Below, one piece after another: positions 1 through 64,000 of a stretch of 64,000 nt of DNA. Location: contig JAVVHA010000005.1 in NCBI GenBank assembly GCA_032249735.1, positions 1-64,000 on the forward strand, written 5' to 3'. Position numbers and translations under genes: made by a program. Position 1 is the stretch's first letter; each line of letters opens with the position of its first letter. The DNA comes from Dehalococcoidia bacterium (GTDB lineage Bacteria > Chloroflexota > Dehalococcoidia > SM23-28-2 > HRBIN24). A model generated the notes under the pieces. The model made no database searches. It had not been told where the DNA came from and saw only the letters and a program-made list of their open reading frames with translations.

Positions 1-225
1 ATTCTGGGGGAGCCTGAGCCTAAGCTGGGGCCTCTTCCTGGCGACACGTCAGGAGCAGTTCGTTCGGTCAGCACCAACGTCGCTGAAGTGACGCTTCCGG
101 CGCCGGGCTCCTACCGCATCCAGTGCGGCAGTGGCGCCCTTGAAATACGCGCTGTGGCAGTGCCGGAGGAGTTGCGCAGTAAGCTCCTGCAGACGCCTAT
201 CGACCGATGGAGATGGAGTCTCTAG
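1..225 (+). CDS. C-terminal end of an unknown protein, cut by the window edge
   Basis: Frame 1 is open from the first base to a TAG at 223-225 and gives 74 residues. The visible part alternates hydrophobic and polar residues with Gly/Pro turns (for example VAEVTLPAPGSYRI), as in a small beta-sandwich domain, and ends with a basic tail rich in Trp and Arg (DRWRWSL). No motif identifies a family. Gene start and most of the protein lie outside the window. It could be the end of a secreted or surface protein. The assignment as coding rests only on the open frame and normal-looking codons. Confidence 0.45.
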   Translation: MLGEPEPKLGPLPGDTSGAVRSVSTNVAEVTLPAPGSYRIQCGSGALEIRAVAVPEELRSKLLQTPIDRWRWSL

Positions 226-682
226 CTATCTGCTTACCAAGGGAGCTCTACTGTCTGCGTAACCTGGCGGATAACGGTCATCCCAGTCATGAAGCGCCAG
301 CTGGCAGACCCGCCGCCTGGCCACACCGTCCATATGCAGTATAGGCAGGCCCTGCCCGCTGGCTTCACCTACAGCCTCTACTTGCTCAAATACGGGTTGT
401 CGTGGCCCCTCCCGACTGTGCGGCCTGCCAGCCTAAAACCCTAAGGAGATGCGGGCCACTTTTCTACAAAGCCAACGCACGCCATATAAGCACGGACAGG
501 GGGTGGCTGCGTGGGGGGCCTGCCCGAAGGTTGACTTCGCAAAATCCATCTTTTGCGAAGTCCACCGAATAGAACATCCGTTGCCTAGACGGTGAGGGCA
601 AATCGTGGCATCACGGCACCGCCTGCAGGAGGCGGGGCCTAGGTTGACCGGGGCTGTCGCCTATAACCCGTCGCATTACGGC
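226..682. other. Gene-free stretch with palindromes
   Basis: No convincing gene is seen between the partial gene and the tRNA promoter. It is less GC-rich than its surroundings in places. It holds the perfect 12-6-12 palindrome annotated separately at 533-562 and a hairpin at 619-635 (stem CCGCCT/AGGCGG, loop GCAGG) without a T-run. A 51-codon open frame at 289-444 has no ribosome binding site and no recognisable sequence, so it is not called. Confidence 0.5.
533..562. repeat. Perfect 12-bp inverted repeat with 6-bp spacer, dif-like
   Basis: GACTTCGCAAAA (533-544), TCCATC (545-550) and TTTTGCGAAGTC (551-562) form a perfect palindrome around a 6-base centre. The inner 28 bases (534-561) have the 11-6-11 geometry of XerC/XerD dif sites. 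From memory of the Bacillus subtilis dif, the left arm agrees at about 8 of 11 positions (ACTTC start, AA end) and the right arm at about 7 of 11. There is no T-run, so it is not a normal terminator. Perfect symmetry is unusual for dif; an operator or an integrase core site are alternatives. Confidence 0.4.
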
Positions 683-711
683 TTGACCAGGCCCACTCCT
701 TGGCGTAAGAT
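683..711 (+). promoter_or_regulatory. Sigma-70-type promoter for the tRNA
   Basis: TTGACC at 683-688 and TAAGAT at 706-711 are separated by 17 bases, the ideal spacing. Transcription would begin near 718, about 80 bases before the tRNA. Another TTGACC lies at 644-649 but its nearest -10-like hexamer is only 12 bases away. Confidence 0.5.
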
Positions 712-800
712 GAGAGCGGTTTCGTAGGCAAGGGCGTAGGGTGAGCGGCCGGCTCGTCCGGTTTATGGGCACGAAGCCGCTCAGTGCCGAATAGCGGGCA

Positions 801-875
801 GGGCCCGTAGCTCAAGGGCAGAGCGGCCGGCTCATAACCGGTTGGTTGGGGGTTCGAATCCCTCCGGGCCCACCA
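801..875 (+). tRNA. tRNA with CAT anticodon (elongator Met or Ile2)
   Basis: All arms fold: acceptor stem GGGCCCG (801-807) with CGGGCCC (865-871), D-stem GCTC/GAGC, anticodon stem GCCGG/CCGGT (826-830 and 838-842, one G-T pair), 7-base loop CTCATAA with anticodon CAT at 833-835, 5-base variable loop, T-stem 848-852/860-864 with loop TTCGAAT. Discriminator A at 872 and an encoded CCA (873-875). The first base pair is a normal G-C, so it is not initiator tRNA. Elongator Met and the lysidine-modified Ile2 tRNA both carry CAT, and I cannot separate them by eye; the presence of tilS elsewhere would not settle which one this is. Confidence 0.95.
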
Positions 876-896
876 AATTTTTCGCGGAGGGCACAA

Positions 897-1445
897 GTGC
901 GAGCCGTCGAGCTCCTCATGGCTGAACACCGCGTCATCCGTAAGGGCCTTGAGGTGCTGGAGGCCATGGCTGCCAAGGTGGCCCAGGATGCTCCCCCATC
1001 CCAGGAGGATGTGGCAGCCCTCCTGGACTTCTTCCAAGTGTTCGCCGACCGTTGCCATCATGCCAAGGAGGAGTGGGGCCTTTTCCCCCATATGGGGGAG
1101 GCCGGTGTCCCCTGCATGGGCGGGCCCCTGGGAGTGATGCTGTGCGACCACGTGCGGGCTCGGGCCCTGCGCCGCCAAATGAAGGAGGCTCTCCCCCTCC
1201 TGGGCGGCGATACGGACGCCCGTCGTCGGTTCGTTGAGGCGGCCAACCAGTATGTGGACCTCATGGATCAGCATATCGCTAGAGAGGACCAGGTCCTGTT
1301 CCCCATGGCCCAGGAAGTCACCACGGCCCAAGAAGACGCCAAGTTGGTAGAGGCCTTCGAGGAGCTAGAACAGCAAGTGGTGGGAGAAGGGGTACACGAG
1401 CGGTACCACCACCTGGTGGAGGAGCTGGCCTCTAAGTACCTTTGA
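897..1445 (+). CDS. Hemerythrin-like (HHE) domain protein
   Basis: A 182-residue four-helix protein of the hemerythrin HHE cation-binding family, which binds a non-haem di-iron site and senses or carries oxygen or protects Fe-S enzymes. Expected ligands are visible: His in MAEHR near residue 11, the HHAKEE segment near 53-58 followed by LFPHM, DHV near 86, and HIAREDQVLFP near 126, giving the H...HxxxE...H...HxxxD pattern. GTG at 897 is chosen because GGAGG at 886-890 lies 6 bases upstream; ATG at 918 is the alternative. The gene begins 21 bases after the tRNA CCA end with no room for its own promoter, so it is probably made from the tRNA transcript. Role is cytoplasmic; oxygen or nitric oxide handling is inference. 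Confidence 0.85.
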   Translation: MRAVELLMAEHRVIRKGLEVLEAMAAKVAQDAPPSQEDVAALLDFFQVFADRCHHAKEEWGLFPHMGEAGVPCMGGPLGVMLCDHVRARALRRQMKEALPLLGGDTDARRRFVEAANQYVDLMDQHIAREDQVLFPMAQEVTTAQEDAKLVEAFEELEQQVVGEGVHERYHHLVEELASKYL

Positions 1446-1529
1446 TGCCCCTAGGTCGTTATTGCCTACCGTACAGGGTCGGTGCTATTTTCTCTCTGAA
1501 AGCCCAAGAGGGTGGGCCAGGGGGGTAAG

Positions 1530-2549
1530 ATGCTCGAACAGGAGCTGGCGCAATATTTGGCCCACCGCCTTCCTAACGCACGCCACGTCACGGTGAGCAA
1601 CGTCTTTCGCATCCCTGGCGGCGCCTCTCGCGAGACATGGTCCTTCGATGCTCAGTGGTGGGAGGGAGATAAAGAGGTAAGCCAGGGCTTCATCCTGCGC
1701 CGCGACCCTCCTGCGAGCCTCCTCACCACCGAGCGGGACATCGAGTTCCAGGTCATGGAGGCCGCCCACCTGGCGGGTATCCCCGTCCCCAAAATGCGGT
1801 GGTTGGAGCCGGAGGGGAAGTGGCTGCAGAGGCCTTTCTTCATCATGGAGCGCATCGATGGCTGCGAGACCAGCCCCCAGGTTCTCATATCCGATCCCCG
1901 CCTCGAGGGTGCGCGGCCCCGGGTGGCCCGCCGCTTCGTGGAGGTCCTGGCCGCCATTCACAGCCTCGACTGGAAGGCCTTGGGCCTGGAGTCCTTCTTG
2001 GGCCCAGCGCCCTCCCCTGACCAGTGCGCCCTGCGGGAGATCGAGAAGTGGGAGCAGGTCATCGATCGCGATGCCCTGGAACCTCAACCTGTTTTGAGGG
2101 CTGCCCTCTGCTGGCTGCGACGTCATCTGCCCCCGCCGGCCCAGCGCATCACCTTGGTGCACGCCGACTACCGGGTGGGCAACTTTCTCTATGACCAGGA
2201 GGGCGAGATAAGGGGCGTCTTGGACTGGGAGATGGCCCACCTGGGGGACCCTATAGAGGACGTGGCCTGGGCCTGCCTACAGAGCTGGTGCTGGGCGGGC
2301 GACGAGCGGGTGGGGGGCATCATGGGGCGGGAGGAGTTCCTGCGCATGTACGAAGAGGCCACGGGGATAATGGTCCACCCCCAGGCCCTCCACTTCTGGG
2401 AGCTTCTGGGCAACGTCAAGCTGGCAGCCATCTTCCTCACCGGCGCTCGCTCCCTTGCGGAGGGGAAGACGCGGGAGCCTATCCTGGCCATGGTGGCCAG
2501 GGGGAACCCCCGCCTTGAGCTGGAGATCATGAGGCTGATGGGGGTCTGA
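1530..2549 (+). CDS. Phosphotransferase of the APH / ACAD10-11 kinase type
   Basis: 339 residues with the aminoglycoside-phosphotransferase kinase fold. The catalytic loop HADYRVGNF (about residues 211-219, Brenner motif HxDxxxxN) and the metal-binding DWE (about 232-234) are intact. The N-lobe has the glycine-containing GGASRETW segment typical of the group related to the kinase domain of ACAD10/ACAD11, which in animals phosphorylates hydroxyacyl-CoAs before dehydrogenation. In soil bacteria such genes sit with acyl-CoA metabolism, so a hydroxyacyl substrate is more likely here than an antibiotic (inference). ATG 1530 follows a G-rich ribosome site; GTG 1512 is possible. First gene of a four-gene plus-strand run ending at 3894. 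Confidence 0.8.
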   Translation: MLEQELAQYLAHRLPNARHVTVSNVFRIPGGASRETWSFDAQWWEGDKEVSQGFILRRDPPASLLTTERDIEFQVMEAAHLAGIPVPKMRWLEPEGKWLQRPFFIMERIDGCETSPQVLISDPRLEGARPRVARRFVEVLAAIHSLDWKALGLESFLGPAPSPDQCALREIEKWEQVIDRDALEPQPVLRAALCWLRRHLPPPAQRITLVHADYRVGNFLYDQEGEIRGVLDWEMAHLGDPIEDVAWACLQSWCWAGDERVGGIMGREEFLRMYEEATGIMVHPQALHFWELLGNVKLAAIFLTGARSLAEGKTREPILAMVARGNPRLELEIMRLMGV

Positions 2550-2551
2550 AC

Positions 2552-3085
2552 ATGAGGCCTAACGACGTGGAGATTTTGCGCCTCTTGGAGAGCGTGATCC
2601 TGGAGCTGGGTCAGGAGGTGCCCTCCCTTTATGGCAAGGCCCAGGCCCAGTTCGCCTTTATGCTCCTGGAGACGGTGGCTGCGGGACTGGATGAGGCCGC
2701 CCACTCCCTCTATCACGATATTCAAGAGCTGAGGCGCCTTCTGGGCCAGGTGCAAGAGGCCATAGCTCGTGTCCCCCAGGACCATCCTCGGATGGCCCCT
2801 CTGACACAGCGGCTGGCCGAGGTCCTGGCCCAGGAGGCCGGGCACGACCTGCGCCTCCACCGACTGGAGGCTCTACACCGGCAGCTCATGGCCCCCCTGG
2901 AGGTGTTCCTCTGTCTGTGCGAGGAGGTGAGGGGTGACCCCCGCTATGAACCCCTCATGCCGCTGCAAGCTGCCGCCTATGACCACCTGCGGCGGGCGGC
3001 GGTGCGAGGGTGGACCTTCTGGGACGCCCTCAGCTTTCGAGAGCGTATACTAAAGGAGAGGGAAACCCTTGCCCAGAGACAGTAG
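2552..3085 (+). CDS. Unknown helical protein coupled to the kinase
   Basis: 177 residues starting 2 bases after the stop of the phosphotransferase gene, so almost certainly translated with it. The sequence is predicted to be nearly all helix (long heptad-like stretches such as ILRLLESVILELGQEV and LRRLLGQVQEAI), without signal peptide, cysteine pairs or enzyme motif. Small proteins of this kind are often found after APH-type kinases in acyl-CoA gene groups, but I do not recognise a named family and assign no function. A partner or regulator of the kinase is only a guess from position. Confidence 0.75.
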   Translation: MRPNDVEILRLLESVILELGQEVPSLYGKAQAQFAFMLLETVAAGLDEAAHSLYHDIQELRRLLGQVQEAIARVPQDHPRMAPLTQRLAEVLAQEAGHDLRLHRLEALHRQLMAPLEVFLCLCEEVRGDPRYEPLMPLQAAAYDHLRRAAVRGWTFWDALSFRERILKERETLAQRQ

Positions 3086-3103
3086 GGCCCTTGGGGATTA
3101 GAG

Positions 3104-3676
3104 GTGGCGGAGGAGCTCATCGTCCGGGCCAGGGAGGTTTTAGCCCGCTATCGCCCGGCCATTTTGGAGGAGCCGCAGGCGGTGCCGGCAGCAGTGCTGG
3201 TGCCCCTTTATCTCAAGGGAGGGATAGCCCACATCCTCCTCACTGAGAGGACCCACCACGTGGAACACCACAAGGGCCAGATCTCCCTCCCCGGCGGCGC
3301 CCAGGACCCTCAGGACCCTGACCTACTGACCACTGCCCTGCGGGAGAGCTACGAGGAGACGGGCATCCACCCGGATGACGTGGAGGTCATCGGGCAGCTA
3401 GACGACATCGTGACCATCACCAACTTCCTGGTGCGGCCCTTCGTCGGGGTGCTGCGTGTCACCTCGGGGTACCCGTTTAGGCCCCATCCGCTGGAGGTGG
3501 CCTCCCTTTTGGAGGTGCCCCTACCTCATCTGCTGGACTGGCGCAACATGGAGCTGGAGCTGCGTCAGTGGCGGGGAGTGCCGGTGCTGGTGCCCGCTTT
3601 CACCTGGAACGGCTACCGCATCTGGGGGGCCACGGCCCGCATACTGAAACAGCTTTTGGACCTACTGCAATCATGA
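3104..3676 (+). CDS. Nudix hydrolase, CoA pyrophosphatase type
   Basis: 190 residues. The Nudix region has REsyEETGI (RExxEExGI) near residues 85-93, and just upstream the LLTERTHHVEHHKGQ...LPGG segment that marks the coenzyme-A pyrophosphatase (NudL, NUDT7/8) subgroup (UPF0035 signature). The usual Glu of GX5E is not in its exact place, which is normal for this subgroup. The enzyme would cleave CoA or acyl-CoA to 3',5'-ADP and (acyl)phosphopantetheine in the cytoplasm. Start is GTG 3104. Its neighbour, an ACAD10-type kinase, fits an acyl-CoA theme. The stop overlaps the start of the next gene (ATGA). Confidence 0.85.
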   Translation: MAEELIVRAREVLARYRPAILEEPQAVPAAVLVPLYLKGGIAHILLTERTHHVEHHKGQISLPGGAQDPQDPDLLTTALRESYEETGIHPDDVEVIGQLDDIVTITNFLVRPFVGVLRVTSGYPFRPHPLEVASLLEVPLPHLLDWRNMELELRQWRGVPVLVPAFTWNGYRIWGATARILKQLLDLLQS

Positions 3677-3894
3677 CCCGAAGGGTGGAGGGGAAGGGCT
3701 ATCCCATCTGCCGGCGCTGCGGCGGCCGCCGGTGGCAGGTGGAGGAGCGACTCAAGCCTCGTCTGCGGTGGTGGTTGGAGCTTATCCTGGCTGCTCCAGA
3801 GGTCATCGTTTTCTATGGCGAGTCCCCAGGATGGCCCTCCCGCCACGTGCAGCTGTGGACTTGCCTCACCTGTGGTCGCCAAGCTCGCCTCTGA
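3673..3894 (+). CDS. 73-residue zinc-ribbon protein
   Basis: The ATG at 3673 overlaps the TGA of the Nudix gene, the usual sign of translational coupling. The protein has two CxxC knuckles, CRRCGG near residue 13 and CLTCGR near residue 65, separated by about 50 residues with a hydrophobic stretch (WWLELILAAPEVIVFYG), consistent with a zinc ribbon with an inserted helix. No family name is recognised. A nucleic-acid-binding or zinc-sensing role is possible but not shown. Last gene of the plus-strand run. Confidence 0.7.
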   Translation: MTRRVEGKGYPICRRCGGRRWQVEERLKPRLRWWLELILAAPEVIVFYGESPGWPSRHVQLWTCLTCGRQARL

Positions 3895-4203
3895 GAAGCC
3901 CCCCTCCTTAGTGAGAAGCCCTCCCTCCTTAGAACCGAAGGGGAATTCCCCATACGTTTTTCAGAACCAAAAAGTTAGTCCCATCCATGAAAGCGATTTG
4001 GTGGCCAGTTATGGGGTGGGGAGCCGGGGCCCGGAGCAGGGCTACGGGGTAACCGGCATAGGACCTGCTAGCCGCCCTGGCGAGGGGGTCTCAATAGCTA
4101 CCTTGCCCTTTGGAAAGGCCAAGAGGTGGGCAACTCTGCCGTTGGAGGAGCTGGCCAGCTTCTCCAGTGCCCTGCCGGGGTCTATGGACTTTAAGCGTCC
4201 CTG
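3895..4203. other. Spacer between convergent operons; weak terminator and short direct repeat
   Basis: No gene supported. It begins with an imperfect tandem repeat, GAAGCCCCCCTCCTTAG and GAAGCCCTCCCTCCTTAG. GGGGAATTCCCC followed by ATACGTTTTT near 3940-3961 could be a weak terminator for the plus-strand operon (4-bp stem, AATT loop). The rest (about 4010-4200) is G-rich with several short self-complementary pieces but shows no signature of SRP RNA, 6S RNA, tmRNA or RNase P. Confidence 0.4.
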
Positions 4204-5571
4204 CTATCGCCTGTTGTGGCCCTGGGGGCGGTTATGGCTGCGCAGTTCCTCCAGCCACTTCTTTATCTGGGCCTCGTAGCCCAGCTCCCCCGCCTGGTAG
4301 TAGTGGCGACCGCGCAGCCTCTCGGGCAGGTGATCCTGCCCAGCGTAGTGCAGCGGATGGTCATGGTCGTACTCGTAGCCCTGGCCATAGCCTAGCCGGG
4401 CCATGAGGGGAGTGACTGGGTTGCGTAGGAAGAGGGGCACCGGCTCGCCGTGCGTGGCGCGGGCGTCCTCCGCGGCCCGTCGGTAGGCCTGCAGGGCGGA
4501 GTTGCTCTTGGGGGCACAAGCTAGGTAGATGGTGGTCTCGGCCAGGGGGAGGGCGGCCTCCGGCATGCCGATGAAATGCACGGCCTGCTGACAGGCCACT
4601 GCCAAGGGGAGGGCCTGGGGGTCGGCCAGACCCACGTCCTCAGCGGCCAGGATCACTAGGCGACGGGCGATGAACAAGGGGTCTTCTCCCGCCTCCAACA
4701 TGCGCGCCAGCCAGTATAGGGCGGCATCAGGATCGGAGCCGCGGACCGACTTGATAAAGGCAGAGATGATGTCATAGTGGAGGTGTGCGGCCTTATCGTA
4801 CCGGGGGGCCGGGCGCTGTAGGGCCTCGGCCACGTCCTCCTTGGTGATGCGACGGCGTCCTTGAGGCCCAGGGCGGCAGATGGCAGCGGCCATCTCCAGG
4901 GCGTTGAGGGCCACACGGGCATCGCCTCCGGCCGCCCGACAGAGGAAGGCCATGGCCTCGTCGTCCATCTCCAGCTCCAGGGAGCCCAGGCCTCGCTCCC
5001 GGTCCTGGAGGGCCCGTCGCACTACGGCCCCTAGATGCTCAGGGCTCAGGGGCTCCAGAACGAAGACGTGGCAGCGGGAGAGCAAGGGGGCTACCACCTC
5101 GAAGGAAGGGTTCTCGGTGGTGGCGCCAATGAGGACGATGACCCCCGACTCCACATGGGGGAGGATGACGTCCTGCTGGGCCTTGTTGAAGCGGTGGATC
5201 TCGTCGATGAACAGGATGGTGCGCTGGCCGTAGAGGGCGCGCCTCTCCTTGGCCTCCTCCACGATACGGCGCAGGTCGGCCACCCCGGCGGTGACGGCCG
5301 AGATGGACTCGAAATGGGCCTTGGTGACGGCAGCGATGATGCGAGCCAGGGAGGTCTTGCCGCATCCTGGGGGCCCCCACAGGATCATGGATGGCACCTC
5401 ATCGGCCTCTATGGCTCGGCGCAGGATACGACCGGGTCCCAGCAGGTGCTCCTGCCCCACCATCTCGTCCAGGGTACGGGGGCGCATGCGGGCAGCCAAG
5501 GGGGCCTCCTGGCCCTCCCTCCGCCCCGCCGCCTGAGCAAATAGGTCTTCCTGTTTCCCTCGCTCCTTCAC
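4204..5571 (-). CDS. rarA: Replication-associated recombination protein A (RarA/MgsA)
   Basis: 455 residues, the normal length of this AAA+ ATPase, which acts at stalled replication forks with SSB. Walker A GPPGCGKTS, Walker B FIDEIHRFNK and sensor 1 GATTENPSF follow in order, then the C-terminal tetramerisation part (DIISAFIKSVRGSD, then PEAALPLAETTIYLA). The GTG at 5571 (VKERGKQEDLF) is chosen since a longer reading would run into the upstream nitroreductase gene; no strong ribosome site is visible, consistent with read-on translation from the neighbour. Last gene of the minus-strand group that starts at 12972. Confidence 0.95.
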   Translation of the reverse strand: MKERGKQEDLFAQAAGRREGQEAPLAARMRPRTLDEMVGQEHLLGPGRILRRAIEADEVPSMILWGPPGCGKTSLARIIAAVTKAHFESISAVTAGVADLRRIVEEAKERRALYGQRTILFIDEIHRFNKAQQDVILPHVESGVIVLIGATTENPSFEVVAPLLSRCHVFVLEPLSPEHLGAVVRRALQDRERGLGSLELEMDDEAMAFLCRAAGGDARVALNALEMAAAICRPGPQGRRRITKEDVAEALQRPAPRYDKAAHLHYDIISAFIKSVRGSDPDAALYWLARMLEAGEDPLFIARRLVILAAEDVGLADPQALPLAVACQQAVHFIGMPEAALPLAETTIYLACAPKSNSALQAYRRAAEDARATHGEPVPLFLRNPVTPLMARLGYGQGYEYDHDHPLHYAGQDHLPERLRGRHYYQAGELGYEAQIKKWLEELRSHNRPQGHNRR

Positions 5572-5602
5572 AGCTTCAATTATCGCACTTCCCTGGGAGA
5601 CC

Positions 5603-6217
5603 TTAACGGGAGCGGGTCTCCCCCCAGCGATCCCAATAGGTGACCTGTTCCACAGGCAAGCGGCGCAGGGGGCCAAAGGGAGTCCTAGGCCAGCCCAGAG
5701 GGATGAGGGCCATGGTCTCCCACCCCTCGGGGATGCCCAGGAGGGCACGCGTCTCCTCCTCCCTCACCCGATAAAGGGTGGTGAGTACCGTGCCCAGCCC
5801 CAGGGCGCGAGCGGCCAGCATGAGGTTCTGCACTGCAGGGTAAATGTAGGAGCCGGGAGGGGAGGTGGAAGCTGGCCAGGGGGAGGTCTGTAGACAGGCC
5901 ACGATGAGCACCGGCACCTCGGCCAGGTGGTGGGCCAAGTGCTCTGCTGAGCGGTAGATGCGGGCCATGGCGGGGTTGGAGAGGGCATCCTCTCGCATGG
6001 GCCCATAGATGCGGTTCCATCCCTCCAGATAGAACTCCCCTAAGCGGGCCTTCACCTGGGGGTCCCGCACCACGATGAACCGCCACGGCTGACGGTTGCC
6101 CCCCGAGGGGGCCATAGTGGCCGCCTCCAGAACCCGCCAGATGAGCTCATCGGGCACGGGGTCGGGACGGAACCGCCTTATAGCCCTGAGGGTGTATATA
6201 GCCTCAAATACGTCCAT
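5603..6217 (-). CDS. Nitroreductase-family FMN oxidoreductase
   Basis: 204 residues of the nitroreductase fold. The FMN-binding N-terminal segment (AIRRFRPDPVP) and the APSGGNRQPW loop near residues 37-46 are typical, followed by the helix MLAARALGLGTVLT and the GIPEGWETMALIPLGWP segment. These homodimers use NAD(P)H or, in some lineages, F420H2-linked electrons; the substrate cannot be told from sequence. It shares a transcript with the F420 genes upstream and overlaps the hydrolase gene by 14 bases. It is a different subgroup from the FbiB-like protein at 7081-7683. Confidence 0.85.
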   Translation of the reverse strand: MDVFEAIYTLRAIRRFRPDPVPDELIWRVLEAATMAPSGGNRQPWRFIVVRDPQVKARLGEFYLEGWNRIYGPMREDALSNPAMARIYRSAEHLAHHLAEVPVLIVACLQTSPWPASTSPPGSYIYPAVQNLMLAARALGLGTVLTTLYRVREEETRALLGIPEGWETMALIPLGWPRTPFGPLRRLPVEQVTYWDRWGETRSR

Positions 6218-7079
6218 GGTCTCCTCCTCTCTTTTGGGAAGCCTCCACCTCCTGCAAAAACGATATAAGAAGGCGGTTGAACTCCTCCGGCCTCTCTAGG
6301 GGAGGGATATGGCCGCAGTCCCTCATCACCTCCAGGCGGGCGCGGGGCAGGTTGGCCGCCAGCACCTGAGCGATGAGCTGGAAATCGGGCAAGTCCATCT
6401 CCCCTACTACTACCAACACGGGGGCGTTTATTTCAGACAGATGGTCAAGGATGGGCGGGGCCTCCTCCGCCTCGGCCAGGAGGTCCGCGCCAGGGTGAGA
6501 GAGGACCATCTCCCGGAGGAGGGCGAACCTGTCCGGGAAGCGGCGCACACCATCAAAGATGGGGTGGCGGAGCCACACCTGCTCCAACGCTGCCCTGGGG
6601 CCCTGCTGACGGGCCGCCTCCACCAATGCTTGTACATGACTCGCGAACTCCTCCGAGTAGCCGAAACCAGGGAGCGCCGAGTCCACCAGCACCAAGGAGC
6701 GTGTCCTCTCCGGATGCAGGAGGGCCCATTGCAGGGCGATGCCCCCACCCATGGAGAGGCCCACTAAGTGCACCTGGTCCACCCCCAGGGCCTCCGTGAT
6801 GGGGCGGTCTACATTCAGGCGATCCAGAAGGTCAGTGAGGTCGGCAGCATAGGTGGGAAAGGAGTACCCCGAAGGCGGTACAAGGGAGCGGCCATGTCCC
6901 CGCACGTCGTAGCGGATGACCCGGAACCCTGCCTCCAAAAGAGGTGGCACCTGCTCGTCCCATAGGCGGAGGCTGGTGGTAGCCCCGTGGATGAGGACCA
7001 CGGTAGGAACGTCCGTCCGCCCTTGGGGGCGGGCGTCCTCGTAAAAGGTGACGATGCCATTGGTGTAAGCGTAGGGCAT
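6204..7079 (-). CDS. Alpha/beta hydrolase
   Basis: 291 residues. The oxyanion segment LIHGATTS, the nucleophile elbow GLSMGG (catalytic Ser near residue 113), an acid in GEMDLPD and the C-terminal DCGHIPPLERPEEF (catalytic His) give a complete triad. The layout resembles 3-oxoadipate enol-lactonase and related esterases, but the family is too broad to fix a substrate. No signal peptide; cytoplasmic. It starts 1 base after the stop region of the FbiB-like gene. Confidence 0.85.
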   Translation of the reverse strand: MPYAYTNGIVTFYEDARPQGRTDVPTVVLIHGATTSLRLWDEQVPPLLEAGFRVIRYDVRGHGRSLVPPSGYSFPTYAADLTDLLDRLNVDRPITEALGVDQVHLVGLSMGGGIALQWALLHPERTRSLVLVDSALPGFGYSEEFASHVQALVEAARQQGPRAALEQVWLRHPIFDGVRRFPDRFALLREMVLSHPGADLLAEAEEAPPILDHLSEINAPVLVVVGEMDLPDFQLIAQVLAANLPRARLEVMRDCGHIPPLERPEEFNRLLISFLQEVEASQKRGGDHGRI

Positions 7080-7080
7080 C

Positions 7081-7683
7081 TCAGGCCTCCCTGAGGATGG
7101 ACTCCAGGGCTGGGGACGGCCGCACCCTGGGGCGATAGCAGGGGTCTGGGTATCCTATCTCCACCAGGAACATGGGTTCCCAACTTGGGGGGAGGAGGAG
7201 GGCCTTCCGAACCGCCTCCTGGCAGAAGAGGGGAGCACCTAGGAGACAGGAGCCCAGGCCTCGGGCATGGGCCAGGAGCTGGAGGTTCTGGAGGGCGGCT
7301 CCTAAGCTCTGGACGAACATGTCCCGCTCTGCCCTCCTCCGACGCTCATCGGGCCAAGGGTGGGCCTGAGACATGTCTAGGCAAGCCAAAAGGAGCAGGG
7401 GAGCGTCGAGAAGGCGACGGCGCGAATGCTCCAAGCGGCGGCTCACCTCCTCAGGTGGCGTGTTATCCCTCTCCAGGTCGCTTCGCCAGGCCTCCCCCAT
7501 GGCCTCCACCAGGCGGTGGCGGGCATCGGCCGACAGGGCTATGAGGCGCCACGGGCGGGTGTGGTGAGGGGCAGGAGCTAAGGCTGCCGCCTCTGCCAGC
7601 TCCCTTACTACCTCGGAGGCCACATGGCGCCCATCGAACCGGCGCACTGAGCGCCTGCTCCTGATGGCTTCCTCCAGCTCCAT
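7081..7683 (-). CDS. FbiB C-terminal-type reductase for F420 biosynthesis, stand-alone
   Basis: 200 residues of nitroreductase fold with the segment LAPAPHHTRPWRL near residue 35, which is characteristic of the C-terminal domain of mycobacterial FbiB, plus AEAWRSDLERD and RAERDMFVQSLGAALQNL found at matching places. In FbiB this FMN domain reduces dehydro-F420 species while the N-terminal domain (CofE) adds glutamates. Here the reductase stands alone and sits immediately after cofC and cofD, with no CofE ligase gene in the window. The inferred job is reduction of dehydro-F420-0 made from a phosphoenolpyruvate-derived precursor. A general nitroreductase is the alternative. Confidence 0.8.
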   Translation of the reverse strand: MELEEAIRSRRSVRRFDGRHVASEVVRELAEAAALAPAPHHTRPWRLIALSADARHRLVEAMGEAWRSDLERDNTPPEEVSRRLEHSRRRLLDAPLLLLACLDMSQAHPWPDERRRRAERDMFVQSLGAALQNLQLLAHARGLGSCLLGAPLFCQEAVRKALLLPPSWEPMFLVEIGYPDPCYRPRVRPSPALESILREA

Positions 7684-8346
7684 TCAGCCCCCCTCATGGC
7701 CCAGCCGACTCATCAGCCCGAGGGAGAGGACCACCTCCTTGGTGTGGAGGGCGCCATCTGTCTGAAGGACACGCAAAAGGTCCTGGGGTTCGTCCACGTC
7801 GTAGGCCAACGGCTCGAGGCGGAGGACGGCCGTTGGCACATTTCTGGCCACGGCCTCCCGGCGGTGAGCGGTGAAGCTCCGGGGACCAAAACGGAAGGGC
7901 ACGGCGTCCGGAGGGGTCAGCGCCAGGGCGTTGGTGCCGCCGTCGGCCGCAGGGACGATGGCCATGCCTCGTGGCCGGGGGAGGGATTGCACTATCTCCT
8001 CCACCAAGGCGGGGCTAAGGGTGGGGACGTCAGCGGGCATGACCAGCAGGGCAGTGGCCCCACGGCCCGACAGGATGGAGGCGGCGTGGCCGAGAGCGGC
8101 GTTGAGGCCCATGGCCTGGGGCGGTTCAGGAATGGGATGGGCGCCCAGCCTCTCGGCGTGGGAGAGCACCGCCGGATCGGGGCTCACCACCGCCAAGTAG
8201 GCGATGGACGCTGCCCCTAGGAGGGCTGTCAGCACGTCGGTGAGCATGGCCAGGGCCAGGCGTTGTCGCTCCTGGGGGTCAAGGATGGCGGCCATGCGCT
8301 CCTTCACCCCTCCCAGGGCCTTCAGGGGGACTAGTGCTGCTATCAT
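7684..8346 (-). CDS. cofC: 2-phospho-L-lactate / PEP guanylyltransferase (CofC/FbiD)
   Basis: 220 residues. The N-terminal ALVPLKALGGVKERM, then LALAMLTDVLTAL, the GLNAALGHAA block, LVMPADVPTL and the IVPAADGGTNAL segment are the CofC/FbiD pattern of the MobA-like nucleotidyltransferase fold. The enzyme makes lactyl- or enolpyruvyl-diphospho-5'-guanosine for CofD. Its ATG overlaps the TGA of cofD (ATGA), so the two steps are translationally coupled, and its stop directly abuts the FbiB-like gene. Confidence 0.92.
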   Translation of the reverse strand: MIAALVPLKALGGVKERMAAILDPQERQRLALAMLTDVLTALLGAASIAYLAVVSPDPAVLSHAERLGAHPIPEPPQAMGLNAALGHAASILSGRGATALLVMPADVPTLSPALVEEIVQSLPRPRGMAIVPAADGGTNALALTPPDAVPFRFGPRSFTAHRREAVARNVPTAVLRLEPLAYDVDEPQDLLRVLQTDGALHTKEVVLSLGLMSRLGHEGG

Positions 8347-9275
8347 CTCCTCACCCCCAGGGCTGCCAGGACTGACCTGGCCAGGGCCTCTTTCTTGCTT
8401 ACATCAGTCATTATCGTATCGGTCACCATCACCTCCAAGCCCAAGGCAGCCACCTGGGGCGCCAGGTGAGCGTCCGCCTGGTCGATGACCATGATACGCA
8501 GGAAGTCGGCATACAATCGGGCCACCGTCACAGGGCTGGGCTCCAGGCCCAGGTGACGCATAAGGCGGTCGGCGGGACCCTTTAGGGCCGCTCCCCCTAC
8601 GATGGGGCTTATGGCGGCTACCGGGACGGTGGCCTGCCGAAGGGCCTCGCGCACCCCAGGCACAGCCAGGACGGGGCCGATGCTCAGGATGGGGTTGGAG
8701 GGCGCTACGATGATGGCCTGGGAACGGGCTATGGCCTCAAGCACCCCAGGGGCAGGTTTGGCCTCCTCCGCTCCCACATAGACCACCCGCCGCACCGGCA
8801 CTTGCGCCGCCAGGCGCACGAAATAGTCCTGAAAGTCCAGGAGCCCGTCCTCCGTCTCCAGCTTGGTGCGGAGTGGGTCATCGGTGGCGGGCAGGAGGGC
8901 ACACCGAAGGCCGAAGGCGCGGGCGATATCGGCCGTGGCCTCCGATAGCCTGCGGCCCTGGCGCAGCAGGTTAGTGCGGTGGAGGCAGGTGGCCAGGTCG
9001 CGGTCCCCCAAACGGAACCAGGTCTGGTAGCCGAAGCGGGCCAGCGCCTCCACCACGGCGAAGGTATCGTTGCGGATACCGAAGGTGCGCTCCTCGTCGG
9101 CCACCCCGGCCAAGTGGTAAGTGATGTTGTCTAGGTCTGGCGAGACATAGAGCCCGTACATCTCAGCATCGTCTCCCACATTGGCTACCACGGTGACCTC
9201 TTCAGGGGGCACGGTTCGCACCAGGCCCTGCAGGAACCTGGCCGCCCCCGTGCCACCGGCTATGACCACGATCAT
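8343..9275 (-). CDS. cofD: 2-phospho-L-lactate transferase (CofD/FbiA)
   Basis: 310 residues. VIAGGTGAARFLQGL at the N-terminus is the CofD glycine motif; NVGDDAEMYGLYVSPDLD supplies the metal and nucleotide contacts, and WFRLGDRDLATCLHRT and APSNPILSIGPVL are further family blocks. The enzyme transfers the phospho-lactyl (or phosphoenolpyruvyl) group to Fo to give (dehydro-)F420-0. The start is the ATG at 9273-9275, whose bases overlap the TGA of mutS2; any longer reading would lie inside mutS2. Confidence 0.95.
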   Translation of the reverse strand: MIVVIAGGTGAARFLQGLVRTVPPEEVTVVANVGDDAEMYGLYVSPDLDNITYHLAGVADEERTFGIRNDTFAVVEALARFGYQTWFRLGDRDLATCLHRTNLLRQGRRLSEATADIARAFGLRCALLPATDDPLRTKLETEDGLLDFQDYFVRLAAQVPVRRVVYVGAEEAKPAPGVLEAIARSQAIIVAPSNPILSIGPVLAVPGVREALRQATVPVAAISPIVGGAALKGPADRLMRHLGLEPSPVTVARLYADFLRIMVIDQADAHLAPQVAALGLEVMVTDTIMTDVSKKEALARSVLAALGVRR

Positions 9276-11644
9276 GACACTACCTCCACGATGGTGACCC
9301 CTTCTCCCCCTTCCCGAGGGTCGCCGGGCCTGTAGGACTTTACCAGGGGATGGGAGGCCAGAAGGTCGCGCACCGCCCGACGGAGGATGCCCGCTCCCTT
9401 GCCATGGACGATACGTAGCTGGCGGAGGCCAGCGCGGAAGGCCAGGTCCAGATGCCTCTCCACCAGGGGGAGGGCCTCGTCCGTGGTGAGGCCTCTTATC
9501 TCGAGCTCGGCGGGAGGGGCTGGAGGCGGGGTTGGGACCTCCACCCCTGAGGACCCATGGGGCGCCCCCTCTTCCACCCTCTCCACCTCCGAGAGAGGCA
9601 CGCGCAGGCGTAGACGTCCCACCTGCACCTCTAGCTCGCCGTTCTCCTGGGGGCCCGCCAGCACGGTACCTGGGGCACTTATGCCCCGCAGCCACACCAC
9701 CTGGCCAGGGCCCACCGGCGGCGGAGGTGGGCGCAGGGCCGCCTCTCGGTCAGCCAAAGCCTCCTCTTGGCTTTCTACTTCCTCCAAGAGGCGGCGGGCA
9801 CGGGCGAGGGCGCGCCAGGCTCTACGAGACCTCTGGGCCTTGGAGACGAGGCGCTCCACCTCCTGGAGACGACGGCGGGCCTGGGCCAGCATCTCCGTGA
9901 GCTCTCGTCTGGCTTCTGCCAAGTCCCGCAGCCGCTGCTGTCGGATGGAGGCCAGCTGGGCCTCCATCTCCCGCCGCAGGGACTCCGTCTGCTGTCGGGC
10001 CTCCTCCTGAGCCCTGCGTTCCGCCTGCGCCTTTCGCCTCTCCTCCTCCAGGTCTAGGAGAAGCCTCTCCATCTCCCGATGAGCAGGGGAGAGGGAGCGG
10101 GAGGCCTCCTCCAGGATGGGCTCTGGCAGGCCCAGACGGCGGGCGATGGCCAAGGCGTTGGACTGCCCAGGCATCCCCATGCGTAAGCGGAAGGTGGGGC
10201 TCAGGGTCTGGGGATCGAACTCCATGGAAGCGTTCATCATGCCCGGGGTGGCGTGGGCCAGGGCCTTCAGCTCCCCATGGTGAGTGGTGGCCACCACCAA
10301 GCAGCCCCGCTCCAGCAGATGAAGGAGAAGGGCGCGGGCCAAGGCCGCTCCCTCCGTGGGCTCCGTCCCGGCGCCCAGTTCGTCTAGGAGGACCAGGCTT
10401 TCAGACGTAAGGCGCCGCAAAGTGCCCACGATGTTGCCCATGTGGGCGCTGAAGGTGGATAGGGACTGCTCGATGCCCTGCTCATCGCCGATATCGGCGT
10501 AGACGCCATCGAACACGGGAAGCACACTCTGCTCGTCTGCTGGCACTGGTAGACCGGCTTGTGCCATGAGGGACAGCAGCCCCACCGTCTTAAGGGCCAC
10601 CGTCTTGCCACCGGTGTTGGGTCCGGTGATGACCAGCACGCGGAAGCCCACCTCATCTCCCAGGTGAAGGGAGAGGGGCACCACCTCCCCCCGCAAAAGG
10701 GGATGCCTGGCGTTGACCAAGCGCAGAAGAGATGGTCGAGGGCGCAGCCAGTGGGGCTCTCCGTCTGGCTGGGGGAGGGGGCAGCCCAGCTCATCGGCCA
10801 AGCGGGCCTTGGCCAAGGCCAGGTCCAGGCGGGCCAGGGCCTGAAGTGCCCTTAGGATGGCGGGCCCCTGTTGGCCCACCAGGGCGGAGAGACGTCGCAG
10901 CACCCTCTCCGTCTCCCTCTCCTCCTCCAGCTGTAGCTCTCGCCAGCGGTTGGCCTCCTCCACCACCTCCAACGGCTCCAAGAAGACGGTGGCCCCAGAG
11001 GCAGAGACATCGTGCACGATGCCCGGCAACTGGTGACGCATCTCGGCACGTATAGGAAGGACGTAGCGTCCGCCCCGCATGGTTATGATGGGTTCCTGCA
11101 ACACCTGACGGCCCAGGGGCGAGGACATTATCTGCTCCATGTGGCGGATGAGACGGTCGTGTGCCCGCTTCACTTCCCTCCGTAGCTCTTGCAGGGCTGG
11201 GCTGGCCTCGTCTGTCACCTGCCCCCTCTCATCGATGCACCGCTCAATCTCGCGGATGAGGGGCGTGAATTCGGCCACCCGGTCGACTATCGTCGCCAAG
11301 GTGGGGAGGAGCTCCCGCAGGCTGCCCACAAGCCCCCGCATGGTGCGGGCCAGGGACAGGGTGGTGGCTACCTCCCGCAGCTCTTGGGGGCCCAGGACGT
11401 GCCCTTTGGCCGCTTGTCTGGCCAGGTCTCGCACATCTGCTGCCGAGGCCAGGGAGAGGCCGGGTCGCAAGGAGAGGAGCTTGCGGGCCTCCGCTGTCTC
11501 CCGCTGGCGCCGCACCACCTCTTGGAAGCGGGAGGAAGGGACGAGGCGACGGGCCAGCTCCCGCCCCAGGGGAGAGGTGCACAGCCTCTCCAGACGGGCT
11601 AGGATCTTATCGAACTCCAGGGTTTGCAAGTGTTTGGCGTCCAA
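9272..11644 (-). CDS. mutS2: MutS2 endonuclease
   Basis: 790 residues, the usual length. Core and lever helices come first, then the ATPase with Walker A GPNTGGKTVALKT, DIGDEQ (Walker B side) and STFSAHM, a long coiled coil around residues 510-620 rich in Arg, Glu and Gln, the KOW-like part, and a C-terminal Smr nuclease domain (LEIRGLTTDEAL ... RIVHGKGAGILRRAV). MutS2 acts on branched DNA and on collided ribosomes; it is not a mismatch repair protein. The start codon is TTG (11642-11644), 2 bases after the AMMECR1 gene. No biochemical link with the downstream F420 genes is known; they are simply joined by the ATGA overlap. Confidence 0.95.
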   Translation of the reverse strand: MDAKHLQTLEFDKILARLERLCTSPLGRELARRLVPSSRFQEVVRRQRETAEARKLLSLRPGLSLASAADVRDLARQAAKGHVLGPQELREVATTLSLARTMRGLVGSLRELLPTLATIVDRVAEFTPLIREIERCIDERGQVTDEASPALQELRREVKRAHDRLIRHMEQIMSSPLGRQVLQEPIITMRGGRYVLPIRAEMRHQLPGIVHDVSASGATVFLEPLEVVEEANRWRELQLEEERETERVLRRLSALVGQQGPAILRALQALARLDLALAKARLADELGCPLPQPDGEPHWLRPRPSLLRLVNARHPLLRGEVVPLSLHLGDEVGFRVLVITGPNTGGKTVALKTVGLLSLMAQAGLPVPADEQSVLPVFDGVYADIGDEQGIEQSLSTFSAHMGNIVGTLRRLTSESLVLLDELGAGTEPTEGAALARALLLHLLERGCLVVATTHHGELKALAHATPGMMNASMEFDPQTLSPTFRLRMGMPGQSNALAIARRLGLPEPILEEASRSLSPAHREMERLLLDLEEERRKAQAERRAQEEARQQTESLRREMEAQLASIRQQRLRDLAEARRELTEMLAQARRRLQEVERLVSKAQRSRRAWRALARARRLLEEVESQEEALADREAALRPPPPPVGPGQVVWLRGISAPGTVLAGPQENGELEVQVGRLRLRVPLSEVERVEEGAPHGSSGVEVPTPPPAPPAELEIRGLTTDEALPLVERHLDLAFRAGLRQLRIVHGKGAGILRRAVRDLLASHPLVKSYRPGDPREGGEGVTIVEVVS

Positions 11645-11646
11645 GG

Positions 11647-12972
11647 TCAGGTCAACCTGATGACGGTAAAGCGGTAGAGCTCCACTTCGTGGTCCTCGAG
11701 GGGGATGCCGGCCTTGGCCTTGGCGATAGCTAACTGTCGATCTACGGTGTCTACCCCTTCCAAATCGGGCAGTAGGAGGCCCTTTCGGAACCCCTTGCGC
11801 ACGATGACCCCATACCGCTTGGGGTCCAGCTCCTCTGGGCCCCGCACCCTCTCCGGGGGCGAGAGCACGTCTACCGTGTAAGTAAGCTCCCCTAGCTCAT
11901 CAGGGGATATAGGAGGGAAACGTGGGTCTCTTGTAGCACTCTCGATGGCCCGTTCCACTACCTCCTCGGCCAGGGTAGGGCAGGTGGGCTCGATGGTGCC
12001 GAGGCACCCGCGCAGGGCACCGTCCTTAGTCTTGATGGAGACGAAGACGCCAGCCCGCGGCGGCAGCCCGGCCAAGGCCTCGGGGGAGAGCTGGGGCTCC
12101 ACCTTCTCGCCGCGCAAGATGTAGGCCTCCACCGCCTCCTTAGCCAGCTGGGCCAGGGGATGATGAGGATAGACCTCTTCCACCTCCACGGCCACCACCA
12201 TATAGCCCACGCCCCACGGCCCCTCATGGGAGAGGACGCGGGGCCGCACCTTTAGGCCGGCCAGGGCCCCCATGAGGAAGCTGAGGGAGGGGACGGCATC
12301 GTCCCCCGCGCGCTCCCGCAGCTCCTCAGGGATGGATAGGACAGCCTCCACATCCCAGCGGGCCATGGCCTCCTCCAAGCGTCGGTCCAGCTCTGGCCCC
12401 GCTGGGTCGAACCCATAGGGACCCTCTGGGGAGAGGCGGTGGGAGAGGTCAGCGCTGGCGATGATAGCTGCTGGCCTCCCTACCTTCTCCAGGGCCCGCC
12501 GCACCGCCTGGCCGAGACGGAAGTGCTCTCGTGGCGGAAGGAAAGACACGTTCATCACCACCAGCCGGGCCCCTTCCACGGCGGGCCTTAGATAGTACAG
12601 GGGCACGGTGCACGACCAGTCCAGGTCCCACTGGTGAACCACCTGCAGGGGGATGCCGCGGTGCTGTGTTTCCTCACGAATGGCGTGCACCGCCTCACGG
12701 GCCACGGGGAAGCGGAAGCGCACCTGGTAAGCGCCCCACTGGCCGAAATCCCCCTCCGCCCAGGGGGCATCCAGGATGACGAAGCTCCGTGGGTGGACGG
12801 GGCCGTGGGTGGCCATGAGCACCACCACCTCGGGGTGGTGACGTCGCATCTCCTGGGCTACTTGCCTCAGGGCGTCCAGGGTGCGCTGGACCTCCCTCTC
12901 CCTACCCCTCCCTATCTCGGGCACAATGATGGGAGGATGGGGCGATACGCATGCATACCGGATGACGCTCAT
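11647..12972 (-). CDS. LigB-like dioxygenase domain fused to AMMECR1 domain
   Basis: 441 residues. The first half (about 1-265) matches class III extradiol dioxygenase/MEMO-type folds: SPHPPIIVPEIG, then VVLMATHGPV, and SADLSHRLSPEGP, whose His and Asp would be metal ligands. The second half (about 270-441) is an AMMECR1 domain with the conserved core GALRGCLGTIEP, SATRDPRFPPI and the KGFRKGLLLPDL block. This is the AmmeMemoRadiSam protein A arrangement; the radical-SAM partner is not in the window. ATG 12972 is preferred; a TTG four codons upstream is possible. First gene of the mutS2-F420-rarA group. The reaction is not established. Confidence 0.88.
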   Translation of the reverse strand: MSVIRYACVSPHPPIIVPEIGRGREREVQRTLDALRQVAQEMRRHHPEVVVLMATHGPVHPRSFVILDAPWAEGDFGQWGAYQVRFRFPVAREAVHAIREETQHRGIPLQVVHQWDLDWSCTVPLYYLRPAVEGARLVVMNVSFLPPREHFRLGQAVRRALEKVGRPAAIIASADLSHRLSPEGPYGFDPAGPELDRRLEEAMARWDVEAVLSIPEELRERAGDDAVPSLSFLMGALAGLKVRPRVLSHEGPWGVGYMVVAVEVEEVYPHHPLAQLAKEAVEAYILRGEKVEPQLSPEALAGLPPRAGVFVSIKTKDGALRGCLGTIEPTCPTLAEEVVERAIESATRDPRFPPISPDELGELTYTVDVLSPPERVRGPEELDPKRYGVIVRKGFRKGLLLPDLEGVDTVDRQLAIAKAKAGIPLEDHEVELYRFTVIRLT

Positions 12973-12989
12973 GGCCCCTGTCAAGAAAG

Positions 12990-12995
12990 ATTATA
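12990..12995 (-). promoter_or_regulatory. Consensus -10 hexamer before the AMMECR1-mutS2 operon
   Basis: On the minus strand the sequence reads TATAAT at 12995-12990, 17 bases before the ATG at 12972. A convincing -35 is not seen at 16-18 bases upstream, and the implied leader would be only about 10 bases long. It may still start the operon, since this is the only clear hexamer in the 171-base gap after selA. Confidence 0.35.
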
Positions 12996-13051
12996 GGCCC
13001 ACTTTTGGCAGCCCGTGACCATGCCCCGAGCGCCCACCGGGCACCACCTGC

Positions 13052-13105
13052 GGTGTTTCTAGCGGTGGCTGTAGCCTCTGCGATGGCGTTGCCGAAAGAA
13101 ACACC
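13052..13105 (-). ncRNA. Possible structured RNA: 8-bp outer stem enclosing two hairpins
   Basis: In the gap between selA and the AMMECR1 gene, the minus strand has an outer stem GGTGTTTC (13105-13098) with GAAACACC (13059-13052). Between its arms lie GGC-AAC-GCC and GGCT-AC-AGCC hairpins, giving a three-way-junction shape. No known riboswitch or tRNA-Sec signature is recognised. It could be a leader element, or a chance fold in GC-rich sequence. Conservation across relatives is not known to me. Confidence 0.25.
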
Positions 13106-13143
13106 CGTCATCGGTCCCGTGATGGGAAAGAGCAGGTGACGGG

Positions 13144-14511
13144 TCATGGTTCTGACGCCAGTGCCTTTTTCACTGCCTCCACCAGCTCCCGGTCTTGATG
13201 GGGTAGGACCGTGCGGGGGTCCAGAAGCAAGGCCTCGGCCTCGATGCGCCCTACCACCGGCGGATGCCCCGTACGCAGCCGGCGGGCCAAGGCGGCCAGC
13301 CATCCCCCTTCCCCGGCGATGGCCACCGCCCAGGTAGGTAGCCCCTCCCCAGGCAGGCTTCCCCCGCCCACCATGGAGGTGGAAGGGCGCACTTGGGCCC
13401 GCCCGCCTATGGCCCGGGCCCACCGCCGGGCCCGTCGCTCCAGCTCCTTCAACGGGGTGGCGATCATGCGCCAAACAGGCAGCTTCTCTAGCGCCTCCCC
13501 CCGGAGGTAGTGGATGAGGGTCACCTGTAGGGCGGCCATGTTGGCCTTGTCCAGACGCACCGCCCGCGCCAGCGGATGCCTGCGCATCTGCTCCACCAGG
13601 TTGCGCCGCCCCAGCACGATGCCTGCCTGCGGCCCCCCGAGGAGCTTGTCTGCCGAGAAGAAGACCAAGTCCGCCCCCTCCCGTAGCGAATCCTGTGGCC
13701 GTGGCTCCGGTGCCAGGCCAAACTGGGTGGTGTCCAGAAGACATCCCGAGCCCAAGTCGTCCAGGAGGAGGAGACCACGCCTCCTGGCCAGATGGGCCAG
13801 CTCCTTTAGGGGGACGGCACACGTAAACCCCACGATGCGGAAGTTGCTGGTATGCACCCGGAGGATGGCCGCCGTATCGGGGGTGATGGCTGCCTCATAG
13901 TCGTGGGCGTAAGTGCGGTTGGTGGTGCCCACCTCCACCAGGCGGGCCCCCGATTGCCGCAGGATCTCCGGGATGCGGAACCCCCCTCCGATCTCCACCG
14001 CCTGGCCACGCGAGACCAACACCTCCCTCCCCTGGCAGAGGGCAGTCAGGGCCAGCAGGACAGCAGCGGCGTTGTTGTTCACCACCATAGCCGCTTCCGC
14101 CCCTGTGAGGCGGCGCAGCAGCTCCTCCACGTGGGCCAGGCGTGAACCCCTACCCCCTGCCTCCAGGTCCAGCTCCAGGTTGCAGTAGCCAGCACAGGCC
14201 TTGGCCATGGCCTCTATCGCCTCTTGGGAAAGGGGGGCCCTCCCTAAGTTGGTATGGATGATGATGCCTGTGGCGTTGATGACGGGTCGCAGGGACGGTC
14301 GCAGCACCGCCTCCGCCCGGTGGAGCACCGCCTCCACCACCTGCTCCAAGGAGATGGGAGGCTTCCCCTGCGCGATGGCCTGCCGTGCCTCGGCAAGCAC
14401 TTCCCGCACCAGCTCCTTCAGCAAGGGGCCATCGCCCCACTGGCGTAGGCGAGGGTCAGATAGCACCCGCTCCACGCTGGGGAGGGAGCGGAAAGGGCTT
14501 TCCTCGGTCAT
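13144..14511 (-). CDS. selA: L-seryl-tRNA(Sec) selenium transferase (SelA)
   Basis: 455 residues, normal for the bacterial decameric SelA. It converts Ser-tRNA(Sec) to Sec-tRNA(Sec) with selenophosphate. Landmarks: INATGIIIHTNLGRAPLS, VVNNNAAAVLLAL, and the PLP lysine in SADKLLGGPQAGI (about residue 290). The C-terminal LLLDPRTVLPHQDRELVEAV is also typical. selB, selC and selD are not next to it in the window and no gene here shows an in-frame UGA, so its selenoprotein clients are elsewhere. Confidence 0.95.
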   Translation of the reverse strand: MTEESPFRSLPSVERVLSDPRLRQWGDGPLLKELVREVLAEARQAIAQGKPPISLEQVVEAVLHRAEAVLRPSLRPVINATGIIIHTNLGRAPLSQEAIEAMAKACAGYCNLELDLEAGGRGSRLAHVEELLRRLTGAEAAMVVNNNAAAVLLALTALCQGREVLVSRGQAVEIGGGFRIPEILRQSGARLVEVGTTNRTYAHDYEAAITPDTAAILRVHTSNFRIVGFTCAVPLKELAHLARRRGLLLLDDLGSGCLLDTTQFGLAPEPRPQDSLREGADLVFFSADKLLGGPQAGIVLGRRNLVEQMRRHPLARAVRLDKANMAALQVTLIHYLRGEALEKLPVWRMIATPLKELERRARRWARAIGGRAQVRPSTSMVGGGSLPGEGLPTWAVAIAGEGGWLAALARRLRTGHPPVVGRIEAEALLLDPRTVLPHQDRELVEAVKKALASEP

Positions 14512-14558
14512 CGCTTCTTCGCGCCTATTCTAGCACGGGTAAGGATATGCGCCGTCGC

Positions 14559-14585
14559 TTGACCACCATATATGAAGGCTATAAC
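14559..14585 (+). promoter_or_regulatory. Promoter candidate for the aminotransferase-serA pair
   Basis: TTGACC (14559-14564) and TATAAC (14580-14585) are both 5 of 6 to consensus but only 15 bases apart, slightly short. Transcription would begin near 14592, about 25 bases before the ATG at 14617. The same 105-base gap must also hold the selA promoter on the other strand, for which TAGAAT near 14537-14532 is a weak -10 candidate. Confidence 0.45.
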
Positions 14586-14616
14586 ATGAAGGCGCAACCC
14601 CTTGGGAGGTATTTGC

Positions 14617-15714
14617 ATGAACCTGCGTATACCTGGCCCCACACCCTGCCCGCCCCAGGTGCTGGCGGCCGTGGCCAAGCCCATGATCAACCACCGAGGC
14701 CGCCACTTCGCCGAGCTCATAGGGCGGGTGGTGGAGCGGCTAAAGCGCTTCTACCGCACCCAGGGTGACGTTTTGGTGCTCACGGCCTCCGGCACTGGTG
14801 GGCTGGAGGCGGCGGTGGTCAATACCCTCTCCCCCGGTGATCGGGTGCTGGCGGTGGTGATTGGCGCCTTTGGCGAGAGGTTCGCGGCCATTGCCCAGGC
14901 GTATGGGGCGGAGGTGGTGCGTCTGGAGTATGAGTGGGGGCGAGCTGCCGACCCTGATGATGTGCGCCGCGTCCTCTCCCGCGACCCGCGGATAAAGGCT
15001 GTGCTTGTCACCCATAACGAGACCTCCACCGGCGTCACCAACCCCTTGAAGGAGCTAGCAGCGGTGGTGCGGGAGCATGAGAGGCTCCTGTTGGTAGACG
15101 CCGTCAGCTCCCTTGGCGCCATCCCCCTGGAGACGGATGCCTGGGGCCTGGACGTGGTGGTCACCGGCTCCCAGAAGGGGTGGATGGTGCCTCCTGGTCT
15201 GGCCTTCGTCTCGGTGAGCCAACGGGCGTGGGAGGCCTATAGGGAGGCCAAGATGCCCCGGTTCTACCTGGACCTGGGCCGTCATAAGGAGGCGCTGGAA
15301 CGGGGGCAGACCCCTTGGACGCCGGCCCTCTCCGTCCTCTTCGGCCTGGACGTGGCCCTAGAGATGATGGAGGCGGAGGGCTTAGAGAACATCTTCGCTC
15401 GTCATGCCCGCATAGGGGAGATGACCCGCCAAGGGGTCAAGGCGCTGGGACTGCGCCTGCTGGCCGACGATCGCTACGCCTCCAACACCGTCACCGCCGT
15501 AGTTGTCCCCGACGGGGTGGACGAGCGGGCCCTGCGCCGCCTCCTGGAGGACGAGTATGGGGTAGTGCTGGCTGGGGGCCAGGGCAAGCTATCGGGCAAG
15601 ATCTTTCGCATCGGCCACCTGGGCTGGGTGACGGAGGAGGACATAAGGGACACCTTGGACAGCCTGGCCCAGGCCCTCCCCCGTGTGGGATATCAATTGC
15701 CCAGTCGCGCCTGA
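14617..15714 (+). CDS. Class V aminotransferase, probable phosphoserine or alanine-glyoxylate type
   Basis: 365 residues of PLP fold type I. PGPTPCPPQVL at the N-terminus, LTASGTGGLEAAV, the VDAVSSLG aspartate and the PLP lysine in VTGSQKGWMVPPG (near residue 188) match the serine-pyruvate/alanine-glyoxylate aminotransferase family. ATG 14617 is chosen for the GGGAGGT box 7 bases upstream. Its stop is one base before the serA start. In Thermotoga and other anaerobes a gene of this family beside serA is taken to be the phosphoserine aminotransferase; that role is the most likely here, since no classical serC is seen. Confidence 0.85.
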   Translation: MNLRIPGPTPCPPQVLAAVAKPMINHRGRHFAELIGRVVERLKRFYRTQGDVLVLTASGTGGLEAAVVNTLSPGDRVLAVVIGAFGERFAAIAQAYGAEVVRLEYEWGRAADPDDVRRVLSRDPRIKAVLVTHNETSTGVTNPLKELAAVVREHERLLLVDAVSSLGAIPLETDAWGLDVVVTGSQKGWMVPPGLAFVSVSQRAWEAYREAKMPRFYLDLGRHKEALERGQTPWTPALSVLFGLDVALEMMEAEGLENIFARHARIGEMTRQGVKALGLRLLADDRYASNTVTAVVVPDGVDERALRRLLEDEYGVVLAGGQGKLSGKIFRIGHLGWVTEEDIRDTLDSLAQALPRVGYQLPSRA

Positions 15715-15715
15715 G

Positions 15716-17299
15716 ATGGAGGGGCGTGTCCTCATCTGCGATCCCATCGCCAAGGAGGGGGTAGACCTCCTGCGAGAGGCCGGCCTTGTGGTGGAGGAAC
15801 GGCTAGGCCTTTCTCCACAGGAGCTGGCCCAGGTGGTCCCTCCTTACGTAGCCCTCATCGTCCGTAGCCAGACCAGGGTGACGCGGGAGGCCATAGAGGC
15901 AGGAACCAACCTCCAGGTCATCGGCCGGGCAGGCACAGGGGTTGATAACATCGATGTGGAGGCGGCCACGGAGCGCGGCATCATCGTCGTCAACGCCCCC
16001 ACTGGGAACATCGTCTCGGCTGCCGAGCATACCATCGCTTTGATGCTGGCCCTAGCCCGCAAGATCCCCCAGGCCGATGCCTCCCTGCGCCAGGGCCGTT
16101 GGGAGAGGGGGCGGTTCATGGGGGTGGAGATGCGGGGCAAGACTTTGGGCATCATCGGCCTGGGGCAGGTGGGCTCGGAGGTGGCCCGCAGGGCTCGCGG
16201 CCTGGAGATGCGGGTCATCGCCCATGACCCGTACATCTCGGCGGAGAGGGCCCGCATCCTCGGGGTGGAGCTGGTGAGCCTAGAGGAGCTTTTGCACCGG
16301 GCCGACTTCATCACCATCCACACCCCCCTCACGGACTCCACCAGGGGGCTCATCGGCGAAGAGGAGTTGCGGATGATGAAGCCTACCGCCCGCCTCATCA
16401 ATACGGCCCGTGGGGGCATTGTGGACGAGGAGGCCTTGGTCCGTGCGCTGAAGGAGGGCTGGATCGCCGGTGCTGCCCTGGATGTCTTCTCCCAGGAGCC
16501 CCTCACTCAACATCCCCTATTTGGGTTGGACAACGTGGTCCTCACCCCTCACCTAGGGGCCTCCACTGCTGAGGCGCAGGAGAGGGTGGCGGTGGACGTG
16601 GCCGAACAGGTGCTGGCGGTGCTGCGGGGCCAGCCGGCCCGCTATGCTGTCAACGCCCCCCTTATACCGCCGGAGACCTTCTCCTTCCTCGCCCCGTACT
16701 TGGGGGTGGCCAAGCGGGCAGCCTCCCTGGCTGTCCAGCTCTGCGAGGCCCCGATGGGGGAGGTGGAGGTCTACTATTACGGCGACCTGGGCGCCCACGA
16801 CACCACCCCTCTGCGGGCGGCGGTGGTGCAGGGCCTTCTCTCCACCATCACCGAGGAGCACGTCAACATCGTCAACGTCGACCTGGTCATCCGCCGGCGG
16901 GGCCTGCGCCTCACCGAGCACCACGGACCCCCTCACGAGACCTACTCCAACCTCATCACCGTGAGCGTAGGCGAATCTCAGGGGAGGGTGAGCGTCTCCG
17001 CCACTTTAGCCCACGATGGGCCCCATATCGTCTCCATCAACGATTTCTGGGTGGATGTGCCCCCAGGCGAAGGCTACCTCCTGATATGCGAAAACCTGGA
17101 CCGCCCAGGGATGATCGGAGCTGTGGGCACCCTCCTGGGTAATTTCGATGTCAACATAAGCTTCATGAACGTGGGGCGGCACCAGAAGCGGGGCCGCGCC
17201 CTTATGGTGCTAGCGCTGGACGAGCCCCTTACCACTGAACAACTTAGGGCTGTGCGCCGGATCCCCGACATCTACTCCGCCCGCCTGGCCCGCCTCTAG
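15716..17299 (+). CDS. serA: D-3-phosphoglycerate dehydrogenase
   Basis: 527 residues, the long form. The catalytic and NAD domains come first: GRAGTGVDNIDVEAA, the Rossmann GIIGLGQVGSEVA, NTARGGIVDEEAL and the catalytic His in LTPHLGAST. An intervening domain (about 320-450) and a C-terminal ACT domain (LICENLDRPGMIGAVGTLLG) follow, as in enzymes with serine feedback control. It oxidises 3-phosphoglycerate in the first step of serine synthesis. ATG 15716 is used because it follows the aminotransferase stop by one base. Its TAG is shared with the TAG of the convergent DUF1015 gene in the palindrome CTAG. Confidence 0.97.
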   Translation: MEGRVLICDPIAKEGVDLLREAGLVVEERLGLSPQELAQVVPPYVALIVRSQTRVTREAIEAGTNLQVIGRAGTGVDNIDVEAATERGIIVVNAPTGNIVSAAEHTIALMLALARKIPQADASLRQGRWERGRFMGVEMRGKTLGIIGLGQVGSEVARRARGLEMRVIAHDPYISAERARILGVELVSLEELLHRADFITIHTPLTDSTRGLIGEEELRMMKPTARLINTARGGIVDEEALVRALKEGWIAGAALDVFSQEPLTQHPLFGLDNVVLTPHLGASTAEAQERVAVDVAEQVLAVLRGQPARYAVNAPLIPPETFSFLAPYLGVAKRAASLAVQLCEAPMGEVEVYYYGDLGAHDTTPLRAAVVQGLLSTITEEHVNIVNVDLVIRRRGLRLTEHHGPPHETYSNLITVSVGESQGRVSVSATLAHDGPHIVSINDFWVDVPPGEGYLLICENLDRPGMIGAVGTLLGNFDVNISFMNVGRHQKRGRALMVLALDEPLTTEQLRAVRRIPDIYSARLARL

Positions 17300-18579
17300 C
17301 CTTCCAGGTCCAAGGCGTAGAAGAGGACGCCGGCAGGGAGCTTGGGGTGGAAGTAAGTGCTCTTGGGGGGCATGCGGTATCCTGCATCGGCCACCTTCAT
17401 CACCTGTGTCACGCGCGGGGGGTTTAAGAAGAGGGCGTATTGGTACTGCCCGGCGCGCACCCTCTCCAAGGCCTCTTGGGGGTCGCTCACGTAGCCCACC
17501 ACTCCCTCCTGTTCTAGCTCCTCAGGCCTCAGTCCCAAGGCGTGAAGGATGACCACATAGTGGGCCACCGCTGAGTCCAGATGGCGCCATATCCTGGGCG
17601 CGTCCTGGGGGAGCACCTGGTATACGGCCTCCGGATCCAGCAGCGAGAGGAGATAGAGGTCCGGGGACTGGGCAGAGGCCAGGCCTATGGCGGTAATGGC
17701 CCGGCCGTGGCGGGCCATGAGGTCCAGCAGGGCGGGCAGGGAAGGCACCGTTTGAAGCTCAAACATACTCCCCAGCCGATGCAGGGCCACCTCTAGGGGC
17801 GCCCCCCTGGCCACTAAGCGGTGGATGGGCAGCAAGACGACGCCGGGGTCCTCGGCCGCTACCAGTCCCATGAGGACGAAGTTCTCCGGCTCCTCCCCTG
17901 TCCACGCGGGGGAGTTGGCGCGCCGCTCCTCGCGGTAGGCCAAGGCCGTCTCATACCGATGATGGCCGTCGGCGATGTAGATGGTAAGGGGAGCTAGGGC
18001 CTCCCGTATCTCTTCTTCTCTCTGAGGATCTGCGAGGCGGCGCAGGACGTAGCTTTGGCCGTCAAAGCCCTGGAAGGTGGAGACCTCCTGCCAGGCGTCG
18101 TCTTCCAGCAGGCTTCGCACCCTGCCGAGGGGATCGGGGAAGAGGCCAAAGACGGGGCTCACCTGCGTGCGTAAGGCCCGCAGGAGACGGAGGCGGTCTT
18201 CCTTGGGCCCCCTCAGGATATGCTCGTGGGGGCGAACTGTCCCTGTCTCCCAGGGCTCCAGACGCACCCGGCACATGAGGGCCTGACGGCGTCGCATGCT
18301 CCCGTGGTGCGGGAACCGTTGCTCCAGCAGGTAGATGGCTGGGGTAGCATCAGGGACCAAGATCCCCTGCTGACGCCACGTATGCAGCAGCTGGGCCGCC
18401 CTGTCATATCGGTCTTCGCCTTCGGTGGGCAGCTCCAGATGTACTGCGTTGTAAGGGCTAAGGCTCTGGAGGGCGACGCGGTCCTCCTCGTTGATAACGT
18501 CAAAGGGAGGGCAAATAAGGGCTCCCAGGTCTAGGCCTGGGGCATAGCGGAGGGCACGAAAGGGCCTGATCTCGGCCAT
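17296..18579 (-). CDS. DUF1015 family protein
   Basis: 427 residues, full length. RPFRALRYAPG and ICPPFDVINEEDR at the start and the conserved IADGHHRYETALAY block near residues 202-215 are the DUF1015 signature. The function is not firmly established. These genes often sit beside serA and a class V aminotransferase in anaerobes, as here. The DGHHR block resembles the GxxR box of ParB-like enzymes, a fold that includes free-serine kinases, so a role in serine metabolism is a reasonable inference. The gene follows the 65-residue protein by 6 bases. Confidence 0.85.
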   Translation of the reverse strand: MAEIRPFRALRYAPGLDLGALICPPFDVINEEDRVALQSLSPYNAVHLELPTEGEDRYDRAAQLLHTWRQQGILVPDATPAIYLLEQRFPHHGSMRRRQALMCRVRLEPWETGTVRPHEHILRGPKEDRLRLLRALRTQVSPVFGLFPDPLGRVRSLLEDDAWQEVSTFQGFDGQSYVLRRLADPQREEEIREALAPLTIYIADGHHRYETALAYREERRANSPAWTGEEPENFVLMGLVAAEDPGVVLLPIHRLVARGAPLEVALHRLGSMFELQTVPSLPALLDLMARHGRAITAIGLASAQSPDLYLLSLLDPEAVYQVLPQDAPRIWRHLDSAVAHYVVILHALGLRPEELEQEGVVGYVSDPQEALERVRAGQYQYALFLNPPRVTQVMKVADAGYRMPPKSTYFHPKLPAGVLFYALDLEG

Positions 18580-18585
18580 CTACAG

Positions 18586-18783
18586 TTAAAGGGAGGCCAG
18601 CTCCTCCACCTCTGCCTCCACATAGGGGTTGCCGTACCGGTCGCGCTTGACCTCAGCGGCCACCACGCGAGCGCGCACCAGACGCCCGTCTTCCCAATAA
18701 TGCACCTGTTGGCCCACAAGCCTCTCTACGACACTGCGCAAGCTTTTTTCGTCCACCGGAAAGCGAAAAGCCCTTTTGGCCAT
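18586..18783 (-). CDS. 65-residue protein upstream of the DUF1015 gene
   Basis: The ATG at 18783 has GGGAGG 5 bases upstream, which is why it is preferred to the ATG at 18810. The protein starts MAKRAFRFPVDEKS, has a basic N-terminus and ends with an acidic beta-rich part (YVEAEVEELASL). No known motif or membrane segment. It would be co-transcribed with the DUF1015 gene. I do not recognise a family. Confidence 0.65.
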   Translation of the reverse strand: MAKRAFRFPVDEKSLRSVVERLVGQQVHYWEDGRLVRARVVAAEVKRDRYGNPYVEAEVEELASL

Positions 18784-18872
18784 GGTGGCCTCCCGCCATT
18801 CCGTCCTCATGATATCACGTTGGGCGCCAAGGGCTAGCCCTTAGGTTGCTACCGCCTTAAGATGGAAGGCTG

Positions 18873-19640
18873 ATGACCGACGGTCCCTTCTCCGGAAAAG
18901 TGGCGGTGGTGACGGGCGCCTCCCGGGGCATCGGCAGGGCCACGGCGATAGCCTTCGCCCGCGCTGGCGCCCAGGTAGTAGTGGCGGCCCGCAGCACCCA
19001 AGATGCCCCAGGGAAGCTCCCTGGCACCGTCGATGAAGTGGTGAGGGAGATCGCCTCCTTTGGTGGCCAGGCCATTGCCGTGCCTACCGACATCACCAAG
19101 GATGAGCAGGTGGAGGCCCTGTACCAAAGGACCGTCTCAGAGATGGGACAGGTGGACATATTGGTCAACAATGCGGCCATCAACTATCCATCGCCCTTCG
19201 CCGAGATACCTATGCGACGGTGGGACCTGGTGCTGAGCGTTAATCTGCGGGGTACCGTCCTGTGCACCAAGGTCTTCCTGCCCCATATGTTGGCGCGCAA
19301 GCAAGGGGTCATCATCAACCTCTCCTCCTACATGGCGGTGCACCCCCTGCCTGGGCACCTGGCCTACGGCGTGTCCAAAATGGCCATTGAGCGGTTCACG
19401 GAGGGGCTAGGACGGGAGCTCATGGGCACGGGAGTGGCTGTCAACTGCCTGCGCATCGAGTTGAACATCGCCACCGAGGGGTGGACATTCCTCAACCGGG
19501 ATGTGGACTTCTCCACATGGGAGAGGCCGGAGGAGGCCGCCGAAGCCATACTGTGGTTGGCCTCTCAGCCCCCCTCCTTCACTGGCCGAGTGGTGACCAT
19601 GGAGGAGGTGCGCCGCCTGCGGGCCACCCAGGAGACCTGA
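18873..19640 (+). CDS. Short-chain dehydrogenase/reductase
   Basis: 255 residues of the classical SDR family. The cofactor motif TGASRGIGRA (near residue 15), NNAAINYP (NNAG-like), and the active site with NLSSYM serine and YGVSK (Tyr and Lys) are complete. The substrate is unknown. An unusual point is that the segment after the active site has few of the usual PG motif residues (NCLRIELNIATEGW). GGAAGG lies just before the ATG. Single gene facing away from the 65-residue protein; no operon partner on its strand. Confidence 0.88.
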   Translation: MTDGPFSGKVAVVTGASRGIGRATAIAFARAGAQVVVAARSTQDAPGKLPGTVDEVVREIASFGGQAIAVPTDITKDEQVEALYQRTVSEMGQVDILVNNAAINYPSPFAEIPMRRWDLVLSVNLRGTVLCTKVFLPHMLARKQGVIINLSSYMAVHPLPGHLAYGVSKMAIERFTEGLGRELMGTGVAVNCLRIELNIATEGWTFLNRDVDFSTWERPEEAAEAILWLASQPPSFTGRVVTMEEVRRLRATQET

Positions 19641-19700
19641 GCCCACCGGGGGAATCGGCGGCGCCCCTACAGCTATTTGGCCTTTATTTGGCCTTTGCCG

Positions 19701-20618
19701 TCACCGGCCGTCCCAGGGGAACATATCGCGGAATGGGTACCACTGGTCGGGGTAGCGGGCCACGAACCTCTCGAACTCCCGTAGGAGACGCTGAGTGGTC
19801 TGGTAGGCGTCCTCTTCAGGGTCCAGGGTGGGGTTGGCGAAGATAGGTGGGCTAACGTAGGCAATGAACCGGCCCTGGGGCTTACGCACCGCCAGTCCGA
19901 AGAGGAGGGGGGCGCCTGAGAGGCGAGCCAAGCGAGCAGGGCCAGTAGGGAAGTACGTTTTATGGCCGAAGAAAGTCACCGGACGTCCATCGCCGTTGCG
20001 CACCCCCAGGTCGAGGACCATGGCCACCACCTCCCCCCGGCGGAGGGCCCGCACCAGCTTGAGCCCCGTCCCCATGGTGGGCAGGAGAGTGACCCCCATG
20101 CGAGCACGGCACGCCACCACCCACCGGTGAAGCCAAAAGGGACGGAGCTGTTCCATAACCGATGTGACCCGAAGCCCATGCAGGAGGAGAAGGGCGCTGG
20201 CCACCTCGATGCTCCCCATATGGGCGCTAGCAAATATGACCCCTCGCCCGTAGGAGGCAGCCTCCTGGAAGTGCTCGTCCCCGTAGATGGTCACCCGGCT
20301 GCGCAGGTCGTCCAAGTCCCAACCCTGGACCGATAAAAGCTCGGCGATATAGCGGCCAAACTGACGGAAGCTGGCCTGGGCCAGGGTACGGGCCCGCGGG
20401 TCGTCGGCGGACACGTGTAAGATACGGGCGTAGTTGCGGCAGGCCGCCTCCCGCTTGCTGTGCCAGAGAAGAAAGAACAGGTCGGCGATGGGCTGGGAGA
20501 CCAAATAGGCCACCTCCAGAGGGACGAGAGCAGCCAGAGCCCTATGTACGTGCAGAAACCACAGGTCCCCGCCCTTCGTATCCCCTCTCTTCGTCCAGGC
20601 GACGGTAGACGTCGTCAT
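19701..20618 (-). CDS. LpxL/PatA-type lipid acyltransferase
   Basis: 305 residues of the lysophospholipid/lauroyl acyltransferase family. The catalytic HxxxxE is seen in SAHMGSIEVAS near residue 133, and later GVRNGDGRPVTFFG and ARLSGAPLLFG are characteristic. An N-terminal hydrophobic stretch would attach it to the inner face of the membrane. In Gram-negatives this family acylates lipid A; in actinobacteria the PatA relatives acylate phosphatidylinositol mannosides. With no Lpx genes nearby, a glycolipid or phospholipid substrate is more likely. It lies 28 bases after the thioesterase gene and may be the last gene of the lipid module. Confidence 0.82.
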   Translation of the reverse strand: MTTSTVAWTKRGDTKGGDLWFLHVHRALAALVPLEVAYLVSQPIADLFFLLWHSKREAACRNYARILHVSADDPRARTLAQASFRQFGRYIAELLSVQGWDLDDLRSRVTIYGDEHFQEAASYGRGVIFASAHMGSIEVASALLLLHGLRVTSVMEQLRPFWLHRWVVACRARMGVTLLPTMGTGLKLVRALRRGEVVAMVLDLGVRNGDGRPVTFFGHKTYFPTGPARLARLSGAPLLFGLAVRKPQGRFIAYVSPPIFANPTLDPEEDAYQTTQRLLREFERFVARYPDQWYPFRDMFPWDGR

Positions 20619-20646
20619 CAGCTCTCCATGTTAGGTCGTCGGGTCC

Positions 20647-21075
20647 TTAGGTGCCAGACGGTGTCCCTGCCGCCCCTCCACCCCCGGGGAGGCGGAGGAA
20701 GAGGGCCCGGGCCTCGGCTAGGGTGGCGCCGGCCGCGTCCTCCATCACCGCCTGGGCCAGGATACGGCGGCCCCGCGCCTGACAGACCCAAGCCCTGACG
20801 AAGGCCTGTGCCCCCAAGGGTAGAGGGCGGCGGTAACGCACCTCCAGACGGGCGGTGATGGCCAGCAGGCCAGCATGGTGTACGGCCCAACCCATGGCCT
20901 CGTCCAGAGCGGCAGCGATGACTCCCCCGTGGGCATGGCCAGGGAACCCTTGGTGCTGGGGCCGGGCCACCAGCTCCCCCCGCACGGCCGTTCCGTCGTA
21001 AGAGAAAGACATGCCCAGGCCGCCTGGGTTATCTTGCCCGCAGCCGAAGCAGAGGCGCTTGCTGCTCTTACTCAT
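20647..21075 (-). CDS. PaaI-type hotdog thioesterase
   Basis: 142 residues of single hotdog fold. CFGCGQDNPGGLGM near residue 8 and HGGVIAAALDEAMGW near 55 are the PaaI/DUF4442-type thioesterase pattern. It should hydrolyse acyl-CoA or acyl-ACP. The start ATG at 21075 overlaps the end of fabF (ATGAGTAA), which supports coupling and makes a start further upstream unlikely. The two cysteines at residues 9 and 12 are common in this group and their role is not known. Confidence 0.82.
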   Translation of the reverse strand: MSKSSKRLCFGCGQDNPGGLGMSFSYDGTAVRGELVARPQHQGFPGHAHGGVIAAALDEAMGWAVHHAGLLAITARLEVRYRRPLPLGAQAFVRAWVCQARGRRILAQAVMEDAAGATLAEARALFLRLPGGGGAAGTPSGT

Positions 21076-22303
21076 AGCGACGGAAGACCAGGCTGGCGTT
21101 CTGCCCCCCAAAGCCGAAGGCGTTGACCATGGCCACGGTCACCGACATATGGCGGGCCACCTTGGGCACGTAGTCCAGGTCGCACTCCGGGTCCTGGTTG
21201 TCCAGATTGATGGTGGGGGGGACTATGCCGTGGCTGATGGCCAGCACGGCCGTCAGGGCCGAGAGGGCCCCCGCCGCTCCCAGGAGGTGCCCCACCATAG
21301 ACTTGGGGGAGCTGATGGCCACCCGGTAAGCGTGCTCGCCAAGGGCCCTCTTGATGGCCAGGGTCTCCGTCACATCGTTAAGGGGGGTGCCGGTGCCGTG
21401 GGCCACGATGTAGTTGACCTCCTCTGGCCCTATATTGGCGTTCCGCAGGGCCCTTATCATGGCCTGGGCTGCTGCCTCGCCGGACGGCTCAGGGGCGGTA
21501 ACGTGATAGGCATCGCACGATAGGGCACCCCCCGAGAGCTCAGCATATATGGGCGCCCCACGCTTTAGGGCATGCTCCAGCTTCTCCACCACCATGGCCA
21601 CTGCCCCCTCCCCGAAGACAAAGCCGTCGCGGTCCTTGTCGAAGGGGCGGCACGCTCCTTGAGGGTCATGGTTGCGGCGGGAGAGGGCCCGCATATTATC
21701 GAAGGCAGCGATGGTGAGGGGGTGCAGGCTGGCCTCCGTCCCCCCCACGATTACTACGTCTGCCTCCCCTCGGTCGATGATCCACTTGGCCTCTACGAAG
21801 GCATAGGCCCCGGCGGCACAGGCGGCCACAGAGGTTATCACTGGCCCCCGGATGCCATAGCGCATGGCGATCTGGCAAGAGGGCATGTTGGGGGCCAACA
21901 TGGGCACCAGAAAGGCGCTTACCCGCCCTGGCCCCTTTTCCAGAAAGGTTCTCTCCCCTTCGGCGATGTCCGGCACCCCACCGCCGCCGGTATTCATCAC
22001 CACGCCCACGCGGTAAGGGTCGAGGCGGGAGATGTCTAGTTCGGCGTCCTCCACCGCCTGGGCAGCGGCAGCCACCGCAAACTGGCTGAACCGGGCCATG
22101 CGACGGGCAGCGCGGACGTCTAAGTACTTCAGAGGGTCAAAACCCTTCACCTCGGCGGCTATCTGGCAACCCAGGCCGGAGGCGTCGAAGGAAGAGATGG
22201 GCCCCACCCCTGAGACCCCGTTGACCAGGTTCTTCCAGAACTCCTTCACGTCCAACCCAATGGGTGTGATGCAGCCGAGGCCAGTGATGACCGCCCTGGC
22301 CAT
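21068..22303 (-). CDS. fabF: 3-oxoacyl-ACP synthase II (FabF/KasA type)
   Basis: 411 residues, normal length. The condensing-enzyme triad is visible: Cys in SVAACAAGAYAF (near 160), His in VAHGTGTPLND (near 300) and His in SPKSMVGHLLGAAGA (near 335), with the C-terminal NAFGFGGQNASLVF. It condenses malonyl-ACP with acyl-ACP. No acyl carrier protein, ketoreductase or malonyl transferase gene is adjacent, unlike a standard fab cluster; instead two MaoC-type hotdog genes precede it, as with mycobacterial Had proteins and KasA. Confidence 0.92.
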   Translation of the reverse strand: MARAVITGLGCITPIGLDVKEFWKNLVNGVSGVGPISSFDASGLGCQIAAEVKGFDPLKYLDVRAARRMARFSQFAVAAAAQAVEDAELDISRLDPYRVGVVMNTGGGGVPDIAEGERTFLEKGPGRVSAFLVPMLAPNMPSCQIAMRYGIRGPVITSVAACAAGAYAFVEAKWIIDRGEADVVIVGGTEASLHPLTIAAFDNMRALSRRNHDPQGACRPFDKDRDGFVFGEGAVAMVVEKLEHALKRGAPIYAELSGGALSCDAYHVTAPEPSGEAAAQAMIRALRNANIGPEEVNYIVAHGTGTPLNDVTETLAIKRALGEHAYRVAISSPKSMVGHLLGAAGALSALTAVLAISHGIVPPTINLDNQDPECDLDYVPKVARHMSVTVAMVNAFGFGGQNASLVFRRYE

Positions 22304-22312
22304 ATCGCCCTC

Positions 22313-22717
22313 CTAAGAGATAGGGATCTCAGCTTCCCCCGAGATGAGGACCTCACCCCGCTGGTTGCGCACCTCCACTGCGCAGCGCACCACCCCTCCC
22401 TCGACGGCTGTAATTCGCCCTCCTGCCGTGACGGTATCGCCAGGACGAGCAGGGGCGCGAAAGCGCACCCGCAGCCGTCCCCCTGCCGGCCATGCCTTCC
22501 CAAAGGCCTGGGTGAGGCTCTCGGAAAGGTAGGCCAGCGTTAGTAGGCCGTGGGCCACCACGCCGCCAAAGGGGGTGCGGGAGGCGAACTCTGGGTCGAT
22601 GTGCAGCGGGTTAAGGTCCCCCGACACGTGGGCATATCGCAAGATCTTCTCCTGGCTTATCTGGCGCTCCACCGGCGGCAGGCCGGCTTCAGGGGTGAGG
22701 GGGAAATCCTGCCTCAC
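22313..22717 (-). CDS. MaoC-type dehydratase, catalytic HadB-like subunit
   Basis: 134 residues. YAHVSGDLNPLHIDPEFA near residues 28-45 holds the R-hydratase catalytic Asp and His, and FGGVVAHGLLTLAY follows as expected. The single hotdog fold with an intact catalytic pair resembles HadB of the mycobacterial (3R)-hydroxyacyl-ACP dehydratase. Its ATG overlaps the TGA of the preceding hotdog gene, which lacks these residues, so the two probably form a heterodimer (inference). Substrate would be a 3-hydroxyacyl-ACP or -CoA. Confidence 0.87.
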   Translation of the reverse strand: MRQDFPLTPEAGLPPVERQISQEKILRYAHVSGDLNPLHIDPEFASRTPFGGVVAHGLLTLAYLSESLTQAFGKAWPAGGRLRVRFRAPARPGDTVTAGGRITAVEGGVVRCAVEVRNQRGEVLISGEAEIPIS

Positions 22718-23130
22718 GCCTCTTCCCTCTGGGGAGATATGAGGATGGCTTCGCCGGTTAAGACTTCCTCCCCCTGGCGATCCTTAATGACCATCGCCAC
22801 CTGGATGAAGTGCCAGCCCTGACGCACGGTGTGGGAGGAGATGGCCATCTCGGCTACCAGCTCTTCTCCCCTGCACAAGGGACGGCGGCAGCGCAGCTCC
22901 TGGCCCAAGTGGACGGCCCCCGCTGGCAGACGCGCCTGATGGAGGAGGGCACGCACGGCCATGGCTATCGTCGCCAAGGGAGACACCACCCCCTCACCCA
23001 GCTTTGGAGTGGTCTGGTCCTCCACCGCTGCCAGGTAGGCGTCCACCCATTCGTCCTCCAGGCGAAAAGGGACGGGGTCGAAGCGGTGCCCCTTTTGGAG
23101 GCGGTCTAGGGAGGGGGCCTCCCAGGTCAC
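22714..23130 (-). CDS. Non-catalytic MaoC-type hotdog, HadA/HadC-like partner
   Basis: 138 residues of hotdog fold. The N-terminal segment resembles the MaoC dehydratase N-terminal domain, with GEGVVSPLATIAMAV and VHLGQELRCRRPLCRGEELVAEM. The catalytic Asp-His pair of R-hydratases is not visible. In HadAB/HadBC and in fused two-domain hydratases, the half without catalytic residues shapes the acyl tunnel. It overlaps its neighbours on both sides by ATGA, the strongest hint that it works with them. Confidence 0.72.
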   Translation of the reverse strand: MTWEAPSLDRLQKGHRFDPVPFRLEDEWVDAYLAAVEDQTTPKLGEGVVSPLATIAMAVRALLHQARLPAGAVHLGQELRCRRPLCRGEELVAEMAISSHTVRQGWHFIQVAMVIKDRQGEEVLTGEAILISPQREEA

Positions 23131-23528
23131 TGCCTCACCCCCTGGGAGGCGCGGGCCACGAACTTCTCGATGTCGATGACCCGCCGTTCGTGCACCCCTT
23201 CCCCGATCTTGGTCCCCGTCTCGTTATAGGCCTCCACCGCGAAGACGAACCGCCGCCTCTCCACGTCCCGCTCCTGCAGACGCGCCCGCAGCCTCACTCG
23301 CTGGCCGATGGGGGTGGGAGCCAGATGCCTCACCTCCACCCTCACCCCAACTGTGCCTTCCCCTTCGTCCAGATAGGGCTGTAGGAGGCGCAGGCAAAGC
23401 TGTTCCAGATGCCCCACCATGGCTGGCGTTGAGTAGAAGGACCTGTCCGGGCCCAGGTGCGTTATCCCCATCTCCGGCGTGGTGATGATAACCTCCTCGC
23501 CGAATAGACTCTCTGGTACCTCCTTCAC
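23127..23528 (-). CDS. FlK-like thioesterase-superfamily hotdog protein
   Basis: 133 residues from the GTG at 23528, chosen for the GGGGAGGAG box about 7 bases upstream. FYSTPAMVGHLEQLCLRLL and EGTVGVRVEVRHLAPTPIG match the fluoroacetyl-CoA thioesterase-like group of hotdog proteins, and GEGVHERRVIDIEKF is the usual C-terminal block. Most members have nothing to do with fluoroacetate; their substrates are unknown acyl-CoAs. First gene of the minus-strand lipid module and divergent from the ferredoxin gene. Confidence 0.78.
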   Translation of the reverse strand: MKEVPESLFGEEVIITTPEMGITHLGPDRSFYSTPAMVGHLEQLCLRLLQPYLDEGEGTVGVRVEVRHLAPTPIGQRVRLRARLQERDVERRRFVFAVEAYNETGTKIGEGVHERRVIDIEKFVARASQGVRQ

Positions 23529-23664
23529 CGGTGGCCTCCTCCCCTCGCTTTCTTTCCGAAGTATAAGGCAGCGGTGGGCTTGGGGACAGGTGCCCATGCC
23601 TTGCACGTCTTCTTCGCGAAGGATGTTAAACTCGTACTCAGAAGAAGATACGGGGGGCTTGGCT

Positions 23665-23949
23665 ATGGCCTACGTCATCTGTGAGCCATGCATCGGGGTC
23701 AAGGACGCCTCCTGTGTAGACGTCTGCCCCGTGGACTGCATCCACACTACCGATCAGGACGAGCAGTACTACATAAACCCCGAGCTGTGTATCGATTGCG
23801 CCGCATGTGTGGATGTGTGCCCGGTGCAAGCTATCTACTATGAGGAGGATGTGCCCGAGCAGTGGCGCTCTTACATCGAGAAGAACCGCGAGTGGTTCCG
23901 CACGCATGCGGTAGATAAGGGCTTCCGCCAGCGGCCCGAGCGCCATTAG
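23665..23949 (+). CDS. 7Fe (3Fe-4S/4Fe-4S) ferredoxin
   Basis: 94 residues. Cysteines at 9, 17 and 21 (C-x7-C-x3-CP) and at 42, 45, 48 and 52 (CxxCxxCxxxCP) give the pattern of FdxA-type seven-iron ferredoxins, low-potential electron carriers in the cytoplasm. The C-terminal extension (WRSYIEKNREWFRTHA) is also typical of FdxA. ATG 23665 follows a G-run. Upstream are a -35-like TTGCAC (23601-23606) and a 10-base palindrome CTTCGCGAAG (23612-23621), a possible operator in the divergent gap. The earlier open frame has no support. Confidence 0.93.
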   Translation: MAYVICEPCIGVKDASCVDVCPVDCIHTTDQDEQYYINPELCIDCAACVDVCPVQAIYYEEDVPEQWRSYIEKNREWFRTHAVDKGFRQRPERH

Positions 23950-24010
23950 ACCTACAGGGCCGCCACCTGTGGTATTATAGATGTTGCTAATAGGTTTGGG
24001 GGGTGTGGTC

Positions 24011-24919
24011 GTGTCGGTAGACCTGGGGCAGATAGAGGCCTTTGTGCAGGTGGCCCAGCTCAAGAGCTTCAGCCGGGCGGCGGAGGCCCTTCAGCTCACC
24101 CAGCCTTCGGTGACGGCCCGTATCCAGTCTCTGGAGCGGGAGTTGGGGGAGGAGCTCTTCGAGCGAGGAGGGCGGGGGGTCCGCCTCACCGAGGCTGGGG
24201 AGGCCTTTCTCCCCTATGCCATCCGCATCCTGCAGCTCATGAAGGAGGGGCGTGATGCGGTGGAGGAGGCGCGCCACTTCCAGTTGGGCCATCTTCGCTT
24301 GGGCTCTGCCCTCACCATCAGCACCTATGTGCTGCCCAAGATCCTCCATCGGTTCCGCCAGCAGTATCCGGGCATCAACGTCTCCGTGCGCACGGGCCGC
24401 TCTGACCAGGTGCTGCAGATGGTGCTGGACGACGAGGTGCAAGCGGGGCTGGTTCGCGCCATCTACCATGCCGATGTGGAGACCGTTCCCCTCTACGAGG
24501 ACGAGTTGGTCCTGGTGGTGCCCAAGGACCATCCCTTCGCTCAGCGGCAGCACGTCACCCTGGACGAGGTGACCAAGGAGCCCTTCATCCTCTTCGACCG
24601 CGGCTCTAGCTACTTTGGCCTTATCAACAATTACTTCCGCCAGATGGGCAAGGTGCCGCGGGTGGCCATGGAGCTGGACTCCTTGGAGGCCACCAAGCGC
24701 ATGGTGGAGGAGGGGCTGGGCATCGCCATGGTGCCCAAGGTGACCATCGAGAGGGAGTTGATGGTGAGGGCGCTGGTGGAGGTGCACATCGTGGATGCCC
24801 CGCCCATCAGCCGCACCATCGCCTTCATCCATAGGCGCAACCGCCGCCGCTCCCGCCCCGTCCAGGCGTTCATGGAGCTGCTGCGGGAGATTTATCGTCT
24901 GGAGCCAGCGGACGTGTAG
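24011..24919 (+). CDS. LysR-family transcriptional regulator
   Basis: 302 residues. The N-terminal winged helix-turn-helix is clear (FVQVAQLKSFSRAAEAL, QPSVTARIQSLERELG, FERGGRGVRLTEAG), followed by the periplasmic-binding-type effector domain. GTG 24011 (MSVDLGQIEAF) is chosen for the GGGGGG box 7 bases upstream. TATTAT at 23973-23978 is a -10 candidate. The effector is unknown; CysB/CbbR-like regulation of the neighbouring ferredoxin is possible. The last 28 bases overlap the 3' end of the convergent sigma factor gene. Confidence 0.92.
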   Translation: MSVDLGQIEAFVQVAQLKSFSRAAEALQLTQPSVTARIQSLERELGEELFERGGRGVRLTEAGEAFLPYAIRILQLMKEGRDAVEEARHFQLGHLRLGSALTISTYVLPKILHRFRQQYPGINVSVRTGRSDQVLQMVLDDEVQAGLVRAIYHADVETVPLYEDELVLVVPKDHPFAQRQHVTLDEVTKEPFILFDRGSSYFGLINNYFRQMGKVPRVAMELDSLEATKRMVEEGLGIAMVPKVTIERELMVRALVEVHIVDAPPISRTIAFIHRRNRRRSRPVQAFMELLREIYRLEPADV

Positions 24920-25419
24920 GTTCGGGCCAACGCCTGCCGGAGCTTGGCCAGAGCACGGAAGGTGATGACCCGCACCGTCACCTCCCTTATGCCCAGCAAG
25001 TTAGCGATGTCGCCCCCCTTAAGGCCGGCCTCGAAGCGGAGGCGGAGCACCTCCCGCTCGCGGGGGGAGAGGCGAACCATCTGTTGTAATACCACCTCTC
25101 GCAGCTCCTGCTCCTCAGCCGCAGCTAGCGGGTCTTCCCCCTGGATACGGGTGGCCAGCTCGTCCCCCAAGGCCTTTAACCCCTTCTCCTCGCGCGCCCG
25201 ACGACGATAATGGGCGGCCACCGTATTGCGGGCGATGCTGAGAAGCCATCCCAGACAGGCCTGGGGGTCGCGCAGGGTATGCAGGTTGGCCAGGGCCTGT
25301 ACAAAGGTGTCCGCTGCTAAGTCCTCAGCTAGTTGGGGGTCACGCACCCGGGCATACACATAGGCGAAGACCCGACCATGGTAACGCTCGTATAGCTGGG
25401 CCAGATCCTCGGCTTCCAT
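24892..25419 (-). CDS. ECF-type RNA polymerase sigma factor
   Basis: 175 residues with region 2 (LYERYHGRVFAYVYARVRD, DLAADTFVQAL, and the RNA-polymerase contact CLGWLLSIARNTVAAHYRR) and region 4 (LSPREREVLRLRF, LKGGDIANLLGIREVTVRVITFRALAKLR). No anti-sigma factor gene is adjacent: the upstream neighbour on the same strand is nfo. Control may therefore be transcriptional; three tandem GCGTnAAAA repeats lie just before the gene. Convergent overlap of 28 bases with the LysR gene. Confidence 0.92.
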   Translation of the reverse strand: MEAEDLAQLYERYHGRVFAYVYARVRDPQLAEDLAADTFVQALANLHTLRDPQACLGWLLSIARNTVAAHYRRRAREEKGLKALGDELATRIQGEDPLAAAEEQELREVVLQQMVRLSPREREVLRLRFEAGLKGGDIANLLGIREVTVRVITFRALAKLRQALARTYTSAGSRR

Positions 25420-25484
25420 GAGGCTCCCTCCCCTCTGGTGCGGCCACCATAGGGGAGCAGATAAGAAGCAAACAACGAGAGGAG

Positions 25485-25512
25485 GCGTTAAAAGCGTGAA
25501 AAAAGCGTAAAA
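25485..25512. repeat. Three tandem GCGTnAAAA repeats upstream of the sigma gene
   Basis: GCGTTAAAA (25485-25493), GCGTGAAAAAA (25494-25504) and GCGTAAAA (25505-25512) run head to tail in an AT-rich island inside GC-rich DNA, between the end of nfo and the start of the ECF sigma gene (both minus strand). On the minus strand this reads TTTTACGC repeated, with T-runs that might also serve as weak termination for nfo. Iterated sites so placed suggest binding of a regulator or of the sigma factor's own holoenzyme. Confidence 0.45.
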
Positions 25513-25514
25513 GG

Positions 25515-26369
25515 CTAAGACGCGAGGATAGAGGCCCTTATCTCCTTCAGGATATCCACGTTGGCCTTATCTGGCCCTTCCCCATCCATGCCTGGCACCT
25601 CGAGGAGGAAGGGGACCTCCCGGAAGGCGGGATGGGACATGATGTTGAGGAAGCCCTGGCGCCCGATATGTCCATGGCCTATGTTCTCGTGTCGGTCTAC
25701 CCCGCCGCCTAGGGGACACTTGGAGTCGTTGGCGTGGACGGCCACCAGCCGTTCCAGCCCTATCTCGCGGTGGAACTCCTCCAGGGCCCTGTCCAGCCCA
25801 TCTCTGGTGCGCACTTCGTAGCCGGCGGCGAACATGTGCTGGGTATCCAAGCACACCTTGACGCGCGGGCTATCGACCTCGCGGACGATGCGCCCCAGCT
25901 CGGCGAACTTGGAGCCCACCGAGTCCCCCATGCCCGCCGAGTTCTCCAGCACCAGCCATACATCCCTGGGCGTCCTCTCCAGCACCTGGGCGATGGCTGA
26001 AGTGATCTGACCCAGTGATGCCTCAAACCCCCTCCCTTTGTGGCTTCCGGTATGGAAGATGACCCCTCTGAGCCCCAGCTGCTGGCAGAGCTCCATGTCT
26101 TTTATAAGGGCATCGACGGATTTCTCTAGCTTGTCGGGCTCGGGGGTGGCGAGGTTGATGAGGTAGGCGCCATGGACAAAGTTGGGCCCAATGTCCTCCA
26201 CCTGTGCAGCCGCTCGGAAGGCCTCCATCTCCTCGGGAGTAAAGGTCTTGCGTCGCCAGCTCTGGGGAGGTGAGGTGAAGATCTGGATGGCCTCTGCCCC
26301 CATCTCCTTGGCCCTTTGGATGGCCTTGTCGACGCCGCCAGCAGTAGAGACGTGGGCTCCGATGCGCAT
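25515..26369 (-). CDS. nfo: Endonuclease IV, AP endonuclease
   Basis: 284 residues, normal length of the TIM-barrel trinuclear zinc enzyme. The N-terminal GAHVSTAGGVDKAI, IFHTGSHKG, LVLENSAGMGDSVG, VCLDTQHMFAAGY, AVHANDSKCPLGGGVDRHENIGHGHIG and FLLEVPG segments hold the zinc His, Glu and Asp ligands in order. It cuts DNA at abasic sites in base excision repair. Start ATG 26369. The HMA gene upstream is 4 bases away. Confidence 0.97.
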   Translation of the reverse strand: MRIGAHVSTAGGVDKAIQRAKEMGAEAIQIFTSPPQSWRRKTFTPEEMEAFRAAAQVEDIGPNFVHGAYLINLATPEPDKLEKSVDALIKDMELCQQLGLRGVIFHTGSHKGRGFEASLGQITSAIAQVLERTPRDVWLVLENSAGMGDSVGSKFAELGRIVREVDSPRVKVCLDTQHMFAAGYEVRTRDGLDRALEEFHREIGLERLVAVHANDSKCPLGGGVDRHENIGHGHIGRQGFLNIMSHPAFREVPFLLEVPGMDGEGPDKANVDILKEIRASILAS

Positions 26370-26373
26370 CCCG

Positions 26374-26679
26374 TCACCTCCTGCCCAAGAAGGGCATCAG
26401 GGAGAGGAGACGGCGGGCCCAGGGCCAGATGACCATCTTCTCCACCGCCTGGGCCAATTGCCCCTCCTCCACCGGCCCCCGCAGGAGGGCGGTGGCTTGC
26501 CCTCTCTCCAAGTCCACGGTGACATCCTCCACCTGGGGCAAGGAGGATAAGCCTCGCCGCACCCGCGCCGCACAGAGGTCACACACTAGGCCTGCCACCT
26601 CTACCTGGGCCACCTGCCCATCCAAGGATGTCACCCGGGCGCGGGGAAAGATGAAGAGCCTTCGCCATATGACGCGCAT
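26374..26679 (-). CDS. Small HMA-like metal-binding protein
   Basis: 101 residues. The central part (EVAGLVCDLCAARVRRGLSSLPQVEDVTVDLERGQATALL) has the beta-alpha-beta heavy-metal-associated fold with CxxC in the place of the copper-binding MxCxxC loop. The basic N-terminus (RVIWRRLFIFPRARV) and the hydrophobic C-terminus (WARRLLSLMPFLGRR) are extra. A copper or other soft-metal chaperone is likely but not proven. It is not next to a P-type ATPase; it precedes nfo by 4 bases. Confidence 0.75.
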   Translation of the reverse strand: MRVIWRRLFIFPRARVTSLDGQVAQVEVAGLVCDLCAARVRRGLSSLPQVEDVTVDLERGQATALLRGPVEEGQLAQAVEKMVIWPWARRLLSLMPFLGRR

Positions 26680-26708
26680 GGTGGCCTACTTCCCATTATA
26701 GGGCCTCA

Positions 26709-28178
26709 TCACCACAAACGCTGGGCTTGGCGCCGCAACTCCGCCCGGAAATCAGGATGGGCGATGGCGATGAGTTCCTGTGCCCGCTCCCGGTGGTTCT
26801 TCCCCATGAGCCTGGCCACCCCATATTCGGTGATGACCGTATCGGCGAAGAAACGCGGGATGGTGACGATGGACCCCTCCTCGTGCATGGGGACGATGCG
26901 GGAGACGGTGCCGCCGAGGGCGGTAGAGGGGAGGAGGGTGATGGCCCGCCCACCCCGTGAGAGGATAGCCCCCAGGTGGGCCTCCGGCTGACCGCCGGTG
27001 CCATTGATCATACGGGGGCCGAACACACTCTCGGAGTTGATCTGTCCAATGAGGTCGATGGAGATGGCGTTGTTGATGGCGTAGAAGTTATCGATCTGGG
27101 CCAGGGTGCGCAGGTTCAACACATACTCCACTTCGTACACCTCGAAGCGGGGGTTACCTATCACCACCTTCATGTCTTTGGCGTCGGAGCCTGTCCAGGC
27201 CCCGGCCACCGCCTTGCCCTGGTGGATGCTCTTTTTGCGGCCGGTGGCTATGCCCCTCTCCGCCAGCATGGCCAGGCCAGGGCAGGCCATCTCCGTGTGG
27301 ATGCCCAGGTCTTCCTTATCCTCGAAGGCCCCGGCTCGCACCATGTACATGCTGGGCTCCCCCACCCCTATCTGGATGGTGGCTCCGTTGGGGACGATCT
27401 CGCTCAGGTAGCCAGCGATGACCTTGTATTCGGGAGGGGGTTCGGCCAGGAGCATAGCCCGCCGCACCAGGTCGGGCGGCGTGCCACGGGGGATGGCAGC
27501 GCGCAGGACCACCACGTGCTCCGGCCCCACCTCCTCCAGCTCGTCTACGATCCTCTCATACTCCTGACGCAGCTCTTGGTCCGGCATGGCCTGTAGCCAG
27601 GACTTGAGGACATCTTTACTGAGGGCCAAGGGCGGCACCTCCACGAAGTAGTCGATCTCCGAGACATGCACGAAGTTCTGCCCGCACACCGGCTGAATGG
27701 AGGGGTCCACCTCGGCGATGACGGTTTTGGCTCGCCGCACATAGCTCCGCTTGTTCCAGTTATGGACCCCAAAGTACACCCGCCCCTCCTCGTCGGGAGG
27801 TGAGACGTTGACGAGAAAGACATCGATGTCCTTGCGCTCAGGCCTGCCTTCATCCAGGGGTTTAAACATGGTGGTGAAGAGATTGGGCAGGTAGGTGATG
27901 ACACGCTCATCGTGGGCTGGGCGGGCGAAGTCACCGATGAAGGCCTCGATCTCCACCTTAAACAGTTGCTCCACTCCCGGCTGCAGCCAGCCGGGGTCGG
28001 CTGCCGGCGCAGATAGACGCAGCTGTATCCCTCCCAGCTCGTGGCCCCGGCGGTAAAGGGCCTCAGTGAGGACGCGCGGCCCCGCTATGGGTATGATCAC
28101 CCTCTGGCCCGGCCCTATGGCCTTCATGGCGTCCTCGGCGCTGGTGAGCTTGCGCTTGTATTCCTCGCGCCAGTCCAT
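26709..28178 (-). CDS. Acetyl-CoA hydrolase / 4-hydroxybutyrate CoA-transferase family
   Basis: 489 residues from the ATG at 28178, which has CAGGAGGTG just upstream. The family active site Glu is in LGIHTEMACPGL near residue 275, and MINGTGGQPEAHLGA and RIVPMHEEGSIVTIPR are conserved blocks near the C-terminus. Such enzymes move CoA between acetyl-CoA and carboxylic acids such as 4-hydroxybutyrate, or hydrolyse acetyl-CoA. An unusually N-terminal-rich aromatic set may mark a separate subgroup. Which acid is used here is unknown; no other 4-hydroxybutyrate genes are nearby. Confidence 0.88.
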   Translation of the reverse strand: MDWREEYKRKLTSAEDAMKAIGPGQRVIIPIAGPRVLTEALYRRGHELGGIQLRLSAPAADPGWLQPGVEQLFKVEIEAFIGDFARPAHDERVITYLPNLFTTMFKPLDEGRPERKDIDVFLVNVSPPDEEGRVYFGVHNWNKRSYVRRAKTVIAEVDPSIQPVCGQNFVHVSEIDYFVEVPPLALSKDVLKSWLQAMPDQELRQEYERIVDELEEVGPEHVVVLRAAIPRGTPPDLVRRAMLLAEPPPEYKVIAGYLSEIVPNGATIQIGVGEPSMYMVRAGAFEDKEDLGIHTEMACPGLAMLAERGIATGRKKSIHQGKAVAGAWTGSDAKDMKVVIGNPRFEVYEVEYVLNLRTLAQIDNFYAINNAISIDLIGQINSESVFGPRMINGTGGQPEAHLGAILSRGGRAITLLPSTALGGTVSRIVPMHEEGSIVTIPRFFADTVITEYGVARLMGKNHRERAQELIAIAHPDFRAELRRQAQRLW

Positions 28179-28283
28179 GTTCACCTCCTGCGCGGTTCGC
28201 TTACGCATATTTTTGATGCCTCTGGTGGCGCTGACAAGGGGAGCATTGAGCGGAGATGGAGGGCGGCCCATAATCGATGGGGG

Positions 28284-28469
28284 ATGAGGAGGCAGCCAGT
28301 TCCTATACCCTTGGTTATCGCTCGCATCGTGGCCGTGACAGGTTTGGGGTTCTGCGCTGCCTTCAGTGTGTTCCTACTTCTAGGCGGGGCCTGGGTGGTC
28401 GGGCTGGCCTTCTTGGCCGCCGCCGTAGTCTTCCTCTCCCTCATGTTCATCGTCGAGAGGGGGCGGTGA
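28284..28469 (+). CDS. 61-residue membrane protein
   Basis: A basic start (MRRQPVPIPL) followed by two hydrophobic helices, about residues 10-32 (VIARIVAVTGLGFCAAFSVF) and 34-56 (AWVVGLAFLAAAVVFLSLMF), and a charged end (VERGR). No family recognised. It lies 55 bases before tatA on the same strand. ATG 28284 has a G-run directly upstream; an open frame continues further 5' but without features. Confidence 0.6.
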   Translation: MRRQPVPIPLVIARIVAVTGLGFCAAFSVFLLLGGAWVVGLAFLAAAVVFLSLMFIVERGR

Positions 28470-28471
28470 CG

Positions 28472-28500
28472 TTGAAGGGGTAAGGCGGGCGTGCTATCCT
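28472..28500 (+). promoter_or_regulatory. Promoter candidate for tatA
   Basis: TTGAAG (28472-28477) and TATCCT (28495-28500) are each 4 of 6 to consensus and 17 bases apart. Transcription would begin near 28507, 18 bases before the ATG. It would make tatA independent of the small membrane-protein gene. Confidence 0.4.
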
Positions 28501-28524
28501 GGACGCGTCGAGGGGAGGGGCAAG

Positions 28525-28779
28525 ATGCCGTTTCTGCTGTTCCAAGGGATCGGGGCGCCGGAGCTACTTATCATCTTCGCCATCATCGTGGTCCTCTTTG
28601 GGGCCTCTCGATTAGCCGACATTGGGGGCGCTCTGGGGCGGGCCATTCGCGAATTCCGCCGTGAGATACGCGAGGCCCCTAAGGAGGAAGAGAAGCCCCG
28701 TCTAAAGGAAGGAGTCCGCCCTCAGATGCCGGGCCGAGAAGGGGGCCAAGAGGAACGCCGCGGTCCCTTCCAGCATTAG
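28525..28779 (+). CDS. tatA: Twin-arginine translocase subunit TatA/E
   Basis: 84 residues with the TatA layout: short N-terminal membrane helix (ELLIIFAIIVVLFGASRL, residues 13-30) with Glu14 and the FG hinge, amphipathic helix (LGRAIREFRREI), then a charged tail. It forms the oligomeric pore for folded proteins with TatC, which is not in the window. Ribosome site GGGGAGGGG is 6 bases before the ATG. Its TAG overlaps the TAA of the convergent cyclophilin gene. Confidence 0.95.
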   Translation: MPFLLFQGIGAPELLIIFAIIVVLFGASRLADIGGALGRAIREFRREIREAPKEEEKPRLKEGVRPQMPGREGGQEERRGPFQH

Positions 28780-29567
28780 CCCTCTTGGACGACGATCTTG
28801 ATGATGGCGTCCCCCGGCGAGGGGCTCTCCTGACAGGGATTGTCCTTGCTGGGCTTCTCGAAGCAGGGGTTACGGGGAGTGAGGGACTCCACCACTTCCA
28901 TCCCTGCCACCACCTCGGCGAAGACGGAATCCCGCCCATCCATGTGGGGCATGTCGGCCAGAAGGATGTAAAACTGGCTGCCGCTCACGTCCCTGCCACC
29001 GGCGATGGGTGCCATAGCGACCATGCCCCTAACGTGTTGCAGGTCGCCCTCCACGGGCAAGGTGTAGCCCGGGCCCCCTGCTCCTGTGCAGACCAGACTG
29101 CCATCGGCGCGGCAGGTGGGGTCGCCGCCCTGTACGAACCCCACGTCCGGGCGGACGATGTGGAAGGTGAGGCCATCATAGAATCCCTGCTGGGCCAAGA
29201 AAGCGAAGCTGTTGGCGGCTTTGGGCGCCTTATCGGGGCGCAGGCGCAGCTTTATCTCCCCCTTCTCAGTGCGGATGGTAGCCACATATGTCTTGGCAGG
29301 GTCGATGACCTGCTCCGGAGCCTCGTAGGTGCGGTACTGTAGGGCAGGGGTGGCCTCCGGGGTGGGTGTCTTCTCGTCGGTGGGCTTGGTGGTACGCTGG
29401 CTATTGGGCCTGACCACCCCTCCTAGGCCCACGGCCGCCATGCTGGCGATGATGACCACGATGAAGGCTACGTAGAAGGCCCGAACGTTGAAAATGACAT
29501 TAATGGGGAAAGGCGGGCCGGCCCGCGAGCGCGGGCGCCTTATCGGACGTCTCTGTCGGCGGCTCAA
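28776..29567 (-). CDS. Membrane-anchored cyclophilin-type peptidyl-prolyl isomerase
   Basis: 263 residues: Arg-rich N-terminus (RRQRRPIRRPRSR), one membrane helix (AFYVAFIVVIIASMAAVGL, about 31-49), a Thr/Pro linker, then a cyclophilin domain with GFYDGLTFHIVRP, GFVQGGDPT and SGSQFYILLADMP. The catalytic Arg is present in HIVRP. The domain faces outside. Two cysteine pairs (CRADGSLVC and CFEKPSKDNPC) are insertions that could form disulfides. The start is read as TTG with no strong ribosome site, 87 bases after the SDR gene. Confidence 0.9.
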   Translation of the reverse strand: MSRRQRRPIRRPRSRAGPPFPINVIFNVRAFYVAFIVVIIASMAAVGLGGVVRPNSQRTTKPTDEKTPTPEATPALQYRTYEAPEQVIDPAKTYVATIRTEKGEIKLRLRPDKAPKAANSFAFLAQQGFYDGLTFHIVRPDVGFVQGGDPTCRADGSLVCTGAGGPGYTLPVEGDLQHVRGMVAMAPIAGGRDVSGSQFYILLADMPHMDGRDSVFAEVVAGMEVVESLTPRNPCFEKPSKDNPCQESPSPGDAIIKIVVQEG

Positions 29568-29654
29568 TGCTGTGCTCAGCCCTCGTGGTGGGGTGCCTGA
29601 TGCCCCCTGGCAGCTAGTATATCCTAAGGCTGGGGCTCTTCTCCAGGAGCGCTC

Positions 29655-30416
29655 TTACTGGATGGTTAGCCCACCATCCACCACCAGGCAGTGACCTGTG
29701 ACGAACGAGGAGGCGTCGGACAGGAGCCAGGCGGCGGTGGCGGCCACTTCCTCTGGCTCAGCAAAGCGGCCGATGGGCTCAATGCGCAGGAACTGGGAAC
29801 GGAGCCCCTCGTCTCCGCCTAGAACACGTTCCACCATGGGGGTGCGCACCACCCCTGGGCAGATGGCGTTGACGCGGATGCCCTTCCGCGCATATTCCAG
29901 GGCGGCAGTGCGAGTGAGGGCTACCACACCTTGTTTGGCTGCGCTATAGGCCGGGGCGCCCCGCCATCCCACCATGCCAGCTACGGAGGCTGTGTTGACT
30001 ATGGCCCCTCCGCCCTGCGATAGCATCTGCACTAGCTCGTACTTCATGCAGAGCCAGACCCCTTTCAAATTGACGGCCAAGACCCGGTCCCAGTCCTCCT
30101 CACGGTAATCGGCCGTGAAGGCAGTGGCGCCCTCGATGCCGGCGTTGTTGAAGGCCCCATCAAGGCGACCGAAGCGCGCCACCACCTCCCGTATTAGGGC
30201 CTCCACCTCCGGGGCGCGGGAGACGTCGCAACGCATGAACAGGGAGGGGACGCCAAGCGCCTCCACCTCGCTGGCCACATCCTGCCCTCGACCGTCGACG
30301 TCGGCGATGGCCACAGCAGCAGCCCCCTCCTTGGCGAAAAGGATGGCAGCTGCCCGGCCGATGCCCGACGCACCTCCTGTCACCAAAACCACTTTGTCCT
30401 GCAGGAGAAGGCTCAT
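29655..30416 (-). CDS. Short-chain dehydrogenase/reductase
   Basis: 253 residues of classical SDR. TGGASGIGRAAA, NNAGIEG, the Ser of NTASVAGMVG, YSAAKQGV (YxxxK) and PGVVRTPM occur in order; the C-terminal TGHCLVVDGG is typical. NAD is favoured by Asp in IADVDGRG after beta-2. Substrate unknown; its place at the end of a transporter and acyl-CoA ligase operon suggests a hydroxyacyl-CoA or alcohol intermediate. It starts 19 bases after the PaaK-like gene. Confidence 0.9.
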   Translation of the reverse strand: MSLLLQDKVVLVTGGASGIGRAAAILFAKEGAAAVAIADVDGRGQDVASEVEALGVPSLFMRCDVSRAPEVEALIREVVARFGRLDGAFNNAGIEGATAFTADYREEDWDRVLAVNLKGVWLCMKYELVQMLSQGGGAIVNTASVAGMVGWRGAPAYSAAKQGVVALTRTAALEYARKGIRVNAICPGVVRTPMVERVLGGDEGLRSQFLRIEPIGRFAEPEEVAATAAWLLSDASSFVTGHCLVVDGGLTIQ

Positions 30417-30435
30417 GGCTATCCCCTTGGCCTGC

Positions 30436-31671
30436 TTACTCCCAGGAACGTTCGTCCACCAAGGCCTTGGCGTCCTGGGGCAGGGAGCCAGGCGGGAGGA
30501 GCTCCACGCGGTCCACCCGGACGCGCCAGGCGGACTGAAGGCGCGCTTGCAGCTTTTCTACGTCGGGGGGTAGGGCGCCAGGTGTCAGCTCTAGTCGCAG
30601 CACCAGCTCGTCGCGGTGCTCCTTACGGCCTACCGCGGCCTGAAAACGGGCCACCCCCTCTAGCCCCTCCAATGCCTCGCGCACCTGGTGGGGATGGAGG
30701 AACATGCCCCGCACCTTCACTGCCTCACCCACTCGGCCCAGGATGCGCGGTATGCGGGGCGAGGGGCGGCCACAAGGGCAGGGCTCGTCTATCAGGTATG
30801 TGGCGTCGCCTGTGCCAAACCTTATGAGGGGATAGACTTTGTTGAAGGTGGTGGCCACCACCTCCCCTGTCTCGCCTGGGGGGAGCTGGCGGCCGGTAGC
30901 CGGGTCCACCACCTCGATGACCATCTCTTCGGTCAGATGGAGGCCCTGGTGGGCGGGGCATTCCATGGCGATGAGGCCCAGGTCCGCTGTACCATAGGTC
31001 TCGATGGGGGTGATGCCCCTTTCCTGCAGCTCACGGCGCAGGGAAGGGGGGAGCATCTCCGCCCCTAATAGGGCGGCCCGCAGGCGCAGGTCCCGTCTGG
31101 GGTCCAGCCCCATTTCCTGCGCCCGCCTTAGGATGGCCATGAGGAAGCTGGGGGTCCCACAGTAGAGGGCTATGCCCAGGTCACGGAGCACCTGCACCTG
31201 TACATCGGTGTTGCCCACACCTCCCGGCACCACCGTCAGCCCCACTGAGCACAGGAACTCGTCCAGCCCCATGCCTGCCGGCACCATGTGGTAGGAGTAG
31301 GTGTTGAGGGCCAGGTCGCCACGGCCTAAGCCGAAGGAGCACAATAGCTCCCGCGCCCAATCGCCGGTGTAGAAGCTCTCACTCCCGCCGGGGTCATATA
31401 TGGGGCCGGGGGAGACAAAGATATGAGTCAGCTCCCCAGCATCCACTGCCAAGAAGCCCCCGAAGGGTGGGTCTTCCCGCTGCAGTTGGGCCAGCTCCTC
31501 CTTGTGGGTGATGGGGATCCGCTGCAGGTCGGCCACCGTTTCCACTTGGTGTGGCGCCATGCCGGCGGCGTCCATCTTCCGCCGCACAGCAGGAGCCCGC
31601 TGATAGGCATAGAGGATCTGCTCTCTCAGCCGTGGCAAGAGCCTCTCGTACCAGCCCTGGATCACACCCAT
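30436..31671 (-). CDS. PaaK-type (phenylacetate-CoA ligase family) adenylate-forming ligase
   Basis: 411 residues from ATG 31671 (GGAAGGG box 7 bases upstream). ETYGTADLGLIAMECP (near residue 235), the TGEVVATTF segment, IRFGTGDAT and the CPCGRPSPRIPRILGRVGEAVKVRG block with C-terminal hinge are PaaK features, giving AMP then CoA thioester from an aryl or aryl-alkyl acid. The classic SSGTTG P-loop is replaced by FVSPGPIYDPGGSES, common in the distant PaaK-like group. Located in the Liv-type operon, it probably activates the imported acid or a product of it. Confidence 0.85.
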   Translation of the reverse strand: MGVIQGWYERLLPRLREQILYAYQRAPAVRRKMDAAGMAPHQVETVADLQRIPITHKEELAQLQREDPPFGGFLAVDAGELTHIFVSPGPIYDPGGSESFYTGDWARELLCSFGLGRGDLALNTYSYHMVPAGMGLDEFLCSVGLTVVPGGVGNTDVQVQVLRDLGIALYCGTPSFLMAILRRAQEMGLDPRRDLRLRAALLGAEMLPPSLRRELQERGITPIETYGTADLGLIAMECPAHQGLHLTEEMVIEVVDPATGRQLPPGETGEVVATTFNKVYPLIRFGTGDATYLIDEPCPCGRPSPRIPRILGRVGEAVKVRGMFLHPHQVREALEGLEGVARFQAAVGRKEHRDELVLRLELTPGALPPDVEKLQARLQSAWRVRVDRVELLPPGSLPQDAKALVDERSWE

Positions 31672-31703
31672 CTCTTTACCCTTCCTCAGGTCTATACCTT
31701 GCC

Positions 31704-32525
31704 TCAGGAGAGCCACCGCTTGCGGCGCTTGTAGTGCTTCACCTCCCGGTAGCTCTTGCGCTGGCCCACAGCGCTCAGCCCCAGGTAGAATTCCCTAATA
31801 TCCTCGTTGTTCATGAGCTTGTCTGGGTCGCCGTCCAGGACGATGCGCCCGTCCTCCATGACGTAGCCGTATTGGACGATCTGGAGGGCAGCCATGGCGT
31901 TCTGTTCCACCAATAGTATGGTGACGCCCTCCTCCCGGTTGAGGCGGAGGACGATATCGAAGATCTCCCTGACCAACTGGGGGGCGAGGCCCAGGGAGGG
32001 CTCGTCCAGGAGCATGAGCTTGGGCCGGCTCATGAGGGCACGGCCGATGGCCAGCATCTGTTGCTCACCCCCCGAGAGGTAACCGGCCTTGACGTGGCGG
32101 CGCCGCCTCAACTGGGGGAAGTAATGGTACACCATCTCCAGGTCGCGGCGGACCTGGCCATCGCCACGGACATGGGCGCCGGCGATGAGGTTCTCCTCCA
32201 CCGTCAGGTGCTCGAAGACCCGCCTGCCCTCCAGCACTTGGACTAGGCCCAGCCGAACGATCTCAGCGGCGTCCTTCTGGTCTATCCGCTGGCCCATGAA
32301 CTCTATGGTTCCTTTTATGATCTCCCCGCGCTCTGGGCGCAAGAGCCCCGAGATGGCCTTAAGGGTAGTGCTCTTGCCGGCGCCGTTGGCCCCCAGGAGG
32401 GCCACTATGCCCCCCTGGGGGACCTGCAGCGACACCCCCTTCAAGACCAGCACCACCCCGTTGTAGACCACCTCGATGTTGTTTACCTGTAGAAGGGGTC
32501 GCTCCGGCGCTACGGTCATGCCCAT
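31704..32525 (-). CDS. livF: Branched-chain-type ABC transporter ATPase (LivF)
   Basis: 273 residues. Walker A GANGAGKST, Q-loop, signature LSGGEQQML, Walker B LMLLDEPS and switch His region EQNAM (a Glu-Gln at the usual H-loop, typical of LivF). The product drives import with LivG. An unusual basic tail (REVKHYKRRKRWL) extends past the domain. It lies 6 bases after the binding-protein gene. The real substrate of the system may not be an amino acid, as discussed for the operon. Confidence 0.93.
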   Translation of the reverse strand: MGMTVAPERPLLQVNNIEVVYNGVVLVLKGVSLQVPQGGIVALLGANGAGKSTTLKAISGLLRPERGEIIKGTIEFMGQRIDQKDAAEIVRLGLVQVLEGRRVFEHLTVEENLIAGAHVRGDGQVRRDLEMVYHYFPQLRRRRHVKAGYLSGGEQQMLAIGRALMSRPKLMLLDEPSLGLAPQLVREIFDIVLRLNREEGVTILLVEQNAMAALQIVQYGYVMEDGRIVLDGDPDKLMNNEDIREFYLGLSAVGQRKSYREVKHYKRRKRWLS

Positions 32526-32531
32526 CGCCTC

Positions 32532-33827
32532 CTACTTGTAGACCAAGGACTCCACGATGTCCCGGTATCCCCGGAACCAGTCCTTAGCCAGCACCCATTT
32601 GCCTCCCTTGGCCTGCCAGACCTGCACGTAGCCGCCGCCCTCGTGGTCGCGGGGGCTCAGCTCCAGGCGCACCAGGCCGGAGATATCGCCCTTGATGTTC
32701 TCCATCCCCCCCTTCATCTTCTCGCCGGTGACGGGCTCGCCCCCTAGGCGCAAGGCCTGCCTGATGGCCTCCGCCCACATGAAAGCCTGGGCCACGCCCC
32801 TCATGTAGTAGACGTTGCTCTCCTCCATGACCTTGGGGGGCGACTGGCCCTCGGCCCGGTACATCTGCCGGATCTCGTTCAGGACGGGGTGGTCGGTGCC
32901 GATGGCCGTGAACTGGAGGCCGTAGTAGCCCTCGGCCACGCTCCATCCGCCGGCGGCTATCACGTCTGCGTCCGCCGAGCCCCATACCAGCGAGATAACG
33001 CGGTCCAGGGGGAAGCCAGCATCCTTGAAGGCCTTAATGGAGACGGACGGGCTGCGGCCGAAGAGGTGGGTGATGACCCAGTCGGCCTTGAACCGCTGTA
33101 CGATGTCCGTCACCTGGGCGGACATCTCCACGCCAGGGGGTGGCACGGCGTACTCCCGTATCTCCAGACCTTCCCTCTGGGCGATGGCCCGGAGCACATC
33201 GAGAGGCTCTCTGCCAGCGGGGTTGTCGTAGTACAGGTAGGCGATCTTAGGCTTTCCGGGCTTGCCCGCCTTCTGCCACTGCTCCAGCACGAACTGCACC
33301 GCCGCTCCCGCCTGGGACCAGTAGCTAGCGGCCGTGGGGAAGTTGTAAGGGAACTTCTCGCCGTTGGCCGCCGCTGCGACCCCATAGCCTGGGTGGTTAC
33401 ATACAATCTTATCTGCCACGCACCGCTCCACTAGGGCCGCGGTGATGGGCGTCCCATAGGTGTTGATGATGACGACCCCCTGGGCCTTCATGCGCTCATA
33501 GCACTCCACGCCCTTGGGCACCTCATAGCCGTGTTCACAGAAAATGACCTCAATGGGGTGGCCCTCCACTCCCCCCTTCTTGTTGATGAGCTTTATGGCA
33601 TCCTCGAACCCGGCCTTGTAGGGAGGTCCGATGAGCTGGGTGGCCCCTGTGGCATCATACATGAAGCCCACCTTAACGGGCTCCTTGGTAACGGGGGTCT
33701 GGGCAGCCACTGGCGTGCGAGCTGCTGGTGTGGCCTTCTCCTCCTCCCCTTGGCAGGCTATGGCCAAGGTCGTGAGCAGGGAGAGGGCCAGGGCCGCCCA
33801 TAGAACCTTGGCGATCTTCAAGGCCAT
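32532..33827 (-). CDS. ABC transporter substrate-binding lipoprotein (Leu/Ile/Val-type)
   Basis: 431 residues from the ATG at 33827 (AAGGAGGTG box directly upstream). The N-terminus is a lipoprotein signal: KIAKVLWAALALSLLTTLAIAC with Cys at the lipobox end, then a Thr/Ala/Pro linker. The mature part is a type I periplasmic-binding fold (VKVGFMYDATGATQL). It is long for LivJ and resembles the group often found with organic-acid or aromatic-acid uptake. It would be anchored outside the membrane and feed LivH/LivM. Confidence 0.92.
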   Translation of the reverse strand: MALKIAKVLWAALALSLLTTLAIACQGEEEKATPAARTPVAAQTPVTKEPVKVGFMYDATGATQLIGPPYKAGFEDAIKLINKKGGVEGHPIEVIFCEHGYEVPKGVECYERMKAQGVVIINTYGTPITAALVERCVADKIVCNHPGYGVAAAANGEKFPYNFPTAASYWSQAGAAVQFVLEQWQKAGKPGKPKIAYLYYDNPAGREPLDVLRAIAQREGLEIREYAVPPPGVEMSAQVTDIVQRFKADWVITHLFGRSPSVSIKAFKDAGFPLDRVISLVWGSADADVIAAGGWSVAEGYYGLQFTAIGTDHPVLNEIRQMYRAEGQSPPKVMEESNVYYMRGVAQAFMWAEAIRQALRLGGEPVTGEKMKGGMENIKGDISGLVRLELSPRDHEGGGYVQVWQAKGGKWVLAKDWFRGYRDIVESLVYK

Positions 33828-33843
33828 CACCTCCTTCTTACCA

Positions 33844-34908
33844 TCAGTATGGGAAGGGCCAGACACGGAAGTAGTCTTTCACGTTGCGCCACAGGCGGTT
33901 GAGCCCCTCGGGCTCCACCATGAGGAAGAGCACGATGAGCCCACCGTAGACAGCAAATCTCAAGTGAGCTACAAAGGAATGGATGTCCGATACCGGTATC
34001 ACCCCCTTAAAGGTCTGCAAGACCTCCTCCAAAATGAAGGGCAGCAAAACGACGAAGGCCGTCCCATATATGGTGCCCAGGACGCTGCCCAGGCCACCGA
34101 TGATGATCATGGCCAGAAAGGCTATGGACTCCACGATGCGGAAAGCCTCGATGTTGGCGTTGCCCAAGTAGTAGACCCACAGCGCCCCCGCCACCCCGGC
34201 ATAGAAGGAGCTGATCATGAAGGCCAAGAGCTTGTAACGCACTATGTCCACGCCGATGAGCTCTGCCGCCACATCCCGGTCGCGGATGGCCACAAAGGCC
34301 CTGCCCAGGCGGCTGCGAGCGATGTTCAAGGCCACCACCACCGCCACTATCACCAGGGCTAGGATGAGAAAGTATTTCTCCCGCTCTGTGTCGATGGTCA
34401 ACGGCCCTAGGCTGGGCCGTGGGACGATAATGCTGGACTGGAAGCCGCCCCCGATCCACTTCACATGGGTGATAATCCACTCGGTGATGAACTGGGCAGC
34501 CAGGGTAGCGAAGGCCAGATAGAACCCCTTGATGCGCACCGAAGGCAGGCCCACCAGCAATCCATACACGGAGGCGAATACCCCTCCAGCCACCAGCCCT
34601 ATCCAGAAAGGCATATCAGCCCGGGAGGACATGATGGCGGCCGTGTAGCCACCCACCGCCATGAAGGCTGCATGCCCCACCGATATCTGCCCGCACAGCC
34701 CCACCAGGATGTTGAGGCCCAGGGCAGCGATAAGGTGGATGCCCACGAGGTTAGCCCATACCAACCGCTGCGTGTCCACCACAAAGGGGAGGACGAAGAC
34801 GAACAACGCCAAGAACGCCCAAACAGTGATGCGGGCCAATGGCACCGTGTAAAGGGCCATGTCCGCCTGATAAGTAGTCTTGAAGACGCCACACTCCCGG
34901 TTGATCAT
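33844..34908 (-). CDS. livM: Branched-chain-type ABC transporter permease (LivM)
   Basis: 354 residues with about ten hydrophobic segments. ALGLNILVGLCGQISVGHAAFMAVGGY and the EAA-like loop GLPSVRIKGFYLAFATLA are the LivM signature. ATG 34908 lies 4 bases after the livH stop. It forms the channel with LivH. Confidence 0.93.
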   Translation of the reverse strand: MINRECGVFKTTYQADMALYTVPLARITVWAFLALFVFVLPFVVDTQRLVWANLVGIHLIAALGLNILVGLCGQISVGHAAFMAVGGYTAAIMSSRADMPFWIGLVAGGVFASVYGLLVGLPSVRIKGFYLAFATLAAQFITEWIITHVKWIGGGFQSSIIVPRPSLGPLTIDTEREKYFLILALVIVAVVVALNIARSRLGRAFVAIRDRDVAAELIGVDIVRYKLLAFMISSFYAGVAGALWVYYLGNANIEAFRIVESIAFLAMIIIGGLGSVLGTIYGTAFVVLLPFILEEVLQTFKGVIPVSDIHSFVAHLRFAVYGGLIVLFLMVEPEGLNRLWRNVKDYFRVWPFPY

Positions 34909-34912
34909 CGCC

Positions 34913-35797
34913 CTACACCCGCTCGATGATCTCGCGCCCAAAGAGGCCGTAGGGGCGCACCATCAGCACCACCAGCATCAGCACGAAGGGGACGAAGTCC
35001 TTGAGCCCTCCCCCCACATGGGGGTCTAGGTAGCCAGCGGCCAAGTTCTCCGTCACCCCCACCACCAGTCCTCCGATGACGGCGCCGGCCAAAGAGTCCA
35101 GCCCTCCAAGGATGGCTGCCGGGAAGACCTTAAGCCCCAAAAGGGCCAGGTACTGGTCCACACCGATCTTGGCCCCCCATATGAGCCCCCCAGCCACGGC
35201 CGTGAGCCCTGCCAGGGCCCAGGACACGGCAAAGACGGTGCTCACCCGGATGCCCATGGCCATGGCTGCCTGTTGGTCGTCGGCCACCGCCCGGAGGGCG
35301 ATGCCCACCCGCGACCGCTGGAAGAGGTAAGCGAAGGCGGCCGCTAGGAAGAGGGCGATGCCCACCCCTGCCAGGTCTACGGCCCCCACTGATATACTCC
35401 CCAGCTGCAGTGGTTTGGTGGGCAAAAGCAGGTCCAAGCTCCGCGTCTGAACTCCCCAAGTGATGGACACGAAGCCCCGCAAGAAGATTCCCAGTCCCAG
35501 GGTGGCCATGATCATGCCCACCACGGGCCGCCCGATCATGGGGCGCAGCACCCCCCTCTCCAAGACGAAGCCGAACAGCACCATCAGCGCCAGTGTGATG
35601 CCGATGCCCGCTGCCAGGGGTAGCCCATATATAGCGGTCATGGCCACCGCTAGGAAGGCGGCGAACATCAACAGCTCGCCTACAGCGAAGTTGATGACGC
35701 TGGTGGCCTTGTATATGATGACAAACCCCAAGGCCACCAAGCCGTAAATGGCCCCTAGGATGAGACCCTTCACCAGTAGGGAGAGGAAGAAGTCCAT
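34913..35797 (-). CDS. livH: Branched-chain-type ABC transporter permease (LivH)
   Basis: 294 residues, typical eight-helix permease. LVKGLILGAIYGLVALGFVIIYKATSVINFAVGE at the start and RAVADDQQAAMAMGI in the loop that contacts the ATPases are LivH signatures. It starts 2 bases after the acyl-CoA synthetase gene, so an activating enzyme and a permease are tightly coupled. Confidence 0.94.
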   Translation of the reverse strand: MDFFLSLLVKGLILGAIYGLVALGFVIIYKATSVINFAVGELLMFAAFLAVAMTAIYGLPLAAGIGITLALMVLFGFVLERGVLRPMIGRPVVGMIMATLGLGIFLRGFVSITWGVQTRSLDLLLPTKPLQLGSISVGAVDLAGVGIALFLAAAFAYLFQRSRVGIALRAVADDQQAAMAMGIRVSTVFAVSWALAGLTAVAGGLIWGAKIGVDQYLALLGLKVFPAAILGGLDSLAGAVIGGLVVGVTENLAAGYLDPHVGGGLKDFVPFVLMLVVLMVRPYGLFGREIIERV

Positions 35798-35799
35798 CT

Positions 35800-37713
35800 C
35801 TACCTCCTCGCTGGGGCCTCCACGGCCTCCCGTACATCGAAGATGGGCACCGTGCTCTTCACCTGGGCCTGCCGGCCGTCCTCATAGGTGATGGTGGCTG
35901 TCACCTCCACCTGGGAGGTATCGCTGTAGAGGGCTTCGATAAGGGGGGCGTACTTCTGGGCGATAAACCGACGGCGCACCTTTCGGGTACGGGTGATCTC
36001 CTCGTCGTCAGGGTCCAGCTCCTTGTGCAGGATGAGGAACCGACGGATGCGGGTTTCCGGCGGCAGCTCGCGGTTCACCCTTTCCACCTCGCGGTAGACC
36101 AGCTGGCCCACCTCCGGCTTCTGCGACAGGTCCATGTAGCTGGTGTAGGCCACGCCGTTCTTCTCCGCCCACTTGCCCACCGTCTGGCCATCGATGTTGA
36201 TGAGGGCAGCCACGAAGGGGCGATCGGGCCCCAGGGCCACCGCCTCCTTGATGTAGGGGCTGAACTTGAGCTTGTTCTCGATCCATTGGGGGGCGAAGGT
36301 GGTGCCATCGGCCAAACGGGTAACGTCCTTGAGCCGGTCGACGATGACGAGCTGGCCATCTGGGGTGAAGAAGCCGGCGTCGCCCGTGTGCAGCCACCCA
36401 TCCTCCAGGGTCTCGGCCGTGGCTTCCGGGTTCTTAAAGTAGCCTTGAAAGACCCCCGGGCTTTTCACTAACACCTCGCCCGCATCGGAGATGCGCACCT
36501 CCACCCCCGGCAGGGGCCGGCCCACAGTGTCGGCCCTTACCTCTCCGTCCCTCTGTACGGTGACGAGGGCCGAGGCCTCCGTGGCGCCATAGACCTGCTT
36601 CAGGTTGATGCCCAGGCTGCGGAAGAAGCTTATCACCTCCGGGCCGATGGCTGCCCCGCCCGTGTAGGCAAAGCGGATACGCCTCAGCCCCATGTGATCC
36701 CTTATTGGCCCGTATGCCAGGAAGTCGCCCAGCTGATAGAGGAGGCGCAGCCAGATGGGTATCCCCTTGCCCTGACCCCGCCGCGCCTCCACCGCCTGGG
36801 CTACCTTCATGGCCAAGTGGTAAACTCGCCGCTTCACCCAGTCGGCGTCCTCCATGCGCACCTGAATGGCGGCTAGGAGGTTCTCCCATATGCGGGGCGG
36901 GGCTACGATGAAGTGAGGCCCGATCTCCCGCAGGTCCCGCTGCACCGTCTCCGGTTCCTCAGGTATGTTGATGGCACATCCCACCTTGTGGGCCATGGCT
37001 ACGGAGAAGAAGAAGTCCCCCACCCAGGCGATGGGCAGGTATGCCATGAGCTCGTCCTGGGGGCGGAACCTGTCCACTTGTAGCGTGAGGTCGCACACCG
37101 AGAGGACGTTGCTGTGGCTCAGCATCGCCCCCTTGGGGAAGCCGGTGGTGCCAGAAGTGTAGGCGATGATAGCGATGTCCTGCGGCTGGGTCTGCTCCAC
37201 CTGCTCATCGAAGTAGTTGGGGTTCTTGCGGTCGAACTCCCGGCCCAGCTCCTGGACCTGCGCCACGCTTATGAGGATGGGGTCCTTGTAGTGGCGCATG
37301 CCCCGGGGGTCATCATAGATAAGCTTCTCCAGGTGGGGCAGACCCTCCCGCAGGGAGAGGATCTTGTCCACCTGCTCCTGGTCCTCGGCCAGGACGAACT
37401 TGGCCTCCGAGTGGTGGATGACGTACTGGACCTCGCGGGCGATGGAGTCCTGGTACAGGGGCACAGGGATCCCGCCTAGGGACTGGGCAGCTAATATGCC
37501 CCAATAGAGCTGAGGGCGGTTATCGCCGATGATGGCCAGCTTGTCCCCCCGTTGGAAGCCGAGGACGGCCAGCCCCAGGGCCAGGGCCTTGACGTTCTCA
37601 TAGACATCGGCCCAGGTGTAGGTCTGCCAGATGCCGTACTCCTTCTCTCGCATAGCCGCTTTACGGCCCAGGTGACGGGCGTTGTGCAAGAGGAGCTTGG
37701 GAATGGTGTCCAT
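35800..37713 (-). CDS. Long-chain acyl-CoA synthetase-type AMP-dependent ligase
   Basis: 637 residues. The AMP motif AYTSGTTGFPKGAML (near residue 185), YGATEAS, the GWLHTGDAGFF motif and the C-terminal KDVTRLADGTTFAPQWIENKL region are complete, with the extended loops of the long-chain (FadD/ACSL-like) group. It sits between livG and livH with gaps of 6 and 2 bases, so activation is likely to be linked to transport (vectorial acylation is an inference). Fatty, aryl-alkanoic or branched acids could be substrates. Confidence 0.92.
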   Translation of the reverse strand: MDTIPKLLLHNARHLGRKAAMREKEYGIWQTYTWADVYENVKALALGLAVLGFQRGDKLAIIGDNRPQLYWGILAAQSLGGIPVPLYQDSIAREVQYVIHHSEAKFVLAEDQEQVDKILSLREGLPHLEKLIYDDPRGMRHYKDPILISVAQVQELGREFDRKNPNYFDEQVEQTQPQDIAIIAYTSGTTGFPKGAMLSHSNVLSVCDLTLQVDRFRPQDELMAYLPIAWVGDFFFSVAMAHKVGCAINIPEEPETVQRDLREIGPHFIVAPPRIWENLLAAIQVRMEDADWVKRRVYHLAMKVAQAVEARRGQGKGIPIWLRLLYQLGDFLAYGPIRDHMGLRRIRFAYTGGAAIGPEVISFFRSLGINLKQVYGATEASALVTVQRDGEVRADTVGRPLPGVEVRISDAGEVLVKSPGVFQGYFKNPEATAETLEDGWLHTGDAGFFTPDGQLVIVDRLKDVTRLADGTTFAPQWIENKLKFSPYIKEAVALGPDRPFVAALINIDGQTVGKWAEKNGVAYTSYMDLSQKPEVGQLVYREVERVNRELPPETRIRRFLILHKELDPDDEEITRTRKVRRRFIAQKYAPLIEALYSDTSQVEVTATITYEDGRQAQVKSTVPIFDVREAVEAPARR

Positions 37714-37719
37714 GGCCTC

Positions 37720-38508
37720 TCACCCCCTGCGCGGTGAAACCGCTTCTCCCAGATAGGCCTTAATGGCCCGCGGGTCGTTGGCTACCTCCTCGGGCTTGCC
37801 CTCGCAGATCTTCTCCCCCAGGTCCAGGACGATGACCCGGTCGGAGATGTCCATCACCACCCCCATGTCATGCTCGATGAGGACGATGCCGATGCCCATC
37901 TCCTCCTGCACGTCCAGGATGAAGCGGGCCATATCCTCCTTCTCCTCCAAATTCATTCCCGCCATGGGCTCGTCCAGGAGGAGAAGCTCGGGCTCCAGGG
38001 CCAGAGCCCGCCCCAGCTCCACCCGCTTCTGCAGCCCGTAGGGAAGGGCGCCGGCGGGCATCTTGCGTATGTGCTCGATCTCCAGGAAGTCGATGATGCG
38101 CTCTACCACCTCCCGGTGGCGGATCTCCTCTCGTTGGGCCAGGCCCCAATACAAGGCGCAAGCGAGGGCGTTAGAGCGCATGCGCACATGCCGCCCCAGC
38201 ATGATGTTGTCCAGCACCGTCATGCCCCGAAAGAGGGCCAGGTTCTGGAAGGTGCGGGCGATGCCCAGGGCGGCGATGCGGTGAGGACGCCAGCGGGTGA
38301 TGTCCTGCCCTTTGAACAGGATGCGGCCACGCTGAGGGTGGTAATGCCCACATATGGCGTTGATAAGGGTGGTCTTCCCCGCCCCGTTAGGGCCCACGAT
38401 GGCCAGGATCTCCCCCTTGCGGGCCTCTAAGCTGACACCCCGCAGGGCCTGCACGCCCCCGAAGGCCAGCCATACGTCTTGCACCTGAAGAAGCGCTGTC
38501 CCTTCCAA
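37720..38508 (-). CDS. livG: Branched-chain-type ABC transporter ATPase (LivG)
   Basis: 262 residues from TTG 38508 (GGAGG box 6 bases upstream); longer in-frame starts would fall in the promoter. Walker A GPNGAGKTT, the LivG-specific RTFQNLALFRGMTVLDNIMLG, signature region PYGLQKRVELGRAL, Walker B LLLLDEPMAGMN and switch His in EHDMGVVMDI. First gene of the uptake operon, followed by the acyl-CoA synthetase 6 bases later. Confidence 0.93.
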   Translation of the reverse strand: MEGTALLQVQDVWLAFGGVQALRGVSLEARKGEILAIVGPNGAGKTTLINAICGHYHPQRGRILFKGQDITRWRPHRIAALGIARTFQNLALFRGMTVLDNIMLGRHVRMRSNALACALYWGLAQREEIRHREVVERIIDFLEIEHIRKMPAGALPYGLQKRVELGRALALEPELLLLDEPMAGMNLEEKEDMARFILDVQEEMGIGIVLIEHDMGVVMDISDRVIVLDLGEKICEGKPEEVANDPRAIKAYLGEAVSPRRG

Positions 38509-38545
38509 AGGACGCCTCCATCCAAATAACGTCAGGATACCCCAG

Positions 38546-38574
38546 TTTAAACATATAGTCAGATTTTGTGTCAA
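38546..38574 (-). promoter_or_regulatory. Promoter of the livG operon
   Basis: On the minus strand TTGACA (38574-38569, perfect -35) and TTTAAA (38551-38546, 4 of 6) are 17 bases apart. Transcription would begin near 38539, about 30 bases before the TTG start. A mirror-image CTTGACA lies 28 bases away on the plus strand, so the region is a divergent promoter. Confidence 0.6.
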
Positions 38575-38601
38575 GAGGTGGGCAGCGACCGTTTCGTGCT
38601 C

Positions 38602-38630
38602 TTGACAGTCCCGTGGTCACTGCGCATCCT
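38602..38630 (+). promoter_or_regulatory. Weaker divergent promoter toward the enoyl-CoA hydratase gene
   Basis: TTGACA at 38602-38607 is a perfect -35; 17 bases on, CATCCT (38625-38630) is only 3 of 6. Transcription would begin about 45 bases before the ATG at 38685. A weak -10 with a strong -35 often needs an activator, but none is identified here. Confidence 0.4.
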
Positions 38631-38684
38631 TTCCATGACGGCCTTCTTCTCAATCATGGCCTGTTAGCAAGGAGGTGAGGAGTT

Positions 38685-39452
38685 ATGGCCCCATTGGTGC
38701 GGGTGGAGCGCGATGGCCCCGTATATGAGGTGGTGCTTAGCCGTCCTGACCGGCTCAACGCTCTGACAGCGGACATGGTGGCCCAGCTTCATGCTGCCTT
38801 GGACCAGGTGGGGGACGCGCGGGCCCTCCTTCTGTGGGGCGAGGGACGGGCCTTCTCGGCCGGACGGGACCTCTCGGAAGCGCAGCCAGGGGAGGAGGAC
38901 GCTGCGCGGGTCCTGAGGGAGCTGTTCCACCCTCTCTTCCTGCGCCTATACCGCTGCCCCATCCCAACGGTGGCTGCTGTGCAGGGGGCCTGTCTGGGGG
39001 CAGGGCTCGGGTTGGCCTTCGCCTGCGATGTGGTGATAGCGGCCGAGGATGCCTTCTTCGCCTCTCCCTTCGGCCGCATTGGGGCGGTACTGGACTCCGG
39101 GGGGCACTACCATTTCGTGCGCCTGCTGGGCCTAAAGCGGGCCATGGACCTCATCTACAGCGGCCGCCGCATCACCGGCAAGGAGGCGGAGGCCATGGGG
39201 CTAGTGAGCAGGGCTGTGCCCGCCGATGAGCTGCTCCCCACGGCCCGGCAGCTGGCTCAGTCCATAGCGCGGGGCCCCACCTTGGCCTTCCGTCTCTCCA
39301 AGCGCATCGCCCAGGCTGCAGTGACAGCTGACTATGCCGACGTGCTGGATATGGAGGCTGATGCTCAGGGCATCATCTCCCGCAGCCACGACTATACCGA
39401 GGGTGTGAGGGCCTTCCTGGAGAAGCGGGAGCCCTCCTTCCGTGGCGCGTAG
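38685..39452 (+). CDS. Enoyl-CoA hydratase/isomerase family protein
   Basis: 255 residues of crotonase fold. LSRPDRLNALTADM, the oxyanion-hole segment GRAFSAGRDLSE (near 65), and the second one in QGACLGAGLGLAFACDVVIA (near 105) are conserved; the region that in true hydratases carries two Glu residues reads PFGRIGAVLDSGGHY, with Asp in place of the second. The reaction could therefore be isomerase-like as in PaaG. A GGAGGTGAGG box precedes the ATG. It diverges from the livG operon, which fits a joint role in acid degradation. Confidence 0.88.
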   Translation: MAPLVRVERDGPVYEVVLSRPDRLNALTADMVAQLHAALDQVGDARALLLWGEGRAFSAGRDLSEAQPGEEDAARVLRELFHPLFLRLYRCPIPTVAAVQGACLGAGLGLAFACDVVIAAEDAFFASPFGRIGAVLDSGGHYHFVRLLGLKRAMDLIYSGRRITGKEAEAMGLVSRAVPADELLPTARQLAQSIARGPTLAFRLSKRIAQAAVTADYADVLDMEADAQGIISRSHDYTEGVRAFLEKREPSFRGA

Positions 39453-39502
39453 GGCCCTTCTGGCCTCGCTGGGCCGCTGGCGCCGGGTCGGCCATTTATC
39501 GC

Positions 39503-40732
39503 TTAGAAGGACAGGTCGCCCCGCAACAGGCGGCGGGCGATGGTACGACGCATGATCTCGGCCGAGCCGTCGGCGATGCGAACCGTCCGCAGCTGATGCC
39601 AGGCATCGTATAGCTTGGCATCATTGGAGAGGCCTATTCCCCCCAGCACCTGCATACAGCGGTCGATAGTGCGGAAGCCGGCCTCGGTGGCAAAGGCCTT
39701 GATGATGGCCGTTTCCTTCACCGCCGCCTCCCCCCGCTCCACGCGCCAGGCGCAGTTAAGGCCCATCATGCGGGCGGCGTAGGTCTCGATGGCCGAGTCC
39801 GCCAGGAGCCATTGCACCCCCTGATATTCGGCGATGGGCTGTCCAAAGGCCACCCTTTCCTGGGCGTAACGGACGGCCCGCTCCAGGGCCCAGCGGGAGA
39901 GGCCCACCGCTCGCGCGCAGTTGTAGAGGCGGCCCGTGTTGACACCCTGCAGGGCAATATCGAAGCCCCTGTCCACCTCCCCCAAGACCCTGTCATGGGG
40001 CACACGCAGGCCCTGGAACTTCAGCACCGCCTCCATCCCCCCCACGTGGCCGTAGACCCGCATGACCGAGGCCACCTCATAGCCGGGCCAGTGGGCGTCC
40101 ACTAAAAAGCAGGAGATGCCTCCCTGGCGCCTCGCCGCTTGGTCGGGGTCGGTGACGGCAAACACAAGAGCGTGATGGGCATAGGGGCCGTTGGAGATCC
40201 AGCGCTTGGTGCCGTCCATAACCCAGTGGTCCCCTTCGCGACGGGCGGTGGTCTTTATTGCCCAAGCGTCGGAGCCAGCCCCTGGCTCGGTGAGGGCGAA
40301 GCACGAAGTCTTCTCTCCCGAGATGAGGGCCGGCAATACCTCCTGACGGGCGGAGGGGGACAGATGCCGCAAATGGGGGCCGGGGCCGCTGGTCCAGTGG
40401 GCCACCACCTGGTAGGGGAGGAGCCTGCCTGGGCCGGCGTGATGGTAAAGGGCCTCCCACACCAGGAAAAGGGCTATGGGCCCCATTCCGGCGCCGCCCA
40501 GCTCCTGGGGCACGAAGAGGTTGTAGTGGCCCTCGCGGGCGGAGGCCATGCGCACCTGCTGCATGAGCTGCAGAGCCTGGGGCACCAGGCGCCCGTCCCT
40601 TTGATAGAGGGCGAAGGGGTCTTCAAGAAGGCTTCTGTACTCTTCCTCTATGGGGGCCACCACTCGGTCGACAAAGCCCAGGACGCCCTCGATGGCTTGC
40701 TGGATCTGGGAGGGAACGGCAAAGTCCACCAT
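39503..40732 (-). CDS. Acyl-CoA dehydrogenase at the end of the trp operon
   Basis: 409 residues. The FAD-contacting LTEPGAGSDAWAIKT, KRWISNGPYA, RVPHDRVLGEVDRGF and the C-terminal CMQVLGGIGLSND are all present, with a base in the usual region near YDAWHQL. It is a flavoenzyme that takes electrons to ETF; chain length or branching is not clear. Its ribosome site (GAGGAGG) overlaps the end of trpB, 11 bases upstream, so it is made from the same mRNA as the trp genes. Two short-branched enzymes of this family flank the trp operon. Confidence 0.92.
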   Translation of the reverse strand: MVDFAVPSQIQQAIEGVLGFVDRVVAPIEEEYRSLLEDPFALYQRDGRLVPQALQLMQQVRMASAREGHYNLFVPQELGGAGMGPIALFLVWEALYHHAGPGRLLPYQVVAHWTSGPGPHLRHLSPSARQEVLPALISGEKTSCFALTEPGAGSDAWAIKTTARREGDHWVMDGTKRWISNGPYAHHALVFAVTDPDQAARRQGGISCFLVDAHWPGYEVASVMRVYGHVGGMEAVLKFQGLRVPHDRVLGEVDRGFDIALQGVNTGRLYNCARAVGLSRWALERAVRYAQERVAFGQPIAEYQGVQWLLADSAIETYAARMMGLNCAWRVERGEAAVKETAIIKAFATEAGFRTIDRCMQVLGGIGLSNDAKLYDAWHQLRTVRIADGSAEIMRRTIARRLLRGDLSF

Positions 40733-40743
40733 TGTCGCCTCCT

Positions 40744-41952
40744 CTAAAGCTCCTCGCCTAATATACTACCACCCAGGGCGCGGGCTACTACCGCCACGTC
40801 CTTGTCTCCCCTCCCCGAGAGACATACCAGGATGATGGTATCGTGAGGAAGGGTGCGGGCCAGCTGGGCAGCATAGTAGATGGCATGGGCAGGCTCTAGT
40901 GCTGGCAGGATCCCCTCCGTCTCAGCCAGAAGGCAGAACCCCTCTAAGGCCTGGGCATCAGTGACGGCTACGTATTGGGCCCGGCCCGTCTCCTTGAGGT
41001 AGGCGTGCTCGGGCCCCACGCCAGGGTAGTCGAGGCCGGCGGCTATGGAATGGGTGGGCAGCACCTGCCCGTCCTCGTCCTGGAGCAGATAGGAGAGGGC
41101 GCCATGGAGGACTCCCGGGCGACCCCGCACCAGGGAGGCGGCGTGGCGCCCCCCATCAATCCCCTCCCCAGCTGCCTCCACCCCCACCAGATTTACGGGG
41201 TCGTCCAAGAAGGGGTGGAAGAGGCCGATGGCGTTGGAGCCACCGCCCACACAGGCCACGGCGTAGTCCGGGAGGCGTCCCTCCTTTTCTAGCATCTGCT
41301 CCCTCGCCTCCCGGCCGATGACCGACTGGAAATCGCGCACTATCATGGGATAGGGGTGGGGCCCGACGGCGCTCCCTAGCAGGTAGTGGGTGGTGCGCAC
41401 GTTGGTGACCCAATCGCGGATGGCCTCGTTGATGGCGTCCTTGAGGGTCTGGGTGCCTGACTCCACCGGGCGCACCTCCGCCCCCAACAGACGCATGCGG
41501 AAGACGTTGGGGGATTGGCGGCGCACGTCCTCCGCCCCCATATAGATGATGCACTCCAGCCCCAGCAGGGCACACACGGTGGCCGTGGCCACCCCGTGCT
41601 GGCCTGCCCCCGTCTCGGCCACGATGCGCCTCTTGCCCATCCTCTTGGCGAGAAGCCCCTGGCCAAGGGCGTTGTTGATCTTGTGGGCGCCCGTATGGGC
41701 CAGGTCCTCACGCTTGAGGTAGATCTTGGCCCCACCCATACGTCGGCTCAGGTTGCGCGCCCAATAAAGGGGGGTTGGGCGTCCGGCGTAGTCGCGCAGG
41801 AGATCCGCCAGCTCGGCCTGGAAGGCAGGATCCTGACGGGCCCAGAGATAGGCCTCCTCCAATTCCTGCAGGGCAGACATGAGGGTCTCGGGCACGTAGC
41901 GGCCCCCGAAGGGCCCAAAGCGACCACGGGCATCAGGGATGTGGGACCTCAC
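40744..41952 (-). CDS. trpB: Tryptophan synthase beta chain (TrpB1)
   Basis: 402 residues. [14 protein letters not shown], the PLP lysine in [13 protein letters not shown] (near residue 93), [12 protein letters not shown] and the phosphate-binding [10 protein letters not shown] are complete. It makes tryptophan from indole and serine, with the alpha chain supplying indole by channel. GTG 41952 overlaps the trpF TGA (GTGA). trpA, which nearly always follows trpB, is replaced here by an acyl-CoA dehydrogenase gene. Confidence 0.96.
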
Positions 41953-42653
41953 TGCTCCCCCACCAGGGCGGCCTTGGCGTTGGCGATGAAGGCGCGAATC
42001 TTGGCCACGTCCTTGCGTCCGCCCGTCTCCACGCCACTGGAGACGTCCACAGCCCAAGGGCGTACCACCTTTATGGCCTGCGAGACATTTTCGGGGGTGA
42101 GCCCCCCCGCCAGGACGATGGGCACCTGCCGCGCCACTTGGGCGGCTATCTGCCAGTCCAGGGCCTTACCGGTGCCCCCGTAAGTGCCCTCCACATAGGG
42201 GTCCAGGAGGGGTATGGCTCCCTCGCCTATGTTGGCCAGCACCTCTTCTGCCGTCTGGCCTGGGCGCACTTTGAGACACTTAAACACGGGGCGCCGGATG
42301 TGCCGGCACATCTCCCAGGGCTCAGAGCCTGACAGCTGGACTATGTCCAGATGGCAGTCCTGAGCTATGGCGTTGACGGTGTCGGGGTCCTGGTCGGCAA
42401 ATACCCCTACCAGCAAAGGGCGGGAGGTGGCTAAAAGCTCCTCCACCAGCCCTGTAGTGGTAGGGGCGCTATAGGGCGGAGTAGGGCGGTCCAGCTTGCC
42501 CAAGGCCATGGCGATCTTGCGGGCCTGGCCGATGGTCACCTGGCGACGGCTGGGGGCAAAGACGATGCCCACGAAGTCGGCTCCCAAGGTGGCTGCCGCC
42601 CGCGCGTGCTGGGGCTCCATAACCCCGCATATCTTCACTAGACAAGGCTTCAT
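41949..42653 (-). CDS. trpF: Phosphoribosylanthranilate isomerase
   Basis: 234 residues from ATG 42653 ([17 protein letters not shown]). VKICGV holds the catalytic Cys, and the second catalytic Asp is in VQLSGSEP-type context; the C-terminal [30 protein letters not shown] is the phosphate-binding end. Third step of the pathway from anthranilate. A TTG at 42704 overlapping the trpC TGA could extend the start by 17 residues, but the family normally begins just before VKICG. Confidence 0.95.
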
Positions 42654-42700
42654 GCCCACACGCCCATCCCCGGCGAACCCCATAATACCCTTTTGGGCCT

Positions 42701-43495
42701 TCAAGAGCCAATGGCCAAAAGCTCACGTATCTTGGCCTCGGGGTCGGGGGCGGTGACCAGCGCTTCGCCGATGAGGAGGGCATGCACCCCAAGGGCAGCC
42801 ATCCTCATCACGTCCTTCGGGGTATGGATGCCTGACTCAGCCACCACCTTCACCCCTTTGGGGATGAGGGGGATAAGCCGCTCGGTAGTGGACAGGTCCA
42901 CGGCGAAGGTGCGCAAGTCGCGGTTATTTATGCCGATGATGGCGGCCCCGGCCTGCACGGCTCGCCATAGCTCCTCCTCGTCGTGGACCTCTACCAGTGC
43001 CTCCATGCCTAGCTCCCGCGTCAGGGAGATGAGGTGCCCCAGCTCGTCCCCTCGCAGGCAAGCGACGATGAGAAGGAGGGCATCCGCACCGCAGGCCCGC
43101 GACTCGTAGACCTGGTACGGGTCGAAGATGAAGTCCTTGCGCAAAAGAGGAGGGCCGTGAGGGAGGGCCTGGCGGACGGCGGTCAGATGCGCTAGCGAAC
43201 CGCCAAAGTAACGTTCATCTGTGAGCACGGATATGGCTGCTGCCCCAGCGCGGGCGTAGGCACAGGCCAGGGCTACCGGGTCCATATGGGGTCTCAGGAG
43301 GCCCTTGGAGGGGCTGCGGGCTTTCACCTCGGCGATGAGCTTGGGCCATGGGCCGGCCAGGGCGGTGGCGAAAGGCCGTACGGGTGGGGCCTGGCGCGCC
43401 CTCGCCATCATCACCTCCAGGGGCAGACGCTCCCTGGCCTGGGCTACCTCCCGGCGCTTGTAGGCCAGGATCTCATCCAGCACCGAGGGGGCCAT
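42701..43495 (-). CDS. trpC: Indole-3-glycerol phosphate synthase
   Basis: 264 residues. SVLDEILAYKRREVAQ at the start, LIAEVKARSPSKGLL (catalytic Lys and Glu), LTDERYFGGS, LLRKDFIFDPYQVYE, EVHDEEEL and ESGIHTPKDV appear in barrel order. ATG 43495 starts one base after the trpD stop. It closes the indole ring from CdRP. Confidence 0.97.
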   Translation of the reverse strand: MAPSVLDEILAYKRREVAQARERLPLEVMMARARQAPPVRPFATALAGPWPKLIAEVKARSPSKGLLRPHMDPVALACAYARAGAAAISVLTDERYFGGSLAHLTAVRQALPHGPPLLRKDFIFDPYQVYESRACGADALLLIVACLRGDELGHLISLTRELGMEALVEVHDEEELWRAVQAGAAIIGINNRDLRTFAVDLSTTERLIPLIPKGVKVVAESGIHTPKDVMRMAALGVHALLIGEALVTAPDPEAKIRELLAIGS

Positions 43496-43496
43496 G

Positions 43497-44528
43497 TCAT
43501 CCCTCTGCCTTCTGGGTGAAGGATATGAACTCGTCCAACTTGCGCAGGGCTGCACCGGAGTCGATGGCCTGGGCAGCCATCGCCATCCCCTCCCTGAGGG
43601 ATGGCACGGCCCCGCCGGCTAGGATGGCGGCTGCGGCGTTGAGGATTACGAAGTCCCGCAGGGGGCCCCGCTCCTGGCCCCCGAGGACGGCGCGTAGGAG
43701 CTGGGCGTTGCGGGAAGGGTCGCTGGCACAGATGGCCTCCAGTGGACAGGGCGATACGCCCAGCTCCTCTGGTCGTATCTCCCACTGCGTCACGGCGTTT
43801 TGCGTTACCTCCCACACCATGGTGGGGGCCGAGGGGCTCACCTCGTCCAGGCCGTCCAGGCTATGGACCACCAAGGCCTTCTCCACCCCCAGGCGTTGCA
43901 GTGCTAGAGCCATCTTCTCCCCCAGGGAGGCATGGGCCACCCCTAAGAGATGATGGGTAGCGCCGGCGGGGTTGGAGAGGGGGCCCAGGAGATTAAAGAT
44001 GGTCCGCACTCCTATCTCGCGGCGGGGCCCGGCGGCGTGGCCCATGGCCGGATGGAAGCGGGGAGCGAACAAGAACCCCAGCCCCACCTGGCGGAGACAT
44101 CGCGTGACCCCTTCTGGGCCCAGGTCGATGCGGGCCCCCAAGGCCTCCAGCAGGTCGGCCGAGCCGCAGCGGGAGGAGGCTGCCCGGTTGCCGTGCTTGG
44201 CCACCCGTAGCCCACAGGCGGCAGCCACCACGGCGGCGGCCGTGGAGGCGTTGAAGGTGCTCTTGCCATCGCCTCCCGTGCCGCAGGTGTCCAAGATGGG
44301 GGGTGGCGCATCCACCCGCAAGGCCCGCCGACGCATGGCTGTGGCCATCCCCACTAGCTCGTCTACTGTCTCACCTCGCAGGCGGAGAGCAGTTAATAGC
44401 GCACCCAGCTGGGCGGGGGTCGCCTTGCCATCCATCACTTGCTCCATCACCGCCCTGGCCTCTTCCTCAGATAGGTGACGGCCCTCGTCCACCAGGATGC
44501 GAATGGCTTCTCGCACCTCTAGCAGCAC
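43497..44528 (-). CDS. trpD: Anthranilate phosphoribosyltransferase
   Basis: 343 residues. [18 protein letters not shown] (near residue 80, PRPP binding), [34 protein letters not shown], and [14 protein letters not shown] are the expected motifs. It joins anthranilate to PRPP. The start overlaps the trpG stop by 10 bases. Confidence 0.97.
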
Positions 44529-45112
44529 AGCTGCTCCAGGAAATTGCGCAGGATCTGCTTACCCGAAGGTGTGGCGATGGACTCGGGGTGGAACTGGACC
44601 CCCTCCACCGGGAGGTGGCGGTGGCGCAGCCCCATGATGAGCCCCTTGTCTGTCCAGGCCGTGACCTCCAGGACAGGGGGGAGCGATTCCCTTTCTACTA
44701 CTAAAGAGTGGTAGCGGACGGCCGGGAAGGGGTTGGGCAGGCCCGTTAAGACGCCTGCGCCCGTGTGGTAGATGTTGGAGAGCTTGCCGTGGACGATCTC
44801 CTCCGCTCCTACCACGCGACCGCCGAAGGCCTCGCCGATACATTGGTGGCCCAGGCAGACCCCCAGTATGGGCACCTTGCCCGCCAGGGCCTGGATAAGG
44901 GCCACCGATACCCCTGCCTCTTTAGGGGTGCAGGGCCCAGGCGAGATGACTACCCCCGAGGGGGCCATGGCGAGGGCCTCCTCCACCGTAATGCGGTCGT
45001 TGCGGGCCACCTCCACCGTGGCCCCCAGCTCCCACAGGTACTGGTAGAGGTTATAGGTGAAGCTGTCATAGTTATCGATAAGAAGGATGGAAGGCCTAGG
45101 CCGCGTGCTCAT
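44519..45112 (-). CDS. trpG: Anthranilate synthase component II, glutamine amidotransferase
   Basis: 197 residues. [17 protein letters not shown] at the N-terminus, the nucleophile Cys in [15 protein letters not shown] (near residue 82) and the His/Glu pair in [10 protein letters not shown] complete a class I amidotransferase triad. It hands ammonia to TrpE and may also serve PabB. Its start lies inside the 3' end of the ABC ATPase gene (17-base overlap), which ties the transporter genes to the trp transcript. Confidence 0.96.
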
Positions 45113-45788
45113 CGCTGATGATGCGTCCGTCTTCCATCTTTATGATGCGTCCACAGTGCCTTGCCACCCCTGGGTCATGGGTGACGATGAGGAAGGTCTG
45201 CCCCAGTTCCCGGTTCAGGGCCTCCATGAGCTCTATAACCTGGGCCGCGGTCTGGGAGTCCAGCTCACCGGTGGGCTCGTCGGCCAGGACCAGGGCTGGC
45301 CGCATCACCAGTGCTCTGGCGATGGTCACCCGCTGCTGCTCCCCCCCTGACAGCTGGGACGGGCGGTGGTGGGCCCTATGGGCGAGTCCCACTCGGGCGA
45401 GGGCTTCCAAGGCTCGCTGCCGTCGCTGGCCAGGGGGAACTCGGGCGTACCGCATGGGCAGCTCCACGTTCTCCAGGGCCGTGAGGGTGGGGATAAGGTT
45501 GAACTCCTGGAAAACGAACCCCACCTTCTCGCGCCGCACCCGCGTCAGGGCACGGCCGTTGAGGCGGGTGATATCCACCCCGTCCAACACCACCTGACCC
45601 TCGTCGGGTCGGTCCAGCCCCCCCAAGATGTTCAGGAGGGTGGTCTTGCCCGAGCCCGAACGGCCCATGATGGCCACCATGCTACCCCGCTCCACCACCA
45701 GGTCCACGCCGTCCAAGGCTCGCACTACCTCGCCCCCCATGCGATAGGTCTTGCGGAGCCCGCGGGCCAGTACAGCGGGAGAATTCAT
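45096..45788 (-). CDS. MacB/LolD-type ABC transporter ATPase inside the trp operon
   Basis: 230 residues. Walker [13 protein letters not shown], the MacB/LolD Q-loop context [23 protein letters not shown], signature LSGGEQQRV, Walker [13 protein letters not shown] and switch His THDPGVAR are all intact. These ATPases pair with FtsX-type permeases that work mechanically on substrates outside the membrane, unlike import systems. Its partner is the gene 7 bases upstream, and it overlaps trpG downstream. Confidence 0.93.
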
Positions 45789-45795
45789 AGCCTTA

Positions 45796-47004
45796 TCACT
45801 CCGCCCGCAGGGCCTCCACGGGCCGGAGACGGGCAGCGCGCAAGGCGGGGAAGATGCCAGCGGCTGCCCCCAGCCCCGCAGCGAAGGCCACCGACCCTAG
45901 GGCCAGGCGCATGGTCACGAGAAATATGGGGCCTCCCGCCGCCTCCTGGGCGAAGTGGTTAAGGACGCGCACCCCCACCTCCCCCAGGCCCAGCCCTATG
46001 AGGCCTCCCATAAGGCCTATAAAGGCCGCTTCCGTCAGGTACTCCCACAGGATGTCGCTATCGGCGGCCCCCACCGCCTTCTTGATGCCGATCTCGCGCA
46101 CCCTTTCGGCCACCGACATCACCATGGTGTTGATGATGGACAGACCCCCCACGATCAGGGCCACCATGGCCACTCCCAGGATAGTGAACTGGAAGATGCG
46201 GTTGCTAGTCTGCAGCGGCTGCCGCAGCTCTGATGGCCCCATGGCGTCGACATCGGTAAAGCGCGAGCGTATCTCTTGAGCCAAAATATCACCGTCTACC
46301 CCTTTCTTTAACACCACCCAGATGTTCCGTACCGTGTCGTTGACGTTGGCCGCTGCCAGCCACGGTTGCCTCTTGAGCATGATCTCCCGCGCATCCTCTA
46401 GGGGGACGTAGAAGACGTTATCGGGGCCGGTGAGGGTGCGGTTGAGGGTTCCTACCACGCGGAAGGTGATGCCGTCGACCTCCACCTCGTCCCCAGTGCG
46501 GACGCCCAGGTAGTTGGCCACGTCCACCCCCAGGACGGCCACTCGCCGCTGGCCAGGCTGCCACCAGCCGCCGCTGGCGAAGTCGACCTTCACCGGGCCG
46601 GGGGCCACCTGGTCGCAGCGGAGACGCTCCTCTACGTCGATGCCCGATAACACCTTGGGCATGCCGAACCCCGCGCGCGAGCCTGGGTCCAGCAGCATGG
46701 ATATGTCCTTCTGAACGCATGCCGCCTCTGGCATGCGAGCCAACTCCCCGGCCAACGAGGCCGGGACCAGCCCCTGTGACCCGAAGTAGGGATGCCCCGC
46801 GCCCTTGGCCATCACCGCCACCCGGTCTGAAAGGTATTTCTCCCCTCCCACCACCAGGATGTTGACCTTTTCAGCCAAGGCCCCCAACACTACCAGGGCG
46901 AAGATGCCGATGGCGATGCCCAAGACGGTAAGGCCAGTGCGAATGCGGTGGCGGAGGACATTGCGCACAGGCTCTGGCAGTCTCAGGATGAACACGCGCC
47001 CCAT
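45796..47004 (-). CDS. MacB/FtsX-type ABC permease inside the trp operon
   Basis: 402 residues: N-terminal helix (GLTVLGIAIGIFALVVLGAL, about 24-43), a large extracellular MacB-PCD domain (about 50-270), then three helices (IFQFTILGVAMVALIVGGLSIINTMV, IGLMGGLIGLGLGEVGV and LGSVAFAAGLGAAAGIFPALRAARL) with the REIGIKKAVGA coupling loop and C-terminal RPVEALRAE. The layout is that of an efflux or lipoprotein-handling transporter. No membrane-fusion protein gene is adjacent. What it exports and why it is co-transcribed with trp genes is unknown. Confidence 0.92.
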   Translation of the reverse strand: MGRVFILRLPEPVRNVLRHRIRTGLTVLGIAIGIFALVVLGALAEKVNILVVGGEKYLSDRVAVMAKGAGHPYFGSQGLVPASLAGELARMPEAACVQKDISMLLDPGSRAGFGMPKVLSGIDVEERLRCDQVAPGPVKVDFASGGWWQPGQRRVAVLGVDVANYLGVRTGDEVEVDGITFRVVGTLNRTLTGPDNVFYVPLEDAREIMLKRQPWLAAANVNDTVRNIWVVLKKGVDGDILAQEIRSRFTDVDAMGPSELRQPLQTSNRIFQFTILGVAMVALIVGGLSIINTMVMSVAERVREIGIKKAVGAADSDILWEYLTEAAFIGLMGGLIGLGLGEVGVRVLNHFAQEAAGGPIFLVTMRLALGSVAFAAGLGAAAGIFPALRAARLRPVEALRAE

Positions 47005-47049
47005 CTACCCTCCTTAAAGATTACCATCTCCGCAACTGGAGGGCCACGC

Positions 47050-48558
47050 TCAGTATCCCAGGCTGCCGGTGACGGTGGCGGCCTCCATCTCCTCCGCTCG
47101 CTCCATGGCCAGGAGGAGGGCAGCGGCCTTGGCCATGGTCTCGCCGTGCTCCCGCTCCGGTACCGAATCGTAGACGATGCCGGCCCCCACGTAGATATGG
47201 GCCACATCCCCTCGTATCACCAGGGTGCGGATGGTGATGGCCATGTCCATGTTGCCTGAGTAATCGAAGTAGCCCACAGCCCCTGCATAGGGGCCACGGC
47301 GCTCGTTCTCCAACTCGGCGATGATCTCCATGGCCCGGACCTTGGGGGCGCCAGAGACGGTGCCGGCGGGGAAGCATGCCCTCAGGGCGTCGTAGCAGGT
47401 GAGGTGGGGGCGCAGCCGCCCCTCCACCCGCGATACCAGATGCATGACGTGGGAATAGCGCTCCACCTCCATGAAGGCTGGCACCCGTACCGTCCCAGGC
47501 TCCGCCACCCGGCCGATGTCGTTGCGGGCCAGGTCCACCAACATCAGGTGCTCGGCCCTCTCCTTCTCGTCCTGGCGCAGCTCCTCTTCCAAGGCCCTAT
47601 CCTCCTCCGCCGTGCGGCCGCGGCGGCGGGTGCCAGCGATGGGGTGAGTAGTCACCTCGCCGTCCTCCACCCGCACCAACATCTCCGGCGATGCCCCCAC
47701 GATCTGGAAGTCGTCCAAGTGGAGGTAGTACATGTAGGGGGAGGGGTTGATAGCGCGTAGGGCGCGGTAGACGGAGAAGGGGTGGGCCTGCAGAGGCCGA
47801 TATAACCGCTGGGCCAGCACCACCTGGATGACGTCCCCAGCTATGACATACCGGCGGGCCCGCTCCACCATGGCCAAGAACTCCTCCTTGCTCACGTTGG
47901 AGCGGACGGTGGCTGGGACCTGGACCGGCCGGCGAACGGGATAGGGCACCGTTGGCAGGGGGCGAGAGAGGCGGGCCACCATCTGTTCGATGCGCCAGCA
48001 GGCCTGGCGATAGCTGGCTTCCACGTCCCCATCCAGACGGCAATGGGAGATGACCTTGATGACGTGCTGCAGATGATCGAACACCACCAAAGTATCCACG
48101 AACATGAACAAGGACTCGGGCACACCCAGCGGGTCCTCAGCCCTGATGGGCACCCGCGGCTCGAAGTGGCGGACGCACTCCCAAGCCAGGTATCCCACCG
48201 CTCCCCCGGTGAACCTCGGTAAGGCGGGCTCCCTACCCCCGCTGGGCAACACCAACTGGAAACGGGAGAGCTCCCCTTCCACGTCCCTCAGAGGGTCGGC
48301 CCCGTCCCAGGGGTGGGCGTAGGGGCCCTGTCGCACCACCCGGTAGGGCTCAGCGCCGATGAAGGAGTAACGGGCTAGCCGCTCCCCGCCCTCCACCGAC
48401 TCCAAGAGGAAGGAATAGGGGCCGCGGGCCACCTTGAGGTAGGCGGAGACGGGCGTCTCCAGGTCAGCAGGCACCTCACGCATGACGGGGCAGAGGTTTC
48501 CCTCGCCACGTCGCGCCAGGGCCAGGACCTCCGACAAGGAGGGCCAATAGGCGGACAT
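47050..48558 (-). CDS. trpE: Anthranilate synthase component I
   Basis: 502 residues. The N-terminal [21 protein letters not shown] contains the LLES motif that binds tryptophan for feedback inhibition. The C-terminal chorismate-using domain has [47 protein letters not shown], and [19 protein letters not shown]. With TrpG it turns chorismate into anthranilate. Its ATG shares a base with the trpS stop (TGATG). Confidence 0.97.
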
Positions 48559-49601
48559 CAGCCCTCCGCCCCCACTGCCACATGGCGGAAGTGGGTGAGG
48601 CCCATGGCCTCCCGTGCCTCCTCCAGGGTCTTGCGCGCCTCCTCGCGGGCACGGCGCGACCCTTCACGGATGATCTCCTCCACCAGTTGGGGGCGAGCAG
48701 CGAAGCGGGCTCGCCGCTCCCGGATGGGATCCAGAAAGCGGTTAATGGCCCGGGCCAGCTTCTCCTTCACCTCCACATCCCCCACCCGGCCTTGGCGGTA
48801 ACGCTCCTTTAGGTCCTCCACCTCCGCCCGGTCATCGTTGAAATAGTCGTGGTAGATGAAGACTGGATTCCCCTCTACGCGGCCAGGGATGTCGGCCCGG
48901 ATGCGCTGGGGGTCGGTGTACATGCTCATCACCTTGCGCCGCACCGTCTCTGGGTCGTCCTTCAGGAAGATGACGTTACCCAGGGACTTGCTGGCTTTCG
49001 CCTGGCCGTCCAGCCCCACCAGACGTGGGCCGATGGGGTAGTCCGGCTCCGGGAACACCGGCCGGTAAAGACGGTTGAAGCGACGGGCGATCTCCCGCGT
49101 CAGCTCCAGGTGGGAAGCCTGATCCTCACCCACAGGCACTACATCTGCCTTGACCATGAGGATATCGGCCGCTTGCAGGATGGGATAGGCCAGAAGGGCC
49201 ATGGACGCCGATTCCAGCTTTAGGTCCCGCACTTGTTCCTTGAGGGTGGGGATGCGCTGGGCGCGCGGCACGCTGACCAGGGCCATGAACAGCCAAGCCA
49301 GCTCCACCACCTCCGGCACCAACGACTGGAGGTAGATAGTGCACTTATCGGGGTTTAGGCCCACCGCCAGGTAATCCAGCACCACCTCCCGCACGTAATG
49401 GCCGATCTCCTCCAACCCCTCGATACGGGTGGTGAGGACGTGCAAATCGGCCACCAGGACGAAGCAGTCCAGCTTGTCTTGAAGGTCGAGGCGGAACTTG
49501 AGGGAGCCCACGTAGTGGCCCAGGTGGAGGGGCCCTGTGGGCCTATCCCCGGTGAGCATCCGGCGCCAGTGGGGCTTGAGCTCTAGGGCGGGGATCACCA
49601 T
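48558..49601 (-). CDS. trpS: Tryptophanyl-tRNA synthetase
   Basis: 347 residues from ATG 49601 (GGAGGGTG box about 8 bases upstream; longer frames would run into trpB2). GDRPTGPLHLGHYVGSL holds the HIGH-type motif and GQAKASKSLGN the KMSKS-type motif. The long Trp-binding region LVADLHVLTTR and the terminal coiled part are normal for class I TrpRS. Being under a UGG T-box fits: uncharged tRNA-Trp raises its own synthetase and the biosynthetic genes together. Confidence 0.97.
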   Translation of the reverse strand: MVIPALELKPHWRRMLTGDRPTGPLHLGHYVGSLKFRLDLQDKLDCFVLVADLHVLTTRIEGLEEIGHYVREVVLDYLAVGLNPDKCTIYLQSLVPEVVELAWLFMALVSVPRAQRIPTLKEQVRDLKLESASMALLAYPILQAADILMVKADVVPVGEDQASHLELTREIARRFNRLYRPVFPEPDYPIGPRLVGLDGQAKASKSLGNVIFLKDDPETVRRKVMSMYTDPQRIRADIPGRVEGNPVFIYHDYFNDDRAEVEDLKERYRQGRVGDVEVKEKLARAINRFLDPIRERRARFAARPQLVEEIIREGSRRAREEARKTLEEAREAMGLTHFRHVAVGAEG

Positions 49602-49608
49602 GGTCTCA

Positions 49609-50964
49609 TCACCCTCCCACCTTGGGTATATGTGCCAGGGCCTCCCGCACCTTCTCCTCAGGGTAGGCGTAGTCCTCCAGGCGGCCGGTGAGGTACTGGT
49701 CGTAGGCCGCCAGATCCAAGAGGCCGTGGCCTGAGAGGTTAAAGAGGATAACCCGCTGCTCCCCGGCCTCCCTGGCCGCCAGGGCCTCGTCGATGGCTGC
49801 CCGCACGGCATGGGCCGACTCGGGGGCCGGGACGATGCCCTCGGCCCTGGCGAACTGGACGGCCGCCTCAAAGACCTTGGTCTGGTGGTAGGCCCGGGCC
49901 TCCATCACTCCGTCCTCCACCAGTTTGGAGATGATGGGGGCCATGCCGTGGTAGCGGAGGCCGCCAGCGTGGATGGACGGGGGGATAAAGGTGTGACCCA
50001 GGGTATGCATCTTAAGGAGGGGTGTGGTGGCGGCCGTGTCGCCGAAGTCGTAGGTGTACTGGCCGCGGGTTATGGAGGGGCAGGCCTCAGGCTCCACGGC
50101 GATGAAGCGGGTCTTGCGGCCCTGGGTGAGCTTGTCCCGCACGAAGGGGAGGGCCAGGCCGGCGTAATTGGAGCCGCCCCCTACACACCCGATGACCACA
50201 TCTGGATAGTCGCCAGCCATCTCCATCTGCTGCAGGGCCTCCAGCCCTATCACCGTCTGGTGCAGCAGCACGTGGTTGAGGACAGAGCCCAGGGAGTACT
50301 TGGTGTCGTCCCTGGATGCGGCGTCTTCCACTGCCTCGGAGATGGCGATGCCCAGAGAGCCGGGGGACTCGGGGTCCTCTCTGAGGACCCTGCGCCCCGC
50401 CTCCGTATCGGGGCTGGGGCTGGGAACCACCTGTGCCCCCCATGTCTCCATGAGGACGCGCCGGTAGGGCTTCTGGTGGTAGGAGACCTTCACCATGTAA
50501 ACCTTCAGTTGGATGCCGAAGAAGGCACAGGCCATGGCCAGGGCCGATCCCCACTGTCCAGCCCCCGTCTCGGTGGTGAGACGTCGTACGCCCTCCGCCT
50601 TGTTGTAGTAGGCCTGGGCTACGGCGGTGTTGGGCTTGTGGGAGCCGGCGGGGGAGACGCCCTCATATTTGTAATAGATGCGGGCGGGGGTATCTAAGGC
50701 CTGCTCCAGCCGCCGGGCCCGGAAGAGGGGAGTGGGTCGCCATAGCTTGTATACCTCCCGCACCTCATCAGGAATGGGGATGTACCGCTCCGTGGAGACC
50801 TCTTGCTGGATGAGGGCTAGGGGGAAGAGGGGGATAAGGGCCTCCGGCCCCACCGGCTGCCCCGTGCGTGGGTCGATGGGCGGTGGTGGCGGGTCCATGT
50901 CCGCCAGCACGTTGTACCAGTGGGTGGGTATGTGGTCCTCATCTAGCAGGAACTTGGTACGCAT
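49609..50964 (-). CDS. trpB2: Tryptophan synthase beta-like protein (TrpB2 group)
   Basis: 451 residues of the longer TrpB2 group. [22 protein letters not shown] carries the PLP lysine (near residue 111), [16 protein letters not shown] and [15 protein letters not shown] follow. TrpB2 proteins lack residues for tight contact with TrpA and are thought to use free indole or to work with special partners. First gene after the T-box leader, 51 residues longer than TrpB1 at 40744. Its ribosome site GGGAGGTG is clear of the T-box hairpin. Confidence 0.95.
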
Positions 50965-50985
50965 GCTTCACCTCCCAGATACTAT

Positions 50986-51260
50986 TTCGGCCCCCCGTCC
51001 CTAGGGACGGGGGGCCGACCCGCGGTGCCACCCTAGTTCCCGCCATCGCTGGCGGGCTCTCGTTACGACGCTCCTACAGGAGCGTCATGGGCCAGATAAC
51101 GGTGCCCCACCGGTCACGCCTACTAGGGGGCTGGGGCCTCCCGTTGGGGTGACGGCTCCCGGGCCCATTCAGCAGGGGCCACGGCACCGGGCTCCCACCT
51201 TCCCCCGGCTCTCTGGGGCCGGGCGCACCTGCCTACTATCCCCGTTCGCAGCCTTTGCCT
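50986..51260 (-). promoter_or_regulatory. T-box leader with UGG (Trp) specifier
   Basis: On the minus strand, AAAGGCTGCGAA (51256-51245) begins stem I, an AGAGAGCC block near 51205 matches the AG-bulge region, and GAA-UGG-GCC gives the specifier UGG at 51167-51165. The T-box sequence AACTAGGGTGGCACCGCGG lies at 51038-51020. Uncharged tRNA-Trp should pair with both. After it comes a 13-bp hairpin, CGGCCCCCCGTCCC with its complement (50988-51017), but no T-run follows, so the exact mode of control (termination by another means or start-site access) is open. It serves the trpB2-trpS-trpE operon. Confidence 0.93.
50988..51017 (-). terminator. Strong GC hairpin after the trp T-box, without T-run
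   Basis: CGGCCCCCCGTCCC (51017-51004) pairs with GGGACGGGGGGCCG (51001-50988) around a TAG region. The next bases on the minus strand are AAATAGTATC, not the T-run an intrinsic terminator needs. It sits where the terminator of a T-box belongs, 24 bases before the ATG. Confidence 0.4.
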
Positions 51261-51292
51261 ATATTCAGTTTGTCAAAAATCCTACCAAGGGC

Positions 51293-53038
51293 CTAAGCGT
51301 TTGTCAAGGTCAGGTCGCCTACCTCCAGAGGAGCGTACCGCACTACTGCGTCGTACAGGCCCAGGATGCGCTGATCGGTGCCGATGCCATAGAGGGGCTG
51401 GGGCACCAGGCGCTGGCAGAAGAGGTGAGCCACAGCTGCCTTGCGGGCCGATCCCTCCTGTGCCAGCTCCCTACCTGCCTCCTCTAGAAGGAGGCAGGCC
51501 TGCGTGGCATCGGCCAGGAGGGAGGCCAGGCGCCGAGCGTGGAACTGGCGCACCTCTTCGCTGGCCTTGAGCAGGAGGGCGATGGCCTCTCGGGCCTGCC
51601 CCAGCAGGGAGGCAGCCGCCTGGCGAGCGCGGGCCAGGACGGGGTGCTGAGCACCCGCCAACGCCTCCTCCAGACGAGATAGGAGGGCATCGTGGGCGGC
51701 TTCCTTTACCATGGCCCGAACCACGTCCAGGCAGATGATGTTTTCGGTGCCCTCCCAGATGGTATGGCATTGGGCATCGCGCACCTGACGGGCCATGGGG
51801 AAGTTCTCGATATATCCGTTGCCTCCCATCACCTCCAGCCCGCGGATGGCCATCTCCAGGCCGCGGCGGGCGGCCCGGAACTTGGACAGAGGAACCAGGA
51901 TACGGTAAAGGCGGCGGGCGTGCTCGTCTCCCCGGCGGCCCGTATGGTGATATGTCTCGAACACCAAGGCGGCGGTGGCCTCCACCTCCACGGCCATCTC
52001 CATGAGGGTCTCCCGGACCATGGGGAGCTGGTACAGGTAGCGGCCGAAGGCGCGGCGGTGGTGGGCGTATATGGCGGCCTCCAGAAAGCTGCGGCGCATG
52101 ATGCCCAGGGCCATGCACGCCACCCCCAGGCGGGAGCCGTTGACCATGGCCATCATGCGGTTAAGGCCCTTGGCCTCCGAGCTCTCGGCGCGAGGGCTGG
52201 AGAGGATGTAGGCTTCAGCGTCTACAAAGTCCACCTCTGCCGTGGGGACGGAGCGGGTGCCCAGCTTCTCCTTAATGCGCTTGATGACGATGCCGTTGCG
52301 GGTGCCGTCTTGGCGGATGGCGGGCACCAGGAAGAGGGCCAAGCCCTTGAGCCCCTCTGGTGCCCCCTCCGGCCGGGCCAGAGTCACGATGGCTTTGGCG
52401 TCCACATTGGAGCAGAACCATTTGGAGCCGTTGAGGAGCCATCGGTCGCCCTCCAGGTGGCGGGCTACGGTGGCTGTGCGGGCGAGGTCCGACCCTCCCT
52501 CTATCTCCGTCATGAACATGGCCCCGTCCCACGAGTCCTGAAACGTGTGGGAGAGGAGATGGGGCAGGACGCGGGCCTTCACCTCCGGCGAGCCGTAACG
52601 CTCCACCAGATCGGCCACGCCGCCCGTCATGCCCGTGGCGCACACCATGCCCGTATCAGCCTGGGACAACAGGTACGTAAAGGCTCCGCCCAACACCGGC
52701 GGCACATCCTCTCCACGGGCTCGCAAGCCGTGGGGTCCCTCCTCCCATACATCCTTCTTGACGGCGATGGCGTCCGGGTGGTGCACCACCTGATAGACCT
52801 GCCGACCCCAGGGGTCATACTGCTCTAGGCGGGGCGGGTTCTTATCGATGACCTCGGCCCGGCGGGCAATGGCGCCGCCGCACAGCTCGCCCCATCGCAC
52901 CAGGTGGCCCTCAGCCCACTGCCGACGCTCCGGCGGGATGTAGACGTCCATGAGGAACCGGAGGTTGGGGTCCACCAGGTACCAATTAAGGCCGATGGCC
53001 GATTCCCACTGGCCATAATCTATGGGTCTCTCCATCAC
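51293..53038 (-). CDS. AidB-like acyl-CoA dehydrogenase
   Basis: 581 residues, long for the family. FAD and substrate motifs appear as MFMTEIEGGSDLART, NGSKWFCSN, EKLGTRSVPTAEVDF, and the AidB-type RGLEVMGGNGYIENFPMARQVRDAQCHTIWEGTENI. The C-terminal 120 residues form an extra helical part (HARRLASLLADATQACLLLEEAGREL). AidB relatives bind DNA in Escherichia coli or act on branched acyl-CoAs; here the metabolic role is more likely. Its ATG overlaps the TGA of the small membrane-protein gene upstream. Confidence 0.9.
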   Translation of the reverse strand: MMERPIDYGQWESAIGLNWYLVDPNLRFLMDVYIPPERRQWAEGHLVRWGELCGGAIARRAEVIDKNPPRLEQYDPWGRQVYQVVHHPDAIAVKKDVWEEGPHGLRARGEDVPPVLGGAFTYLLSQADTGMVCATGMTGGVADLVERYGSPEVKARVLPHLLSHTFQDSWDGAMFMTEIEGGSDLARTATVARHLEGDRWLLNGSKWFCSNVDAKAIVTLARPEGAPEGLKGLALFLVPAIRQDGTRNGIVIKRIKEKLGTRSVPTAEVDFVDAEAYILSSPRAESSEAKGLNRMMAMVNGSRLGVACMALGIMRRSFLEAAIYAHHRRAFGRYLYQLPMVRETLMEMAVEVEATAALVFETYHHTGRRGDEHARRLYRILVPLSKFRAARRGLEMAIRGLEVMGGNGYIENFPMARQVRDAQCHTIWEGTENIICLDVVRAMVKEAAHDALLSRLEEALAGAQHPVLARARQAAASLLGQAREAIALLLKASEEVRQFHARRLASLLADATQACLLLEEAGRELAQEGSARKAAVAHLFCQRLVPQPLYGIGTDQRILGLYDAVVRYAPLEVGDLTLTNA

Positions 53039-53670
53039 GATGCCTCCTTTCCTGCTTTCTCCTCTTCTGGCTCCAGAGTAGTTTCCGGCTCCAAGGCGGC
53101 GGTGATGACCAAGGGGCGACCCGTGAGGTGGGCCACCGCCTCAGCCACCCTGTAGGCGCGGGAGAAGCCCTCGTCCACGAGCTCCTCCACCTGGGGCACC
53201 GTCACCTGGCCGATGGTGAGGCGCTTGCCGTTGGTCTTTACCAGCACCACCTCCCAGGCCCGCATATCGAGGGGGAAGGCGGGGCCCCGTCCCTCCCCAA
53301 GGTCGCCATCGGCCAGCTCGATGTGGTCTATCTTCCAGAAAGGGACTAGCTCGCGCGTGCCCAGCCCCAGCCCCAGAAGCCCCTGCTGGAAACGCACCGA
53401 TTGCTTCTCAGCCTCCACCAACAAGTACGACCCCATTAGGGAGTGCACGGTGCCCAGGCCACCGAAGGCCACAGCCACCATGGCCACAAGGAGCATTAAG
53501 GCCGCCCCCGCGGCCGGCAGTCGGTTCATAAGGAAGGCTAAGGCTATCAGCAGCCCTACCCCGAGAAGCAGGATGAGGATGGGGCCTATCACCGCCAGGG
53601 GCGAAGGGCGTATGTCTAATCGCCCCTGCTCTATGTAGCACATCCGCCGGTCTAGAGGCACCCTCTCCAC
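53035..53670 (-). CDS. Two-helix membrane protein coupled to the AidB-like gene
   Basis: 211 residues. Two adjacent membrane helices (VIGPILILLLGVGLLIALAFL, about 27-47, and AGAALMLLVAMVAVAFGGLGT, about 54-74) are followed by a soluble beta-rich part (LVPFWKIDHIELADGD, WEVVLVKTNGKRLTIG), which resembles a PH-like domain. Glu-rich tail. No named family recognised. Being translationally coupled to the dehydrogenase gene suggests a shared role. Confidence 0.75.
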   Translation of the reverse strand: MERVPLDRRMCYIEQGRLDIRPSPLAVIGPILILLLGVGLLIALAFLMNRLPAAGAALMLLVAMVAVAFGGLGTVHSLMGSYLLVEAEKQSVRFQQGLLGLGLGTRELVPFWKIDHIELADGDLGEGRGPAFPLDMRAWEVVLVKTNGKRLTIGQVTVPQVEELVDEGFSRAYRVAEAVAHLTGRPLVITAALEPETTLEPEEEKAGKEAS

Positions 53671-53682
53671 GGCCGCACCCCC

Positions 53683-53728
53683 ATTATATGTCCTGCCTTG
53701 ACGCCCTATCCAGGCGGCAATTTATAAT
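53683..53728. promoter_or_regulatory. Divergent promoters between the membrane-protein and P450 genes
   Basis: For the P450 (+): TTGACG (53698-53703) and a perfect TATAAT (53723-53728), spacing 19, slightly long. For the minus-strand pair: TATAAT as ATTATA at 53683-53688, with TGGATA (-35, 4 of 6) 18 bases upstream. The two promoters overlap, so a regulator here could switch between the two units. Confidence 0.45.
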
Positions 53729-53761
53729 CGATGTGAAATTGAAATATTGCGGGGAAGAGCT

Positions 53762-55039
53762 ATGGCTAGCCAGACGTTGCAAGAGGTCAATCTGCTGGAC
53801 CTGTTGGCCTTCGAGAAGGGGGTCCCCCATCACTGGTTCAAGGTCTTGCGCCAAGAGGCACCTGTATACTGGCATCCCGACCCAGAGACGGGGGACGGGT
53901 TCTGGGTCCTCACCAAATACCACGACCTGGTGCAGGTGTCCATGGACACCCAGACCTTCTCCTCGGCTCAGGGCATAACCCTGGCCACCCTGGAGTTCTT
54001 CCCCAGCCAAAACCTGATGATGATCACCACTGACCCACCCCGTCACACCAGGCTGCGGCGTCTGGTGAGCCATGGTTTCACCCCCAAGATGATCTCCCTC
54101 CTGGAGCCCGATGTGCGCCGCATGGCTGGGCAGCTCCTAGATGACGCCATCGAAAAAGGGGAGTGTGACTTCGTCACCGCGGTGGCTGCCGAGCTGCCTC
54201 TTATGGTCATCGCCCGCTTTCTAGGCGTTCCTCAGGAGGACAGGCATCAGATCTTTCGCTGGAGCAACCAGATCTTGGGCGCCGGCGACCCCGAATACGG
54301 TGGCATCGACCTCCAACGCCCACCGGAGACGGAGGAGGAGAGGCAGGCCCTTATAGAGCACTTCCGGCAGGTGGTGGCTGGGGCGGCCATGGAGATGGCT
54401 GCCTATCTGCAGCGACTGGAGGAGGAACGCCTGCGGGCGCCCAAGGACGACCTGGTGAGCATTTACCTCCATGCCCAGGTGGACGGCGAGAAGCTATCCA
54501 TGCTGGAGCGGCACGCCCAGTTCGTCCTCCTCGCCGTGGCCGGCAATGAGACCACCCGCAACGCCATCTCCGGTGGCCTCCTCGCCCTGTTGCAGCATCC
54601 AGACCAGCTGGAGCTGTTGCGCCAGGACCCATCCCTTATCCCCATGGCCGTGGAAGAGATACTGCGGTATGTCTCCCCCGTGATGTACATGCGCCGCACA
54701 GCCACTAAGGATGCAGAGATACGTGGGGTGACCATCAAGGCCGGCCAGCGCGTCACCATGTGGTATGTCTCGGCCAACCGGGATGAGGAGGTGTTCCCCG
54801 AGCCCGATAGGTTCGACGTGACACGCCAGCCCAACGATCACGTGGCCTTCGGCGCTGGTGGACCCCACTTCTGCCTGGGGGCCAATCTGGCGCGGCTGGA
54901 GATACGTGTCCTATTGGAGGAGCTGTTGGCGCGCCCCTACGAGGTGGAGGTGGCTGGGCCTGTGCAGAGGCTGCGCTCCAACTTCATCAACGGCATCAAG
55001 CACATGCCCGTGCGCTTTCGCTGCCGCAAGGTGGCATGA
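53762..55039 (+). CDS. Cytochrome P450
   Basis: 425 residues, soluble bacterial P450. The I-helix AGNETTRN (near residue 262), the ExxR of EEILRY (near 300) and the haem loop FGAGGPHFCLGANLAR (Cys near 372) are intact. The GPHFCLG loop and the overall length are like CYP125/CYP142 and linalool-type enzymes that oxidise terpenoids, steroids or acyl chains. ATG 53762 follows GGGGAAG. A ferredoxin partner is not adjacent; the 7Fe ferredoxin at 23665 is a possible donor. Divergent from the AidB-like pair. Confidence 0.94.
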   Translation: MASQTLQEVNLLDLLAFEKGVPHHWFKVLRQEAPVYWHPDPETGDGFWVLTKYHDLVQVSMDTQTFSSAQGITLATLEFFPSQNLMMITTDPPRHTRLRRLVSHGFTPKMISLLEPDVRRMAGQLLDDAIEKGECDFVTAVAAELPLMVIARFLGVPQEDRHQIFRWSNQILGAGDPEYGGIDLQRPPETEEERQALIEHFRQVVAGAAMEMAAYLQRLEEERLRAPKDDLVSIYLHAQVDGEKLSMLERHAQFVLLAVAGNETTRNAISGGLLALLQHPDQLELLRQDPSLIPMAVEEILRYVSPVMYMRRTATKDAEIRGVTIKAGQRVTMWYVSANRDEEVFPEPDRFDVTRQPNDHVAFGAGGPHFCLGANLARLEIRVLLEELLARPYEVEVAGPVQRLRSNFINGIKHMPVRFRCRKVA

Positions 55040-55095
55040 GATAAGAGGCTTGGGTGGCGGAGTGCCTCTTTTCCCTCTGTGTTGGCGCGCGGGCA

Positions 55096-55124
55096 TTGAC
55101 CAGGCGGTGGCAGGCGCATAAACT
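55096..55124 (+). promoter_or_regulatory. Promoter of the ilv-leu operon
   Basis: TTGACC (55096-55101, 5 of 6) and TAAACT (55119-55124, 4 of 6) are 17 bases apart. Transcription would begin near 55131, about 20 bases before the first pairing bases of the T-box leader. Confidence 0.55.
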
Positions 55125-55149
55125 AGTGTCCTGAACAACCAAAAATGGT

Positions 55150-55373
55150 CAAAGGCTGCGAAGGGGAGTAGTAGGGGCGGCACCTCCCCCAGCGAGCCGG
55201 GGGTCGGTGGGAGCCCGGCGGTGAGGGCGCTCCGAACTCGCCCTGGAGCTTCCCGGCCGAAGAGCTAGTAGGTCGGGACGGGTGTGCCCGTTAGCGCACT
55301 AGAGGGCCCCGCACCCGGGGAAGAAGGGTGGTACCGTCCCGCCCCATGGGACCCCTTCGGGGCGGGCGTTTTT
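55150..55373 (+). promoter_or_regulatory. T-box leader with CUC (Leu) specifier
   Basis: AAAGGCTGCGAA (55151-55162) starts stem I, GAA-CUC-GCC gives the specifier CUC at 55237-55239, and AGAAGGGTGGTACCGTC (about 55322-55338) is the T-box sequence, whose core AGGGTGGTACCG fits the consensus. The terminator follows at once (next entry). Uncharged tRNA-Leu (GAG anticodon) should stabilise the antiterminator and let transcription reach ilvD and the following genes. Confidence 0.93.
55338..55373 (+). terminator. Intrinsic terminator of the Leu T-box
   Basis: CCCGCCCC (55338-55345) pairs with GGGGCGGG (55359-55366), followed by CG and a T5 run (55369-55373). The 5' arm begins inside the end of the T-box sequence, as expected for mutually exclusive antiterminator and terminator folds. 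An inner CCCC-TTC-GGGG hairpin competes. Confidence 0.8.
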
Positions 55374-55406
55374 AATAGTAGGGGGCAAGGCAGGAGGAGA
55401 ACCACC

Positions 55407-57092
55407 ATGGCGGTGCGTAGCGATGCCGTCAAGAGGGGGCCCCAGTGGGCACCCCACCGCAGCATGTACCGGGCCATGGGCCTGGGGGACGAGGACATTT
55501 ACCGCCCCTTCGTGGGGGTGGCCAGCTCCTGGAACGAGGCCACCCCTTGTAACATCCACTTGAACCGCCTGGCGGCTGCTGTTAAGGAGGGGGTAAGGGC
55601 TGCGGGGGGCACCCCTAGGGAGTTCGTCACCATCGCCGTATCCGATGGCATCGCCATGGGGCACGCAGGGATGAAGGCCTCCCTGGTGAGTCGGGAGGTC
55701 ATTGCCGACAGCGTAGAGCTGATGATGCAGGCCCACCAGTACGACGCCCTGGTGGGCATCGCCGGTTGCGACAAGTCGTTGCCAGGGATGGCCATGGCCA
55801 TGGCCCGCCTCAACCTCCCCTCCGTCTTCCTCTACGGTGGCACCATTCTCCCTGGGCGCTACCGGGGGCGGGACGTCACCATCCAAGACATGTTCGAGGC
55901 GGTGGGGGCTTACACGGCGGGCCAGCTCACGGAAGAAGAGCTTTACGAGTTGGAGTGCGTAGCTTGCCCTGGGGAAGGTTCCTGCGCAGGCATGTACACG
56001 GCCAACACCATGGCCACCGTCATGGAGGCCCTGGGCCTATCCCTGCCAGGCAGCGCCTCGGTGCCCGCCCCGCATCGACGGCGGGACGAGGTGGCGCGCA
56101 GGAGTGGGGAGGCCGTCATGCGCCTGCTGGAGATGGAGATAAAGCCACGGGACATCCTCACCCGCCGCGCCTTCCTCAACGCCATCGCCGTGGATGCCGC
56201 TGTGGGCGGATCCACCAACGCCGTCCTTCACCTCCTGGCCCTGGCCCACGAGGCAGGGGTGGAGCTGAGCCTGGACGATTTCGACCGCATCAGTCGCCAG
56301 ACCCCCCATATCGCCGATATGCGCCCCGGTGGCCGCTACGTGATGGCCGATCTAGACCGGGTGGGCGGCGTGCCGCGGGTGATGAAAGAGCTGCTGGACG
56401 CCGGGCTCATCGACGGCGACTGCCTGACGGTGACGGGGCGGACGGTGCGGGAGAACCTGGCCCAGCTGCGCCTGCCCATGGATTCCCCGCAAGACGTGGT
56501 ACGCCCCATATCGGACCCCATCGCCCCCCGGGGGACCATATGTATCCTGCGGGGCAACCTGGCGCCGGAGGGGGCGGTGGTGAAGACGGCCGGCGTACGC
56601 CACCTGGTGCACACCGGGCCCGCTCGCGTGTTCGATTCGGAGGAGGAGGCCTTCCAGGCCATATCCCAGCGGCGGATCCGGGCTGGGGACGTGGTGGTCA
56701 TCCGATACGAGGGTCCCAAAGGGGGACCTGGCATGAGGGAGATGCTGGCCGTCACCGCTGCCCTGGTGGGCCAGGGGCTGGGGGAGGCGGTGGCCCTCAT
56801 CACCGACGGACGCTTCTCAGGGGCCACCCGCGGCCTCATGGTAGGCCACGTCTCCCCAGAGGCCATGGTAGGAGGGCCCATCGCCCTCCTCCAGGACGGA
56901 GATGAGGTCACCATTGACGTGGAACGGCGGCTAATAGAGATGAAGGTGAGCCCTGAGGAGATGGCGCGCCGGCGAGAGGCGTGGGTGCCGCCGCCCCCTC
57001 GCTATCGCTGGGGGGCCATGGCCAAGTACGCATCGCTAGTGGGGTCGGCTGCCCAGGGCGCTGTCTGCTCCCCACGTTGGGCGGAAAGATAG
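55407..57092 (+). CDS. ilvD: Dihydroxy-acid dehydratase
   Basis: 561 residues from ATG 55407 (AGGAGGAG box upstream); earlier in-frame codons lie inside the T-box terminator. [23 protein letters not shown] and [16 protein letters not shown] hold the three Fe-S cysteines, and [19 protein letters not shown] and [23 protein letters not shown] the active-site part. It makes 2-oxoisovalerate and 2-oxo-3-methylvalerate. First gene of the operon. Confidence 0.97.
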
Positions 57093-57118
57093 TTGGCTGA
57101 GGGAGGAGGCTTGCGGCC

Positions 57119-58846
57119 ATGGAGATGACGGGAGCGGAAATGGTGTTGGAGGCCCTGGCACGGGAAGGGGTGGAAGTGATATTTGGCCTTCCCGGCGGCG
57201 CCAACTTGCCCATCTACGATACCCTTCCCAAGTTCTACCCTAAGATCCGCCATTACCTGGTTCGCCACGAGCAGGGGGCAGCCCACGCCGCCGACGCCTA
57301 CGCCCGCGTCACCGGCAAGGTGGGGGTGTGCATGGCCACCTCCGGGCCTGGGGCCACCAACTTGGTGACGGGCATCGCCAACGCCTGGATGGACTCGGTG
57401 CCCATAGTGGCCATCACCGGCTGCGTCATCCGTCCCCTCATCGGGCGGGATGCCTTCCAAGAGGCGGACATCACGGGTATCACCATCCCCATCACCAAGC
57501 ACAACTACCTGGTGCTAAGCGCCAACGACATCCCACGCGTCATCCGGGAGGCGTTCTATATCGCCCGCACGGGGCGGCCAGGGCCGGTGCTCATCGACAT
57601 CCCGCGCGACGTGCAACAAGAACGGGGCCAGTTCTACTGGCCGGAGAGGGTGGAGCTGCGGGGTTACCGTCCTCCCATCTATCCCGACCCCGATGCCGTG
57701 GAGAAGGCGGCCCAACTCATCTACGAGTCCGAGCGCCCCCTCATCCTGGCTGGGCACGGGGTCATCATCGCCCAGGCCTTCTATGAGCTGCAAGAGCTGG
57801 CGGAGAAGGCCAACATCCCTGTCATCACCACCCTCTTGGGCATAAGCGGCTTCCCGCCTGATCACCCCTTGTATCTGGGCATGCCGGGGATGCATGGCAT
57901 GCACTGGAACAACTTGGCCATCTCGGAGTCCGACCTGCTGGTGGCCATCGGCATGAGGTTCGATGACCGGGTGACGGGGCGGCTCAAGGACTTCGCCCCC
58001 AAGGCCAAAGTCATCCACGTGGAGGTGGACCCGGCAGAGGTGGGCAAGAACGTGCGCCCCACGGTGGCCCTCCTGGGCGATGCCCGCATCTGCCTGCAGC
58101 AGCTCAACCGCCTCGTCCAGCGCCGGGAGCGCCCCGACTGGTTTGCTCGGTTGGACGAGCTGAAACGGGAGTATCCCTCCACCGTCTATCCTGAGGACAC
58201 AGAGGAGATATTGCCCCAGTATGTCATCGACTCCATCTACCGCGTCAGCGGCGGCGACGCCTACTTCGTGACCGGCGTAGGGCAGCACCAGATGTGGGCG
58301 GCTCAGTACTTCTGGTCCAAGAAGCCCAACTCCTGGATCACTTCGGGCGGCCTGGGCACCATGGGCTTCGAGGTGCCGGCGGCGGTGGGCGTCCAGATAG
58401 CCAAGCCCGGGGAGCTGGTGTGGGCCATCTGCGGCGATGGCGGCTTTCAGATGACCATGGAGGAGCTGGGGGTGGTCTCAGAATACAACCTTCCCATCAA
58501 GTTCGCCATCATCAACAATGGCCACCACGGCATGGTGCGCCAGTGGCAGAGCCTCTTTTACCGCGGCAACCTGGTGGCCAGCCCCCTAAAGAACCCCGAC
58601 TTTGTGAAGATCGCCGAGGCCTATGGCATCCTGGGCCTGCGGGCCACCCGCCGTGAGGAGGTGGTGCCCGTCTTGGAGCGGGCCCTGGAGCACCAGGGGC
58701 CGGTGATCATCGACTTCCACGTGAAGCAGGACGAGAACTGCTTCCCCATGGTGCCCCCGGGGGCGTCCCTACAGGAGACCATCGGCCTGCCCAAGGAGTA
58801 CGTGGAGCTGGTGCACAAGCGCCAGACCATGGAGGTGAGGAGATGA
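57119..58846 (+). CDS. ilvB: Acetolactate synthase large subunit
   Basis: 575 residues. VIFGLPGGANLPIYD near the N-terminus, RHEQGAAHAADAYARVTGKVGV with the ThDP-activating Glu, the FAD domain around residues 190-340, and ICGDGGFQMTMEELGVV (GDG...N ThDP-Mg site continuing into IINNGHHGMVRQWQ). It condenses two pyruvates, or pyruvate and 2-oxobutyrate. It starts 26 bases after ilvD and overlaps ilvN by ATGA. Confidence 0.96.
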   Translation: MEMTGAEMVLEALAREGVEVIFGLPGGANLPIYDTLPKFYPKIRHYLVRHEQGAAHAADAYARVTGKVGVCMATSGPGATNLVTGIANAWMDSVPIVAITGCVIRPLIGRDAFQEADITGITIPITKHNYLVLSANDIPRVIREAFYIARTGRPGPVLIDIPRDVQQERGQFYWPERVELRGYRPPIYPDPDAVEKAAQLIYESERPLILAGHGVIIAQAFYELQELAEKANIPVITTLLGISGFPPDHPLYLGMPGMHGMHWNNLAISESDLLVAIGMRFDDRVTGRLKDFAPKAKVIHVEVDPAEVGKNVRPTVALLGDARICLQQLNRLVQRRERPDWFARLDELKREYPSTVYPEDTEEILPQYVIDSIYRVSGGDAYFVTGVGQHQMWAAQYFWSKKPNSWITSGGLGTMGFEVPAAVGVQIAKPGELVWAICGDGGFQMTMEELGVVSEYNLPIKFAIINNGHHGMVRQWQSLFYRGNLVASPLKNPDFVKIAEAYGILGLRATRREEVVPVLERALEHQGPVIIDFHVKQDENCFPMVPPGASLQETIGLPKEYVELVHKRQTMEVRR

Positions 58847-59403
58847 GCAACGGCAGGGGCAACGGCCGACGCTTCCACACCATCATCGCTCTAGTAGAAG
58901 ACCGGCCGGGGGTCCTCAACCGCATCGCCTCCAAGTGGCGGCAACGCGGGTTCAACATCGAGAGCCTGGCCGTGGGCCACTCCGAGACACCCGGGCTCTC
59001 CCGTATGACCTTGGTGGTGGATGCTAGCCACGACGCCGAGCAGGTGGTTAAGCAGCTGGATAAACTCATCGACGTGGTGGACATACGCGACGTCTCCGAT
59101 GAGGACATCGTGGCCCGCGAGATGGCCCTCATAAAGGTGCGGTGCGATGCCGGCAACCGCAGCCACATCATCGAGGTGGTGGACATCTTCCGGGCCAACA
59201 TCATCGACGTCTCTCCGGAGTCGGTCATCGTGGAGGTGACGGGGGACGAGGGGAAGATCGACGCCATCTTTGAGCTCCTGCGCCCCTACGGGGTCATCGA
59301 GATGGTGCGCACAGGGAGGGTGGCCATGCTGCGGGGCTCCGCAGCCTCCCACCCCCCCCTGCACGAGGAGTACGATCGCTATCCAGGCCAGGAGACATGG
59401 TAG
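58843..59403 (+). CDS. ilvN: Acetolactate synthase regulatory subunit
   Basis: 186 residues. The N-terminal ACT domain (TIIALVEDRPGVLNRIASKWRQRGFNIESLAVGHSE) binds valine or leucine and activates IlvB; a second ACT-like region follows. The C-terminus is slightly longer than usual (RGSAASHPPLHEEYDRYPG). Coupled to ilvB by ATGA and 9 bases from ilvC. Confidence 0.95.
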   Translation: MSNGRGNGRRFHTIIALVEDRPGVLNRIASKWRQRGFNIESLAVGHSETPGLSRMTLVVDASHDAEQVVKQLDKLIDVVDIRDVSDEDIVAREMALIKVRCDAGNRSHIIEVVDIFRANIIDVSPESVIVEVTGDEGKIDAIFELLRPYGVIEMVRTGRVAMLRGSAASHPPLHEEYDRYPGQETW

Positions 59404-59412
59404 GAGGCGGCC

Positions 59413-60411
59413 ATGGCCAAGGTCTACTACGACCAGGACGCTGACCTGGGGCTGCTGCAGGGCAAGGCCATCGCTGTAGTGGGGTTCGGCTCCCAGGGCC
59501 ATGCCCACGCCCTTAACCTGCGCGACACGGGCCTGGACGTGACGGTAGCCCTGTACGCGGGGTCCCCATCCTGGGGCAGGGCGGAGGAGGCGGGCCTGCG
59601 GGTGACCACGGTGGCGGAGGCCGCCCAGAAAGCGGACATCATCGTCATGCTGGCCCCCGACCAGGCCCAGCGCCACATCTATGAGGAGTCCATCCGGCCC
59701 CATCTACGGGCAGGCCAGATGCTCATGTTTGCTCACGGCTTCAACATCCACTATCACCAGATCCTGCCGCCCCCGGAGGTGGACGTGACCATGGTGGCCC
59801 CCAAGGGCCCCGGTCACCGACTGCGGGAGCTGTTCGTCCAGGGGCTGGGGACGCCTGCCCTCTTGGCTGTCCACCAAGACGCCTCTGGCAACGCCAAGGC
59901 CCTGGCCCTGGCCTACGCCAAGGGCATCGGCTGCACCCGCGCAGGCGTCATCGAGACCACCTTCGCCGAGGAGACGGAGACAGACCTGTTCGGTGAACAG
60001 GTGGTGTTGTGCGGAGGAGTCAGTGCCCTCATCAAGGCAGCCTTCGAGACCCTGGTGGAGGCCGGCTATCAGCCGGAGGTGGCCTATTTCGAGTGCCTAC
60101 ACGAGCTGAAGCTCATCGTGGACCTCATATATGAGGGGGGGCTCTCCTACATGCGCTACTCCGTCTCCGATACCGCTGAGTACGGGGACTACACCCGTGG
60201 CCCTCGCGTCATCGATGAGCATGTGCGCCAGACGATGAAGAAGATCCTGGAGGAGGTGCGCAGCGGCGAGTTCGCCCGGGAGTGGATATTGGAGAACCAG
60301 GCGGGTCGGCCAGTGTTCTTGGCCATGCGCCAACGCGACGCCCAGCACCCCATCGAGCAGGTGGGGCGGCAGCTGCGCAGCATGATGCCCTGGCTTAAGG
60401 GCACCAGATAG
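59413..60411 (+). CDS. ilvC: Ketol-acid reductoisomerase, class I
   Basis: 332 residues, short class I form. [20 protein letters not shown] is the Rossmann motif; the following loop reads [15 protein letters not shown] where NADPH enzymes usually have Arg (LRxGS). The knotted C-terminal domain has [33 protein letters not shown] (metal Asp/Glu), and [17 protein letters not shown]. It makes 2,3-dihydroxy-isovalerate. Confidence 0.97.
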
Positions 60412-60423
60412 GAGGGCAAAGAG

Positions 60424-60852
60424 ATGGGCAGGCCCAAGGCGAGCCAAGAGTTCATCGATATGCTCAACGAGGCCCTGGCGGAGGAGATGGCATCCATCTT
60501 CCAGTACATGTGGGACCACATCCTGGCGCGGGGCATGGAGAGCTTGGCCATTGCCGAGAAGTTCAAGGAGCTGGCCATGACGGAGATGCGCCACGCCTAC
60601 ATGCTGGCGGAGCGCATCGACCTGTTGGGCGGGGTCCCCACCACCCAGGTGGCCCCCATAAAGATCGGCGGCGACCTGCGCCAGATGGTGGAGGACAACC
60701 TCCAGCTGGAATACGAGGCCATCGATATGTACCGCCGCCTCATCAAGCAGGCGGAGAAGGAAGAAGACCCAGCTAGCCGCCGCCTGCTGGAGGAGATCCT
60801 CAAGGACACCGAGGAACACGCTCGCGACCTGGAGGCCCTTCTGGGGAAGTGA
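60424..60852 (+). CDS. Bacterioferritin-like di-iron protein in the ilv-leu operon
   Basis: 142 residues, four-helix ferritin-like. The ligand set is complete: Glu in EALAEEMASIFQYM (near 20), E-M-R-H in LAMTEMRHAYMLAERI (near 55), Glu in LQLEYEAIDMYRR (near 98) and TEEHARDLEALL (near 130). The Met right after the first Glu of EMRH is the residue that binds haem in bacterioferritin. The gene is 12 bases after ilvC and before leuA, on the same strand. Iron supply or storage for the Fe-S enzymes IlvD and LeuCD is an inference from location. Confidence 0.88.
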   Translation: MGRPKASQEFIDMLNEALAEEMASIFQYMWDHILARGMESLAIAEKFKELAMTEMRHAYMLAERIDLLGGVPTTQVAPIKIGGDLRQMVEDNLQLEYEAIDMYRRLIKQAEKEEDPASRRLLEEILKDTEEHARDLEALLGK

Positions 60853-60890
60853 TGGGTTATGGGACGGCGGCGTGACCTCAACCTTCCTAG

Positions 60891-60924
60891 GCCCCCTTCG
60901 GGCCCCTAGGGGCCTGAAGGGGGC
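60891..60924 (+). other. 34-base hairpin between the ferritin-like gene and leuA
   Basis: GCCCCCTTC-G-GGCCCC (60891-60906) pairs with GGGGCC-T-GAAGGGGGC (60909-60924), with one G-T pair and almost no loop. No T-run follows. It lies in the longest gap of the operon (119 bases) and could end, protect or process the mRNA, lowering or separating leu gene expression. Confidence 0.5.
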
Positions 60925-60971
60925 ATCCCCCGAGAAAATCACAGCCAAGTTCTTCAGGGAGGCTGATGGGC

Positions 60972-62519
60972 ATGTCTGAGGACCGCGTATACATATTTGA
61001 TACGACCCTGCGGGACGGGGAGCAGACCCCCGGTGTGGCCCTGGGCGTGGAGGAGAAGCTGGAGATCGCCCGCGCCCTGGAGAGGATGCGGGTGGACATC
61101 ATCGAGGCCGGCTTCGCCGCCTCCTCCCCAGGCGACTTCGAGGCAGTGAGCCGCATCGCCAAGGAGGTGCGGGGGGCGGTCATTGCCACCCTCTGCCGGG
61201 CAGTCCCCGAGGACATCGACATAGGCTGGGAGGCCATCAAGGAGGCCGAGAGCCCACGCCTGCACGTCTTCATCTCCAGCTCCGATATCCACATCATGCA
61301 CATGCTGGAGAAGGATAGGGAGCATGTGCTGGAGATGGCCCGCACCATGGTGGCGCGGGCGGCCAAGTACTGCCCCGACGTGGAGTTCTCGCCTCAGGAC
61401 GCCACCCGCTCTGAGCCGGAATACGTCTTCCGCATGCTCAAGGAGGTCATCGACGCCGGGGCCACCACCGTGAATATCCCCGATACCGTGGGCTACGCCA
61501 TCCCGGAGGAGTTCGCTGCCTTCATCAAGGCCATCCAGGAGAACGTACCCAACATCCACCGCGCCCGTATATCAGTCCACTGCCACAATGACTTGGGCCT
61601 AGCGGTGGCCAACTCCTTGGCGGCCATCAGGGCCGGGGCGCGGCAGGTGGAGGTGTGCGTCAACGGCATCGGCGAGCGTGGGGGCAACGCCGCTCTAGAG
61701 GAGGTAGTGATGGCCCTCAAGACGCGCAAGGACCTGTTCGGCCTCACAGTGGGGCTGGACACCACCCAGATCTACTCGGTGAGCCGCCTTGTCTCCCAGC
61801 TGACGGGGGTGCCGGTGCAGCCCAATAAGGCGATTGTGGGCGCTAACGCCTTCCGCCACCAATCGGGCATTCACCAGCACGGCATAGTTAAGCTGCGGGA
61901 GACATATGAGATCATAGACCCGCGGGAGATCGGCCTGCCCCGGGGCGGGATCATCGTCCTCAACAAGAACTCGGGCCGTCACGGCCTGCGCGCCCGCCTG
62001 CGGGAGCTGGGCTATGAGATGACGGAGGAAGAGCTGGACCACGTCTTTCGGGCCTTCAAGGAGCTGGCCGACAAGAAGGGCGAGATCGACGACCGTGACC
62101 TGGAGATGCTGGTAAAGGAGGAAAGGCGGGCCACTGTGGAGGTCTACAAGTTGGACCTCCTGCAGGTCTCCTGCGGCAACCGTCTGGTGCCCACGGCCAC
62201 CGTCCGCCTCATCGGCCCCCAGGGGGAGGTGTTGCAGACCACGGCCACCGGCACCGGCCCTGTGGACGCCTCCTTCCAGGCCATCAACCGCCTGGTGGGG
62301 CTCCCCAACCGCCTGGTGGAGTATGAGGTCAAGAACGTCACTGAGGGGATCGACGCCCAAGGGGAGGTGACGGTGCGCATAGAGGTGGACGGGCGCACCT
62401 TCGTGGGTATCGGGTCCGACACCGATATCGTGGTGGCCTCGGCCAAGGCCCTCATGGACGCCCTCAACCGCGCCCTAACGCGCACGCCTCGTAGCGAGCA
62501 GACATGGGCCAATCCGTGA
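60972..62519 (+). CDS. leuA: 2-Isopropylmalate synthase
   Basis: 515 residues. [46 protein letters not shown] (metal His pair) and [17 protein letters not shown] are the catalytic barrel; [16 protein letters not shown] leads to the linker; the C-terminal leucine-binding domain (about 400-510) is present, so feedback inhibition is expected. ATG 60972 is preferred as AGGGAGG is 9 bases upstream; ATG 60966 is only 3 bases away from it. Confidence 0.95.
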
Positions 62520-62536
62520 AGGAAAGGGGGCAGGCC

Positions 62537-63946
62537 ATGACCGCTAAGACCATCTTCGAAAAGATCTGGGAGGCCCACGTGGTGCATGAGGAGGATGGGG
62601 AGGCCCTCCTCTATGTCGATTTCCACCTGGTGCACGAGGTGACCTCCCCTCAGGCCTTCGATGGCCTGCGGCTGGCTGGGAGACGGGTGCGGCAGCCGCA
62701 GCTCACCCTGGCCACCTGCGACCATAACGTCCCCACCTGGCCTGGCCGGCTGCCCATCACCGACGAGATATCACGGCGCCAGATAGAGGCCTTGGAACGC
62801 AACTGCCAGGAGTTCGGCATCACTTACTTTGGCCTCTTCTCTCCCAACCAGGGCATCGTTCACGTCATCGGGCCGGAGTTAGGCATCACCCAGCCAGGGA
62901 TGGTCATCGTCTGTGGCGATTCTCATACTTCCACCCACGGGGCCTTTGGCGCCCTGGCCATGGGCATCGGCACCTCGCAGGTGGAGCACGTTTTGGCCAC
63001 CCAGACCATAAGGATGAAGCGCCCTAAGACCATGGAGGTGCGGGTGGAGGGCCAGCTGCCCCGGGGGGTCACGGCCAAGGACGTCATTTTGGGCATCATC
63101 GGCCGTATTGGCGTGGACGGCGGTGTGGGGCACGTCATCGAATATACAGGCAGCGCCATACGCTCCCTCTCCATGGAGGGGCGCATGACCATCTGCAACA
63201 TGAGCATCGAGGCCGGGGCCAGGGCGGGCATCATCGCTCCCGATGAGGTCACCTTCGCCTACCTAGAAGGGAGACCCTACGCCCCCAAGGGCAAGGCGTG
63301 GGAGGATGCCCTGGAGTACTGGCAATCCCTGCCCACCGACCCAGGCGCCCGCTACGACAAGGTGGTGGTGATAGATGCTTCCACCTTGGAGCCCTACGTC
63401 ACATGGGGCACCAACCCTGGGCAGGTGGCGCCGGTGACGGGCCGTGTGCCCGACCCTTCCTCCTTCCCCACGGAGGCGGAGAGGGAGGCTGCCAGCCGGG
63501 CCCTCCAATATATGGGTCTGGAGCCGGGAACCCCCATCCAGGACATATGGGTGGACAGGGTCTTCATCGGCTCCTGCACCAACGCCCGCATCGAGGACCT
63601 GCGGGCGGCCGCCCAGGTGGTCCGTGGCAAAAAGGTGCACCCGCGGGTGCGGGCCATGGTGGTGCCCGGATCCACCCAGGTGCGCCTCCAGGCCGAGAGG
63701 GAGGGGCTGGACAAGATCTTTAAGGAGGCCGGGTTCGAGTGGCGAGAGGCGGGCTGCTCCATGTGCCTGGGCATGAACCCCGATATCCTTCAGCCCGGGG
63801 AGCGGTGCGCCTCCACCTCCAACCGCAACTTCGAGGGTCGCCAGGGGCGCGGGGGCCGCACCCACCTGGTGAGCCCACAGATGGCCGCCGCCGCTGCCAT
63901 CGCTGGCCACTTCGTTGACATAAGAAAATGGGACTGGGAGGAATAG
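62537..63946 (+). CDS. leuC: 3-Isopropylmalate dehydratase large subunit
   Basis: 469 residues of aconitase superfamily, from ATG 62537 (GGGGG box upstream; the earlier ATG at 62504 lies inside leuA). [35 protein letters not shown] and [10 protein letters not shown] supply the 4Fe-4S cysteines. It works with LeuD to isomerise 2-isopropylmalate. Confidence 0.97.
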
Positions 63947-63948
63947 CC

Positions 63949-64000
63949 ATGGAGCCCTTCCGGGTGCATCGAGGCATCGTCGCCCCCTTGGACAGGGCCA
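63949..64000 (+). CDS. leuD: 3-Isopropylmalate dehydratase small subunit, start only
   Basis: The 17 residues visible (MEPFRVHRGIVAPLDRA) match the LeuD N-terminus, which is normally followed by the NVDTD block. Starts 2 bases after leuC with GGAGG upstream. Cut by the window edge. Confidence 0.9.
   Translation, partial: MEPFRVHRGIVAPLDRA

Follow-up and report, generated by a model that had tools for sequence, protein, structure and literature searches.

A predicted variant mini-bacterioferritin encoded within the ilv-leu operon of a Dehalococcoidia bacterium

Introduction

The closest described relative of the protein considered here is the mini-bacterioferritin of 'Ca. Methanoperedens carboxydivorans', a 12-mer described in 2026 and represented by PDB entries 9QQ4 and 9QQ5 (PMC13168243). 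In the 9QQ4 crystal structure the di-iron ligands are Glu16, Glu49, His52, Glu91, Glu124 and His127, and the signature proposed for mini-bacterioferritins as a group is His29, Gly34 and Met52 (alignment numbering), together with freedom from extensions (PMC13168243). A second relevant system is that of the hetero-bacterioferritins, in which the subunits that bind haem are the weaker ferroxidases and function in the reduction of iron (PMC12120770). On the side of regulation, Leu T-boxes (RF00230) are known from ilv-leu operons, and the LEU element of leuA has been described for Actinobacteria (PMC1262725). Here, we describe a locus of the Chloroflexota class Dehalococcoidia in which a gene of the first kind lies between two RNA leaders that resemble the last two. 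The locus lies in a stretch of 64,000 nucleotides, called the window below.

The ilv-leu operon and its Leu T-box

The gene order in the window is T-box(Leu, CUC)-ilvD-ilvB-ilvN-ilvC-ferritin gene-leuA-leuC, all on the forward strand. The T-box leader 5' of ilvD (55149-55358) scores 97.9 bits with Rfam RF00230, above the gathering score of 93, and has CUC (Leu) at the specifier position, which bears out the Leu T-box named in a preliminary description of this DNA. It is followed by ilvD for dihydroxy-acid dehydratase (55407-57092; TIGR00110, 779 bits; PRK00911), by ilvB and ilvN for the large and small subunits of acetolactate synthase (57119-58846, TIGR00118, 764 bits; 58843-59403, TIGR00119, 188 bits), and by ilvC for ketol-acid reductoisomerase (59413-60411; TIGR00465, 463 bits). 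The ferritin gene (60424-60852) starts 12 bases 3' of the ilvC stop (60411) and its start codon is preceded by AGGAGG, so that both the spacing and the placement within the ilv-leu gene run are as first described. Downstream lie leuA for 2-isopropylmalate synthase (60966-62519; TIGR00973, 718 bits) and leuC for the large subunit of 3-isopropylmalate dehydratase (62537-63946; TIGR00170, 796 bits). IlvD and LeuC are Fe-S enzymes.

Conservation of this position had been set beforehand as the point on which the preliminary description could fail, and it held: the ferritin gene stands between ilvC and leuA in all seven genomes of one clade. This slot clade consists of the genome of the window and its three relatives of family f1 (G000-G003), G004 (family f2), G013 (f3) and G255 (f68, of another order). 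Most of the genomes compared are fragmented assemblies, the named ones being metagenome-assembled, and the seven members count as one clade.

A simple scan of the gap between ilvC and the ferritin gene gave no promoter-like or terminator-like site. The T-box specifier loop reads GAA-CUC, by alignment, in G000, G002 and G001, and a T-box also precedes the ilv genes in G002, G001, G013 and G004. In G255 no T-box was detected at E 0.01 in the 6 kb searched upstream, and ilvD does not stand in front of ilvB there. Membership of the gene in an operon under a Leu T-box, as originally proposed, is therefore well supported in f1, f2 and G013, where these sequence features make expression together with the ilv genes very likely. 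The T-box occurs in relatives without the ferritin gene too, and is thus older than the present distribution of that gene.

A second T-box, with the specifier UGG (Trp), lies at 51000-51258 on the reverse strand before a trpB-like gene (49609-50964, reverse strand). For Dehalococcoides, T-boxes of the Trp type have already been described before trpB-like genes (PMC2494555).

The protein and its di-iron site

The 142-aa product is a ferritin by Pfam PF00210 (110.7 bits; cut-off 24.5), and among solved chains 9QQ4 is nearest (E 1.5e-33, with the runner-up at 3e-19). An AlphaFold2 model, whose confidence is low (pLDDT 68.5), has 9QQ5/9QQ4 as its first fold match and four helices at residues 8-33, 41-67, 85-112 and 116-140, with no terminal extensions and no C-terminal E helix; this low-confidence model thus has the four-helices-only build, free of N- and C-terminal extensions, that marks a mini-bacterioferritin. 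With TIGR00754, the model for bacterioferritin, the protein scores 78.3 bits, under the curated cut-off of 125.55. The name bacterioferritin-like in the preliminary description was therefore right as to the ferritin family and too broad as to the subgroup, since the protein is below the TIGR00754 cut-off and nearest to mini-bacterioferritins. Within family f1 the identity to the relatives is 87-90% and dN/dS is 0.05-0.22, indicating that the gene is under purifying selection and is not a chance ORF. Its product is the sole PF00210 protein of the window genome (99% complete), which also encodes one other rubrerythrin-type protein. A search of that genome for Fer2_BFD (Bfd-type ferredoxin) gave no match, which weighs against the iron-buffering reading given below, although a mini-bacterioferritin may use another partner.

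An ungapped alignment to 9QQ4 places five of the six di-iron ligands in the protein, namely Glu21, Glu54, His57, Glu96 and His132. At the sixth position, in the last ExxH motif, Thr129 (codon ACC, 60808-60810, forward strand) replaces the bridging ligand, which is Glu124 in 9QQ4 and Glu127 in E. coli Bfr. The complete di-iron ligand set that had been read from the sequence thus lacks its bridging Glu, with the other five ligands kept, and the canonical site of four Glu and two His is replaced by one with Thr129 in all slot members; for this reason we file the protein as a variant, not a canonical, mini-bacterioferritin. All seven slot members have Thr at this position, and every other signature-bearing mini-bacterioferritin compared has Glu. 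On the tree the change from Glu to Thr happened a single time, which makes it a trait of this lineage; it does not amount to a statistical association. Loss of the bridging Glu may weaken or abolish ferroxidase activity. The same position is also Thr in true bacterioferritins of the beta-proteobacterial Roseateles/Rubrivivax and in chain 5zur, whose structure is solved; a cage can thus accommodate this residue, and function need not be abolished.

The signature of the mini-bacterioferritins is present as His32, Gly37 and Met55, the last of which aligns with Met50 of 9QQ4 and is the haem-ligand-like Met noticed at the outset. Given this His/Gly/Met signature, binding of haem at the dimer interface is plausible by analogy. 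The haem-propionate contacts Arg13 and Tyr28 of 9QQ4 are Leu and Ile in the 142-aa protein; Arg13 is replaceable in other mini-bacterioferritins, for which a different haem has been inferred (PMC13168243).

Perhaps the altered site signals a changed job, with the protein acting as a haem-based redox or peroxide-handling cage, or holding a single-metal site, instead of storing iron, and being expressed with the ilv genes by chance. This would agree with the contrast between Thr129 in the slot and Glu elsewhere, with the retention of Met55, with the iron-reducing haem subunits of hetero-bacterioferritins mentioned above, and with the ORF of G255, a fusion of two ferritin domains in which the first has the Thr and the second a complete ligand set. 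It agrees less well with the five ligands that remain, both His included, and with the Thr of the beta-proteobacterial bacterioferritins and 5zur, and we consider such a change of job unlikely.

Ferritins with two fused domains in a single open frame, about 280-315 aa long, are common in the class, as in G255 (L010 1435-2376), G386, G144, G076, G379, G344, G389 and G305, and PDB 9viw (306 aa) matches the double-domain ferritin over both domains.

Conservation and history of the slot

All four f1 genomes carry the ferritin gene once, at 87-100% identity, and the order ilvC-ferritin gene-leuA recurs in G013 (68% identity) and G255 (53% and 50%). In G004, ilvC ends one contig (C60) and the ferritin gene stands at the end of another (C65); the two ends share an 88-base overlap with a single mismatch, which makes the genes neighbours there as well. 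In a protein tree the slot members, including the first domain of G255, form a single branch with support of 93/87. Seven of the 25 genomes of the order match the protein, one of them (G024) through a distant ferritin at another place, while most relatives with the same operon have ilvC and then leuA with the ferritin gene absent. A second sample of genomes from the class gave no further slot members, and a scan of genome contigs with the single protein returned only two close relatives and the true bacterioferritins of Roseateles/Rubrivivax.

Two of the genomes that lack the gene, G015 and G016, retain a relic of it, a stretch of roughly 37 bases from its 3' end that lies directly 3' of ilvC (89%, E 4e-9 in G015). 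Their ilvC genes are nearest to that of G013, and the absence of the ferritin gene from these two is therefore due to loss by deletion. Because of this relic we also rejected a recent gain by G013. These sequence data are best explained by vertical descent with losses. Most likely, a mini-bacterioferritin gene moved in between ilvC and the leuA leader a single time, in an ancestor shared by two or more orders within this class of Chloroflexota, and was then inherited in place and repeatedly lost. Our verdict from these comparisons is that the gene encodes a conserved and vertically inherited variant mini-bacterioferritin.

A rival reading sees no relation of the gene to branched-chain amino acid synthesis: it could have landed once in an insertion-tolerant gap and been kept as a generally useful sole ferritin, with control by the T-box incidental. 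Indeed, the gap between ilvC and leuA ranges from 131 to over 1100 bases among relatives and holds ORFs for REP-associated transposases, an amidohydrolase-/metal-dependent-hydrolase-like protein and a flavin-nucleotide-binding-like protein (named by eye from translations). Many relatives keep the operon without the ferritin gene, the slot is kept in G255 with no detectable T-box, and one clade amounts to one event, so that retention does not represent many independent tests. Set against these points, the exact place and orientation are kept although ilvC identity falls to about 72%, and the ligand change accompanies the move into the slot. We regard incidental retention of this kind as quite possible, if somewhat doubtful.

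The nearest mini-bacterioferritin pair outside the ilv slot consists of two tandem genes (named by eye) at L039 8869-10293 in G042. By eye, this pair is behind a rubrerythrin-like gene and adjoins a metal P-type ATPase-like gene, a usual oxidative stress or metal context.

The RNA leader before leuA

Between the ferritin gene and leuA lies a LEU-element-like leader (60873-60974, forward strand; covariance model R1, 19.0 bits) composed of an anti-Shine-Dalgarno base stem and a bulged hairpin. Its architecture is CUCAACCUU, a bulged G/C hairpin, and then GGAGGUUGAG, which contains the leuA Shine-Dalgarno sequence. The leader is also present in the gap of relatives (L089 3242-3342, L091 2534-2630 and at least 20 other loci), and it is degenerate in the window, at 19.0 bits against up to 90 bits in relatives.

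Model R1 was built from 8 cleanly aligning rows, with the remaining rows used as a test; MAFFT alignments of leuA leaders mispaired several rows and were not used for the model. The model gave 14 matches across 197 genomes of the class, one per genome and every one just 5' of leuA, and three of these are in families outside the model-building set. Over 29 leader sequences, in an alignment fitted to the model that includes one probable chance match (L085 1379-1409), 94.7% of cells are paired and 13 of the 21 pairs have two-sided changes. This pairing was reached by none of 500 shuffles, and slid versions gave 61% at most, so that covariation strongly supports the leader.

As in a LEU element, a strand with Leu codons pairs with the leuA Shine-Dalgarno sequence; this stem, P1, has 8 pairs with 97.8% of cells paired and three pairs with two-sided changes. 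The pairing strand reads Leu-x-Leu in the leaders, and start codons vary between them. In the window, sequence reading and leader comparison point to a possible leader peptide, MGRRRDLNLPRPPSGP (60859-60909, forward strand; start codon uncertain), whose Leu codons fall in the anti-Shine-Dalgarno strand. The leader matched no Rfam family at E 0.01. It looks like a LEU element in Chloroflexota, of which our literature search found no report. Because leuA has this leader of its own after the ferritin gene, the T-box is probably not the sole control of the downstream genes.

Several further observations concern this region. ORFs for REP-associated (Y1-type) transposases, named by eye, lie between ilvC and the leuA leader in L040 (about 10278-10919), L088, L093, L094 and L072 (G016). 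A match of the leader model at 50895-51029 on the reverse strand (E 0.012) coincides with the trpB T-box, and we took it for a chance match. The palindrome before leuA was rejected as a terminator or REP repeat, since it lacks a run of T and the window yielded no dispersed copies of it. Finally, leuA has an ATG at 60972, about 9 bases from GGAGG, and an in-frame ATG at 60966 that is only about 3 bases away; the better Shine-Dalgarno spacing makes 60972 the probable start.

A possible role in iron buffering

How might a ferritin relate to the operon in which it lies? In the window the ferritin is very probably translated from the ilv transcript, and the Leu T-box would then set the ferritin level, which would be higher when leucyl-tRNA is uncharged. 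Judging by 9QQ4, the 142-aa four-helix subunit probably builds a haem-containing 12-mer with an asymmetric di-iron site, in which Thr takes the place of one bridging Glu. The role that seems most likely to us is that the only PF00210 ferritin of the cell would buffer iron and its oxidants while the Fe-S enzymes IlvD and LeuCD are made, a reading that we favour tentatively and hold at somewhat less than probable.

The Fe-S nature of IlvD and LeuC, the purifying selection on the ferritin gene and the retention of its place over long divergence count for a link to iron. That link is weakened by the loss of the bridging Glu, by the lack of the gene in most relatives with the same operon, by the unrelated genes that the ilvC-leuA gap holds in relatives, and by G255, with neither a detectable T-box nor ilvD upstream. 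The coupling of ferritin to the demand of IlvD and LeuCD, which the preliminary description had put forward, is thus best called possible. Proof of such coupling would connect ferritin expression with tRNA charging, and for a connection of this kind we found no described case in the literature searched.

In a more specific version, the slot mini-bacterioferritin would have lost its bridging ligand after the move and then been dedicated to IlvD and LeuCD, either as their haem-dependent donor of iron or as their redox guard, with the charging of leucyl-tRNA setting its dose. We think this distinctly improbable; if true, iron handling would be tied directly to the sensing of amino-acid starvation.

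Comparison with known systems

The locus resembles known ilv-leu operons with a Leu T-box (RF00230) in having the T-box before the ilv genes and a CUC specifier, and differs from them by the inclusion of a ferritin gene. Neither 'ferritin' nor 'iron' occurs as a word in the T-box survey PMC2494555, and a literature search for ferritin or bacterioferritin with T-box or ilv found nothing relevant. The leuA leader shares with the actinobacterial LEU element the base stem between a Leu-codon strand and the Shine-Dalgarno sequence; only P1 and P2 were modelled here.

With classical bacterioferritins (TIGR00754) the protein shares the ferritin fold, the haem-ligand-like Met and ExxH-type motifs, but it stays below their cut-off score and is missing the C-terminal E helix. 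The hetero-bacterioferritins (PMC12120770) offer the notion of a subunit that keeps haem while its di-iron site is weakened, and the fused pair of G255 resembles their division of labour; however, they are 24-mers from two gene products, whereas the window genome has one PF00210 protein.

The closest likeness is to the mini-bacterioferritin of 9QQ4/9QQ5, which extends to length, the four-helix core without an E helix, the His/Gly/Met signature and five of the six di-iron ligands. The differences from 9QQ4 are Glu124 to Thr, Arg13 to Leu, Tyr28 to Ile and, at the dimer interface, Glu54 to Tyr. The word 'operon' is absent from PMC13168243, and, unlike the gene of 'Ca. Methanoperedens carboxydivorans', the window gene sits in an ilv-leu operon. 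A concrete, testable context for the role of mini-bacterioferritins is offered by this branch, which is fixed in an operon for branched-chain amino acids, provides the sole PF00210 ferritin of its genome and has a changed metal site.
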